This document shows positions 1 to 64,000 of a stretch of 64,000 bases of DNA, one piece after another. The position numbers and the translations under genes are program-made. The notes under the pieces were generated by a model, which saw nothing but the letters and a program-made list of their open reading frames with translations, did no database searches and was not told the origin of the DNA. This DNA is from Pezicula radicicola (Eukaryota; Ascomycota; Leotiomycetes; Helotiales; Dermateaceae): NCBI GenBank assembly GCA_003008705.1, contig PDUO01000001.1, positions 1,543,694 to 1,607,693 on the forward strand, given 5' to 3'. The stretch's first letter is position 1, and every line of letters begins with the position of its first letter.

Positions 1-3000
1 ATAGCGAGGACGAATGAGTCAGACGAGAACCATTATTCAAACGTGCGGGAGATCCATGCGCTCCAACAGCAGCTCGAGGTGGCGTTGACCTAAAAGCCTG
101 ATCTGGCGTAAGACGTGGAGTTTGACCATTTCGAACGGGACTATTGTTTGCAGCAAAAGGGCGTTGCCTAGGATCCGAAACTGAGCGATGTCTAGATTGT
201 TGAACTCCACTCCCGATAGTGAACCGGGACGGAGTATGAGGACCAGAGATAGAGCGACGTTGAGAGGGATTGGCAAGTACGCTTCTAGGAGGACGTCCTG
301 TACGGCTATTAAGACGCGCCAATTGGTCTGCACTTGGCATACCAACAGACTCCAAACTTGGCGAAAGCGGTCTACTCTGTGACTGTGAAGTAAGCACTGG
401 GGCAGTGTCGCTCCGCTTTGGTATTGACAAAGGCTCTTCAACAACACGTGCCGGTATTGGGGCAGTTTCGCTTCGCTTGGGTTGTGGTGGTGATGCCTGC
501 AGTTTTGGCATGTTGTTTGCTTCGTCCAGTAGTCCCTCCGTCGTCGGTGGTGGTGAAGTGAGGTGATGTTCATCATTTGGCGGCGGTGGCAGTGCTTGGT
601 CCATGCGGTCCCTCGTCAGTCTTTTACTTAGAGTAGATGTCTCTTCACCCCCTAAAGGCTCCCCAATCGGTCCTGTCGAGTCCTCCCAACTGACCGTACG
701 TCGACCCAGCGTGTCGGTCGTCATTGGCGGGATTATGGATACTGGTTGTTGTACAGTTGCTCTCATAGCTGGATTTGGTGCAAATGCTGGAGAGCTAGCA
801 GCTCCAGAGCCTACAGGCCTTCTGGGTATGAGTTGTTGAATTCTGGATGTTTCGCGACGTGTCGGTTGAGGTGTGCCAGGGGGTGAAACATCATAAATAT
901 CATCAAAAGTGACAGTCACAGGGCTAGTTACTGGCCGATAGACGTCTTCATCAATGGAGGAGCTGCGTGTAGTCCTTGTTGTGGAATCACTTAACGTTCG
1001 CTGAAGCGAAGTGCGTTGGCGAGATTCACCACCAGCTAGAGTGAAAGTGGTTAGAGTGCGGTTCAGGCTTCCAAGACCCGCCAAGCCAGGAGGGTCAGAA
1101 GTCGGGGAACGCTGTGATTGTTGCAGATTTCTTGCTGCTTCAGCGAGGACCGCTCTTTGTAAGTGTTCCGGCAGTGTCGGGATCGGATCCTTGCTATATG
1201 GTGGAGGCCTGTAAATTATCTTAGCCGTGCTTGATCTACAGAGATTGCAGAGATCGCCATTATTCCGATCATTCTTCAAGCTGCGCGACATGTTTCATCG
1301 CGAGCTATGATTGTTTTGGAAACCACGCGCATTATTGGGATCTCTATTCCCGGGAATAATAAATAGGACTTACGGTGGTACCCAATTATCTGCATCGCTT
1401 TCGTGAGGATGCTCATGTCTGCCATCTGCACGACGATATTGAATGTGCTCTTGGGCAACGGCTCGGGGATGCAGCCGTCGATTTATGGCTGCCGCAGTGG
1501 CAGCGCGGCGTAGGGTTGTGCCTGAGCGAGGACTGGTCTGAGAGTATGGAGCATCAAAGGCCTCTTCCTCATCATCCACAGATGCAGTATCTGCACCATC
1601 GCTTAGGTTCACCTGTTGACTGGGTCTCCTGGACGAAGACAGAGAGGTCTGCGGTTCATATGGATCACCAAGATCCTGGAGAGCAGGCATCGGTGGGACT
1701 GCTGGCGGCACGGCCCGGGAAGCACTTGTAGGAGATCGGCCAATGTTGCCAACACCAATACGGTTCCCACGCCCTCGCTGAGCCACAGTCCTTCTCCTAA
1801 CAATGGCCACTTCAGTGTCCATGTCTCTGTGCTCTTCCTCCAATACCTGGGGTTCTTTTTCTCCAACTTCCACGGTCACAACTCTTTTGCTGCCATCAGA
1901 CGTGCCGTACTTGAAATCCAAAATCGTAATGCGTCCACCATCGGTCGGTGACACCCCATCGTCGTCGCTTACAGGCGATTGGGATCCAACACCAGGTGCT
2001 ACTGCGACGAGCCTCTCTCCATGTGACTTGGGAAAGTCACTGACCCATGTCATCGCACTCACACCGTCCAAATTGGCCATTTTCCTGCCTTCTATGAATG
2101 TGTTCCGGACTTTATCACACAGGAGTTGCCACTGTGGAGTTCTGCTGGTGCTTGGTCGTCTGTTGATGGAACGAAGTGATGGGGCACTATTTCGGCGACC
2201 TATTGGACTTACAGGCGTGCCGACTTCACTCTCAACGTTGCTGTTCATCCCGTTATTTATGTTAGGCGTGGCATCGAGGTCTTCTGGAACTCCATAAAGC
2301 CATATTGAACCCTGAAACCCCGCAGCGACCAGATCGCCTGAAACGCTTGCCGCGGGGAGGGTTGACGGCAGCAAGTGAGAGACAGAGCCAAACTCTGCGG
2401 TAGGACCCGTAAAATATGTGGTCCCATTGCGTAGATCATCTATGCGGACTGCTCTAAATGTTTCAAAGACTCGATCGTAAGTAAATGTCCAACTGGCCTC
2501 GTCATCCAGATGACTCGGGAGGAGAACGGCATGACTGCAGTCTCGACTAAGGTTAGGAAACAGAAGAGAATTCGTCCATAATGCACTGACACTTTCCTCT
2601 TGCAAGGAACTTCCTGGATCGTAATAAGGTGCAGTCAAAACAACCGTGCTCGGATTTCGTGATTGTAAGGTTGTTCCAAGCAGTTGTGTACTATCACCAG
2701 AAAATGATAATGAATCCACGGCATAACACTTCACTGATCTTCGCTCTATGCTGGCTCCTGGGTCTAAAGATGACACTTCTACCCCGGAATCATATGCGGC
2801 AGCTAGAATAGAGCCTGTCGGTGAGAGTGCGATTGTCCTCGGAGTATGATCTAATGCAACTGCTTGTGTATGTTTTGGATGCTCCCCAGTCAAGTCATAT
2901 AGGTCGACCTGGAGGTCTGTTGAGAGAACTGCCAATAAGGACCCATTATCTGTGATTGTCGAAGCTACCGGTCTTCGAAATATCTTGAGCTCCCGTTTAA

Positions 3001-3575
3001 CTACTATTTCCGGAGCTGTCACGTCAATAACGTGTATTCGAGACGAACTATATGCCAAAACATAATGGCCCTTTGAGGAGAGGCTGAAGTGGAAGGCTTC
3101 ACCCCCAGGAGCTGATGAAGAGCTTATAGACGTTGAAACCAAGTTTATGACAGTCTCTCGAGGTCGCAGATAGGCTTCAAATAGATTGCGTTTGACTTCG
3201 TGCGCGAACAGTCGCCGGAGCTGGGGCAAACAGTCTTCGCCTTCTGGAGGGGTATTCGAGCGATGGGCAGCGCTGTACGACGGGCAGTTGGATAGCTGTC
3301 GAGCATAAAGATATGAACGATCCGCAACCTCCCGCCACCTTCTATTTAGTAGCAGCAAAGATGCGAAGGAGTTCGGGCAGGTATAATCGAGGATTCTGGT
3401 ATACAGAGTTAGTCGGGAACAGAACAGAGGTTCGCAGAGAATCTAGCACTCACTGTTCAATAATCTCATCAGGTAGTCTATGAAAAGGCAAGTTTCTCTC
3501 CTCAAGTTCCGGCTCTGAAGATTGTCCGCCATCCTTAACAGGCGTTGAGGGAATCGCGAGGTTAATCGTCGCCAT
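1..3575 (-). CDS. F-box protein with beta-propeller-like domain (3' end outside window)
   Basis: Exons 3575-3454, 3395-1374 and 1280 to the window edge; the frame stays open across both junctions and runs off the left edge. The N-terminus (residues about 29-60, beginning LPFHRLPDEIIEQIL and followed by LLLNRRWREVADRSY) is an F-box, split by a 58-bp intron. Residues about 85-400 show repeated beta-strand blocks that look like a degenerate WD40-type propeller. The rest is a long Ser/Pro/Arg-rich tail with many SxxR/RRxS segments, probably disordered. In F-box proteins the N-terminal motif binds Skp1 and the propeller recruits a ubiquitylation substrate; that role is inferred here. The second intron uses the acceptor before 1280, because the upstream candidate leads to an in-frame stop. 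The substrate is unknown. Confidence 0.8.
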
Positions 3576-4265
3576 GTCTGGGTCGCAATATCGGGGTCGC
3601 AATGGATAGCTTTGCGACGCTCATATGTACTGGCACGCATTTATCTGCATCAGTAACGATGGGAGTGTCGCATTGCGGACTAATGGAAGGGGTGTAGTGG
3701 ATAATGAAGCTGTGGTTACAAAGATGTCACTTGTACTCCAGAGATAGAGAATGTTTTGTTACGATACACGCGTGTCGCTGGTTGATCGGCGAGTGACAGA
3801 GGCTTGGTGGGCGGCTACAAGGATATCGCCGATCATTGCTTCATCACTTCGCCCACTTTTAGTTAGATACGATAAGGATACGGAGTACAGGTTTTTGTTT
3901 TCCTTAACTGTGAAACGAATGAAACGAATGAATGACTGTGGTGTATGTTTGCAGCTCTGAAGTTGAAGTACTTTTACCCACCAGATCGACATTGTTGCCA
4001 AGTACCAGGAGAAGTTTGTTGCCCAGCAGCACGTGGAAAATGTTTGAATTGGGTTGCTGGGAGCTTACTGTAGTTCTATAAAAAGAAACGCTGACATTCA
4101 GCTGTTTCAAGCGAGACAAAGCGAAGAGGGGCTGTTATTCGCTTCGTCAAAGTCCAGAAAATCATAATTCAACAACCTGAACAAGTCAACATGCTATCTC
4201 TCGTATTCAATCCCTTCCTTTTGATAAATACAAGATCACCATGCTCCGTTTCATCCAGTCCCTCT
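3576..4265. other. Intergenic, no gene seen
   Basis: About 690 bp between the start of the F-box gene and the stop of the next minus-strand gene. Only short overlapping ORFs on both strands, none with a recognisable domain. It presumably holds the F-box gene promoter and the downstream gene's 3' UTR. Confidence 0.5.
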
Positions 4266-4897
4266 CTAGTCAGAGTCGTCTTCGCCCTCGGCTTGGTCCT
4301 CTCCTCCAGCAGAGTTGGCAAAAGCACTAGTAGCCTTCTCAAAGGCTGCAGCGCGATGCTTCTCCAGGTCATTTGCCTCATCCTTCATCTGAGCTGGCGC
4401 CTTCTCCAGCATGACCTTGGAAAGCTCCATGCTTGCTTCCTGGCTCTTGCCCATATTCTTCTTAACCAGACCTAACATCTCATTATCAGCAAGAATTCGT
4501 TCACGTAGAAAGCAAGATGATGCTCATTTGCTCAGAGATAATACATACCGCCAACATGGAGCTTCTCGAAGGTAGGCTTGTTCTCAACCAACAGGTTAAG
4601 CTGGGTCTCAGTGAGGTTGACTATATGTCTCATCTTATCCATGACCTTCTGGCTCTCCTCATCTGTTGGGGTGGTGCCCTAAAAGTTTTATCATTAGTCA
4701 AGGCTGGTGACAGGTCAAATTTAGTGACAAACATCATATTCCTTGATTCCCTTCTTGATCGTTGAGACTATAGAGTTGCTCTTTCTTCCCAGCTTGATAG
4801 CATCGCCCAGTGACATCTTGTCTCCCTTGCTAACAATCTTGTTGGACTTGGTGAGCTTACGCTCAAGGTCGCTAAGGCTCTTCTGAACTTTGTCCAT
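4266..4897 (-). CDS. HsbA-like (hydrophobic surface-binding protein A family) protein without signal peptide
   Basis: Three exons, 4897-4733, 4678-4549 and 4471-4266, give a 166-residue product; introns are 54 and 77 bp and all phases agree. The protein is almost entirely amphipathic helix with the layout of HsbA proteins: an N-terminal DLERKLTKSNK helix, a PTDEESQKVMDKM segment, the LTETQLNLLVENKPTFEKL motif near residue 80, and a final AFEKATSAFA helix with an acidic tail. Classical HsbA/cell-wall galactomannoproteins are secreted, but the first residues here (MDKVQKSLSD) are charged and hydrophilic, so this copy is probably cytosolic. Function of such intracellular members is not known to me. 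Family assignment is by pattern only. Confidence 0.65.
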
Positions 4898-7879
4898 TTC
4901 GAATTTGGTATCAAAATTTTCGAGGCTTAAAATGGAGTTTTAATAGTTGCTATGTTTGGATGCTGTGAGAAGCTTGATGATTTTCAAGCTCCCTCAAGGC
5001 GCCGTTCTCTATTCTTATATATTTCTCTGTCCGCAGTCAAACTCATCATGACTGTTGTTTCAATTAAGTGGCTACCATGGTCAAGCAGAGAGACTAACTA
5101 TGAAAACGTCAGCTGAAAATATGAAGCTTTTCGGGATGCCGAGGTTGAGATCAGTCTGTATTTTCTATAGCATTGAGATTGACAGCAGCTTTAACCCGAT
5201 GCGAGTGGCTGTTGAAGCTTCCGCGGTCCTCTCAAGCTCTCATCGAAGCACTTGATACTCATGCTTGACTGTCAAAGCCCTGCGAGCTATGTAAGAACTA
5301 TTACCGGCAGATTGGGTCAGCATGATGGTGAATCTGCCTCTGTGCGGGGTTAGCCATAGTTCATATTTTATTTGTTTCGCCTTAGTTTGAAGTGATTCGT
5401 CACTTCGCTTTGATTCCCCAGAAACGCATCGTGCCAACACACTTCACCACTATAACCAGCTGCACCAGCCACGCCAATCTCTACTATACGGCCAAGCTAT
5501 CTCTAGCTTAAACCTGGAAAGTTGAACTGTAGTTTAGATATTTATCGTCACATGAAGGCCAAGATGCCCTGCCTCGGTGCTTTAATAGATATAGAGAGGG
5601 ATGCCAACTAATCTGCATGCAAGAGAGTATCGTGGGACTCCTCAGAGAAATACTGCCAACGTTCGAAAGACCCGCAGATCCAGTTTTCGGGACAAGGGAA
5701 ACCTCCGGCATTGAATCGATGTGCCCAGTCGACAATTGAAAGGCTTGCGAATGTGCTTTAAGGATCCGTCTGCTTGGGTCTTTGGAAGTGGACCTGCCTT
5801 CTCTCATCGTAATTCCTTGCGAAAGTATAACACTCATATGATTCTATTGTGGCATGGTAGCAAGGCCCAAGACAGAAAGTGTTACTTTCTGGATAGTCCA
5901 TTGAAAGTTATCGGATTCAGTCGTCATATTTATTACTCGAACAAACAGCAGTACCTGTAGCAGCCTGAAGTCTTAAGGCAACCTATTGAGATACGGCCTA
6001 GGTTCACAGTGCCCTTCATCTGTCCATTTCAACGACCGCCACTTATTTCGATTCTGGATAGGGAGTCTTCAATGAATGGTAAACATTAACACTTAGCAAC
6101 CTTGTGTCGCGGAGGAAATCGGGCTCTAGAAGGTCGTTTTTAGAGGTTAAAAAGCAGGTCAAAAAGGTGTGTTATTGTAGGAATTAGGGAGTCTGAGAAG
6201 TGGCCAGATTAGCTCTATATATAGGCCCTGGAGGGCCCATTTTTCCGTGACACCTTGCTACGGACAACAAGCATATCCAGCAGGCAAGAGAGCAAGTCAG
6301 TGGTAGTAACCCATAGAACTCCACTTCTTCCTACCAGCGAACATCTTTGATGGCCAAGCAGCAATGATCGTTTTTTCCCCAGTGTCATCACCTCTTATTT
6401 ACAAGTAGCCACTGATACGTTCCAAATTCAAGAATAGCATGCTATAATATCAAGGCTTAATTTACAGCATATAAGTTTGTTATAACACAGTGGCGGTCGA
6501 CTAGTGTTCAAAATGGCTCTATCTATACTTAAGCGACAAGCGTACAAACCTTTGTCTTAGTAATAGGATAGTAAACCTTTACCTAGAGATAACAGCGCCA
6601 GGTTTTAGATAACCCAAGGATACTAGAAGGACTAGAAGTGACTTATCAAGAATAATAGAACCACAAAAATACTCAAGACTTAATTATTACTTCACCTTAA
6701 AAGATCAACATAAACCCAATTCCTATCTCGTCAGTGCTTTTTTAACTGCGAAGAATATTAACACTCTCTACAGCATCACAGAAAGCACAAGGGTTGGCTC
6801 CACAGTGTCCGTTCTACTCCCTTAGTATGTAAGTTTAAGTATGTCTTAAAGTGTAAATAATAATTTTTCCTTTTTTGTTGTGTTTGTATCATACTTGATT
6901 GCTAAGTATATTATCTAAACTCACTACAATTGTTACAACAGACCCTCAAATAATTCTTTGACAGTATTCTGAGGATCTTATTAGAAAGGAATTAGAAGAC
7001 AGCTTCGTTAAAGGCTTGGAAAGAGAGGAAGGGTTTAGATGCTTAGGTACACTTTAAATCGTCTATGTTCTAAATTATCTCTAAGAGGAAATTAGTGGAA
7101 TTCCTTGTTAGTGAAAGTGTATCCTATAATAGCACTATCTAGAATAGTAGCTTTAGGATTTGCGAGTGTTCTTTATTAATCCTCTCACTCGTATAGCTAT
7201 TTGGATAGCAGCAATTAGTATGGAAATAGTGTTCCTTGGGTTAAGAGAGTTAGGTTAAGTAGGTTACTCAAATAAGTTTGTTATTTAAATCAAGTCAGTT
7301 ATTCAAATCAAGTTTTTCAAATTAAGTGTACCACTACAGTAAAAGACTTTATACTCCTATGTAATTTTTATTATAGACTCTTAAGATACGCTATATGCTC
7401 ACATAACAGGGACTGCATTCTATAGAATATTTCTTGGTTTGTATAGATAGCGTTGTGCATATAAATCGTCACATAGTTCCTGTTATCTATTATTTGGTCA
7501 CCGAAGACTTAAAGACTTTTATTACTTGTTTGAAAAGACGTTAAAAATGCATTTCGAATATATATAAGAAAAGTAGCCAAATAAATACAAGAAAAATCAG
7601 AGGATGGAAAAGCTAGCAATAATCCAAAAACTAGAAAATCAAAAGTTACAAAAGTAAAGGCCGCAAAAGTAAAGGCCAAAACAAGCAAACGAATACGCGC
7701 ACGCTCAATCGCAGGGCCCTATTACTATCCCCCATAGCATTCTACATGAATGAATATTCGTCATGGAAAAACCCCATTCAAACCGCATCCAAAACCGCAT
7801 CCAGATAAGTCATACCGAAAACATACATGAAACATATAATCGTAGTCGTAAACGTCGTATATCACCATCAATCATCTCT
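4898..7879. other. Gene-poor, partly A+T-rich region
   Basis: About 3 kb without a convincing gene. ORFs near 5055-5255, 5508-5837 and 5721-5960 are short and resemble nothing I know. From roughly 6400 to 7650 the sequence is strongly A+T-rich with many TpA steps, as in RIP-affected repeats. 7247-7325 contains repeated ACTTGATTTGA / GAGTAAC-type words (reverse orientation) that recur near 59215 and 61855. Confidence 0.45.
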
Positions 7880-10800
7880 TCAAGCAAAGACCCTCTTTGC
7901 AGTAGACCACAAGCTCTTGAGAGGGCCCTTATCCTTGACGACCTTATCCTTGATGACCTTGTCCTTGGATGAGTGTCTATGAGAATGAGAGTGTGACCTC
8001 CCACCTTCCCTTGACTCAGATCTCTCCTCAGCTTCACGCCGCCTTCTCCGTTCCTCTCGCCGGATCCTCCTGTCTTCATCATCCTTCTCTCTTTGACGTC
8101 TCGAGGCCTCAGCAACTTCGTCACGGGCAATCTGCATCTTCTTGTCAGTGTCCCTTCTCGAACGTCTTGCTTCCTTGTCGGCTTTCTCGCGTTCAGCACG
8201 CGCCTTTTCCTTCCTTTCGGCCTCCTTCCTCTCAGCCTCCTTCTCTTTCTCCCGCCTTTGAGAAGATGAGGAGGAATGGTGAGAGTGAGTTTTCTTCCGC
8301 TCGTCAAGATACTTGGGCCTCTCCCCATCCATCGAGAATCTCGGACGGTCGATTATTTTCACCGTATGGACTTCTTGTGTTCTCTCATGCACGTGTGACT
8401 CTGCGGTAGCGATAAATGGCATCCTGTGAACACTTTCTCCCTTCAAGGCCAACAATCCTGGTCGGGGTTCTTTGATTTCATCCTTGCTCCCGCCAGAAGT
8501 GACAGATCTTGCAGTGCTGGTTCTCCTTGAGGATCTAGTTTGGGGCACGGGTGGCGCTGTAGAATTGGCGGGCTCATCTACTACGGCACTTCCGGCCTCC
8601 GCAACAGCTCTGGCTTTGGCTGCTTTGTATTCAGCTTTACGTTTGTCATGTGCAATTTGCTCCTCGGGTGTCCGCTGTTTTCTGCCGTGAGATGTACCGG
8701 TACTACCGATACTCATCCCGCTGTCATGTCTACTTGGCTTTTGAGACTTTGGCGATGGCTGTGAGCTGTCACGGCTCTTACGATGGGATCTTGAGTGATG
8801 AGAATCATCGGCCACATCCTTAGTTGAGCTGCTGTCTTTGCTTGACCGAGTGGAATGTCTGGACGATCTATGCTTTGCCGAAGGTCGCTTGTCGGATTTC
8901 GGAGATGGAGGTAAGGTATCAAGTACTGCGGGTTCCTCTGGAACTTCAGCAAGTTGCTCTGGCTCCTCCACGATATCTTTGTCGACAACCGCTTCTGTTT
9001 CAGCGGGTTTGTCATCTGTCAACTCGTCAACTATTGCGCCTGCTGCCAGTGTTCCAGCGACAACTGCGGCCGCTGGTAAAAGATCATCAGCAATTGTTGT
9101 TTCTTTAGGTTCGTCACCAGTAGACTCGGTAGCTTGCTCTTCTGGAGCTGGATCAGCTTCAATCGGGAGAGTTTCTTGGATCCCCTTTGCTTCCTCAATC
9201 GGAGGCTGAGGGTCATCTGGAATGGCCTCTTCGCTATTTGAATTTTCAGGTTCCTGAGTAACCTCTTCTTTCGAAGCTTCTTCTAAGAGCTGAGGGTTAT
9301 CTGGAATAGCCTCTTCGATGTTTGAATTTTCAGGTTCCTGAGTAATCTCTTCTTTTAAAGCTTCTTCTGAGAGCTGAGGGCTATCTAGAATGGCCTCTTC
9401 GCTGTTTGAATTTTCAGGTTCCTGGGCAATCTCTTCTTTCGAAGCTTCTTCTGAGAGTTGAGGGTTATCTGGAATAGCCTCTTCGCTATTTGAATTTTCA
9501 GATTCCTGGGCAACCTCTTCTTTCGAAGCTTCTTCAGGCTCGATTTTCTTCTCAACAATAGGAGCTGCTTCTTCTGAGGGTTGAGGGTTATCTGGAATGG
9601 CCTCTTCGCTGTTTGAATTTTCAGATTCCTGGGCAACCTCTTCTGTCGAAGCTTCTTCAGGCTCGATTTTCTTCTCAACAATAGGATCTGCTTCTTCTGA
9701 GGGTTGAGGGTTATCTGGAATGGCCTCTTCGCTGTTTGAATTTTCAGATTCCTGGGCAACCTCTTCTGTCGAAGCTTCTTCAGGCTCGATTTTCTTCTCA
9801 ACAATAGGATCTGCTTCTTCTGAGGGTTGAGGGTTATCTGGAATGGCCTCTTCGCTGTTTGAATTTTCAGGTTCCTGGGCAACCTCTTCTTTCAAAATTT
9901 CTGCAGGCTCGATTTCTTTTTCTTGAATCTCATCGACCGCGGACTCTGGAGGAGGCTCTGCATTTTCCGTATAAGCCGGCGGAGGCCCCTTTTCATCTTC
10001 AGGCTGAGCTAGGGCCTCGTGCACAGTCTCAAGCGATTTATCGGTTTCTTGCGTCGCTAGAATGGCCTCCGCGTTGGCGGACTCTGTTGCGGCGTTCTGT
10101 TCAACCTCTTTGATCACCTCAGGACTTTCCGTGCTAGGCTCCTCTATTGGCCGTTGATCCGGATCCCCCGCAACTACATCGTTTTCAAGGACGGCTGGGG
10201 TGTCTTCCTGGGGATCAGATTTTGGAATTTCTTTAGTGGCGTGCTCAGGCTCCGAAGCTTTGTCCAAATCAGGCGCCTGTTCAGCCTCATCACTTGGAAG
10301 CTGGATTGAGTCTGTCGCAACTGGTTCATCAACGACCACCTGGCTTTCCGGCTCGATTCCAAGCTCGATTCCCTTGCTCTCCTCCTGGTTAGTTGATCCG
10401 ATCTTCTCGGCTTGCTCAGGTACCTCGCCATTGACTCCTGGGTCTAAAGCAGCGGGAGTCTCGTCAACGATGGGTTGCTCTGAAATTCCCTCTTCAATTG
10501 CAGGTTCTGCCTCGACTGGCTCACTTTTTTGTATGGCTGGGATATCAGCTTCTTCAATCACACTCTCATTTTCGACGATTGGCTCGCTTCCTTCAGTTGA
10601 GGTTGGCCCTGGTTCGTCTAAATTATTGTCTGAAGAGGGCTCGGCTTCAAGCCCAGTTTCTTTGTTTTCACCCTCCTCAACTGTATTTGAAGCTGCCTCT
10701 TCGACTAGAACTTCTTTCTCAAGAATCAATCCTGGCTCTTCCGAAATCTCTCCGATCTCCTTTACTTCTTCAGTCGGAGGCTGGGAGCCATCATCAATGG

Positions 10801-13150
10801 GCTGTTCCAGAATGATCTCATTAGTCGAATTGTCAGGCTCTTGGGAAATTTCTTCTTTCAAAGCTACTTCTGACTCAATTTGCTTCTCATCAATGACGAG
10901 TTCTGGCTCCACTAAATCGGCTTCGATCTCCTGGGCTTGCTCGCTTGGCATATCTTGTGTGACTGTCTCGTCAGTGATTTGTGGTTCTGGCTCTTCTGTA
11001 CTCGACTGCTGATTTGATGGTTGAGTTGATTCTTCCTCCATCTCGGCCAGGATCTCGGGCTTGCATTGACTTTGCTCAATAACTTCGTCGGTGACTTGTT
11101 TGTTCGAGGCAGGTAACTCTTCAATCACACCCTCATCTTCGATCATTGGCTCGATTGACTTGTCTTGAACATCTTGAATCTCCTCTTGCTGCTCGACTAG
11201 CTTGTCTTGTACATCTTCAACCTCCACTTGCTGCTCGACTGGCTTGTCTTGTACATCTTGAAACTCTTGCTCTTCGATCGGCTTGTCTTGTATGTCCTGG
11301 GCTGACTCCTGCTGTTCGATTGATTTATCGTGTATGACTTGAACCTCTTGCTCTTCGATCGGTTTATCTTGAGCATTTTGAAGCTCCTCGTGCGCCTTCG
11401 GTTCCTCCTGTATGTCTTGTATTAGCTCCTGTTCTAAAAATAGTTCTTGTTCTTGGGTTCGCTTGTCTCGTACCTCTCGAACTTCGACATGTGTGTCCTG
11501 GACTACTTCTTGCCTTTCAATTGGGCCCTGTCCCTGCTCTTGTATTGGCTCGTCCTGTACGTCATGGGTCTGAATCGAGCTTCCTTGAATCTCCTCTTGC
11601 TCTTCAATCGGATCGTCTTGGATATCTTCGGTCTGGATGGGCGGTGCTTCCTGTCTCTCAATTTGCCCACCTCCGCCCTCTTCTTGCATTTGAACTTTCG
11701 CTCCTTGCACTAGTTCTTGCTCTTCATCCGGCTCGTCTTGGTCCTTTTGGATTTGCGTGTCCTTTTCACAACTGTCGGGCTCAGCGTTATTCTCTAGGGC
11801 AGGGCTCTCATCAATTGCGGGCTCAGCGCTATTCTCCAGGGCAGGGCTCTCATCAATTGCGGGCTCAGCGNNNNNNNNNNNNNNNNNNNNNNNNNNNNNN
11901 NNNNNNNNNNNNNNNNNNNNNNNNNNNNNNNNNNNNNNNNNNNNNNNNNNNNNNNNNNNNNNNNNNNNNNNNNNNNNNNNNNNNNNNNNNNNNNNNNNNN
12001 NNNNNNNNNNNNNNNNNNNNNNNNNCGTTATTCTCCAGGGCAGGGCTCTTATCAATTGCGGGCTCAGTGCTATTCTCCAGGGCAGGGCTCTCATCAATTG
12101 CGGGCTCAGCGTTATTCTCCGGGGCAGGACTCTCCTCACTTGCGGGCTCAGTATTGTTTTCGGCCGGGGCGTCGGCCTCAGCTTCAACTTGAGTCTCATC
12201 ACTTGCAGGTTCGGCGTTATTCTCTTCGGCCTCCTTGACTTTCTCGGCGTCTGTGGGAGCGCTTTCGAGAGTATCTGATGGAGCTTCAGTCTCTTTAACT
12301 TCGTCGACGTCTGTAGCAGCGCTATCAGGGGGATTTGATGGAGTTTCTTCGTTTGGCGTTTCGTCTTGTACCGGCGGTGGAGTAATTTCGGGCTCTGGTG
12401 ATGTCATGGCGGCTTTGCTCTTCTTATCTTTGCCCTTGGACTTCTTCTTGTTGTTGGATGACTTCGGCAATTTTTCGTGTTTGGGAGGTGGCGGGGACAC
12501 TGGCTCTTCTTCTAGTGTATCATTTTTTGAGGAGTTCTTGTTGCTTTTTCCTCCTTTCTTCCCACCCTTCTTAGCTTTGACCTTTTTCCCAGATTTGGTG
12601 GGATCAGGCCACTCGTCATCAGGAACCTCAGTTGGCGGCTGCTCTCCATCACCATTTGACGCTTCGTGTTCCGGTGGTGGTTGTTCGCCTGCGTCATCTT
12701 GCTCAGCGGGAACATCTTCTATAACGTCGTCTGTTTTTGACGGCGTGTCCATGTTCTCCGGAACATCCTCACCTGTCTCGACGTCTCCGGCGTCTGGATG
12801 GCTCTCTTCCATATCAGGGATATCTTCTTTCGTGCCATCTTCATCACCTACTCAGGTTAGTCCAATTTCAAACAACACAGTTGAATAACGTACCATTTTC
12901 AGAGTCTACAAATCCATCGACAGGAGACTTGCATGCTTCTAAAAGCGGCAAGTCTCTTGAATCGCCCGAGAATGTCACGGGTTGAGCTAGTTGTGTGGTC
13001 TGGATAGTCGACCAATCAGATTGGGCAATGTTGACCCGATGAGGGCAGAAGGAAATGTTCATGATGGATTGATGGATTGTCTTTCTTTACCTCGTCTGCA
13101 GGAAGGTCGGTCGGGATGTCTTGGGTCGAGCTCTTATTCTCGTCGCTCAT
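7880..13150 (-). CDS. Giant Glu-rich low-complexity repeat protein (interrupted by assembly gap)
   Basis: Exons 13150-13091, 12999-12894 and 12847-7880; the last contains a run of N at 11871-12025. The product is about 1.7 kilo-residues excluding the unknown gap length. It starts MSDENKSSTQDIP, passes through a Lys-rich block (KKGGKKGGKSNKNSSK), then a 14-residue tandem repeat (AEPAIDESPALENN type) on both sides of the gap, then long Glu/Gln/Pro stretches with QDKPIEEQ-like repeats (11146-11350) and 41- and 28-residue repeats (9235-9900). A short Ala/Val-rich hydrophobic patch (near 9010-9080) precedes a Ser/Arg-rich region, an extreme Arg/Glu/Lys coiled-coil-like segment and a basic C-terminus ending SLWSTAKRVFA. 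No enzymatic domain is visible; it is probably a disordered scaffold. The second exon boundary is inferred from phase and could differ. Confidence 0.75.
9235..9900 (-). repeat. In-frame tandem repeats, 123-bp and 84-bp units
   Basis: Within the Glu-rich gene, the word around gctgtttgaa recurs at 9608 and 9731, exactly 123 bp apart (41 codons). Several further copies lack 13 codons, giving an 84-bp (28-codon) version. Units encode the pattern ENSNSEEAIPDNPQ...EE. Copies are nearly identical in DNA, suggesting recent expansion or homogenisation. Confidence 0.85.
11771..12150 (-). repeat. 42-bp tandem repeat spanning the N gap
   Basis: A 14-codon unit (AEPAIDESPALENN/S) repeats on both sides of the N run at 11871-12025. 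The two flanking reading frames differ by one, so the placeholder of 155 N does not reflect the true length. The gap is most simply a collapsed or unassembled repeat array. Confidence 0.85.
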
Positions 13151-14631
13151 GGTGTGTGTGCTAAGGGTGTTTTCGGCTGTATGCGGGCAGCCACCGGTTG
13201 CGAAGGACAAGTTCGTGTGAACTAGAGATTGAGGGACGTATTACGGCCTGATGTATGTAGGGTGTATAAGGAGATAAATGAGAAGTGATGATTGATTTTG
13301 TCAGCAGACAATAGTCTACGAACTGGGATTGGAAAAGAATGGTGATCAAGAAAAGAAGAAATCTTCATTGGATTTAGACGAACATTAGAATAGAAAAGGG
13401 AAAAAGGATTCGATGAATGTCTGCCCACGTCCGCGGGGGTAACCTACGACACACTGACTCGGAGTTCTGATGATCAATATCGTGCTCAATAGCCATTGGG
13501 TATGCACGAAGCCCTACGGCCACGTCGCAACCCGTCGTGGTTCGGATCTTCCACATGAGACCGTCGACGGTATCGCACATATCGCACTGTCGCTTGAGAG
13601 CCTTCGGGCCCAAAATTGACCCTGGTGGCCCAACGATGCAGGCCAGCACGCAACAGGAATAAGGCATACATGAAAGAAATGGACTTCCACTCGCGAGCAG
13701 CTTTGAGCTACGGAACGGCCATGGGTATGCAGCGAGCTAGAGGCTCGTTGGTTGGATATAAATGATGCTCTTCCTACTGGTTCCTGAATACTAGAGGGAC
13801 AGTCCTTGACTACCCGTTCCCGCTGTCGTGCAGAAGCGCTGTGCGACGTGGTCGCCTTGTATGCCTCGTCCTAACATCCATGCGAGAGCCACTTGAGAAA
13901 TTGCAGATAATCTCGAAGCATGTGGTAAGGTGGGCCGTCTCGAGCTTGCATAGGAGGGGATGTCTTGAGTTGACGTGCGTTGGGTTGGGGTGGACTTGAA
14001 CTTGGTGGGTTGGTGGGATGTTCTCGGATCTGGCGGGGGACTGACAGGAGAAATTTCAACGTCGTTGTGTTGTCAGGCTGTCATGCTCCACCTTTGGCGA
14101 ACTCCCCAGGATTGGCCTACGAGGGGCTATATTTCTAGAAGGTATTTCTGGAATATCAGCCAGGACAGATTGGAGACGCTTTGGTGCACGATATCAGGTG
14201 ATCACTGTTTGCTACTATGGATGAACCTAGAATACAAGCGGCTTCTGTGGGAATATTGCGAGCCTCATTAGAATATTCATTGTAATATTACCTACCCTTT
14301 AGTAGCAAAGCGTCTTGGCGGCGTACCTAGACGAGCGGTGAGCACACGTGAGCCCCAAGTGGCCAACCAACGCAAGGCGCAGGCACTCAATATGTGGTGC
14401 AGTATTGTACTGTACGAGTCGGTGTGATGAGGTATTTGGTATTCGAGGAAAGTACAGCAGATCCTAAAACGCCGGCGCAGAAGTTGAATCAGGAATCTTG
14501 CGCAGACTAAAATTTCCCAGCCGCCAATCCCCCCAGCGAGATGCAGGTCCCAAGACAGGTGCAGAAAGATGGATCTTGGTAGATCAAAGAACAAACAGAG
14601 ACGAGGAGATCGGAGTGCTGCAAACAATCAA
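13151..14631. other. Intergenic, promoter side of the Glu-rich gene
   Basis: About 1.5 kb with only short ORFs (for example 13374-13667 and 14292-14627 on the minus strand) that have no domain, no splice support and unbiased composition. It presumably contains the promoter and leader of the Glu-rich gene and the 3' region of SNF7. Confidence 0.45.
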
Positions 14632-15536
14632 TCACATGGCCATCTCAGCCTGCAGCTTCCGCAGTTCTTCCTCCTCGTCTTCTTCTTCGGTCTGGACTGG
14701 TGCTTTGCCTTTGACTGCCGAATGCATTAGTATGCATACATAAACGAAAGTTGGGTTTTGACGACTTACGAGCTCCATTTGCAGCCGCCGGCAATCTGTG
14801 TATCTCATCCGACACAGGAACAGTGCCTGTCTTGAGCATCTTGTTATCTAGCTGCTCTTGCTCAAGCTCGGCCAACTCATCGTCCAACTCTGTCTCGTCG
14901 ATAGCCTCGCCAATAGGAGCGCTTGTGATAGCACTGGCAATCTCCTCGCCCAGGGCGTGCTGTTCGCGGAGTTTCTCCCTGCAAGTAGTTAGTCAGTGCC
15001 TTTGTCCTCCATGAATTCCTCTCGAAAAGAAAAACGCACATTGTTTCGTCAACCTTATCGATATTAAGCTTGCCATGGATCTGTTGCATAGCTTCACCAG
15101 CACGTTCCATTGCTGCAAGTGTTTCTCTGTTTATGTTTGCTGCCTCGATCGAGTAGATTTGCTGTTCAAGAGTGGATATCTGGGCGGTCGTCTGATCAAG
15201 GGTATGCTCATGTTGCTTCTTGCGTCGTAGTGCAGCTCTCGCAGCTATTAAACCATGGTTAACAGATTTCTCAAAAGCTCACTTAATGCAATATGTGCTC
15301 TACAACACCACCAAAGGTAGCCTCAGACTCAAAGATAAGAGACGAAACGTACCATTCTTGTTTGTGCTCACATTCTTTCTTGCTATTGCATCCTGCTCAT
15401 CCATCTGATTCTGTAAATGTCGCTCTCTCTTCTGCAGCATCTCCAGCTGTGACCGCAAACCCAAAATTGCATTCTTAGGAGTATCCTTCCGCTTCTGGGC
15501 ACTCTGCCCCCCAAACCAGCCCCATACGCCAGACAT
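14632..15536 (-). CDS. SNF7: ESCRT-III subunit Snf7/Vps32
   Basis: Four exons (15536-15353, 15244-15040, 14978-14770, 14714-14632) give 226 residues, the usual size for the family. The start MSGVWGWFGG is the amphipathic membrane-binding N-terminus typical of Snf7. It is followed by the basic helical core (AILGLRSQLEMLQKRERHL, AARAALRRKKQHEHTLDQ), the EAMQQIHGKLNIDKVDETM helix, and an acidic C-terminal half ending in a short helix (EEEELRKLQAEMAM) that matches the MIM1-type Vps4-binding tail. Snf7 polymerises on endosomal membranes to drive intralumenal vesicle budding in the multivesicular-body pathway, and in fungi also takes part in pH signalling. It is divergent from TEN1. Introns are in phases 1, 2 and 1. 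Confidence 0.95.
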
Positions 15537-16128
15537 CTTGTATTTTATGCCTGGTACTCGAGAAAGGGTGTGAGGTACCGCAGACAGATGCTCACAGCTA
15601 AATCGCAGGATGTAACCAATGGAGGGTTCTGGTCTGGACTGGCAAATGCACTATCGGGATAGTTCGCGGATGGTGGGGCGTGTTATGACTGGATCAGACA
15701 CAGGGAATGAAATGTGGCAGCCGGGCTCAAAGGCGTATTTGTACAGAAAGTGTGATGGAGTTGGAGTTGGCTTTGAAGATATCACAATGACGGTGGTACG
15801 TGGGCTTTGGTCGTCTTTCGGTGGGAGCCTTGAAGTGTTGGAAGGTGATTGTCTTTCAATGACTGAAGCCTTTGGGCGGATGACGACTAGCGCGCGAACG
15901 AGGTGCCCAAATGGGAGTAGCCGGTGATCCATGCTTAATCACGTGCAGGGCAGGCTGTGCAACCTGAGCTCGCTGTCTTCAGTCGGTTACGAGTTCTGGT
16001 TGTTCTCCCTTCTTTGTCTGCTAAAACAACAAAGTCAAGAACTGCCTTACAACAAGTACGACAACTTGCCACAAATACTACTACCACTACAATCTCCTTG
16101 TCCTGCCTTATTGACCCCTTTGGTAGAG
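15537..16128. promoter_or_regulatory. Shared divergent promoter, SNF7 / TEN1
   Basis: 592 bp between the two start codons, so both genes must be transcribed from here unless their leaders overlap. The pyrimidine-rich stretch just before the TEN1 start fits a fungal core promoter. ORFs at 15619-15927 (+) and 15651-15932 (-) overlap each other and carry no domain. Confidence 0.5.
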
Positions 16129-16745
16129 ATGGAGGACAAAATTTACAATGGTCCTCTTCCGTCGATAATGGCTTTTCTCTCTGACCTCCCCAAGTGTTCA
16201 CCTGGAGACAAGGTTCGCTTCCTGGGCTGGTGAGTCTCTCTCTTCATGACTTGTAGTGGACTATGTCATCTTTCTCACAGCACAGCATTTCCGAGTGGAA
16301 GGTGGCCGCATAATCATGAATCAGGTCCTAGCTGCTTGATTTGTTTTATGACTTCTGACTTCGAGCTTGGGGGTGTGGCGTGTGCTTTATACAATTGTGA
16401 AGCGCCAGGCTCTAATTCTTGTACAGCGTTACCAAATATTCAAGGAAGGTTGCGCCCGCTACGTTGACTTTGGTACATAATTACCCTCAGGGAAATGGTT
16501 TGGAGGCTTTGGTGGACGTGGACCTCTTGCTGACTACCTTGAAATCAAACGATACTCAAGTCGGAGAATGGGTTCATGTTATAGGTTATATTACGTCAAA
16601 ACAACAAGCCGTAACTTCGAGGTCCGGCGAAACTACAGCGGCTCAAATACTTGTTCAAGCAATTGTTCTATGGTCCGCTTGTCCTTTGAAATTAGACAGA
16701 TATGAGAAGTGTCTTGACGAACGCAACACTTACGATCGGGAGTGA
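16129..16745 (+). CDS. TEN1: CST complex subunit Ten1 (telomere capping)
   Basis: Two exons, 16129-16229 and 16427-16745, join to 139 residues (intron 197 bp, GTGAGT...GTACAG). The N-terminus (GPLPSIMAFLSDLP, then SPGDKVRFLGCV) and the following ATLTLVHNYP and ALVDVDLLL segments match the small OB-fold of fungal Ten1. WVHVIGYITSKQQ is the typical late strand. Ten1 binds Stn1 and, with Cdc13/CTC1, protects telomere ends and helps recruit polymerase alpha-primase. Assignment rests on motif order and size; Ten1 is poorly conserved, so a profile search would be the proper test. The exon 1 frame is open upstream, but this Met directly precedes the conserved start and gives the usual length. Confidence 0.85.
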
Positions 16746-17357
16746 ATCCACACAGGCAAAATTATTGCACATGGAATATCAGCAGGGCTGCAATACTATT
16801 ACTTTAGGTATTACTCACTCTCGTCGTTGATCTTGTAGCTGTCAAGGCTGCAGCCCGCTTTCTGGTAGTGTCCTTTTCACAACAACCACCCAGGCGTGAC
16901 TCTAAGTTGGTAGCTACGCAGCGAGGTGGCTCCAAACTCTGGAGCTTCAGAATGCAGTTCTCATGAATTTGAGGCCTTCCTTGTTATCAATTGTTCCCTG
17001 GATGACACTCCAAAGTTATACATATACACACCAAGATGGATCGAGAGAGATCAAGGTAGACCAAGACAAAACCAGAGCTCTTGTGAATGGGATAAACATC
17101 AAGCTGGCAATGAGACGGCGAGTAATTATGGCAGGGATATCAAACGCTTGAATTGCATGCTAACCTACTTTACCGCCCAGACGCAAAATTAAAGAGCTTT
17201 AGAAATGGCCATCGTCATGATTATACCACCCGGACTTGTTCCGCCTCCTTCTCATCTTCGGCATAATGGGAAGAGTCTTGTTCTTACATGACTACTTTCC
17301 CCAAGAGTGCATAGCGTCATGTCTGATACGTTCCTAATGTCGAAGAGCGAGATTCAA
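16746..17357. other. Convergent 3' region
   Basis: About 610 bp between the stops of TEN1 (+) and the small minus-strand gene. ORF 16926-17192 has no recognisable domain. Presumably overlapping 3' UTRs and terminators. Confidence 0.45.
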
Positions 17358-17987
17358 TCATCGTCGAGAGCCATCTCCGTGTCGGCTGTCCTCCCCTGAA
17401 CGTCTCCGCACCCCATCAATTCGCTCACCTGAGCGTCGCCCATTAGAGTTAGAAGGCGGGGTGCCTCGAGAAACCACAATAGGCTGATGTAATGGACGTT
17501 TAAGTTGCTTGTCGGATTCTTTCTTGGATCTAGCGGCAGCTTGCTTTTCCCAAACATCCTTCGACTTTCGACAGATGTCGTCTATTTGCTCCTGGATTGG
17601 AAGTCAACCGAGGTGTTGCGCCAAGACACTGTTCTTAATGGATTGTTGCTCACGTCCGTCAAGCACTCGCCAGGAGTTGTGATGAGAAAACCATCCTCGC
17701 CCTAGTACATGTCAGTTGGCAAACATAGCTAAGAGGCTATCTCAGAACATGATCATACTTCTCTCGTATACGGTCGAACAGTTGCCTCCGGACCAAGATA
17801 GTATTGTATTTCTTGTGTGATCACCTGAATTAAGAGACTCAGCACAATCTGAAGAATCTTTCCCGTTCGTGCCCAGTGGGCTTTACCCAACAGAAGGAGC
17901 GCAGTCAGGGGGGCTTGGAAGCAAACCAACCTTCTTATTTATGTCCAGATTGGGGATCCAATAGCGGTTCTTCTCCTGGGACGACAT
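17358..17987 (-). CDS. Small conserved-looking protein of unknown function (134 aa, four exons)
   Basis: Found by splicing, not as a long ORF: exons 17987-17931, 17824-17759, 17701-17654 and 17591-17358, all joined in phase 0. Introns are 106, 57 and 62 bp. The first half is compact: NRYWIPNLDINKK, then QEIQYYLGPEATVRPYT, then EDGFLITTPG and LTDEQIDDICRKSKDVWEKQ. The second half is basic and Ser/Arg-rich (RRSGE, SRHGDGSRR) and probably disordered. I do not recognise the family. Four consecutive in-phase exons with good GT/AG sites, the YYLGPEATVRPYTR...EDGFLITTPG signature and a helical DEQIDDIC segment argue strongly that it is real. The tail might suggest nucleic-acid binding, but this is a guess. 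It is convergent with TEN1. Confidence 0.8.
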
Positions 17988-20897
17988 TCGCACAAAGTAT
18001 GGATCTCACAAACCTCGCGAAGAAACATAAGAATCCACGATCGAGTCTGAATCTGGTGACGATGGCTTTAAGGCTATGGTATGGAGAGGCTCTACGGTTG
18101 CTGCCCAACATGGAAGGGGAGGCTTATATGCTCCATTTTCAGCGTAACGTACAGCTATTTGCCACGCTCAAGAAGTCAGCTGAACAGCGCGAATCCATAC
18201 GATGATTGCTAGATTTAAAAAAGCAGTCTTACAAGAGCCCACGTATTCTCCTGTGCATTCTAGGTGCATGGCTCTCTTTTGCGGCGTAAAAGTGCATAAG
18301 ACTAGAATTCCTTGAATGGGAGCGAGTCTCGACAGCCTCACCGAGGCGGACGCGAAGCGCCAAAATGATTGGCGTAGAGGTTCTATTGGATTTGTTCACC
18401 GCATCTAAGAGCAGAGAATGGCCAATGGGTGAGCATACAGGCGCTGTATACGCAGTGCAATTATGCTATTATACCGTCTGCTGAAGAAATTATAGCGAAA
18501 ACAAGAGATGAATTGTTGAGAAACAGGTCCGAGGTTGGACCAGAACGGCGGGACATTGAATCATGCGACAGCAACCTTAAAACCTACTACTGTACTGTAC
18601 ATTGTTCTACTCGGCGACTGATGGGACGAAATAATAACGGCTCTCTACAAGCAAACATTACGGAAATTCGCGGCCTAGAAGGATTCATGTAACTGTCGAA
18701 GATTGTCTGGGTATCAAACGATCGCGCTGTATTTCGTACATTGATGCTCCCGCCCCAGATCCACGATCTTCATCAGCTGCAAGTATGGAGCTGTCTTAAA
18801 CTTATCTCAAACTCTATCATGGTTAGGTTTATAAAAAATACTTGATCCCTTAGACTCTGAGTTCTTCTGCTGTATAAGATCGACAATCATCTCCTCTTCT
18901 ATAGCCGTTTACGGTCTATTGCGCGCGTTCTGACGCCGGGATGACCATGGTGGCAGAGAAACAAGGAAACCCTAAGGGCACATTTTAGATTGTCAACTTC
19001 TGCTTCAGAACTCAGAAACCATTCGAAAAATACGCCTTATTTATTTTCCTGGATTTAAGTTCCAGGAGACAAGACCTGTTGCCCACTTAATTATGACACT
19101 CTTTGCAAATTTAATATCATCACGTCACACTTGGCCCACACCCTTTTGCTCGAATACCGTCGATCGGTTCCTGGAACAGTTACTTGAACGCCCAGCGAGG
19201 GTGATTTGTACACTTGTTAGAGCCTGACCGACATGCTAATACACATGTTTACCTTGTTAAGGAGTTTCCATTGATGATAGTGTGCACTCGCCATGGCAAT
19301 TACGGCAATTCATCATCGCAAAGGCCATGGGTTTGAAACTTCTCTCGAGACAGGATATTCTCGCAGATATTACCGTGATGAGCACCATTCCTTTGTACGC
19401 CTCGTAAAAGTGATCTTCAACGCAAATCTGTGCAATTGTTTTTAGATGGAACAATCTGGGAAGCAGACATCTCACAACCATCTGATGATCTGATTACAGC
19501 CCAACCAAGGCTTCGTTTCCCCAGCATCTCAGTAATACGTTCACGATTGCTTCTTCTTATCTGGTTCGGGCGCCAGCAAGCTGTCTCCTCCATGGGTGTT
19601 AACAAGATTGGGTACGGTATTCTGTGAGGCTACATATCAGAGCAACATCCGAACTTATTCATTTCCTAAAATCCTCGAATAGGAAGTAGCAAGCTTATGG
19701 AAAGCCTCACGTCTTCACTGGCGTTTGTGAGGTGATATCGTATCAGCAGATTACTTAGTAGAGAAGCTGCACGGGCACTTTATACTGAACAGAGAATGAA
19801 AACTAGACAAACCGGTGGTTAATTATGACAACCACTTGGACATGAACGATGCCCCTGTGCTGTCACAGTTCCGGGTTTCGGCAGGTCTCCTAGAAGCCTT
19901 GAAATACAATAGGATACTAATTCAGTGTCTGTACACGGACTACAAGTCTCGGGCACATCTTCTGGTTTCGGCAGTCAACCGTAATTACTCAAGGCGTACA
20001 TAATCGTATGAGGATACTTGTTGTATTGTGTAACAGCCGCGAAGCGCCAGTAATGTATCAAATTGATCAATCATCTAAGACCTTCCACTGAACTGTAGCA
20101 TTCATTCTTGATGATGTATACTCAGTTACCTATAGGACAATTCAATCACGCATTCAAATCAAATACATGAATCAGTATCACAGTCTCGCTCTTCACACCC
20201 AATTACATATGCAGACCATTATGCTCACTGAAGTACGAAGAACCTTATATCTTCAGCTCTATGCACGAGGATGTGGAACATGCATCGTGCATACTTCTGG
20301 AGTTTCGTACTCTGTATCTCACTTTGACATGCTAACCTTACATCACACTTAAACTTACTTTTTTGCATGTATATGATCAAGGCCACTTAAATCACTAGGT
20401 CATACTTCTTTTAATAGTTCTGGTGTTCAGGAGCGGAGAGAGGAATTTAAGCGACGACTCGAGTTGTGGAATGAATCATCAATCATGCCACCTAAGATAA
20501 TTGAACGTCTAAAAAGAATCTATAAGATATATCTTCAGAATATAACCCTATATAATTTACGTATAAACCCCGGATGCAAAGAAATTCCAAATTTATCATT
20601 CCTCCCCAAACCCCTCCCAACCTAAGACCTACCTCGCACGCGTCAACTCGGCAAACGGAGACGAAAATCAAATCCCTAAATAAGCCCCAAAAAAAGCAAA
20701 AAACATGCCACAACTATCATCTACCACTTTCCTTCCAAAGCTTTCTAATCCTACCAGATCCCGCCAACCATTGAAACCAAAATCTCCGCACTAATTAATT
20801 AGCTAATAAGGTCTCGAAGTGCTTTGTAAAAAGTTTCAAGGAAAGTAAAGAGGTAGGACGGGCTTGACACACTGTAACAGTGGCCATCCCGTCCGAG
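17988..20897. other. Gene-poor region
   Basis: 2.9 kb in which I see no supportable gene. ORFs of 60-87 codons (for example 18429-18692 (+), 19257-19481 (-), 19430-19627 (+)) show no domains and no consistent splice partners. Could hold decayed sequence or non-coding transcripts. Confidence 0.4.
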
Positions 20898-20997
20898 TAA
20901 CTAGAGTGAGATTCGAACTCACAATCTTCTATTATATCTTCTTCTGCCCTCACAGAAGAAGAGAGCGTAGATGCATTAGCCATACCGCCATCTAGTC
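20898..20997 (-). tRNA. tRNA-like sequence with hairpin in the anticodon loop (Arg-UCU-like, possibly pseudogene)
   Basis: On the minus strand, GACTAGA at the 5' end pairs with TCTAGTT at the 3' end (one G-U). A T-arm GTGAG-TTCGAAT-CTCAC is perfect, and the D-arm has GCG...TGC around a loop with GG. The arm order resembles fungal tRNA-Arg(UCU): TCTA pairs with TAGA as anticodon stem and AGATT is the variable loop. The anticodon loop, however, holds an extra perfect 10-bp hairpin (TCTTCTTCTG / CAGAAGAAGA). I cannot place a U33 plus anticodon convincingly. It is either an intron-containing tRNA or a tRNA-derived pseudogene; isotype unsure. Confidence 0.45.
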
Positions 20998-21558
20998 TTC
21001 CTTAGTTGTTTACTGGAAGAAAGAGGTTTATTGCGATTTTTGTAGATGGTTGGAGGGACGGGTTTAAGGGGATGGGCGAATGCAGAAGGGGTTGAGATCA
21101 TTCATTCACTGATTTAGAAAAAGAGTCGGATTTTGTTTGTCTTTTTGGTTTGGCTACTTTGTAGATATCTGAGGGACCTGAGGGCTTTTAGAACGATTGA
21201 ACAAAAGATGACGGTAATGGTGGCATCCTTTTCTAGAAGGAGCCTGGCCTCAAATTCTTTTCAGGGTCTGGACTTTCCTTCTAGGTTGAATTTCCAACGT
21301 TCTGATGATCCAATGGAGAGAAGTAAAGGGGCTCCTTCTGTCACATTCATACAGCACAAAATTCTGATTAGCTGAGATAGCTTAAAGCTATGAGGTGACT
21401 TTTTATGTAATGTATATCTATATTCCATTTAGATATGTTCTAGGGATGGTATCCCATCCGCTAGCCTATTCCATATAATACGCCCAACCAGAGCTTTCAG
21501 CCTCCTTTTCAACGCCGTCGCTATGCAAAAAGAACAAAAATCATACAAAATAAGAGGA
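20998..21558. other. Intergenic, downstream of UTP15
   Basis: 560 bp without a supportable gene; ORF 21133-21375 has no recognisable feature. Probably the UTP15 3' region and flank of the tRNA-like sequence. Confidence 0.45.
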
Positions 21559-23163
21559 TTATTGGGACACAGCGAGTAATAAGTCAACCATACCCTTGAC
21601 CTGAACGGCTTGCTGTGCCCTCTCAACCTCTATCTTCACCCGTCTGTGCAACATCTTAATGTTGTTCATTAGTGCTTGGGATCCCTCGACGTGCTCGGAG
21701 TACAGATCTAGGAGGAGAATTGCAACATCACAAGTGGTGCTGACATATCGGGGATCTGAGATGTGCTTAATGACCCATTTGAGAATCGGCTGAACCTCTT
21801 CCTCGTTTCGACCTTGGAGTGCCGCTCGCATGGCACTTCGATGCCGCAAGTTGGTGAGGAAACCGAGGACCGTAACTGATGGGAGATTTTTCTCCAATAC
21901 GTGATCTAAAGCCAGTGCGTATTGTCCTTGTCGAAGATCTCGCTCCCATACGCTCTCCTTCTTCTTCTTGTGACGCTCGTTGCCTTCAATTATAACATCC
22001 GCGCCTTCTCCTACAAAATCCATACCTCTCAGCTTCTTCTCCACTCCCCTAGTTCGTTTCTTGTTCTTCTTATCGTAATCTTCCAATTTCCCCGCTACAA
22101 GTGCCTCCATTTCCTTGGCTCTCTCTCGCTCTTTCACTTTCTGCTGCCCTGAAAGTCGTGTCCGAATCGATAGGATTCCGGATTGCATTCCTACAATCAG
22201 ATGTCTGTCTTCCCTATTCGCCCCGGAAGCAATGACATTGACTGACAATACTGGTGAAGGATACTTGGAACCAGCGACAACGTTCCAACCAGAGGTTTCA
22301 AACACCTTGACATGCCCGTCAAGAGCTCCACTTACAAGCCGGGTACCATTTGATGCTAAGCACAGTGAGGTGACCGTCTTCTGGTGGCTCTTAATGAGGT
22401 GTAATGGTTTTCCAGCAACCAAGTCAAGAACCGATATCTGATTATCTGCAGCTGCTAAAACCGTGGTACCGGAGGGCATCGGAAGAACAGCTTCCACCGG
22501 CGCGGCATGCTTGAACGTCATGACTGCTTTACTTGGGGCCCTGGGATCCCAAATCCTTACAGTCTCGTCGTAACTACCCGTCACGAGCAAGTTTGACATT
22601 GAACCTGGTATAAAACTCCCACTTCTAACATAATCCGCATGCCCAACAAAGGTTGTAGTGCTCGTCTCACTTGGTAGATCCCAAAGTCGGACTGTGCGAT
22701 CATCACTTGCGCTCATGAGCGTGGTCAACTCGGTAGGTGAGAACTTTGTCGTCCAGACAGGCTGCTTATGTTCGGACCAAGTCTTAAGAATAGCCCGCGA
22801 ATTGACGTCGAATACTTGTATCTTCCCCGTCTTGTCACCCGCAACCATAACTCGCCCATCTCGCCGGATTTCTCCACTATACGCAATGTCTGAGAATCGA
22901 GTAATGGTCTTGACTAATTTTCGTGTTCGGATTGAGAATATTTGTACTCGAGTTCCCGTGGTGACTGCGAAATAGTCATTGTTCGAGGGAATCAAAGCGT
23001 TACTCGGTGGAGGTGGGAAGGAGATGTGCGTTACTGGATAATTTGTTGGTGAAGGAATCGTTTGTTGCGATCGGAAAGTTTTCCAGTAATGCTGCTCTGG
23101 GGTTATTGGCGAAGGACCCTTTGGCAGTATAATGCGCGCGGAGGGCTGGATTGGTTCTGCCAT
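21559..23163 (-). CDS. UTP15: U3 snoRNP / small-subunit processome protein Utp15
   Basis: Intronless, 534 residues from the Met of MAEPIQPSARI. The frame is open 32 codons further upstream, but that part is not conserved-looking, so the shorter start is chosen. Residues about 20-340 form a WD40 propeller with clear blades: VWTTKFSP...LMSASDDRTVRLWDLP, YVRSGSFIPG...LVTGSYDETVRIWDPR and TSLCLASNGTRLVSGALDGHVKVFE. The last 130 residues (RQGQYALALDHVLEKNLPS through HVEGSQALMNNIKMLHRRV) are the helical UTP15 C-terminal domain. Utp15 belongs to the t-UTP/UtpA complex in the nucleolus, needed for 18S pre-rRNA processing and linked to rDNA transcription. Length and architecture are normal for the family. 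Confidence 0.96.
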   Translation of the reverse strand: MAEPIQPSARIILPKGPSPITPEQHYWKTFRSQQTIPSPTNYPVTHISFPPPPSNALIPSNNDYFAVTTGTRVQIFSIRTRKLVKTITRFSDIAYSGEIRRDGRVMVAGDKTGKIQVFDVNSRAILKTWSEHKQPVWTTKFSPTELTTLMSASDDRTVRLWDLPSETSTTTFVGHADYVRSGSFIPGSMSNLLVTGSYDETVRIWDPRAPSKAVMTFKHAAPVEAVLPMPSGTTVLAAADNQISVLDLVAGKPLHLIKSHQKTVTSLCLASNGTRLVSGALDGHVKVFETSGWNVVAGSKYPSPVLSVNVIASGANREDRHLIVGMQSGILSIRTRLSGQQKVKERERAKEMEALVAGKLEDYDKKNKKRTRGVEKKLRGMDFVGEGADVIIEGNERHKKKKESVWERDLRQGQYALALDHVLEKNLPSVTVLGFLTNLRHRSAMRAALQGRNEEEVQPILKWVIKHISDPRYVSTTCDVAILLLDLYSEHVEGSQALMNNIKMLHRRVKIEVERAQQAVQVKGMVDLLLAVSQ

Positions 23164-23945
23164 AATTGGGTATGTATTGCAACAGACCTTGGAGCCTTTG
23201 TGGTTGATGAGAGGAGCGTCGAGAGCTTCAAAATAAAAAAGTTCGCCGAAGATTCTCACAAGGCTATTTTACACGAAGCCACGCCAATTCCTTCCAAATA
23301 AAAGCTATTGGCATGTGACTTGGAAGAAAACACATAGAATCTGTCATCTTTTCTCAATCATTACTACAAGAGATTAGGAAGTGCTATCTAACAATCCTGG
23401 GTTTGGTAGCTTTAATAAAGATGTAAGAGTCAGAATCGTATCTCGTTATCTTCAATTCAAGTCACGTGTCAAGAAGGTTTTGCTCATCGAGGCGAAGAAT
23501 TCCTTTTTTTTTCTGCGGCAGATATCTAGGTTTTTTTACTTTGCTTCAATGTTTTACATTTCATCAAGAGACATGATTAGCTAGAGCATTATCCATTAAC
23601 GTGCTGACTACATCAATGGTACTTACTCCTAGTGCAAGCCTAACATAGGCGTATCGCTCTACCAAAACTATAAGCTGTCTTTATGATGTAAAGCTACAAA
23701 GTCTTTACTTCTCTTGTTGAAGACACCAGTGTAAACTCCATTTCTACTTATGCCATGCGAAACGGGTGGAAAATGGTATGAAGTGGTAGTACATCCAGGC
23801 ACGCTCATGAACACACATCCTGCCTCGACGGCAAGCTGATTATACGGTTTTAGCTGATTTCTTCCGCTTAATGTCCGTCTATCGCCATCTTCAAATTGGA
23901 TTTGAAGATAACCTCTCCGCTTATGGTCCATAGTATATCCGTGAA
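23164..23945. other. Intergenic between UTP15 and the bZIP gene
   Basis: 780 bp. Contains the UTP15 promoter and the bZIP gene 3' region. ORF 23668-23931 (-) lies directly beyond the bZIP stop, but I see no domain in it and no splice that would join it. Confidence 0.45.
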
Positions 23946-25290
23946 TCAGAAAATCGATTGGACCCCAAACAGGTAAGACCGCACAATAGCATCGACCTTC
24001 GCCTTAGCCCAACGCGGACCTTCGCCAATAGTTACACCAGCATAAGTGATCTCTCGAAGGAGCGGTTGTACATCATGTATGACTTGCTCTTGTTGTGGGA
24101 ATCCAGCTATGAGTGTCGGTGCATATAAAGTTGGATCCTTGTACGGCTGACTGGCTGGAAACACGGTACTTGCCAAGTTAGAAGTACTGGATGGTTGTAT
24201 CTCAAGCACCCCCTGTGGTGGTATTCGTAGGGTCCTAGAGTCTACCGCCAGCGACCAAGTATCTTTCAGGTATCTTTCAACACCAAAAGAATCAAGATAA
24301 TCATTCTCTGACGTCCCAGTATCTCTCAAGATTGCGCTCTTCACTGCATCATTACTAAGCTCACACTCTTGGGAGGTTTCTTTCCCGCATTTGTCCCACT
24401 TGCTCAATAGCTGGTTTGTCCCTCGCAACAAAGTCTCTAGAATACCACCTAGAGCTTCCAATATCTCATGTCGACCGACATACCTTAGCTTATAGCCAAC
24501 CATGTCATCGGCAACTTCTGGGTTTTCTCCTCGAATGGAGCGCAAAGCAAGGACGATTGTATCAAAATAGAGCCGTGATGCGAAAGAGTCCCGGCCGGCC
24601 ACGATATATGATATGATGCTGACAGTGTTAGTTCTGCAAGGCTTTGAACGTGATAGGCTCCATAGCCCATGGTCGGGCCATGGACTTGAATGGAATTGCC
24701 GGGTGATTTGTGACGAAGACAGGGTATTCCGTGAGACGATAGACGTTGTGTCACTCCCGATCTCCAACTGGCTATCCAAATTCTCTCCAATGCCATCTGG
24801 GAAGAGCTCCTGAAATGCTTCCTCTTGCACTAATACTGCTGGCTGAGCTTTATCAACATTTTCATCTACAGTACTTGCATTACCAGGTTCTATGCCGTTC
24901 TCAGAATCCGGTTCACGTACAGCTCTCTGGGACAACTCCAGAAATCGTTGCGTTGTGCCTTGGACTTCCCGTACAAGTGCAAGATCCTGAGACACTCGGG
25001 ATTTGAGAAGACTATCACTGAAAGTCATGAACGTGTTGCTCATTTGCTCAATAATATCCTCGAGGCCTGAGACTCGTTCTTCAAGGGACCTATGTGTTGT
25101 GAATAAGCTGCTGCTAATCAACGAATTTCAAGAACAAATACCTCACATGCTGCTCTCTTCGCGCGCGGAATGCCTCTTGTGCCCTCCGGCCTCGAGCCCT
25201 TTGCAGGTCAACCGAATTATCTTGCGAGTCCTTGGTTGGCCTGCCCCTTTTTCTTCCTCCCACACGAAGTTCATTATTGATGGTTTGCAT
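23946..25290 (-). CDS. bZIP transcription factor with N-terminal AT-hook
   Basis: Two exons, 25290-25142 and 25089-23946, make 430 residues with a 52-bp intron inside the bZIP. Residues 11-20 (GGRKRGRPTK) are a textbook AT-hook with an RGRP core. Residues 31-48 (RARGRRAQEAFRARREQH) form a Yap-type basic region with QxxxFR in place of the usual NxxxxR. The helix VRSLEERVSGLEDIIEQM follows as a short zipper. The remaining 370 residues contain scattered hydrophobic blocks (YKLRYVGRHEILEALGGIL; KDTWSLAVDSRTLRIPPQG) resembling the poorly characterised C-terminal regions of many fungal bZIP proteins. It probably acts in the nucleus as a sequence-specific regulator; targets are unknown. The intron splits the AGG (R) codon before SLEER. 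Confidence 0.85.
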
Positions 25291-26068
25291 GATGCGTTGT
25301 GTGGATGGGACTTATTCCACCTACTCTTACCATCACCTCACCTCAAGAAGATATCAATATCCATCATGGATCTTCCAAAATGGCTGTCGTTATTATGTAT
25401 TGTTTTGACAGGTTTTGGGCACTCAGGATTACAAAGCCAGATAGTGAGACTACTTCGTAGTGATATCTCATTAATAAGCACACGTACTTCGTATTCGTCC
25501 ATTCACGAGTTACACCGATATGCACGAATTGTGTTATTGATTTTTGGCCTGTGCGGCACTCTTGTTTTGCTGCAATACCTCTCTAGGACACTATTTCTTT
25601 AATAATAAATTAACCACAAATTTAAAAGGCTTAAAATTAAAATATATTATTACTTATATAGCTATATTCCTTCCTATAAAGTATTATAGAAAAATTCCTA
25701 AAATTAAAAGATTTTGAATTTTAAATTATAAGTGTTGCAGCAGGAAAGAGTGCGCACAAGCCAAAAATCGATAATCCACATTTAAAGTGCCCAATCTCGT
25801 TCTGTACACATCTTGTTCTATTATGAACTACAGAAGTTATGACTGGCATCAGAATATAAGCGATTTATGTCAGTTATAATGAAGCAGGAATAATTACTAT
25901 GTAAGGTGCAAAGATAGGCAGGCCTATTGCTGATAGCAAGTCATGATCAGATATCAGGATGAATCATGACCGTTATATCAAAGAAGTATAGAGATAAAAA
26001 ATGGCATGAAGTAAATAAACAGTTAGTCTGCTTTTGAAATCTCGGGTTTACAAGAACTAATTTCGTAC
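25291..26068. other. Intergenic with A+T-rich patch
   Basis: Includes the bZIP promoter. The stretch about 25600-25740 is almost pure A/T with TAATTTAAA-like words, consistent with a RIP-degraded relic. No gene seen. Confidence 0.5.
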
Positions 26069-27230
26069 TTAAAGATTGTCATACGGTTCCTCACCATATT
26101 TCTCATTATCGTTACCAATCTGCGAGACACCCATTCTACCCGGCGCAGTTCTAAACTCCCCTCTCGCAGCATCAATAAGCGGGCTCACCCACTGCTTATC
26201 ACCCTTCTCATCTGTGATCAAATGCGTAGTAGCACCTTCTTTCAAGTCAGTAACTATCTCTCTCAAACCCAATTCTTCTTCCAAGGCCAAAAGAAAAAGA
26301 GATGCCTGGAAGAAGAAAAACGAAGAAAAATAAGGGAAAGCAATGGGAAAAGCAAAGAAAGAAAAAAAGAGGAAAAAGAAAGGAAAAAGAAAAGCAACTC
26401 ACCAAAACCAGCAGCGTGATAATTAACATAAATATTCTCCCACTTCCCAGCCGGTACAGAATAAACCTCATGCGAAATACCAATATGACCATACTTCTTC
26501 GCAGATCCATTCCACCAATCCCAACCCTTGCGATGAGCAGGACCATGAGCGAATTTCTGAAGGTGTTCATGCGACCGAAAGTACATGATATTCATGACTT
26601 CGGAAGAGCAATTACGGTCGGAGGTATTAGCGAAGGAGCTGCCCCCTAGGAAACCGTTGGAGGGAGCGTTTGCATCTAGGTCGAAAATCATTTCTTTGAA
26701 GCTGTTGGCTAGGTCTTTGAAGCCTGGGGCGAAGAGGCCGAGGGGACTGGGGTTTTGGGATTAGTTTTTGATGGGGAGGTGGAGGCACATAGCATGAATG
26801 GCTTTAACTAGGGATGGATGTGGATAGATGGGGTTTGAACTTACTGGTTACTGCGGGCTGGGAGTAGGATCATGCATATTTCAGCGCTTGAAGGGTTCTT
26901 CTCGTTGATAGTGCTGTTACCGGAGTTCGGAAAGATTGCTGTAGCTTTTCCAGGCGTGACACCATCCATATGAGGATTGTGTACGAATCCGAAACACATC
27001 AACACTGTATTAATGACCCTGTAAGCTAGCAAGATGACAGCTGGTGCTAGGACATAGGATGGGCGAATTGGTAATAGCAAGAGTGCAGTCTGTAAAGTGG
27101 CTCCCAGAAGTAACCACGTGGAGATACAGAAGTTGCCACGGATGAGTTGGCGGTCGAGGATGTTGATTCCGAAGATACCATCTTTTAATCCATAGCCGCG
27201 AACTATGTTGCAAGGCGGTTTTGGTGGCAT
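26069..27230 (-). CDS. DUF4188 / Af470-like monooxygenase family protein
   Basis: Exons 27230-26845, 26746-26403 and 26277-26069 join to 312 residues. An early hydrophobic region (TWLLLGATLQTALLLLPI and LAPAVILLAYRVI) looks like two membrane segments. The catalytic-type domain (about 155-245) has the family signature NGFLGGSSF and then FRSHEHLQKFAHGPAHRKGWDWW and HIGISHEVYSVP. This is the heme-independent, ABM-like fold family that includes a fumagillin-pathway monooxygenase; substrate here is unknown. An upstream ATG at 27301 could be joined by a 56-bp intron (27290-27235), adding MASKT in frame, so the true start may lie there. The last intron uses a weak acceptor (TTGGAAG) chosen by phase, so the residues around the third junction are less certain. 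Confidence 0.8.
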
Positions 27231-29210
27231 GGTTCTGGAAGAGAAGTGTCAATGACTGGATTTCTAGGTGTAAGATAGGTTTGACAGTACTTAGAAGCCA
27301 TCTTAAAGTTATGGGATTACTGGTTTGCAAAACGGTGCCGTCTTTGCAATAGTAAGCAATGCAGATGTTTCTGTTCTGCAGTAAAGATAATCAAAATATG
27401 CACTTCTGTAACTGAATGTCGGCCACCTTGCAGATTTTGTGATTATATATTCGATGTCTGAATAGCACTTAATTGTTTCTTCCGCGCAATTGACCGTTTC
27501 TAGAGTGGTGGCGTTTCTATAGACCAATCTCGAACACACTATAGTTGGAATGCGGAGGTGAGGGCTGAGAGCAGCCTGTGCTTAAGTATTTAGAAATGTG
27601 TTTTTCAAGATATGAGTAGTATTATCATGGTCCAGCAGAGAGACTCTTGAGGACTTTAGGATACTTCAGATGGAACAGATCTGAAGAAAAAGATAACCTC
27701 CATAGAATCGGTTCATATGTTACTCTCTCAACATGCTAGTCATGATGAATGGCATCTAATGTTCACATCGAAAGCTATTAACTGAGCGTGTGACAACAAT
27801 TAGAACGCTCAAATGTGGCGCTGGGTTAGTTCTCATTCCTTACCTATTTGGGCAGAATTAAGCGAGAACTCCTTCCCCAACTCGTTTCCCTCAACGCCAC
27901 CTTAGGAATATTTCATTTTTGTCGACTTCAATTGTGACAAATTAAAAGAGTGGAAATTCATATCCCATTTGAATCTAGTAATAAGCACTCCTTTTTATAA
28001 GTCCTTTTGCGCTGGTCCCTTGATATGTATGATATGTGTGTTCTTATTCGGCAAAGCGTAGAACTTGAACTCAAATTATGACAGTTGAGCTTTAGTAGAC
28101 AAATCACGTACGAGGGCTCCGTTGTCTGAAAACCCCCAAAGACACAAGACTAGAAGATTAAGGAAGTGACACTCGACGCCAAGTCCACTTAGACAAGTGA
28201 CGAACATATGGGAAGTAGAAGAAGAGGAGCAGCCACTAGCACAAGACGAGACTATTACTGAGGAAACTTACGTATAGAACTGTTGTTACGTAACATAGTG
28301 AAGTTGAAGCAATAGCAAGTTAAACATATTTTTCTGGTGGAGTAGATAACAACGAACTATTATCTGACAATAAATTTCCACATGACAAATAACGAATAAA
28401 TTCGCCGCTGTTAACATACAAATAGAGCAACTGTGTCTGTCTTGAGACTCGTCCTTGGTTTCCATATAACTGCCACCGCCTTCATGGGTTGAGTGCCTAG
28501 GACTTGGTCTTAGTTGTGCAACATCTGCTTGCTATCAGTAAATATCAGTAGCTCTTAGTGTGATCTGCTACATCACAACTATAAATTTAAGCCGTTAAAT
28601 AAGGTACGTTTGAACAGTGAAATGGTCTCATTCGCCTTGCTTAACCTTAGCACGTTTTCAAATAGAAAAGGTAGGTAGCCAAAAAGTAGTCCTCCCATAA
28701 CTAAGCGAGAATCAACCTCGATTTCAACTCCAAAAAATACCCAAAAAGCACAAAAAAACTCGATCTTCGGCGACTTTCTTGCACCTCACGAGAACAAACC
28801 CAGTATTTTAAACCATCCGTCTAGGGACAAACAAGTTTGTTTTTCCGTATGCGTTTTCGTAATCGTATGCGGGGTTGGTGAACCATTAGTTATTCCTCCT
28901 CTTGAAACAGAATTTGATCCAAACCACTTACCCACTGTGGCACGCCTGTTCTGTTTGTTGAAGAAGTTTCGGTTATTATAATATATAAAGTAGATAGGGA
29001 CGCGAATTTTAAGGCTAGCGCCAGGCAACCAGTTGGATGGTGTTTGTTTACTGAGTGAGCCCCTGAAATTAGCGAGCTATACTCTGTAGCGCGTGGGCGG
29101 TGCGCTCCGTTGAGACTGTATCACCAGAACAGTATTACTAGCAACGAACCTTGGTCAGGCGGCAATAATAGAAGAGGGAGAAGAGAACTGTGTTGCTATC
29201 TAGGATACGG
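27231..29210. other. Gene-poor region
   Basis: About 2 kb. Apart from a possible first exon of the DUF4188 gene at 27291-27301, only short ORFs without domains. Nothing else recognised. Confidence 0.4.
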
Positions 29211-30232
29211 CTATCCCATTTGTAAGTCGTATATGCGGTCGACGCCCAAAATACCATCAAGGACCATGCGTCCAACTCGTGAAGGAAACATGGCTCCAAA
29301 TGTGGCTCCCAGTAAGCTGCCGTGACTAAAAGCCGAGAAGTTGTGCTTACCTCAATTCTCGCTTTATGAATAATTCATGGTATTCGAGTCTGTATCATCC
29401 ATAACCCATTCGTCCTATGCGTCGGTAATACTGAGCATATCCCCAGCATTCCGTTGCAAAGAACCATGCAAGAAATCCTCTTCGCTAGATCTGTTTGACA
29501 AGGTAAAAGAGAAAAAATCTATTCTGAGTACGGATTCGCCAATTCCTCTTAGATCCCAACCGGTAACGCGGTAGTCATTACCAAGCATATGATGCACTTT
29601 CGTACCCCAACTCTTCATTTGAATGGACTCAATCAGGGAGGAATTTTAAGACTATAACGAAAGACATACTAACAATAGAAACACCAGAGTCTCCAGGGCC
29701 ACCAGGATTTCGCAATAAAGGCTTCACAGATTACTTTCCACTCGTCATATATTTAGCACTTGGTAACAGTTTAAACGCAATATGAACTTTTGGATTGGTC
29801 AATGATGCGTTCAGCGGGCGTCCATAGTCCATGGATACAGTGAGTCGAGCATAATGAAATATGTTGTCACATTGATGCTACTTGAGGTTTTCGCTCAACG
29901 CAATCTATATTGATTAGCAAGGTCAGTTATATTGAACCAAAAGCAAGATATTTGTTGTTATCCTTATCGATCTCTGCAGAACGAATGCTCCATTTACTCG
30001 GGTAAATAAAGGGCGGAAGTAGTAAATATAGATTTTAATCTTACATTACTGAAGTTCAACAGCGTTTCCTCACTCCAATAATCAGATTGGAAACTCCAGC
30101 TCTGGTCGACCGTGATTGAGTTTCCAATCCAGTCACCAGAGTAAGCCAAAAGAAAAGGGCAACAATCACAGCTGCTAAAGCAAACTCCAAACTATTTGTC
30201 GTGCTGGGGTACTTCGATGTAGGTTTCTCCAT
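29211..30232 (-). pseudogene. Decayed TAP-like alpha/beta-hydrolase (peptidase-type)
   Basis: Read on the minus strand, ordered fragments of a secreted TAP-like hydrolase remain. ATG at 30232 begins a hydrophobic anchor (LEFALAAVIVALFFWLTLV). It is followed by HQCDNIFHYARLTVSMDYGR, NPKVHIALKLLP, NPGGPGDSGVSIV (oxyanion region), GWDLRGIGES, and SHGSLLGATFGAMFP...VGRMVLDG around the nucleophile. Lesions: an in-frame TAG where the family has Trp (TGG to TAG), a TAA just before the NPGGPGDSG block, a stop in the anchor exon frame, an apparent extra T beside the nucleophile motif (unless a 25-bp intron is spliced), and loss of everything after YDLQMG. G-to-A type changes suggest RIP. I describe the remains only. 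Confidence 0.75.
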
Positions 30233-31079
30233 AGCGATACAGGCAGTGCAAAGAAGCTTGGCGAAAGCACCCTTCAGAGTAAGACTCTGTTTAGAAAATT
30301 ACACGTGCTACGATTAAACCCATTGCGGATGCGTATACATTTCACACATATTATGACTTGCCGGCTACCAAAAGTGCTGCAATCGTCATTTATGGCCCGA
30401 ATAGGAATGTAGTATTCGTAATTGACCGGGGACAATTACCAAATACAGGCAGGAACTTTAGCGAAGCGACCTAACTGCAGGTATTATTATCGACAGAGAA
30501 CACTTATAAACCCTAGCCCTAAATACCCTAATCTTACATATCCAAGCCAGAAATTTAATATTGAAAAGTAATTACTCTATACTAATTTAAATACAATTGC
30601 ATCTGTAAACCAAAATTAAGCGAGGCGTTATATGCCTAGGTAGCTAGATAATAGCTTACTCGCCCGCTCATTAAATCACTTCCAACTACAGAACCGTTCA
30701 TAAACTCTAACACCACTTAGAGGTATAAACACCATTCTTAATTCAACCACTGTCTCCACACCACAAACTCTTTTATACTGTTTATTAGGTGTTAATGCCA
30801 TACTCGCTTAAGGTACCTTTTGTACCTAGCTTACAGTACGGACAATATAGAGAAGATATACCTACAAAGTAAAGTATATAAAACCAGACCACAAATAAAA
30901 TCAGCTCTCTATTATCTAAAAACTAACCTTAAACCCTAAATCCCTTGTTGAATGGGAAGGTTATTTAGGAAGCAACATGTGAGTGGCAATGTGGTTGTAT
31001 TGTGTTCTGTGTGGAAGCTAGTGTGTGGGAGAAGAGCCTACTTATAGTGGGCAATCACACGACTATTCCCATACATCCC
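30233..31079. other. A+T-rich intergenic region
   Basis: No gene seen. About 30490-30950 is rich in CCTAA/TTAAG-like words and TpA steps, looking like a RIP-mutated repeat remnant. Confidence 0.45.
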
Positions 31080-32337
31080 TTAAAGCCTAGCAACATTAAC
31101 CCTCTCCCCCCTCTCATCAAACCTAACAACCTCACCACTCAAAAGCGCATCCTGCAAAGCCCTCCCAATCCTCATAACCAAAATCCCCGTCTCAATATCC
31201 AACGGAACATCCGTACCCTTCAAACAAGCCTCAACAAACAAATTAGCCTCAAGTGCAAAAGCATCTTCAAACCTCTGCCAATACTCAGGTTGAACCTGAT
31301 GACTCAAACCCAATTTATCAGCCAAGACAACATTATTAGCCCTCGGAACAACATTAACCATGATTTTTCCATCCGTACCAGTAACCTCAGTACAAACATC
31401 ATGACCATGAGCCTGAGTACGAGAACAATAAAAATACCCAATCTTACCACCCCAAAACTCAACAACTCCAACTGCGTTATCTACATCCTGTAATTCTTTA
31501 AGTTCGGGATGATGTTGTAGTGTACCAACTGCCCAACAAGCTTTCGGAATCGGATTTCCTAGGTACCATAATGATAAATCTATATCATGAATAGCACAAT
31601 CTACAAAGATACCTCCGTTTCGTGCTGCGTAGCGTACGAAGAAGCCGGTATCATCTAGGAGATCGCAGGTATTGGAACGGACCATGAATGGCGTTCCAAT
31701 TGCTTTGTCGTTGAAGATTTTGGTACTTGCGTCTCGGTAGGAGGCATCGAAGCGGCGAGAGAACCCTGCCATTACTTTTAGATGGGGGTTGGATTTTGCT
31801 GCGGTTACTACTGCCTGCGCCTACACATTTAAAAATATCAGTATAATTATTGACCTAGGCATGAGATGTAGGAAAATAGGAATAAGATGTTCGGAAAAGT
31901 GGAAGGAAAGAGAAATCAAAACAAACCTCTTCCAAATTATTCCCCAAAGGCTTCTCACATAGAACATGCAGTCCCTTCCCAATAGCCATCAAAGTCTGAC
32001 TAGCATGGACATCCGTACTCGAAGAAACCCAAACAGCCTGTAACCCAGTATGTGCCAACATATCCTCATATTTATCGTAAGTAACAACACCGAATTCTTT
32101 GTATTCTTCATTATTCTTGGCCCATTCCACCTCGAGAGGATCGGAACTGCAGACTGCTACTACTTGTACGCGGGGCACTCGGTATATCAAGGTTTTAACA
32201 TGTCGTTTTCCCTTCATGAATGTTAGAATATTGTAATGCTTTTTTGGGGGTGGGGATGGGATTGATGGGATGGGCGGTTTTAGATAGATACGTACCATGC
32301 GGCCCAGTCCAACAACTGCAATTTGAAGACGATCCAT
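31080..32337 (-). CDS. Gfo/Idh/MocA family NAD(P)-dependent dehydrogenase (copy 1; inositol 2-dehydrogenase-like)
   Basis: Exons 32337-32296, 32211-31927 and 31820-31080, all phase 0, encode 355 residues. The first exon ends inside the dinucleotide-binding motif GLGRM|G (residues 10-15). The EKP motif with the presumed catalytic Lys is at residues 100-102. The C-terminal half carries AGFSRRFDASYR, GGIFVDCAIHDIDLSLWYLG (the conserved D-x-x-x-H block) and TGTDGKIMVNV, all normal for the inositol/scyllo-inositol dehydrogenase branch. It should oxidise a cyclic polyol or aldose with NAD(P)+. It shares a 574-bp promoter with the divergent sugar transporter, and a paralogue lies at 37737. Substrate is not determinable from sequence alone. 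Confidence 0.92.
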
Positions 32338-32911
32338 TGTACCTGATTTTCTGATTCTTGAATGAAAAAGGATGAAATGTAATGTGAGATCACAGTTAAG
32401 AGAGAAATACTATAATACTTACTGATTGCAGGCGAGACAACAGGACTTTTATAGACGAAGAAAATCAGACTCAAGAGACAAATGTTCTTCATCAATAGTA
32501 GTATAGAACAAACAACTTCCAATTCAAGTAAGAGGCGGCGGCTCTTGCCTATTGCAGTAGCAGATTAACGAATCCGAAGCCGAGATAGAAAGACGGGGTA
32601 CCCCCCTGATGTCTCCTCCCTTCCCCGCAAATTCAGCAGGAGAAAATCGCCGAATTTACCCAAAGGAGGAAATAAAACTAGGGGGCATGAATAGACAAGG
32701 GTACTATGTACATCAGCCAAGTTCCCAATTTCTTGTGGGGAGACTCTCCCCGTGGGGTTACCCGTCCTTTTCGTCTAGGTAAGAAAAGTACTTCAAAACG
32801 GCATTGAATACATATTGCACAGACAATGCCGGCCCTCTTCATATACAAGATTATTCTACTCTTTCCATCTCGAGTTTTTGGAATCTGAATACACCTACTA
32901 CTTCCTCAGTC
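32338..32911. promoter_or_regulatory. Shared divergent promoter, dehydrogenase 1 / sugar transporter
   Basis: 574 bp. It holds two GTGGGG words (32735-32740 and 32752-32757) matching the CreA/Mig1 carbon-repression consensus SYGGRG. Between them is a perfect palindrome GGGGAGA-C-TCTCCCC at 32737-32751. STRE-like AGGGG (near 32680) and CCCCT (near 32605) words are also present. Function is inferred from consensus only. Confidence 0.55.
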
Positions 32912-34604
32912 ATGTCTGATATCAAGACCCTCTCGTCTAAACATCATGAAGAGGCCAGCGTCGTCAAAACTGGAGACATAAGCGACATATTGGGAGAAAT
33001 CGAACCATATGGGCCAAATGGAGTCCGAGGGATCTTGACTTCACCATATGTTTTTGGTGCTGCTTGTCTCGCTTCCTTGGGTGGATTTTCCTTCGGCTAC
33101 GACCAAGGAGTCATTTCCATTATCAACGTTATGGATCAGTTTCATGCGGTGTTCCCACAGGCCAAAACTGCATTCGGGACGGGCTTCATGACGGGTATGT
33201 TATTGCTTGGTGCCTTTGTGGGATGTATTTTCATGCCATATTTGGCTGATAAGATATCTCGTAAGAGAGCATTGACGGTCGTGGTTGTTATATTCAATAT
33301 TGGCGCCATCATTCAGACTTGCGCCCAGAACTATGGCATGTTGGTCGCTGGACGGGCTATTGGTGGTGTTGGAGTCGGTACACTTGCAATGGTATGTAGA
33401 TACGAGTCTATCTACCATTAGGCGACGATGAGTCAATGACGACGGCTAACCAAGTATCGCGTAGGGAGCGCCACTTTATATTTCAGAGATAGCTCCACCT
33501 AACCTCCGAGGGACCCTCCTGGTTCTTGAATCGATCTCTATCGTATCTGGAGTCTGTATCGCTTACTGGCTTACTTTCGCCACAAGATTCATGGACGGCG
33601 AAAGTTCATTCCGACTTCCACTAGGCCTTCAAATGGTTTGCGCAACATTTCTAGGCGTTTTCATCCATGTCTTTCCATACTCGCCGCGGTGGCTCACCTT
33701 GGTCAACAGACAGGAAGAATGCCTTGCTAGTCTTGTCAAGTTAAGGGGCCTGCCACCCACAGACGCAAGAGTGCAGACCGAATACAAGAGTATCATAGCC
33801 GAAGTCGAGTTCCAGAAGGCAGTACAAGAAAGAAGACATCCGGGTGTCCAGGGAATCAAGCTCGAGATCCTCTTATGGCTTGATCTCTTTGATCGAAAGA
33901 TGTGGCGTCGAACTGCTGTGGGATGCGGTGTTTGTTTCTTCCAGCAGTTTTCGGGAATCAATGCCTTCATTTATTACGCACCGACACTATTCCGGTCTAT
34001 CGGCCAGTCGGATGAAATGTCCTTGGTACTATCAGGGATCTTCAACCTTCTTCAGCTTGTCGCTGTCGTGGTCTGCTTTATAGTCATTGACAAAGTAGGA
34101 CGGAGGCCTCTGGCCATATTTGGAGGCTTTGGAAGCGCCATTGCGTATATCATCATTGCCGTCCTCGCCGGAATCTATTCTAAAGACTGGGCTGCCAATC
34201 CAGCTGCCGGATGGGCCTGTGTCGCCATGGCATTCGTCTTTATCCTTGTTTATGGCGTCTCATATTCGCCCTTGGGCTGGGCTCTCCCTCCTGAGGTTTT
34301 CTCCAATGCTTCCCGATCCAAGGGTGTCGCTCTCGCTACATGTCTTAACTGGTTATCCAATTTTATTGTCGGCGTTGCTACACCTCCTATGCTTGCTGAC
34401 ATTGGCTTCGGTACCTATGTATTTTTTGCGGTTATGTGTGGACTGTCCGGCATATGGGCAACACTCCTTGTTCCCGAGACTAAAGGCCGGACATTGGAGC
34501 AGATGGATGACGTTTTTGGGGACACTAGTGGACAGGAAGAAAGAGAGATCATGAGGCTGGCTGCTCTTCAAGCCCAGAGGATAGTTGTTGAAGGGAGAGC
34601 TTAA
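32912..34604 (+). CDS. MFS sugar/polyol transporter
   Basis: Exons 32912-33391 and 33465-34604 give 539 residues; the 73-bp intron falls exactly after GTLAM. The start MSDIKTLSSKH is preferred over an in-frame ATG 36 codons upstream because sugar porters have a short cytosolic N-terminus. Sugar-porter signatures are clear: FGYDQGVIS after TM1, RKRALT with GRAIGGVGVGTLAMGAPLY then SEIAPPNLRG, FFQQFSGINAFIYYAPTLF in TM7, DKVGRRPL, and PETKGRTLEQMDDVFG at the end. Twelve membrane spans are expected in the plasma membrane. It probably carries a monosaccharide or inositol by proton symport. Divergent from dehydrogenase 1, which supports a joint role in uptake and oxidation of the same compound. 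Confidence 0.92.
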
Positions 34605-35093
34605 GGGCGATCACTGGTGACTTTCATATTCTCATGTATAGCTATAGTCTGTATAATGATCTATACAAGTTAAATACGAAATCCATGTTGGGAGTGCTCT
34701 TTCAAAGTCCATTGATCAAAACTTAACTGAAAACATGTATGTTATCTATATGATCGCGGGAGAATATTCCCAACACCGGTTGAGTCAACGTACTTGATTG
34801 CTGGAGGAAATTGTATACTTCAGAAAATTAAAAAGAGGTTGCTTCCAAGTATCAACAAACCGGGCTCAAATATCTATCAATTGTGTGGCCAATGGACATC
34901 CATTCATTCCACTAATTTTAATTTAAAAACCACATGAACGTGGTTTCCCGTCACGATAATGCTAAGATGAGCGATGAAACTCAGTTTAGCCTATGGCGCT
35001 GTACTAGACGCGTAGACCACGCTTCCAGGTTGACTACCTAATCGTGTCTTCTAAAATTCGTCTTTTGGATAGCTAGAGCCTAAAGCAATTTAA
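34605..35093. other. Convergent 3' region
   Basis: 489 bp between the stops of the transporter (+) and the Zn2Cys6 gene (-). No gene seen; expected to hold both terminators. Confidence 0.5.
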
Positions 35094-37258
35094 CTATTTG
35101 AACGAACGCAACTCTTTTGGCAACGGCCACGCGCGGACATTCTTAAATTTATCAACTACGCTCGCCAACGCCTTACGATCCCATTGGTCTGTAAAAAAGT
35201 CACCATAAAGCAGGATGCCGACTATAGCGTTGACGAGAGCAGGCGGTAATCGGGGATGATGAAGAGCAATACCACAAAGATCGAGAACAATCAAACGAAC
35301 CTCGCTCTCTACCTTTCGGTTAGCGGCACGGTCGATTGGTTGGGCTCTGCCATCTACCATGAGCGTTTATGTAGTACTCTAGCAATGAAGGAGACATACT
35401 TAAGTAGTGGGGATTCAGCCATGAGTACCATTTTAGCAATCATCAGATGTTGGATGCCACAAACTACAAGCTCCGACCCATACCATATTGTGGGGAAGAC
35501 CTCTCCTTTCGACTTGTCAGGTAGCTGCCTGAAAACTGGCGCCCACTGACCCGAGACCTGCTCGTCAAGGAGGCCTTCTTGCTCTTTGAGTCTCCCTAGT
35601 TTTCAAGAATCAGGATTCCATTTCCTCACAGCTTCAGTCCATCAACTTACTCCACTCGTGTTCCGACTTGTCATCCCAAAGCCATTTCGCAACCTGAGCC
35701 GCGTGCATTACCATCTTGTTCGCTGTGTTTGTTTCTAACCATACTGCAGGAGAAAGAAGCATCTGGATCGAATGTTTCCTCGTAAAAGCATAATATACCT
35801 CCTGCCTCAGACCCATCCAATACGCGGCATTGAATAAACCTTGCCGGTGAAAGAGGCTATCCAAGTGCGAGCATCGCACCACTGCATTTTCGACGGCGAG
35901 GAAATTCACCAGTTGGTGAGTACAGCCATCCCGGTTATTCCCATCAACACTTGTGGAGTAATGTGTCTCATCTTCCTCTTCCTCCATCTCCATCTCCTCA
36001 AACTGTCGGAGGATCACTGCTGTAGCAATAATGTGCTCCCGGCGCTCTTCATCTTGAATCTCGTGGAATTCCCGAAGTGCAGGAATGCATGTGAGCATAT
36101 ATTCCACGGCAGAGTTAGGTGTAATGTTTGTAAGGAGTTGGCCATGGTAAAGAATCCCCTGGGAGGTTCTGTACTGTGGGAGACGGCTAAGATGACGGGC
36201 GGAGACGGCAAGGATGGCATTGAGGAGTGGCTTGTAACGTCGGGCATACATAGGAACCAAAAGTTGGAAGTGCTTACGTTCATCGCAAGTATCAAACTTT
36301 AACAAAGTCAGCGTCAGGCTTTCCGTTCAGGAATTGATAGCTCACCCAAATCGAGAGCTCCTCGACAAAATATCTTACAAGACAAGCCTCTTGAATATCC
36401 TCTAATGGTTGATAGTGAGCAATAGCTGCAGAGCCATGCACCAAAAAGTGTTTTGTCTGAGTAGAGCCCTGCTGGAATATCTCATGAACATGGTTTGGAA
36501 AGTCTTGCTGGGTGTTGATTTGGGGGGGAGGTTGCTGCAGGTTGACAGTACTAGGTGAAAAGTAGGGAGTAGAATTTCTGTCAACTGTCGTCGACACCAA
36601 AGAGGCTGTGCTATGTGGAGAATGGTGCGAGAAGGCATTGTGCTGTGAGAATCCACCATCACTTGCTCCTGCAGGGCTCGCTTGATCAATATCAGCCCTA
36701 ACTGTTGCTAGCTCGGCTGAAGGACTCGCCAGAGGGGAGACCAAAGATGGTCGTCTCCTTAAGAGATTCGTGTCGGCATTTTGGGCATGGCGTCGCAATG
36801 GTCCAGCTCCGGAGGTATGGTGACGGACTTTTGGTACAGGTGATTTAGTTCAAGGGATTCTCATGGGGGGTTCTCATGGATCTCGTGGATGACAGCTTAC
36901 ATTTCCTTGCACTACTATTCACCCAATTTTGGTTGCCTGAAAACTGGGTATCGTACTTAGCCGACGAGCCTGGCCGAAATGAGGTGGTCCTGGTCAAACG
37001 AAGACATTCCAGTCCCTTTGCCAGACAGCGGTGGCACTGTGGTCCATCTTGGTCGCCTAATCAGGCAAATTGACAGATTCATTAACTGGTTGTCAAGACA
37101 TCCGCCAGATTTGCTTACACTTGACATGTTTTTCTGCGAATTGGGATGAGTACGATTACGAAGTTGAATACGGGGTAAAACGGGGAGTAGAGTGCGGGGC
37201 AAATAGGGTGAACGATACCTTTACAGTTCAAGCACGGATACTTCTTCACCGATGGCAT
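35094..37258 (-). CDS. Zn2Cys6 (C6 zinc cluster) transcription factor with fungal_trans_2-like domain
   Basis: Seven exons: 37258-37219, 37133-37119, 37056-36901, 36827-36346, 36296-35651, 35595-35400 and 35346-35094, giving 595 residues with every phase consistent. The zinc cluster is C9-x2-C12-x6-C19-x6-C26-x2-C29-x6-C36, split by two introns; exon 2 is only 15 nt. After a Ser/Gln-rich linker comes the regulatory domain: YFVEELSIWFDTCDERKHF, PLLNAILAVSARHLSRLP, EIQDEERREHIIATAVILRQFEEM, FNAAYWMGLRQEVYYAF, SEVRLIVLDLCGIALHHP and LYGDFFTDQWDRKAL. This layout matches fungal regulators of the ARCA/fungal_trans_2 type. It is divergent from dehydrogenase 2 and next to the transporter, so it is the likely pathway-specific activator of this block (inference). 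Confidence 0.88.
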
Positions 37259-37736
37259 TTTCTACTGTACAAGACAATACAAGACAGTGTAACGGTGAGA
37301 CTGTGAAATCGTCCTCGCCGAGTCCAAGGTAGGATCGAAGAATTGAAACAATTCAAGCAGGTCTCGCCGGATGGCAGGAGAGCAATAACACTATGACACG
37401 CATTCCTAGGCCCGGCGGCGCTTACTTGTTCCAGTAATACAGAGCTTGGCATATATTGGGGCTCGTGTGCCTTGCAGTAGCTTGCCACCATGAGGCGAGG
37501 ATTCCTTAAAGAGGTAAACCGGAGATCTCTAGCTACAGTCTTCCTCTCACCGTTACTTGTATTCGGTATCCCGCTGCAGCTTGCCCCACGATGGGACACA
37601 GGTCCTCATCCCCATGCCCCCAAGAATCTGCACTGTTATCTATGTAGAAGTTGCTGCTAGAAATCAACTTGCAATCCAGTAACCCTCTTCCTTCAGCTGC
37701 CAAATCTGACTTCCTGTAAATCGTCAAGAAACAATA
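37259..37736. promoter_or_regulatory. Shared divergent promoter, Zn2Cys6 factor / dehydrogenase 2
   Basis: 478 bp. Contains an inverted triplet pair CGG-tatc-CCG at 37564-37573, the kind of site bound by zinc-cluster dimers, and several single CGG/CCG triplets (for example GCCGG near 37370 and CGGCGG near 37413). A direct autoregulatory site is possible but unproven. Confidence 0.5.
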
Positions 37737-39023
37737 ATGTCCGCTCCAAAACTTCGAGTGGCTGTCGCTGGTTTGGGCCGCATGGGTAGGCCATATACAT
37801 CCCCAGCTACACCTCGATTCATGTGGTTGCTTGCTTGCTATTCCAATTGCTAACTTAATTCTGCTCAGGCATGCGACATGCCCGGCATTTTGCAACCCTC
37901 ACTCCACAGGCCGACCTTATTGCTGTCAGTTCTCCTGTGCAGGCTGAGCTCGATGCAGCCCAGAATGAGTTCGCAAACGTGCGCACCTATCTTTCTTACG
38001 ACGCAATGCTAGCGGGAGAACCGGATTTGCAAGCTGTCATTGTTGCGAGCGCTACGACTGTGCATGCGGAACAGGCTATAAAGGCCATTGAGAAGGGTCT
38101 TCATGTTCTATGTGAGAAACCGCTGAGCACCAGTCCAGAGATCGTAAGTTCTATGTACCCAGACAGTCGTTCATGTGGTCAAGATATAATTTGGCTGACT
38201 GAGTTATCAGTCTCAAACTGTCGTTACGGCATACAAAAACTCCCTCAAGAAGCATCCAGCTCAGAAAGTCATCTGCGGCTTTTCCCGTAGATTCGATGCT
38301 TCCTACCGCGATGCACACAGAAGGCTCATGAACGGGGATATCGGTCGTCCTTCTGTCTTCCGTTCCCAGACATGCGACAAGCTTGACCCTTCTGGATTTT
38401 TCGTCGCCTATGCTGAGTTCAGTGGAGGTATCTTTGTTGATTGTTCCATCCATGATATCGATCTTGCCCTGTGGTTCTTCGGAGAAGATAGCATTGTGAA
38501 GAGTGTTTCTGCGGTCGGAATCACTGCAGTCCAGCCAGACCTTCGCAAACACAATGACAGGGACAATGCCGTAGCGGTCGTCGAATTTCATGTGAGTTCT
38601 TCCGAGTTAATGAGCACGAGCGTCTTGCTGATAATGATCCTTGCACAGGGTGGGAAAATAGCCCAACTCTACTGTTCTCGAATGATGGCAGCAGGCCAGG
38701 AGGACACTACTGAGATCTTCGGTACCGAAGGAAAGATTGCCGTAAACACACAGCCTCAGTTAAACTTGGTCAACCTTTACGAATCCACAGGAATCCGACG
38801 AGAAATACCACCTGACTACTACGGCCGATTCCGGGACGCATTCATTACGGAAGCGAACGAGTTCACAGCCTGTTGCTTGAATAACACGCCAGTGCCAATG
38901 AAGTTAGAGGGTGCTGTCAACGCTGTTAAGATTGGCTGCGCATTGCAGGAGAGCTTAATCACTGGCAAGAAGATTGAGTTCAATGAGCTAGGTAATCGAC
39001 TCGAGCCTCGTGCAATGTTGTAA
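37737..39023 (+). CDS. Gfo/Idh/MocA family NAD(P)-dependent dehydrogenase (copy 2)
   Basis: Exons 37737-37785, 37869-38143, 38211-38591 and 38649-39023 encode 359 residues. It has the Rossmann motif GLGRMG near residue 12, EKPLSTSPE at 99-107 (presumed catalytic Lys 100), CGFSRRFDASYRDAHRR, GGIFVDCSIHDIDLALWFFG and FGTEGKIAVNT. It is clearly a paralogue of copy 1: both have an intron at the GLGRM glycine and another just after the EKP segment, and both contain SRRFDASYRDA. The third intron is absent from copy 1. Expected cytosolic, oxidising a polyol or sugar. Two dehydrogenases in one block may catalyse successive or reverse redox steps (for example an epimerisation through a keto intermediate); this is inference. 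Confidence 0.92.
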
Positions 39024-39753
39024 GGCTCTATCAAAATTGAGCTACTATCTCCTCCGCAGTATAAATCAGCCTGCTGCATCAAGGCGTTCGCCATTGCCTA
39101 TATATCGATAGACAGATAATCTAAGTAAGAGGAATAATAGAAAGATGGTTTATACAGTAAAACATACCTTGTCCCATTAAACTGTGCTTCTAATGTCTTC
39201 CACATTGCCACACTATCTAGGTACTCGCTAATAGCAATATCAATTGTGTTTATATTACTGATGTTAAATCGAATAGACATTTGCGCTCTGCAACCTTTGA
39301 TTCCTAGAATAATCTTTACAAGACTTCAAACTTCGTATGTAGATAATGGTGTTTAACTCTCTTAGGATAATTGCGCTTGTGTTGTGAATCTATGAAAGCA
39401 AACAAATACTTGACTCCATGGTTGATGTCATGGACTCCTACCATGTTTGGTAATTTGAACTGGTTTTGAGCTAACAACACTACCACTTCACCCTCTTACT
39501 GTATGCATCTTTTATTTTTTGGTCGTGTGCTGCGCCTATCGTAAGGTATTCTCAATGGCCTAAACGTCCTAAGGGTCCCTTACCTAACCAAAGAGAATCC
39601 ATTTGCTGTATATATCCCAAGAATGCAAATCACATAAACACATTCCACCTTATTTTCAGATATATGCAGCATGCAGACACTAAGCCAATTCTACTAGCGA
39701 GGTTGAACATGATGGTTCACCTGAAAATATTTCATAGAGTGGAATTTCAAGAT
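39024..39753. other. Convergent 3' region, A+T-rich
   Basis: 730 bp between dehydrogenase 2 (+) and BTB paralogue A (-). Only short ORFs; no gene supported. Confidence 0.45.
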
Positions 39754-41125
39754 TTAATGCCCTGGGGATACCGCCCTAGGCTTATAATACTCAATGCTAA
39801 ATATACCCAGTGTATCTATATGATCCTGGATTACCTTAAGCCGTTCTCTCATCCATCGAATAAGATCGTGGTCTTTCGTAGAACCATAATCACCCGTGCA
39901 CACAGCTGAGACCTTCAGATGGGAAACTTGAGCTGTGGTTCTACGGCATGATAACCCATGGTATGGCGGTGATGGTGGATTTGGCCAGAAACCACTCGCC
40001 ACTGCACTCCTTATCAAGGTGCCAAGTAACATGCCATCACAAATGAACTTTTGCGGATTTGAAGAACTTGAGCAGAGACTTTCGGTTTGTAAGAAGGTGA
40101 TTTGTTCAGTTACCACCGCAAGCGTCTCCGACAGTGCATCCGTCCGAGTGTTTTGAATGGTATCTAAGAGCACAACATTAACACCATTATTTGGAATCAG
40201 GTTTGTGGGAGAAATACCAATGACCAGGGCAGGAATCGGTAGATCAACTTTTCGGCCTTCAACCAGAACGCTAGTCTCCAGAGGGCCAGTGCTTTCTTGT
40301 ACAAGCTGGTCGGTCACAAGTTCGAATATCTCTGGAACTTCGAAAACCCAAGAAATAGCAAGCCACTCAATTAGATTGTCGTTTTCAAAATGAGGTGGGG
40401 ATTCGTCCTCTTGGTGCTTGATCCAAAGTCTTGCAAAAAATGCCGCGGCCTTTTTTATACGATATTTATCGCATAAAACACATATACTGACTAGTGTTTT
40501 GAAGCTGATAGTCTCTGGGATATCCTCGGTATTACCGTGAATAACTGGTTTAGATTGTGATTTTAGCTGTTCTTCTTAACAATATAAAGGATATCAAAAC
40601 TGAATATAGTTTTGGGAACTGTAGAGAATACTCCTATTGCAAAACATCGCCCAACTGCAATCATTCTAGGATAGGGAGGTTCTGGAGGAACGAACTCTGT
40701 AGCAACAGACTAAGCCCTGTAGGGTCGTCATCAGGAAGTGGAACCTCCGCACTGCCAGAAGAGGCAAGTTGACTTCCTTCCCTAAAGTGCCCACCCTGCA
40801 GCATCGCTTTGAAAACTGGCGATGCCAACATCATGTGCTTCGAGGATGCAACAATCTTTACGTTTGGTGATACTTCTGTTGTGTTGTTAAGGCCGGACCG
40901 TCTCCTCTTTGCCGGTATACGGCGCGATTTTTTATCAATGACATCGGGCCGGGTCAAGAGCAAGATCAGGTCTCCTACTCAGGACCACAGTGTTAGCTGT
41001 CTCTTCAATTCTTAAAAGTGAGAAGGTTTCATTGAGGAGTAGCAAGAGACGTCTTGCAGAGCTAGCTCGCGCAGTGGAGAAGTTCTGTGCTACGAACCAT
41101 CAGGGTCAAGCTCGATGGTCTCCAT
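39754..41125 (-). CDS. BTB/POZ domain protein, paralogue A
   Basis: Exons 41125-41098, 40974-40696, 40544-40218 and 40163-39754 give 347 residues. The start METIELDPDGDLILLL joins through a 123-bp intron and lines up with the DPNGDLVF start of paralogue B. BTB core: VASSKHMMLASPVFKAML, then VPLPDDDPTGLSLLLQIIHG, ISFKTLVSICVLCDKY and NLIEWLAISWVFEVPEIFE. The C-terminal half (FICDGMLLGTLIRSAVASGFWP) also matches B. The last intron (54 bp) is a multiple of three with no stop, and B has an intron at the same place, so splicing there is likely. Such fungal BTB proteins are common and mostly uncharacterised; BTB domains mediate dimerisation and often cullin-3 binding. Confidence 0.8.
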
Positions 41126-41862
41126 AATTGAATCGGTTTGTGGGATTTATTCTGCCGATATATGAATTAATCAGGACGAGCACAACGTATAGGCTTACCA
41201 AAATGTCAAGGTAAAGGGCCCAAACTCACTTGTTTTGTTAGTATAATAGGGTATAGTACTGTAGGTATTTCAGCAGGTTTCGAGAATTGCGGATGGAAAG
41301 AGGTTGCAACCGCTGACCTCATATGCGGAGCAAGGCTGGAATGGCTTCCCCCTGTCTGTCGATCAGGCCACCGGCTCGTAAATTAATTTAAAGAGCTTAA
41401 ATTTAGTGTCACCCAAGCCTTGGATGCCGTCAACTACTGTACCGACGTTACCTCGTTTGAGGACTTCGTACTGTAGAAAATAATGACCCCGAGTTGTCAC
41501 ATTCCTGCGCCAATATGAATCTATAAAAATAGGAAATGCCCTCCCTACGACTTGTTCATATTCTGCGAATCCCAAAAACAAAATCCTATATCATACAGTA
41601 CGATGTGGAATTGGTTTCAGCCTTGCCTGCACGGGCCCTATTTTCCGGGGTGTGGATGATGCTCCTCCGAAGCTGACAAGTCTCACGACCACTATCGAAA
41701 TTACGAAGTAAGCGACCTACGTGTCACTCACCTGGAGCATCTAACCGAAGGAACAATTGCCTTGTCAACTTATCTTCGACTCGCCCCGTAATAGAGGGTC
41801 ATTGGCGCTCAGAGGGCAAGACCGTGGATGGAACAAGACATACGTTACAGATAAACTAAATC
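41126..41862. promoter_or_regulatory. Shared divergent promoter of the BTB pair
   Basis: 737 bp between the two start codons. ORF 41363-41581 (-) has no recognisable domain. No further motif assigned. Confidence 0.4.
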
Positions 41863-43048
41863 ATGAAAACAGTCCATACCTTTGATCCCAATGGTGATCT
41901 AGTCTTCTCACTCCCAGAAGTATCCGAGACCAAGGCCGTGGAGGAGGAGACGCGAACCATCAGTTCCAGAAATAAATCGTCAAATGGAGCTGTGACGCCC
42001 AGTGAAGCATCTGAGGATGGCCAGTCAGAGATGAACCTAGAGCCTGCCTTGGACGTTCATATGGTCGTCTCATCAAAACATATGATGCTTGCTTCGCGCG
42101 TGTTCGCAGCTATGTTACAACACAGCAATTTTCAGGAAGGACAAACGCTGGCTTCTACTGGGCGAGTCGACATCCCATTGCCAGAGGACGACCCTGAATC
42201 ATTCATCATACTATTAAACATCATCCATGGCCGTAGTCGAAAAGCGCCTCGTACCGTGGACTTGGAACTTTTGACTAAACTTGCAATATCGGTAGACAAG
42301 TACGAGCTTCACGAAGTTGTTGAGGTCTATTCGTATTCATGGATCGATACTCTCCCCAAAACTTACACGGAAGAAAATGCCTTGCCTTGGCTTGCTATTA
42401 GCTGGGTGTTTGATCTGAAAGAAGAGTTCAGGGCTGTAACAAAAGTTATTGAGCGCTCGGCTTCTTCAGACCTGATGGACATCCTAGGAAACATCTCTCC
42501 CAATCTTCCGATTCCTGGTCGCATCATCGGTATGTATAAGTCTTAGGTATCAGTTAATAATTTAACTATTTAAGCTAACAGCTTCTGTAGAAGCGATCTT
42601 GACGCGGAGGCAGCAGGTGTTATTTTGCCTGTTCAACACCATAGAACTTCAAGCAAAGGTCTATCAGGGCTCCGTTCTCTGTGATCGAAAAGACGGCAAA
42701 GAGGACAGAAAACGCGCTTGCGATGCCATGGTATTAGGTTCACTCCTCAAAGGGGCTATGGAGAGCGGTCTCTGGCCAATTCAACCTCCACCTTATGCCG
42801 GCTTCAAAGTCAATAGCGTCATGTCAGCCGTACGCTGTCTAACCATCGTAGCTTTGTGCGATGAAATCGACAGGTGGTACGAGGCCAAAACAGCTCCGGC
42901 TTCGTATAGCAACCGGTACTCATATGGTACACCTACACATGTTCAAACACATGGCGTAAAGCAAGCAATTGAAGAGCACGTGGATTTACAGGAAGAAAGG
43001 TTGTGTGGCTTCGATATTGACGATTTCAAAGCAGAAAAGAAGTCTTAG
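41863..43048 (+). CDS. BTB/POZ domain protein, paralogue B
   Basis: Exons 41863-42529 and 42591-43048 (61-bp intron, GTATGT...TGTAG) encode 374 residues. N-terminus MKTVHTFDPNGDLVFSLP, then an acidic/Ser-rich insert. The BTB core begins at about residue 66 (HMVVSSKHMMLASRVFAAML) and continues with DIPLPEDDPESFIILLNIIHG, LLTKLAISVDKYELHEVVE and ALPWLAISWVFDLKEEF. The C-terminal half has QQVLFCLFNTIELQAK and CDAMVLGSLLKGAMESGLWP. It is more complete than paralogue A in the C-terminus. The head-to-head arrangement with A and the shared intron position point to an inverted tandem duplication. Function unknown; a substrate-adaptor or regulatory role is possible. Confidence 0.88.
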
Positions 43049-43578
43049 TATTTGGGGCTTAGGTTCTAAAGTCATTATTTTCGGCAACTCAAATCACCCT
43101 ATTTATTTTTCAACTCTCTACAGGATGGTTCGAAACTTTTTATTTCGACTCTCTAGATATTTTGTTTATCAATCTGTCCGGAAATCATTTTCCATACCCT
43201 ACGCGGCACGGTTCAGCATAGCCAGAGATTTACATCGACACCACAACCTTGGTAACTTCCCCCCACCACGAAAATATCATTTTAGCCAATGGATATATCT
43301 ATATCCAACTAGCAACAACCTGCCAGGATATAAATTTCTAAACCTGGGCCACCGGAGATGTTTTTAGACGGTTCTCCGGCATTTAATTAGGGAGCGAAGA
43401 TGCTTGGGATACCCCATTTCTGGGGTTATGGGGAAGGCTGCTCAACCCCGCGTTCTCCATGGAATGGCCTATACTCCATGCAGTATGATATATGAAGTCA
43501 GCACAGTCAATCATCTTTACAGCCGAAAAACTTTCACAAATTTTCTTGTTGGCTCTAAAGAGGGCCCAACAAATTAAA
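43049..43578. other. Intergenic upstream of the MFS carrier
   Basis: 530 bp, co-directional. Contains the BTB-B 3' region and the carrier promoter. Nothing else recognised. Confidence 0.45.
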
Positions 43579-45675
43579 ATGGCGGTCGAATCTGTCAACA
43601 AAGTATCTACTGAAAATATTGAAGAGAAGACTTCACAACAGCATATAGAACACTCCGATGCAGCACGAGTATGTGGGACGTCTGGGGCTCCAGCAGCGGT
43701 TGAAGATTGGTCTGAAGAAAATCCCAAACTGAATAGACAGATAGTTTTAGCTTTCCTTGTGAGATCTACCTCCTAGTTTTACTATAAATCTTAACGCATT
43801 TATCGCTAACTCAAGTCGACAGGCTTTAACAATGCAATTTAATTCTTATATTCTCACGCTCCTAATTCCTTCCACAACTCTATCAACAATCAATGCCGAT
43901 CTTGGCCCTGATCCAAACTATACCTGGATCACCGTATCATGGACGCTTGCAGCATCCATTCTGGTCTCAGTCGGCGGAAGACTAAGCGATATCTTTGGAC
44001 GGAGATATTTCATGCTCTTTGGTGCCAGTGTTAGTCTAGTTGGATGCATTGTTGGGGCTACTGGACAGAGTATCAATCAAATGATCGCTAGTGGTGTCAT
44101 TCTTGGGACGGGTTCTGGATTCCAGGAGATGAGTTATGCTTGCATCCAGGAAATTGTGCCGAATAAGTGGAGAATCTACGCTATCGGTAGGCATACCATT
44201 TTGATTGTGCGTCTATTATCTAACACAGCTGCAGGCTTGTTTGATCTCATGGCCTCTATATCATTCCTTGGCCCTCTAGTTGCTTATGCGTTCATAGGAC
44301 GCACCTCAATTGGGTGGAGAGGAGCTTACATTTACATGACTACATTCCATGCCTGTGCACTCGCCCTTCTCTTTTGCGTATACTACCCACCAACTTTTGA
44401 GACCAAACACAAGTATGATGGGAAGACGAAGATCCAACTGCTTAAAGAACTCGATTACATGGGCCCTGTTCCTTTTCTCTGCTGGCTGCGTTTTATTCCT
44501 CTTAGGAGTCAACTGGGGAGGCCGTCAATATCCATGGAAGAGTGCGTATGTTATTGGCCCTATGGTCATTGGGATACTATGTCTTGTAGCTCTAGGATTC
44601 TGGGAGGTGTATGCTCCTTTGAAGAATCCACTGATGCCACCTCGGTTATTCAAGAAGTGGAGAAGGTAGGTTTCTACTTCTAAGTATCGTAGTTGATATG
44701 TGACTAACGCTCTAAAGGTTTACAATGGTTCTCGTCGTTTGTTTCGTGGGAGGAATGTTGTACTATGCAATGAATGTTCTCTGGCCACGTCAAAGTCAAC
44801 TACTTTTCACCGGCTCGGACCCGATTGTCAAAGGATTGTACTCGGAAATGATACCTCTCGGAACAATCAGTATGTTCACCAAAACACATATCGGCTATTT
44901 GTCCTGACAATATAGCAGTTTCTTCTTTTGTCGTCGTCTTCATCTGTGCCCGAGTTGGTCATGAACGCTGGCAACTCTTCGTCTTCATGATAATCGAGAC
45001 AGCCCTCGTAGGCTCCCTAGCATCCGTAGGATTGAATTCAAAGATCCAAGCAATCTGTACCATCATAGCCCTATCAAGCACAGTAACACCACCACAATTA
45101 CTCTCTTTCATCATGCTATCACTTGGTATCGACGATCAAACCGACATGTAAGTAAACCAATTCCTCACCTACAACCCTTCCAAAAACAGATAAAAGGAAG
45201 ATCCTAACTCACTCTCCACAGCGGCATAGCAGTCGGTTTAGCCGGAACATTCCGCCTCCTAGGAGGCTCAATAGCAACAGCAATCTACACGTCAATAATA
45301 AACAACAGTTTCAGCAGCACCCTCCCCACCCAAATAACCCACACCCTCCAAACCTCCAAACTCAATTTCCCCACAACGTCACTCTCACTACTTATCAAAG
45401 CAGCAACAACAAACACATTAGCAGCCTATGAATCAGTCCCCGGAATAAACACAGCAGTAATAGAAGCAACTAGTTTAGCAGTTAAGAAAGCATATGTGAT
45501 TGCTTTTAGAACTACTTATCTGGCAGCTATTGGATTCGGGGTTGCTGCTATTGTTGCTGCTTGGTTTACATGTGATATTGAGAGGGGGATGAAGAATGAT
45601 AATAGAGCTGTTAGGCTAGAGAATGAGAAGGGGAATGAGGGGGTGGGACTGAAGGTTGTAGATGGGGATGTTTAG
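43579..45675 (+). pseudogene. TRI12-type MFS efflux transporter, broken by a single-base insertion
   Basis: Exons 43579-43758, 43823-44186, 44235-44665, 44718-44869, 44916-45147 and 45222-45675. Family signs: WITVSWTLAASILVSVGGRLSDIFGRRY, SGVILGTGSGFQEMSY then CIQEIVPNKW, and later SFIMLSLGIDDQTDIGIAVGL. These match TRI12-like fungal drug:H+ antiporters (14 spans). In exon 3 the frame breaks at GGGCCC (44461-44466), between the ELDYM and LFLFSAGCVLF segments. Ignoring one base restores the phase of all later introns (about 603 residues). This is either a recent loss-of-function allele or an assembly error in this one place. The second intron (48 bp) is frame-neutral. Its role would have been export of toxic or secondary compounds, substrate unknown. 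Confidence 0.8.
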
Positions 45676-46644
45676 TGTTTAGTATTTAGTATTTATCTTA
45701 CATAATACATCGTCGAGGCGACTTATATAGAAGAGAATTTATTATATAATGTACCTTCTTAAACTAAAGTATCCCAGAAGATTTAAGGTTCTCTTTCTAA
45801 TAGAGTAAGTAGTATATAGTCCTATTTAACTTCTACTATAAAAGTAACTTATATAAAGCTAAACAAATATAAATGCAAACATCATACTATAATATATCCT
45901 ACAGCTATTAATAAATAAAAAGACATAGATAAATACGCCACAAAATTGAAAAATCCCAACTATACTACCTACTCCTACCCTACCTAGTACTACTATGTAG
46001 AAAGTATAGTACCTATAATCTTAACTTACCTCTAGAGACCTACTACTACCTATATCTTTATACCTTAGTCTATTTACCACTCTACTAAATAAGTAGAAGC
46101 AAATATAAACTAATAAGAATAATCTATATACTTTTAGAATACTCTAGTAACTCCTAAAAAGTTACTTGTATCTATAATTTCTCCTTTTACTTTCAAACAT
46201 AATTATTCTCTAGTCTATACAGTATAGCTATAAAAATAGGATATCTATATAATCTAGCCTAGTAAACATAGAATAATATACACTACCGTACTACAACAGG
46301 GAGTTTCTTATCACTTGGTGGCTGAAATCAAAAGAACCTACAACTCAAATATATCCGCAAAAGCAAGGCAATTTTGGTTTTCACAAGGGGTATCATTATA
46401 ATATCATCCTTTATGTATCTAATAAACACAAGTCCTTGATGGTATCACCACCGCAGGCCCCATTTTGTAGCTTTCTAGATGGCGGACTTCAAACCTAGCC
46501 TCGCCCGAAAGCCCCCAAACTCCAACCAAACAATCGTCCAGACCCATCGTCTATTTACCAAAAATAACCGCCATAAAAACTACTGCTAATCTAGAATAGG
46601 CAAAGAAAATATTACACACACACACATATTAAATCCTACACTTC
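45676..46644. other. A+T-rich, TpA-rich island without genes
   Basis: About 1 kb. 45690-46290 is dominated by TATA/CTA/TAG words with few CpA or TpG in comparison, typical of RIP-saturated repeat DNA. No ORF of interest. Confidence 0.55.
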
Positions 46645-49600
46645 TCAATAATTTTTCCTTCTTGCTCTTCCACTGCCTAGATCAATATTCCTCATCTCCT
46701 CTAGCAGCGCCCATGGGTCACCGGCACCTGTCTGAGGCGGCGGTCCTTGGTTGTAACCTCCGTAGTTTTGGTTGATTGGAACCTTGGCTGGTACTGCTGG
46801 TGGGCCGCCGGTAATGGCTCTATATCCAGGACTGCCGCCGTAGTTGTGAGGCGGCGCATAATTCTCGCCCGAAAAGTCCCCAGTATTTGCTCTTGGAAGA
46901 CCTCGTGGCACGTAATTGTTGTCTTGATAGAACGTGATAGGTGCTAGAGGACTTGATTGTTGTGTAGGTTGGGCTGACATTCGGTTTGTCTTCTTTTGCA
47001 GGCGGTTGCGTCCTGTTGGAGGTGCCGAATCAGGGATTCCTCCACTGAATACGACTCCTGTGGCTGCCATGGACGATGGTCTTGCTGGAGCAACCTTTAA
47101 CTGTTTGCGACCCGAGGCTGGCGCCGAGGACCCTCCAGGTGGGCGGTAGTTGCGGTCTGGAAGTTGCGAGGCATATTTGGGTTGGGCCGTCTCGCGTAAA
47201 GGAGCGTAGTTTGACTCTGGAATATGATCACTAGGATCAATCTCTCTGCCATCGTGAGTAATGATCTTGGCATCAGGATCGATCTCCTTAGGGTCATATC
47301 TGTCGCTTAGAGACTTGGACGAAGCGGAACCAGAGAGGGCGGGATTTAGAGCATCGTACGAATCAGGTCCAAACGGTACTCCTGACAGCCTTCGGACTTC
47401 AGACGGCCCTGGTGCAGGACTGACTGATTTTCGAATGGTTCCTGATCGAGAATCAGGCGAAACACCTCTTCGTGCAATTGTCCCTTGAGGATTAGGTGAG
47501 ATTGCTCTCCGCCCCAGCCGAGGGTCAGGAGACACGCCCCTTCGTACCATTGTTCCTCGAGGGTCGGGCGAGAATGCTCTTCGTCCTGATCGGGGGTCAG
47601 GTGAAACACCTCTTCGGACAATTGTTCCTCGAGTGTCAGGCGAGACAGCTCTATAGTTGCTCATTGATCCCATTGTCCCAGTTGAATAACGGCTTTGTTG
47701 TTCATCGTATGTGGCTGCAGCTGGCGCAAATGGCTGTGATGCTGCTTCATGGTATGATAATGGATGTGGTCGGTTTTGGCCTTGCTGGTATGAGGGCGCC
47801 TCATGGTACCTGCCCCTTGGCGAGTTTCCAGCACTTTGGCTTGCTCGCTTCTCGTTGTAGATCCTTTCAGAAATTTCTTTTGCAATATCAGGATCCATTC
47901 CGGCGACAAGTGATGTAGGCATTTGTTGCATTCCATAACCAATGGGTGACCCTGCCATCTGATCTTCCGACTGTCTTCGTTGTGGAGCATAATTTGGAAG
48001 ACTGTTGTAAGATCTGCGAGAAGAGACGACAGATTGGTCTCTGAAAGAGGACACTGAGGACTGATCTCGGTACAACGACAAGTCAGAACTAACCGTGGAT
48101 GCATAGCCATTGGAACTTGTTGATGGCTGGTGGCTGGGGGAAGAAGACTGAGCGCTGTTTCGACCTGATGCAGAATTTCCGCGATCTCTTAAGTTCAGAG
48201 GGGCAGGCGAGGGTACTTGATCATATCTTCCAGCATCATATTGCGGAGTGCGTGAAAAGCTACCTCGATGTGCATTGTAGTGTCCTGGAGATGGAGTTGG
48301 TGGTGCATCTTCAACCGTTGGTTGCATTGATCCATAGTGATTATCGTAGCTGGAATCGTATGAGTAATGCCGCGCTAGTGACAGTTCTTGAGCGTTGCTA
48401 CCAGCATTGTATGAGTTTTTACGAAGTTGGAGTTGCTGCTGATAGCCTCCGGACTGTTCTTGGGCGTTGCTACCAGCATTGTATGAGTTTTTACGAAGTT
48501 GGAGTTGTTGCTGAAAACCTCCTGACTGTTCTTGAGCGTTGCTGGCAGCATTGAATGAGTTTCTACGAAGTTGGAGTTGTTGTTGATAGCCTCCTGATTG
48601 TTCTTGAGCGTCACTAGAAGCATCGTATGAGTTTTTACGAAGTTGGAGTTGTTGATTGTAGCCTCCTGGCTGTTCTTGGGCGTTGCTAGCAGCATCGTAT
48701 GAGTGTTGACGAAGTTGAAGTTGTTGTTGTGGTTGGTAACCTCCTGATCTCCGGAACGGTTCATCTTCTTTGGGCGGACTGTATGCTTCGTAAACCTTGG
48801 GCTGAGCATAGGGCTGTATAGATTGTCGGTGAATATCACTTGGCGACGCCTCGTATGGGCTCGTTTGACGTGTGGTAGCGCTATTGGAAGGAAATCCGTA
48901 GCTTCCGTGAGAAGACATAGGTGGTGCTGGGCTGACATGTTTACTGCCGTGTGCTGGAGGTGGTGGAGGAGGACCCCCAGGACTTGGTGGACCGTCATAT
49001 TTATCTGGTGGCGGCAAGTCATAAGTTGCCTGGCGAGAATTGTAATGATCACGAGGATCAATATGCTCTTCCTCGTAGCTACCTCCGTTTCCTGACGAAT
49101 AGTCGCTGTTTCCAGGATCATAGATTTCATATCTATCTTGGGGTATTGGCTGCGATGGTGGAGTGGCAAGAACCATAGCTTGAGAAGTTCCATATCCATG
49201 CTGATTCCCTGGGCTCTGTGTGTATCCATTTTGACGCCCTGAATTCTGCCCATAACTTTGAGACTGTGAAAGGCGATGGGGTGGTGTGCTATACTCTACA
49301 CGCTGAAGTGGTGATTGCTCTTGGACGTAACTCGGGGTCTGATGGCCTCGTGGTGGTGTTTGAACATGCTCGGGGATAGCAGTTGGCATAGGCGCCGGTC
49401 CTGGTTCTGGTGCTGCAGTGGTGGCATCCGACACTGATGGTCTCCGATGCCCTCGAGGAGAATTTTGAACATGATCTGGGATTGCGGATGGTGCTGGTAC
49501 TGACGCCGATGGTGCTGATGGTTGAGCTCCAGAGATGGGATCAGAAGGCAACGGTCGTCGTTTTACTGGGGCCTGGGCCTTTGGTTGTCTCGGGCCGCTT

Positions 49601-50192
49601 AGTGTCTCTCGTGGTCCATCCTGTGCCCCGTTTGTCGTACTTTGCCTGACCTTCTGTGGCTTCTCTTCTTTCGGTCGTGTATCGTAGTATGTGATCTCGA
49701 TCCTGATCTCTCCTGCGTATTTGCCTTTGAAACTGAGGTTGTGCCACAGATCATTTTGACCGCCGCCAGAAACGACGACCTCTTTCAAATCAACCCACGT
49801 CTCTCCAATGATTTCGGTTTTTTTATCGTCATTGAAAACCGAGACCTTCAATTGGTAATAATCCGGGGAGTCGTGCACGGTAAAACGGAGCTCTTGGTCC
49901 CTAGGCAACGGCGTTAGTAATTAATTCTACCACACTCGACGAAAGGCTGATCTGCTTACCATTTCGGCGTCTGCCCTCCACGACGATCCGTCTCTGTCTT
50001 CTTTGCTTCCTTGCCCAATCGTGCTGCACAATACGGATCCTGCTTACCGATGGTTTTTCGATTTGGCAGGTTTTTCGCGCGATCAACAATCACGACCAGA
50101 GTGCCAATCTCGGGACCATCGACAGTCATATCCGCAAAGATACCAGCGGGGTGGACGCCATTAAGGCCGTTCACCTTGGACTTGGTCGCCAT
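46645..50192 (-). CDS. C2-domain protein, Fic1/Inn1-like (cytokinesis ingression factor)
   Basis: Exons 50192-49960 and 49900-46645 encode 1162 residues. An N-terminal C2 domain spans about residues 28-138 (GTLVVIVDRAKNLPNRKTIG, KQDPYCAARLG, ELRFTVHD, GETWVDLKEVV, and GEIRIEITYYDTRP at the end). All the rest is disordered and rich in Pro, Ser, Gln and Tyr. It has PxxP stretches, five or more copies of an about 23-residue QQQLQLRKNSYxA repeat (48370-48740), and RRGVSPDPR-type repeats (47400-47640). This layout fits ingression protein Fic1/Inn1 and its filamentous-fungal relatives, which bind membranes through C2 and SH3 partners through the tail at the division ring or septum. The family call is by architecture; the tail is not alignable by eye. 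Confidence 0.82.
48370..48740 (-). repeat. In-frame tandem repeat in the C2 protein (about 69-bp unit)
   Basis: Five or so copies of a Gln-rich unit around QLQLRKNSYNA and NAQEQSGGY, visible in DNA as repeated gaagttggagttgttg words. Copies differ by few substitutions and occasional codon insertions. Confidence 0.8.
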
Positions 50193-51086
50193 GATTGTTT
50201 GCAAGTCATGGGCTGGGAGCTCTTGTTGTGAAGATGCGTGGACAAGGCTCAATGTCGGGTCGTTAAACTCGGTACTCGTAAGGTGACGTGGGTTTGTTTA
50301 CTTGGAGATGGAAATGAGCATGGTTAAAATGCTCGAATTTCCCCAGATTGCACACTAATCCGATAGCCACATGAAGGAATGTCGTGATGTCGTGAGTAGT
50401 TTAGTTGATACAGGAAAGATGTCCGCCTGGGTCCTGTCGGTACAGAGAGATTCCGCTGAGCTATCATAGAGCTGCGAAATCATGGTGGCTGAGGGGCTGC
50501 GATGCAGCTTTGAAAAATGGCTGGGAAGACAACCGAACGCAAACCTTGGCAGTTCATAGAGATGAGAGCAGTGCGGAGTGTTTTCATGCGCGATCAGAAT
50601 GAATTTTGTGATTGTTTGCTCAAAGGGACGGCACATTTACAGTATTCTAATCGCCACCCCAACATGGGATTTAGCACGCACACGCATTAAATGCCATTCT
50701 CGCGATCTTCATCGACATCATTGCCCAAGTCGCTGGGTTTTGCTCTGGACAGGGGTTGGCATTGGCAGTGATAGCATTAAGCGAAGCCTATAAATAGGGT
50801 ACAGGAGAGTATTGTACAGTAGGTAGACTCTGCTGTGCCTACATCTTGAGCGGAAAGAGCCGATCAATTATGGATAAATGCCCAGCCCAAGAGCAGTAAG
50901 AGAGGCTTGGAAATCTGGAGGTGGTCTGTGTAGCCTATAACGCACTGGAGAAAAGTTTCTTACAATGCAATTATTCCACCAAATTCGTTCTGTTGATCAC
51001 GTGATGTTCCACCAGACCCCAGGACAAGCTCCGACAATGACAACTCTCTCCCTCAAGAACAGATAATTCACAACATCCATCTAAAT
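50193..51086. promoter_or_regulatory. Divergent intergenic region, C2 protein / TMEM234 homologue
   Basis: 894 bp between two divergent starts. Short ORFs at 50355-50793 show no domain. It carries both promoters; no specific site called. Confidence 0.4.
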
Positions 51087-51701
51087 ATGGATACCGCCGA
51101 CCCTTCCACTCCTACCCCCTCGATATTCCGCTATGTCCTCGGTTTCCTAATGATAGGTCTAGCTTGGGGGTTCACAACACCCTTTATCCGCGCAGCCGCT
51201 CGCACCCATAAACCACCAGAACATCCCATCCTCCAGACTCCCGCTGTCGTCAACAGCTGGATCAAAAGCAAGGTCTACGGCGCCTTCTTCGGAGTTATAG
51301 ATCTACTGAGAAATCCAAGATATGCAATCCCTTTGGTCATTAACCTGACGGGAAGCATTTGGTTCTTCTTGTTGATCGGACAGGCCGGTATGTTACTTTT
51401 CCTTCTTTACCATTGCTTGATAGATGCGGGAATATGGATGGAAAGAGTTAGTTATTGTGTCGGTTTAAGCTAATTGGATGCAGAGTTAAGCCTCACAGTA
51501 CCCATTACCAACTCGTTGGCTTTTCTCTTTACAGTCGCAGGAGAATGGTGGGTTGAGAGGAAGGTTATTAGTCGTGGTGAGTATCTTACTTCCGTAGCTC
51601 CTGAAGACAGTAGCACTGACCTAAGTTTATCAGACACCTGGATAGGAATGACCCTGTCACTATGTGGGATAGCTTTATGTGTGCAAAGCAAGAACCGTTG
51701 A
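51087..51701 (+). CDS. TMEM234 homologue (small four-span membrane protein)
   Basis: Exons 51087-51387, 51484-51576 and 51634-51701 join to 153 residues. Four hydrophobic spans are visible: FRYVLGFLMIGLAWGFTTPF, AIPLVINLTGSIWFFLLIG, SLTVPITNSLAFLFTVAGEW and WIGMTLSLCGIALCV. The GLAWGFTTPFIR start and the WW(V/I)ER segment after span 3 are typical of the TMEM234 family, which resembles half of a drug/metabolite transporter. Substrate and location are not established in fungi as far as I know. Short introns (96 and 57 bp) in phase 1. Confidence 0.88.
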
Positions 51702-52492
51702 AGATCGGAGGCTGAGGTGAGGCTGAAGACGATCCACTAAGATCGTGCATATTTTCAGCTGCCATGGTGGCCTTCAAGCCTCAGGGGCCTTGAAGCTGCA
51801 GCACCCGTACTTTATCATGACATGGGATGAAAATTGTGCGATATTCTAGGCGCTAATTTGTCTGCATCGGAGTATCGATTATTGTCACTGAGAGTAGTTG
51901 GCAGACTCATCTTGGAAAGGACAGTTATTTGTAGAAACGATATTAGATATTAAACAATGCACCAGGCAATGCTCTATGCTAAGAAATACTACGCTAGGAG
52001 TGCTGAAAGTGCTAGGTATTGCATGCTGCAATTGCTCAGAAAGAGCTGGTCCAGCCAAAAGTCTAAATTGTGCGCCAATTGTCGTGCACACTTCATGATG
52101 GTATCGTACGGCCCTGTGCCCAAGAAAAAAACGCTCATTATGGCTTTTCTTCGCTTTCATATCTTCGTAACCATCAACTTCATAATTGTATACTCAGTGC
52201 CTTGCACGAACCCATCTTTGAACATCTTGTAGGTGAGGATCTTCAAGCCTATACAACCATAGAGTCAGTTTCGGTTTCTATAATGGTACAACCAACACTG
52301 AAATGACAAAATATTCAAGGATTCATCTAATAACGATGGTGCACACAGCTTTGAGTTTAAACCCAACTGATGTGTAGGGGCATGATATCGGACTTCCTTA
52401 ATATCTTAGCCATCAATGGCGCTCTAGGCGCTTAGCCCCTGAAAATACGGCTGGTAATCTTTGAGAAGACAGCGATGATCTAACAGGATTAC
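51702..52492. other. Convergent 3' region
   Basis: 790 bp between convergent genes; short ORFs only (51885-52306 on both strands), none recognisable. Confidence 0.45.
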
Positions 52493-53194
52493 TCACGTCC
52501 AGCGTCCCATCTGATAGTCGGAAGATCGCATGTCCGAGTAAATGGAATCATCGGTAATAGAAGCAAGTTCCTGTCGGAAAATCAATACTCGTTTGGATTT
52601 GTACATCGGACCCTTAAAGCATAGGAACCCGGTGGAACTGAGCAATACTTACAACCCTCAGTTGCTGGTCACACGCTGTCAATTGTTGAGTGTGACCGGC
52701 ATGTGGTCTCTCGCCCCGAAGTACTTGTTCTCTCCATCCGATCCAGCGCTGTGCAGCCAGCTGACGCAGGTAGATCTTTTGGGCTTCATGCCTTCTAGAA
52801 AAGGCATCGAGCAAAACCCTAAACTGGTAAGTAGGTTTCCACTCTAGAATAAGCATGAGGCCTTACTGCTGCAATTCGGCTTTTGACTGCTCTTCCGGGC
52901 CACCTCGGGCTCTCGGCACTCTAGTCTCTGCAGCACAATTTAAAATATGTTGTCCGTCAAGAGAGCATTGTCTTAATGCTGCCCAGCCTTCCGTATAGTA
53001 ATCCTCCAGATTTTGAGGATCTGCTGGGGTCTCTGCGATGTAATACTGAAGGGTCCGAAAATCAGAAAGAAGGTCTGCTACCCGCGCAGACCGAGCATCA
53101 TTTACTAGATCGCAGTTTAGTCAATTTACTGACTCATTTTGCCACGATGATCTAAATAGAACCGGCAGAAGGTACACTTACAACCGTCTGCCAT
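52493..53194 (-). CDS. Small helical protein of unknown function (164 aa, four exons)
   Basis: Exons 53194-53182 (13 nt), 53104-52867, 52818-52653 and 52570-52493; phases agree throughout. The product is mostly helical and charged: RVADLLSDFRTLQYYIAET, EDYYTEGWAALRQCSLDGQHIL, a flexible PRARGGPEEQ segment, then LLDAFSRRHEAQKIYLRQLAAQRWIGWREQVL and a short SIYSDMRSSDYQMGRW tail. I do not recognise the family. The consistent splice phases and the amphipathic helix pattern support a real gene. The terminal codons overlap a GTGAGT donor-like sequence, so there could be a further 3' exon that I did not find. The very short first exon (MADG) makes the start less certain. Confidence 0.7.
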
Positions 53195-54394
53195 TATCCA
53201 CCAATGAATAATCTAGATATCAATAAAAGAAAGGCGGATAGGAAAGGACACGCTGACTAAGAACGAATGAAGAAGATAGTGGGAAACGGGAGTGGCAGGC
53301 CGTTGAGAAAGTCTCCAAAGTAAAGCCATCACGGCAGTATATGAACGATTCTTCAAAATGTTATCGTGTAATAGAGAGAGGAGCAACCCCACCACTAGAA
53401 ATTTCGGGAGACTTGGTGGCTGGCTATAATCTTGGGAGTCTCAGCCTGCACTTGAAGCTATGAGAAGTTGAGAACCATTAGAGCCGCTGGCAACAGAAGA
53501 AAAAACCCCACACCACGGTGCAATATTCGAATATCATTGCGTGAGCTCAAAATCTATGAACCCTACACAGCTGTGCGTCATAGTTTATACTTCCGTGCGC
53601 ATGACGACGTGGTTGCAAAGGTGCAAAAAGATAGTGATCTAGAGGCTCAACCCCCCGGCACAACATTCCAGACAAGGGAGTCAGGGCCAACTTCAGCGCT
53701 GGCTAGCGGTCGTTTAGACGCCATGGCGTCTCTCACCACATGGTCAACCAGTAACCTCCCCTGATTCGTGCCTGTACTCCGTAAGCTTCCAAAAAAGATC
53801 AGACGTTCAGGTCCAAAGAGGGCTTGAGTTTCCAAACTAAGCTTAATGTAAACATGTCGCTTGCACACCTAGAAGCTGAAAAAACATCGAAAACACCAAA
53901 AAGGGTACAACCTCCTCCGCGGCTGCGCCTTACAGACGCATATTCTTCTTCTCATATTCCCATGCTCACCACCGTTGGAAACTTCTCATCTAGAGCGAGA
54001 CACTCTGTCGGGTTCTGCCAATACTTCTTGCTTCCGCTGTACCACTTCCGCGCTGTAAGGTTGGGGTCCTGCATTCTGTCAGATCACTGCATGGCTAGCG
54101 CCACATGTAAAGCCACAGGATGGCTGTGCAAGGCATTGTGGGACATGCCCGGCCATCCAGTGTAAAAGCAGTCACTACTCCATTTCCCAAGGGCAATTGG
54201 AAACTAATAACACAAGATATGGAGGCGGCTTTTACACCCATTCGTCTCTGTTTTAATACAATGGTGATGCAAGTGAAAGCTCTAAATCGAAGTCACACTT
54301 CGTAGCCACTCAATCCCCGGTGACGCCGAACGCTAGTCTTCGACCTTGAGATTCATCGACATGAGGACTAAAAACGTTTGAGCCTCGTCCCAAA
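53195..54394. other. Intergenic, no gene seen
   Basis: 1.2 kb. ORFs 53468-53764 and 53824-54165 (+) show no domain or biased composition. It is the promoter side of the 164-residue gene and the 3' side of SCL1. Confidence 0.4.
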
Positions 54395-55456
54395 TCAGTC
54401 CTTGTCTGCAATCGCTTGTAATCGTTCGTCAATCTCATCCTCTGTCAGAGCCCTAAAGTCGGGATCAGCTCCCTCCTTCCCGTCCTTTCTTGGCCCACCA
54501 ACGATCCCGATCTCCAATTCACCCTTCTTGAAATCCACGCTAAGAACCGTGCTCAAAGTCGTTATTCCTAGTTCCACAACATCTTCCCAGCTACCGTCGG
54601 CGTAATCCTTGTTCTTGAGCTTCTTCTCGAGATGATTGAACGCCTCTTGTTGCTTGGGACCTGAAGCTGTACCCTTGTAGCCCGTGTAGTATCCTGCCGG
54701 GTCACACTTGTACAATTGGGGTCCGAACTCTGAGTCAAGGGATATCAAGGTTGTTGCAACACCGTAAGGTCGCATGTAAGCCTAGGAGGTCGTTAGCAAA
54801 CTAAGCGTAGAGTAGGAACGAGTTTCATGGCCCGGCCCGCTCAGCTGCTTACTCTCTGGGTGTACACTTGGCTGATATTCGCGATTCGCTTTGCTAGAGC
54901 ATCACAAGGCATCTCGTATCCAAACTTATATCTGAACTCTGCTGCTTCACCAATAGCTCTTTGAACGAACGCCCTGGCATCTGCGATGGAGCCTGTCATG
55001 ACGCACCCTACGGAAGGCGACAACTGGAAGATGTGGGAGACGGACGAGGGATCGATGAGCTTGTCCTACATGAAGGATGCTGTCAGTTTCGACTATCCCA
55101 ATAGCAACTCAAGGGTTATGCTTACGGGAACTTTCTTTTGTGATAACACAACTGCACAGTTCTTTCCTCGTACACCTACCGACATGATATTTGCAGCTGT
55201 GATAGCCTTGAAAGCATATTCTACCCACACAGAGACGTCAGCAATCTAAGACCGTGTAGAGGCATTGCTTCGGCTCCAAGACAATGTCCCCAGAAAGCTG
55301 AAGTTGAAAGTTGAATGCGTACCAACTTGGTATAATCGTCCCTGATCTGAGAAGATCGTAATATGTCTGTCATAGCCTGCGCTTCCTATTACGAAGTTAG
55401 CTGAAGCTCATGGCATCACTGTTTGTGGCCAGCAGGGATGTCAACATACCCGACAT
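54395..55456 (-). CDS. SCL1: 20S proteasome subunit alpha-1 (Scl1 / PSMA6 type)
   Basis: Exons 55456-55450 (7 nt), 55385-55323, 55220-55126, 55065-54853 and 54781-54395 give 254 residues, the normal length. The N-terminus [29 protein letters not shown] carries the alpha-subunit signature, interrupted by an intron in the Glu codon. Then [47 protein letters not shown] and [18 protein letters not shown], all typical of alpha-1. It forms part of the outer heptameric ring of the 20S core that gates substrate entry. A ladder of small 5' exons is common for this gene in Pezizomycotina. Divergent from the WKF-domain gene with 352 bp between starts. Confidence 0.95.
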
Positions 55457-55808
55457 CTTGAACGGTATGGAGGTATTTCCCGGTCTAAGGTATCAATTAT
55501 GGTACGTATGGGTTGCTTGGCCTAAGTAGTGGAAGTTGAGGTGTTTGCTGATGAGTGTAGATACGTTTGGAAGCTCTGACGATGAATACACGCGCTTTGA
55601 AGGTCAAGCTCGCGCGGCAGGAAGCTGCCTTGAAGCTCGAGGGGAAATGATATTCCGGGCCGTGATACGACGTACGGTGACCAAGATTGTTGGCGATAAG
55701 GAAAATAGAAAGAAATAATTCTCGGGATCTCCCTGCAAGCAGGTTATAATTTACAACGAAGTCTTATATTTCTGCTTCTGCCAGTGTTTGCAGAGACTTA
55801 CCCACATT
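55457..55808. promoter_or_regulatory. Shared divergent promoter, SCL1 / WKF-domain gene
   Basis: 352 bp between start codons. Overlapped by ORF 55536-55718 (+), which has no domain and is treated as noise. No proteasome-specific element identified by eye. Confidence 0.45.
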
Positions 55809-57161
55809 ATGCCTTCTGTAACAAGTACTTCTAATGTGCCATCGCCACGGACTCCTGCTTGGAAGAGGATTGGACTGAAATTAAAGAGTTCACAAGAAAC
55901 AATAGCTACCCCATTATCCACTGCTAAACCTACACAAGAGCTTGAGGGTTCCAAACGAAAGCGGGCCACAGACATAGAAGATCTCACACCAGCGAAGAAA
56001 GCAAAGAAACGGGAGAAAGGACCTGCAGTTGTTGCGACAACACAAAGAGATTCCACACCGACTCTATCGCGAAAGAAATCCGTCACTTTCACCCCAGAAA
56101 CGAAGGAGGAAGATGGAGACAGCATAAAACAGTTATTCAGCGCGTGGGTTGAGGAACAGAAAGCACAGGACCCAACATTTGGCACAAAAACTACCAGCCC
56201 GGCTTTTGACACCCCAGAACCGCCCAAAGTTGAAGAGCAAATCGATTCTACGCTAGATGAGTCCGAAAGAAGAGTAAGGAGAGTCAAGAAACCCAAAGGA
56301 GAGAAAGCAAAAGCGCCAGAAAATTCACCAACTTCAAATACTGTCAAGTCAACGAAGGTTGAGCAGGTAGCAAAGGTTCCCTTAAGACCTTTCCTAGTAT
56401 ATCTTAAGCAGTATTCGGAATCGCGAGAGACCTGGAAATTCAGCAAAAATCACCAAGATCGTCTACTCAAGCACATCTTCGACGCTGATGTTATTCCAGC
56501 CGAGTACTCCCCTCAAATCTACGAATACGTCAGAGGTCTACAAGGGGGTGTTCGCACTAGGTTACGGGATTCGGCACTCGCAGTTAAAGTTAAAGATCAG
56601 GAGGACGGTGTCGCAGGTTTTCCGGCAACCATGAAAGACGCGTCTAAAAGACAGCAGGAGTATGATACCGCAATAGGGGAGTATGTTGCTACAATGACAG
56701 CGGCTGGAGTACATGCCGACGTGGGCTTCGAAGAGGGAGTGCTACTAGGATTATCTGATGTTGCTATGGAGAAGAGAACGCTTAAGAGAGCAAGATCAGA
56801 GCGGATATTGATGGAACTGGGTAGCCAAATTGAAAAAGGTGAAGACCCCGCAGCGAAGGAAGTCTTGGAGGAAAGCCAGAAACGGTTTCGGATGGAAGAC
56901 GGATCTGCCCAGAAACTTCGAAGAAAGAGAAAGCAGCGAACGATGGCTGTCGAGTCAGATACTAGTTCTTCGGAGGACTCAAGCGACTCGGAATCGGAAT
57001 CAGATTCAGACGGTAGTAGTAGTAGTTCCGATGGATCAACTCCAGGCACGAGAGAAGATGATGATACCTCAAGTTCTTCGAGTAGCTCATCGGGGTCCGA
57101 AGGGGATAGCGACAGTGAGAGTTCTTCTGAGGAAGGCGGCGATTCAAGTAATAGCGACTGA
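55809..57161 (+). CDS. WKF-domain nucleolar protein (C7orf50-like)
   Basis: Single exon, 450 residues from MPSVTSTSN; an in-frame ATG seven codons upstream is possible. The N-terminal 185 residues are basic and low-complexity (KRKRATDIEDLTPAKKAKKREK is a likely nuclear signal). Residues about 190-265 form the WKF domain: PLRPFLVYLKQY, ETWKFSKNHQDRLLKHIFD with the name-giving W-K-F at about 208-210, then YSPQIYEYVRGLQGGVRTRL. A helical region follows, then a KLRRKRKQRT basic patch and a long Ser/Glu/Asp tail (SSSEDSSDSESESDSD type). Human C7orf50 with this domain is nucleolar and linked to ribosome biogenesis; a similar role is inferred here. Confidence 0.85.
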   Translation: MPSVTSTSNVPSPRTPAWKRIGLKLKSSQETIATPLSTAKPTQELEGSKRKRATDIEDLTPAKKAKKREKGPAVVATTQRDSTPTLSRKKSVTFTPETKEEDGDSIKQLFSAWVEEQKAQDPTFGTKTTSPAFDTPEPPKVEEQIDSTLDESERRVRRVKKPKGEKAKAPENSPTSNTVKSTKVEQVAKVPLRPFLVYLKQYSESRETWKFSKNHQDRLLKHIFDADVIPAEYSPQIYEYVRGLQGGVRTRLRDSALAVKVKDQEDGVAGFPATMKDASKRQQEYDTAIGEYVATMTAAGVHADVGFEEGVLLGLSDVAMEKRTLKRARSERILMELGSQIEKGEDPAAKEVLEESQKRFRMEDGSAQKLRRKRKQRTMAVESDTSSSEDSSDSESESDSDGSSSSSDGSTPGTREDDDTSSSSSSSSGSEGDSDSESSSEEGGDSSNSD

Positions 57162-57975
57162 AAGAGCCGGTGAGGTAACGGGTATCACCTCCGGTCTCTG
57201 ACTTTGTCTTGACTGCTCGACTGGCGGACCAACTAACCGACTGATGGATTTTGGAAGCTGCTACAAGGTCCCGAGTGACTGAAATTATCCGAGTTACTCG
57301 AGCTACTCAGCTTATTAGAAGTGGGGGTTGAAAGATACGCGGTGCTACTCTACTGCACAATAATGCTACATTGTCGCATCGAGGAATAATACGGGCGGTC
57401 CAATAGATACCCATATAGCGCCCATGAAAGCGGCCAGGACCAATAAGACAATACAATGCCAGATCAGATCCTTATCTTACCCAGATGTGAAATAATGGAC
57501 ATGTGAGCTCTTGCATGATACTTTGTAACCAAACGGAGCCAAACATAGAAATTCTGTAGAGACTTACTGGTGTTATGAACTTATGCACCCCTCATTTTTG
57601 TCACCCACAGGACTGCAAAGAGGCGCAAAGCGATCACGTTACACAATTTCGGCATCGCAAGCAAACCCGGAGCCCCAAATGCCATGTATCTTCTGCATAT
57701 CGCTCAATCCAGACCCCCACGAGTACTAATTATTGTGGCTGCAAGGCATCTTATCTGCAGATATCTCACCGACACTTCGATTGCGGTCTCCTCATAAGTA
57801 ACGCTTCATTTTCGCGTTGCGCCATTTTCTGCTACGTCCTGCAGACAGTGAGCCGCCCTCACATCTACTCCCCGCATTCCTTGAAACAAAACACATTCAA
57901 CTCTTCAACAAATTCAGGATTGGTTGAGAAACACAGACATTTAGGAAAAGATAAGGAAGAGGACATATACTCACG
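57162..57975. other. Intergenic between co-directional genes
   Basis: 810 bp. ORF 57575-57979 (134 codons) has an odd His/Cys-rich composition and runs over the next gene's ATG; I treat it as 5' leader noise. Otherwise nothing seen. Confidence 0.4.
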
Positions 57976-58665
57976 ATGACGAGAGTATATCTATACACCG
58001 GCGCTTTCGGGGCCTTTGTGGCTGGTGAGTTTGATCTGCCTCGATGCCCCCACGCATGACGTTGATAAAGTACAGCTATGGCCATGACTTTCATCGCCAT
58101 CTTCACGCCGAATTGGGTTTCTTATCTGGCTACAACGCCCAATGGAGACCATTATACAAAGACGGTCGGTCTGCACCGGAGTTGTTCCACGGTCGATGGG
58201 AGCTGCCAACATTTCCCACAATATGAAGACTGCCATGGCGAGGATCGGTACTTCTGCTCCATGTGGAGGTCAGTTGGGTTCTTAATGAGCTTCGCGGCTG
58301 CGGTGGAGATGGCGACGGCCGTGGCGTATATTGTGGTCATCCTGGGTGGCAAACAAAAACGTGAGACGGGGTGGAGGGTATTATCTTTCTTGTTAATCAT
58401 TATCGGTATTGTACAGTGTGCTGCAATGGCTATTGTGGTAAGTAATGCAAAAGCAATGATCAAATGCATTGCTAATTTTTCACAGGCATATCTCTTTGAC
58501 AACGACGAGCGATTCTTCGTTGGCTGGTACTTGGACAAGTCTTGGGTCCTTTGCACGATTAGCTGGTCTATCGCTATCGTTTCAGCAGGCGTTCTGTCAG
58601 TCTCGGCATATATTTTGCCCCCAGAGGATGGTTACGAATTGCTTCCCCCAGATAGATACGCATAA
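57976..58665 (+). CDS. Claudin-like four-span membrane protein
   Basis: Exons 57976-58024, 58076-58437 and 58486-58665 give 196 residues. The first span is made by joining MTRVYLYTGAFGAFVA to AMAMTFIAIFTPNW. An external loop with several Cys follows (CSTVDGSC, DCHGEDRYFC), then spans FLMSFAAAVEMATAVAYIVVIL, FLLIIIGIVQCAAMAIV and CTISWSIAIVSAGVL, and a short cytosolic tail. The PNW plus Cys-loop plus four-span arrangement fits the claudin/PMP22/SUR7-like superfamily. In fungi such proteins sit in the plasma membrane; this one's function is unknown. The second intron is 48 bp, in frame and stop-free, with perfect GTAAGT, GCTAAT and CACAG signals, so a retained-intron isoform 16 residues longer would also be open. 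Confidence 0.82.
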
Positions 58666-61048
58666 TTTTTGTGGGGGAAGGAGAAGAGAAGCGTCATTTG
58701 CATTTTGGGAGGCAACTGCAACACTGAAAAGTTGCCTCATTCCATGTCTGAAGATACGGAGTTGGTGGTGTTTGTTTGGGCATTTGGTGGGACTTTATTT
58801 GATATTAATATACCATCCTCTCAGAGGTAGGCGTTAGTTTGGAGCAGGTTCAGTGCTTGGGACGAATCTAGAGATAGGTTAGCCTCCGTGAAGGGTTTTC
58901 TTTGTAAAGGAGGACGAAGCTAAGTTTAATAAGTCTTGATTCCTCTGGCCCGAGTCAAATTGTATCTCCGTGATCAGGCAAATACCACTTGCTATTATCT
59001 GACAGCACAAAGACAACATTGGGCATTCATTGACTGGCCATTTGTCATTTAGTGTGTTTCATAAATTTAGAGACTTCTATGTTGGTTTAGGACTAGTGTT
59101 AATGTATATAAACCTCTCCTACCTTAACTTATACCTCTGTAAGATACCTAGATGTAACAGTGTCATATGTTCTAAAAAAGAGGTACTGTACGAATTGGTT
59201 TATAAAAGAGTATTTTGACTTGGTTAACTCACTTGACTTGGGTAACTCACTTGTCCTAATCAAAATGATCCCTTATAAACCAATTCTTACAGTATTGTCA
59301 TTTTCGATGAATAAAGATACCAATGCCAATGCCACCCCAATCGTACAAAAACTCTTTGGCGACATGCCTCGAAAATTTCTCAAACACAACAAAAAGTCCA
59401 AAAAAAAATCAATTTAACAAGTTGTTAAGAACTACATTATGACCCATAGACTACAGTCATACTTAATGATTGGTCTTCTTCACAGCAGAGACTTTAGGAA
59501 TGGAAAATAGTGGCGATGGTTTAGTCGTTTTTGAAGTCCTATTTCTGGCTGGTAGTAGTAAAGGTTGAAATTGGATCCTTGCCACCAACAAATAACCACC
59601 ACCATGAGATTTCCGCTGGTAGATCGAACCCCCCTTCCTCCTTGTAACTTGCAGAAATGGAACACCGCTGTCTACGAGATTGACGCGTGCTGTGGACATC
59701 CCGACTGCCGTGGATTGCTCCCAAACCCTCGCGAAATTAGCCCAAACGTTAAGAGATTTCTTCTCAGTGGGTATCAACGATGTAAGGTCGGGTTTGAAGA
59801 TTGCTAGATCGTTCATATCATCTAAGACTCTCATCTACGCTTGTTTACGTAGCTGGCTAGATTTTTATGAACCACATCCCGTTTTAATTGGGGCTTGGCT
59901 TTTTTTATGGCCGACAAAATCCATGTAAAGATAGCCAGGGCAAGTTTTTCCAGAACTTCTAGGAAGTTGAGTAAAGAGGTGTAACTAGAAAATATTCAAG
60001 GGTTCTGGCTCAGCACATTGATCTCCCACCATTTGCCTTAACAAGTGTACAACTCTCTTTCCCCATTGTAGGGTATGCGGCTTCGATCCATTCTACAATA
60101 AAAATTATTGTACTAAAACCCTCTACCAGAGACTTATTTATGATCCCCAAATGCTTTATAAAGTAGAGCTCAATTTCAATACACCCACCTAGGAGTAGCC
60201 GAATATAGCCAATTCTTAAGCTTTAAAGTTGAGTCTATTCCGTAGAGAATCTAGATAATGAAAAAGGGTGAAGAGGAAAGTTGATGTGAGACTGTGATGT
60301 CCGGTAGCCAATTTTGGTAAAAGTGATCTGAACACAACGAATGTAACGAGACTATCGATATTGTTTTAACGCTCTGACGCTCCGAAAACAGAGGGCAAAA
60401 CAAAGACAGTAGGCATTGATATTTTGAATCTTTGAAGCTTATCGAATATATAGGAAATTTGAATGAAAGTGAGCTTCGGGTTGGCTTTCAAACAAGCCTA
60501 ATCCAAAGAAAATTGTATACCGGTATGTTTCTTGTCCGAATTGGCGTTTCCTATGCATGAATTAGAACCGTATGCTTTCTACTAACGTTACACTTGCAAG
60601 TTGCCCTGGGTAAGGAGGCGTGATTTGTGCGAAATAAGGCTTAAATGAAGGGTTCGAAAGGATTAGGTTTAAGAGGATTCGCTCTCTTAGTTTCAAAGGC
60701 TAGGCCTTGGGTGTTAGTTGCAAGCTGTGAAACGGTGCACAGAGAAGACATACGCAAATTTCTTTCGATTTCTGGTTCGGTGTAGGAGCATGTTGTAGAC
60801 TTATCTTCTTGTTGATCAACTCTCTTTGAACATCACTTTTTTGGAGATTTCCACTCAGGAATCTTTTATCTCTAGCAATTACCGGGTGAAAACCTCTGGC
60901 ACTAAGCGAAACCGATAATTATCCGACTGACTGATGGATACCTCGCTTCACTTTCGACATCGAAAAAAAGTGCATCTAATAGAATAACAAAAATTTGCTT
61001 TGCAAGCAGTTTTCTTCTCTTCTTTGAGGAGATGCATAAAAAAAATAT
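58666..61048. other. Gene-poor region with an inverted-repeat element
   Basis: 2.4 kb. ORFs around 59463-59834 on both strands overlap and show no domain. A 111-bp inverted-repeat element lies at 59184-59294 (listed separately). Nothing else recognised. Confidence 0.45.
59184..59294. mobile_element. MITE-like inverted-repeat element (about 111 bp)
   Basis: TACTGTACGAATTGGTTTAT at the left end matches, in inverted orientation, TACTGTAAGAATTGGTTTAT at the right end. The similarity continues inward with mainly A/G and C/T differences for about 45 bp, leaving a short centre with GAGTTAAC/GTAACTC words. No protein is encoded. The transition-only divergence of the arms fits RIP. A target-site duplication is not evident. 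Confidence 0.65.
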
Positions 61049-61144
61049 GCTAACTGTGAGGTTTGAACTCACGCATCTTTCGATAGTGGTGTTTCAGTGA
61101 AGTACACTTAAAACCACCGCCTTAGACCGCTCGGCCAAGTTAGC
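61049..61144 (-). tRNA. tRNA-Leu (anticodon UAA) with short intron
   Basis: On the minus strand the acceptor stem GCTAACT pairs perfectly with AGTTAGC. The D-arm is GCCGAGCGGTCTAAGGC, the anticodon stem GTGGT/ACCAC, and the loop TT-TAA-G gives anticodon TAA. About 15 nt between G37 and the 3' stem form an intron at the canonical place. The long variable arm (TATCGAAAGATGC) is class II, as expected for Leu. The T-arm GTGAG-TTCAAAC-CTCAC is perfect. Confidence 0.93.
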
Positions 61145-62570
61145 TTGTTTGCTTGATTTCTTGAACGTAATTTGTCTATTTCAAAATATTAAATTTAATA
61201 ATAGATCTACCAATGCACTCGCAAAAATTAACCTTCATTGATAGCTCTTGGTATAATCGGACGATTAATATTTCTCTTCCTTTGTAAAATAGAACTGTAA
61301 GATAAAGAGGCTTCGGTTTCAAATGTACGGTACAAAGTTAGAGAACTCAAATCGGCTCAAAAGATCAAAAATTATTCCTTGGAAATCCCAACCACTTCTA
61401 TTGGGAGAATCGCAAAACGACAAGATGTTGTATAACCTTGGTTCCTGCGTAGTTCATTATCACACAAAAGTCAAGCCGATTGAAGATACCACAGCTGGTT
61501 ACAGATATGACACCTAACTTCTCCTTTGTCTCTATACCTCGCCTATCACGTTCTACTCAGCCAAAGTATGTTTGCTCTGTTGTGAATTTCAATTTCACAA
61601 CTGAATACATAGACTAACCAAATTTTTCACACTGACTTCTTTCCTGATGCACCGCAATCTTCATTTTTTAGTTCTATGTTTGTATCATACTCTCTAAATA
61701 GGCTACAATCTTACTTCAAAATTAGGTAGCACACAAAGGCTTTCACCTAGAACCTTGAAGGCTGTAAAAGGACATTTATGCCCGCAGCATTTCCTTTGCT
61801 CAATTAGTGGGACTAGCGATCATGAAAGTCGAAATTGTGTCACCAAAGTACTGAGTTTGAGTAAGTCACTTGATTTGAGTAACTCAATTAACTCAACTTA
61901 TTTAATTTGAATAACTCTTCTGATATCAATTTCCCCGGGGAGAACTAGGTCACTGGAAATGAAGCGAACATGTCAACCATATCGTATGCCACGCCTTGCC
62001 CCTCGATAGGTCTCTATGGGATTGCGGGTCGATCAAAAGAAAGAATAATACGCCTCATCTCACAACAGGAGGAAGAGAATATAGTTGAAAAGTATTAGTG
62101 TCTAAAACTTTATGTCCTCTCATCATTCAAGCTAACTAACCTTTCCCCCCTGTCTGCTGGTTCTCATGAACCCTTTTCCCCTTCTATTTTTGCTCTGGTG
62201 GGTTTTGTTTATTGTTTCTTAAGCTCTATTAAGCGAGGTTTAGGTGGGGGTGGCTCAAGGTTTTAATAGGTGTACCATCATGGTGAGATTCAACTATACT
62301 CCGTAAGGCTTGAGTGGGTCCTTACCTAGATTCCAGGTATGCCTTTTAATTGTATAGTACCTCCCGTAGACTTGCACTTGATAAACTCTAGCCTCTTATT
62401 TCCAGAGCTTGTTAGAGCCAGATTCACATAGCCGTGTGCCATAGCCCTGTAAATTTATCAAGGGCCGTCGATAAGAGAGTGTTATCAAGCGAGGGGATCA
62501 CCAGATAAGGCTCCGTTACTAAAGGCTGCCCCTCAGTTCCTCCTCCAGTCTTCATCTTTCTCAGCTCACA
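61145..62570. other. Intergenic upstream of the dioxygenase gene
   Basis: 1.4 kb. Around 61853-61920 there are repeated ACTTGATTTGAGTAACTC-like words resembling those at 7247-7325 and 59214-59262. A pyrimidine-rich leader precedes the ATG at 62571. No gene seen. Confidence 0.45.
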
Positions 62571-63584
62571 ATGGCGCCCTCAAGAACATCTCCAAGTCCT
62601 CACTCCGAAGTTCAAAGTGGTCTGACCAAGGAGCAACTCACAACTTGGGAACGAAATGGCTACCTCATCATCCCAGATGCCCTGAACCAAGAAACAGTCT
62701 CCTCTCTCCTCCAAGAAACACACTCCATGCTCGACAGTTTCTCTCTAGACGACCATCCCATGACTAAGTTTTCTACAGGAGAAGGAACAGATGGGGAGCA
62801 TGTAGGTGACGATTACTTCCTTACCAGCGGAGACAAGATCCGTTTCTTTTTCGAAGAAGGTAGGTCCAACAAACGAAAATCGACCCCACGTTAGCACTCT
62901 CAAAAGCGCTTCTAACACCATAAAGATGCATTCGACAAAGCTGGAAACCTTACAAAACCAAAAGGTCGAGCGATAAATAAGATAGGCCATTATCTCCATG
63001 TTCTCTCACCACCATTTGCCTCTCTCCTCTCTCCCCAATCAACACACTCCCCAGGAGCCATCGCACGATCACTCGGCTTCCAGGAACCAAAGTGTCTCCA
63101 GAGCATGATTATTTGCAAACAACCTGAAATAGGTGGTGCAGTACCAGCACACCAGGATTCCACTTTTCTATACACCAATCCTCCCAGTGCTGTAGGCTTT
63201 TGGTACGCACTAGAAGATGCTACAATAGAAAACGGATGTTTATCATTCCTACCTGGAAGTCATAAGTGGGCTGAGGTAGACAAGAGGTTTGTGCGAAAAG
63301 CAGGAGGAACCGGTACAGAATTTGTGGATAATGAAACTGCGAGGTTCCCCCCGGGTGATAAGTACGGAGTTGCGCAAAAGGGAGGGGAGGAAGAGTATAA
63401 GATTGGTGAGGTTAAGGCTGGTACTTTGGTGTTGATTCATGGAAATCTCTTGCATAAAAGTGAGAAAAATTTGAGTCAGAAAGGGAGGATTATTTATACG
63501 TATCATGTTATTGAGGGGAGTGGTGCTGTGTATGACGAGAGGAATTGGCTGCAGCCTCCGAAGGAAGGCTTTACGAGGTTATAA
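62571..63584 (+). CDS. Phytanoyl-CoA dioxygenase family protein, PHYHD1-like
   Basis: Exons 62571-62859 and 62926-63584 (66-bp intron) encode 315 residues. The fold markers are all present: GYLIIPDAL near the start, SGDKIRFFFEE, AINKIGHYLH, RSLGFQEPKCLQSMI, the iron-binding HQD at residues 172-174, YALEDATIENGCLSFLPGSHKW, and HGNLLHKSEKN (268-278) with the distal His, followed by the 2-oxoglutarate-binding Arg region (KGRIIYTYH). Order and spacing match PHYHD1-type Fe(II)/2-oxoglutarate dioxygenases, so it should be catalytically competent. Substrate unknown; most likely cytosolic or peroxisomal, though the C-terminus (GFTRL) is not a clear PTS1. The segment after GHYLH is unusual (SPPFASLLSPQ) but stays in frame. 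Confidence 0.93.
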
Positions 63585-64000
63585 GTGTAGGAGATATTAC
63601 AGAATATGACAGTTCGAATACCGTTCATCGCCGAGGTTATAATTGGGAAGCTTGAAATGAATGGATATGATGCACGAAATTGAAATGTCAAGCATGGTTC
63701 TTGTGCTACAATTCATTAATACAGAATAAATAATATCACAAGGCAAAATGTCAAGTCGAATAGAAAACTTGTTCTTACAAGACCAAGTTGCCAGTTATAC
63801 TAGCAGGCAATAACACTCCAACCTGCTATTTAAGAGATGTCTGATTCTGTACAGAACTAATAAATAATTCAACTAGCGTCAACTTTAAAAAAAATCTTTC
63901 CATTGTGATGTTTAATAGCCATATGATAGCTAATCACGAAGACATAGTGCTGTGGACTTAGAAAGTACAAGAAACTATGGAATTTATGATCCAAGTCTTT
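63585..64000. other. Right edge, no gene seen
   Basis: 416 bp downstream of the dioxygenase gene; A+T-rich 3' region with no supportable ORF. Confidence 0.4.

Follow-up and report, generated by a model that had tools for sequence, protein, structure and literature searches.

Between 31 and 39 kb of a 64,000-nucleotide stretch of the Pezicula radicicola genome (contig PDUO01000001.1, positions 1,543,694 to 1,607,693; hereafter the window), we found two dehydrogenases of the Gfo/Idh/MocA family, IDH1 and IDH2, together with a sugar porter and a Zn2Cys6 regulator. These four genes probably form a small uptake and processing module for an inositol-type polyol. The gene set and the arrangement claimed in the first-pass annotation are borne out by our scripted models, in which splice sites were predicted from GT/AG, reading frame and homology (Table 1). 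Both divergent spacers are reproduced at the lengths it gave, as is the convergence of the transporter with the regulator, across a gap of 489 bp.

Table 1. Positions in the window of the four genes and the two divergent intergenic regions
Feature	Position	Strand	Details	Basis
IDH1 (Gfo/Idh/MocA inositol-dehydrogenase-like)	31080-32337	-	355 aa; introns 32212-32295, 31821-31926; C-terminus ARL	Pfam, NCBIfam, solved relatives
IDH1/transporter divergent intergenic region	32338-32911	.	574 bp	
Sugar porter (MFS) transporter	32912-34604	+	539 aa; intron 33392-33464	Pfam, NCBIfam
Zn2Cys6 regulator	35094-37258	-	~595 aa; six predicted introns	Zn_clus, homologues
Regulator/IDH2 divergent intergenic region	37259-37736	.	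478 bp	
IDH2 (Gfo/Idh/MocA inositol-dehydrogenase-like)	37737-39023	+	359 aa; introns 37786-37868, 38144-38210, 38592-38648; C-terminus AML	Pfam, NCBIfam, solved relatives

IDH1 and IDH2 share 49% identity and had been proposed to share two intron positions. This holds for the second intron, which lies at the same aligned place and in phase 0 in both genes and is also found in the three other IDH paralogues of the genome. It does not hold for the first intron, where the two genes are one nucleotide out of register (IDH1 in phase 0, IDH2 in phase 1); the models of the three other paralogues lack this intron. The third intron is present in IDH2 only, where it has no counterpart in IDH1.

The regulator has a Zn_clus domain (33.2 bits, cut-off 21), whose zinc finger, C-x2-C-x6-C-x6-C-x2-C-x6-C, is complete only once two predicted introns are removed. 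For its last two introns, nine alternatives leave the frame open in the ranges tried. Homologues match the middle and the C-terminus of the protein, and some are labelled ARCA-like by their sources. The Fungal_trans_2 domain (PF11951), which is present in some of these homologues, scores 19.4 bits in the window regulator (E 5.3e-4), under the cut-off of 21.

The transporter matches PF00083 (Sugar_tr) with 370 bits and the TIGR00879 sugar porter model with 356 bits, over the cut-off of 237.8. No inositol transporter is named among its 49 solved-structure matches, or among 60 of the 66 such matches of a transporter that lies beside an IDH gene on another contig (C91) and shares only 28% identity with it; therefore, the substrate is not called from structures.

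A common operator was sought as CGG/CCG pairs at every spacing from 0 to 20 in eight intergenic regions, and at most three regions were matched. Among 200 shuffles, 168 gave a best of three or four regions, so these pairs are not above chance. The 10-mer TTGCAGTAGC, common to both promoters of the window, was rejected as evidence, since about 0.5 occurrences are expected by chance.

Family, active site and candidate targeting signal of the dehydrogenases

Both enzymes carry the Gfo/Idh/MocA domain PF01408 (84.9 bits in IDH1 and 80.5 bits in IDH2, cut-off 24) and the C-terminal domain PF22725 (70.9 and 87 bits, cut-off 27). Inositol 2-dehydrogenase (IolG, TIGR04380) is the top NCBIfam model for each, with 242.3 and 252.3 bits; as neither score reaches the curated cut-off of 355, we named the proteins IDH-like. 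Their closest solved proteins, 3cea, 4mkx and 4n54, carry inositol dehydrogenase names. The placement in the inositol branch of the family that the first-pass annotation had suggested is supported.

In a tree of homologues, IDH1 and IDH2 sit in two separate clades, each fully supported. IDH1 groups with sequences that we take to be from Sordariomycetes, Eurotiomycetes and Dothideomycetes, apart from the two presumed Leotiomycete IDH1 sequences in the tree. A paralogue on contig C63 groups with presumed Leotiomycete sequences and is 91% identical to that of Coleophoma, in keeping with a genome of that class. Horizontal transfer of IDH1 is not claimed, since IDH1 is outside every starred clade, the tree was built quickly and paralogy explains the grouping equally well.

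Residues were counted over homologues of 330-400 aa among the best 120 of a longer hit list for each enzyme, which leaves 77 for IDH1 (41 shorter and two longer left out) and 115 for IDH2 (four shorter and one longer left out). The catalytic Lys, Asp and His are K101, D183 and H187 in IDH1, and the same columns are kept in IDH2. They are present in 77, 76 and 76 of the 77 listed IDH1 homologues and each in 114 of the 115 listed IDH2 homologues, the remainder being gaps. Motif V reads HGH in IDH1 and AGQ in IDH2, and neither has the YGY of group i enzymes (myo/D-chiro). The contact column of this motif is occupied by His in 72 of the 77 listed IDH1 homologues (Gln in four, a gap in one) and by Gln in all 115 listed IDH2 homologues. 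In characterised enzymes, Tyr at this position mostly goes with myo- and D-chiro-inositol, and mostly His, Arg or Lys with myo- and scyllo-inositol, exceptions being possible (PMC9603128; this and the other articles below are cited from excerpts of their text). Because of its His, IDH1 looks like a myo/scyllo-type enzyme; the Gln of IDH2 lies outside the replacements named in the excerpt of section 7 of the same article.

In the column matched by eye to position 35 of BsIolG, 75 of 77 listed IDH1 homologues and 114 of 115 listed IDH2 homologues have Ser or Thr, and none has Asp or Glu. By the rule for this residue in the excerpt of PMC9603128, NADP(H) would be suggested as the cofactor. However, the aligned residue of 4mkx is Ser as well, and the L. 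casei enzyme is presumably NAD-dependent, so NADP(H) is not called.

We also compared the C-termini with a strict PTS1, (S/A/C)(K/R/H)L, a match of the tripeptide only and not a localisation test. It ends 74 of 115 listed IDH2 homologues, including 22 of the 27 nearest rows, versus 10 of 77 IDH1 homologues and none of 120 for the regulator. In the window, it is IDH1 (ARL) that has a strict PTS1 and not IDH2 (AML). The three other IDH paralogues of the genome end without one (AQL, AIL and AQL), as do four relatives that we take to be Helotiales (AVL, ALL, AVM and ALL in rows P0351, P0352, P0353 and P0357). On a FastTree of 195 rows, from which the last 25 residues had been removed, no fewer than 17 changes of the trait are needed on the IDH2 side and no fewer than 11 on the IDH1 side, which means frequent loss or gain.

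Recurrence of parts of the gene set in the genome and in other fungi

A genome search with IDH1 found three more close IDH genes, located on C91, C63 and C94, which are 63, 71 and 66% identical to IDH2 versus 49, 49 and 47% to IDH1. Regulator paralogues occur at no fewer than 13 other loci, four of them found via the zinc finger alone. Among the remaining nine loci, three adjoin the close IDH genes, at about 0.7, 0.8 and 6 kb, and a fourth is roughly 1 kb away from the only MIOX gene of near-full length, which is on C25 and not on the window contig; MIOX matches were found on C25 and C122 only. No IDH was seen when the regulator loci on C61, C105 and C25:24k were read, C119 and C143 being outside this reading. 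Sugar transporters adjoin the C91, C94 and C25 loci (80 of 389 candidates in the genome were scored), and at C63, tblastn over the 20 kb that were read found no relative of the window transporter. On C63, a P450-reductase-type gene lies between IDH and regulator, and the locus also has a fragment read by eye as P450-like.

In total, IDH and regulator occur together at three other loci, each with one close IDH, and a sugar transporter is present at two of these. Under naive random placement, four genes would all lie no more than 10 kb from one of nine regulator loci with a probability of about 8e-11, a rough value that ignores gene clustering and was computed after the pattern had been seen. 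The presence of regulator paralogues beside three close IDH genes and MIOX points to inositol. The catabolic type of module that had been proposed gains further support from this recurrence of IDH with regulator, and of the transporter at two loci.

To compare linkage in other fungi, we took organisms that appear by name in two of the hit lists, which show 120 rows each out of 2175, 192 and 1878 hits. A shared contig was called where organism and contig size agreed, and metagenome rows without an organism were left out. Among the matches listed, IDH1 lies on one contig with a regulator homologue in nine of 12 fungi (Neonectria punicea, Fusarium duplospermum, F. nematophilum, Mariannaea, Aaosphaeria, Aspergillus venezuelensis, A. 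multicolor, A. foveolatus and Colletotrichum sojae) and not in A. niger, Cosmosporella and Cylindrodendrum. Five of the nine contigs measure 84-152 kb, and the locus tags are adjacent in N. punicea (006855/006856), 8 apart in F. duplospermum and 10 apart in F. nematophilum. IDH2 shares a contig with a regulator homologue in two of six fungi among the matches listed, Phlyctema and Xylariaceae FL0016, and not in A. avenaceus, A. cristatus, A. flavus and Geosmithia; the Phlyctema linkage is weak because the contig is 6.7 Mb long.

The two dehydrogenases share a contig in none of eight fungi among the matches listed. Seven of these eight IDH2 rows have 70-79% identity and may be other paralogues, and only that of Penicillium brasilianum (82%) is close. 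For IDH2 rows of at least 80% identity, a contig is shared with the regulator in two of three cases and with IDH1 in none of one (P. brasilianum). In a quick tree of 41 rows, the window regulator falls in a group of 15 (SH-aLRT 96) that also includes five of the nine IDH1-linked regulators, those of Aaosphaeria, F. duplospermum, F. nematophilum, N. punicea and Mariannaea, as well as the IDH2-linked one of Phlyctema. The regulators of the three Aspergillus species, C. sojae and FL0016 lie outside this group and may be orthologues or paralogues of the window regulator.

By contig sharing, then, the IDH1-regulator core appears conserved in other fungi among the matches listed, and this part of the linkage expected from the first-pass annotation is supported. 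For the pairing of two dehydrogenases, the test is a weak one, with one close IDH2 among the eight; an obligate pair is not supported by the fungi compared, and the two-enzyme form of the module is not seen among the matches listed.

A proposed inositol-isomer route, its rivals and known systems

The explanation that fits best is an inducible inositol-isomer module, with epimerisation via keto-inositol and hand-over to MIOX; we infer its substrate, direction, induction and epimerisation, and judge it evenly poised between right and wrong. The regulator would sense an inositol stereoisomer or close cyclitol, or its product, and activate both divergent promoters, and the sugar porter would import the compound. 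IDH1 and IDH2, which differ at a substrate-contact position, would oxidise one isomer to keto-inositol and reduce this to another, so that non-myo isomers would end up as myo-inositol. Ring opening to D-glucuronate would follow through the MIOX whose gene lies elsewhere in the genome.

A profile search of the genome found no match for IolE (two of 14 control genomes were over the cut-off, and introns lower the sensitivity) and 10 matches for IolD, the best with 152 bits and none over the cut-off of 715 (all 14 control genomes match and three are over it, with introns again lowering the sensitivity). A keto-inositol would thus be without a detected bacterial-type exit, and interconversion to myo-inositol for MIOX would be the simplest use of two dehydrogenases with different stereo-preference. 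Seven AP_endonuc_2 matches were found in the genome, which leaves room for an IolE-like enzyme that escaped recognition. That the module is self-contained, as had been suggested, is unlikely, because oxidation alone ends at keto-inositol and the likely next enzyme, MIOX, is on another contig.

The inositol resemblance may instead reflect ancestry only, with broad-specificity IDH-type enzymes acting on an aldose or on some further compound that is not an inositol, such as glucose, xylose, an L-sugar or a sugar acid. Oxidation of L-glucose is known from related enzymes (PMC5969746), and that of D-glucose and D-xylose from a related Entamoeba IDH (PMC8629394); the scores below the inositol-dehydrogenase cut-off and the Gln of IDH2, absent from the replacements named in the excerpt of PMC9603128, are in line with this. 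Such a substrate is nevertheless somewhat unlikely given the names of the closest solved relatives, and given that regulator paralogues adjoin the near-full-length MIOX gene and three other close IDH genes. Another possibility is that two one-enzyme modules, regulator with IDH1 and regulator with IDH2, were brought together and serve different substrates in no single pathway. This would agree with the linkage counts among the matches listed, with the separate and fully supported clades, and with the one close IDH at each of the other loci in the genome. However, both IDH genes lie with one regulator and one transporter inside 8 kb, each divergent from one of the two, and the counts cover the top 120 hits listed per protein, where most IDH2 rows may be other paralogues; we regard such a merger as unlikely.

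It is very improbable that the locus serves specialised metabolism, making or modifying a cyclitol rather than degrading it. The P450-reductase-type gene and the P450-like fragment (by eye) beside IDH and regulator on C63 would fit that role, but the window set consists of four genes only, with no synthase, methyltransferase or P450 recognised in the 31-39 kb, and a sugar porter is typical of uptake.

A wider picture may be drawn from the C-termini and the linkage, which we offer as a doubtful generalisation. Ascomycetes would have a repeated, regulator-linked inositol-isomer system, in which an IDH2-type enzyme would be peroxisomal and cyclitol oxidation in peroxisomes would be joined to MIOX through one regulator family; in this lineage, an IDH1 with its own PTS1 and a different tuning would have been added as a second enzyme to give a stereo-interconverting pair. 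Plants and soil commonly contain inositols and products of phytate, and the use of inositol isomers by filamentous fungi is little described in the open-licence literature searched. Among the open-licence matches listed, no paper recognisably dealt with a gene cluster for fungal inositol dehydrogenases or with a peroxisomal fungal IDH. The proposal, if true, would provide a regulator family and a gene set to test, and a use for many fungal "myo-inositol 2-dehydrogenase" annotations, many of them predicted to be peroxisomal.

Like the window, Lactobacillus casei has two IDH-family enzymes in one organism, with 4n54 being its IDH2 with scyllo-inositol and 4mio its IDH1 with myo-inositol (PMC9603128). 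The window enzymes align almost full length with 4n54 and 4mkx, and both are nearer to 4n54 (184.5 bits for IDH1 and 172.0 for IDH2) than to 4mio (55.0 and 73.5 bits). No counterpart of the bacterial IolE/IolD route was found in the P. radicicola genome. Interconversion is known from bacteria, where IolW reduces 2-keto-myo-inositol to scyllo-inositol (PMC9603128) and an engineered B. subtilis converts myo- to scyllo-inositol (PMC3176187). The chemical idea is the same, but the genes and regulators are bacterial, and epimerisation by the window pair is our proposal.

In Entamoeba, a peroxisomal myo-inositol dehydrogenase of the IDH family carries a C-terminal PTS1 (PMC8629394), to be compared with the ARL of IDH1 and the AML of IDH2; none of the places where that article mentions fungi refers to a fungal IDH. 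In one isolate, a Verticillium gene annotated as myo-inositol 2-dehydrogenase was up-regulated by potato extracts and upon infection (PMC8146963). That was a single-gene study, in which "cluster" means a grouping by function, and the gene is likened to IDH1 and IDH2 by annotation alone. In Cryptococcus neoformans, MIOX permits the use of inositol as sole carbon source (PMC2584100); a MIOX gene is also present in the P. radicicola genome, where the IDH genes form a separate layer.

Paralogous and related loci elsewhere in the genome

At the C63 locus of an IDH paralogue, a P450-reductase-type protein sits between the dehydrogenase and the regulator, and the same interval also holds what appears by eye to be a P450-like fragment. 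No sugar porter was found there by tblastn with the window transporter across 20 kb. The short MIOX-like stretch, interrupted by five in-frame stops, is probably a gene relic. In the further cluster, the Gfo/Idh/MocA protein has the top PF01408 score among the matches listed.

Features in the window and in the genome of the source fungus (G000; C, contig)
Feature	Location	Content
IDH paralogue locus	G000:C63:811975-821491	IDH + regulator
Further cluster	G000:C62:816428-820692	Sugar porter + Gfo/Idh/MocA protein + AP_endonuc_2 protein
MIOX-like stretch	G000:C122:22308-22505	
Protein pair	window 39754-43048	
TRI12/MFS efflux-type transporter	window 43763-45675	Split across at least two separate ORFs
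Repeat-rich reading frame	window 7880-12403	1507 aa

Other genes of the window

Adjoining the dehydrogenase gene IDH2 is a pair of mutually similar, oppositely oriented proteins; a Pfam scan of three ORFs of this pair returned no match, and by eye they look BTB-like. The long reading frame, abundant in Glu/Pro repeats, includes a stretch reading N.
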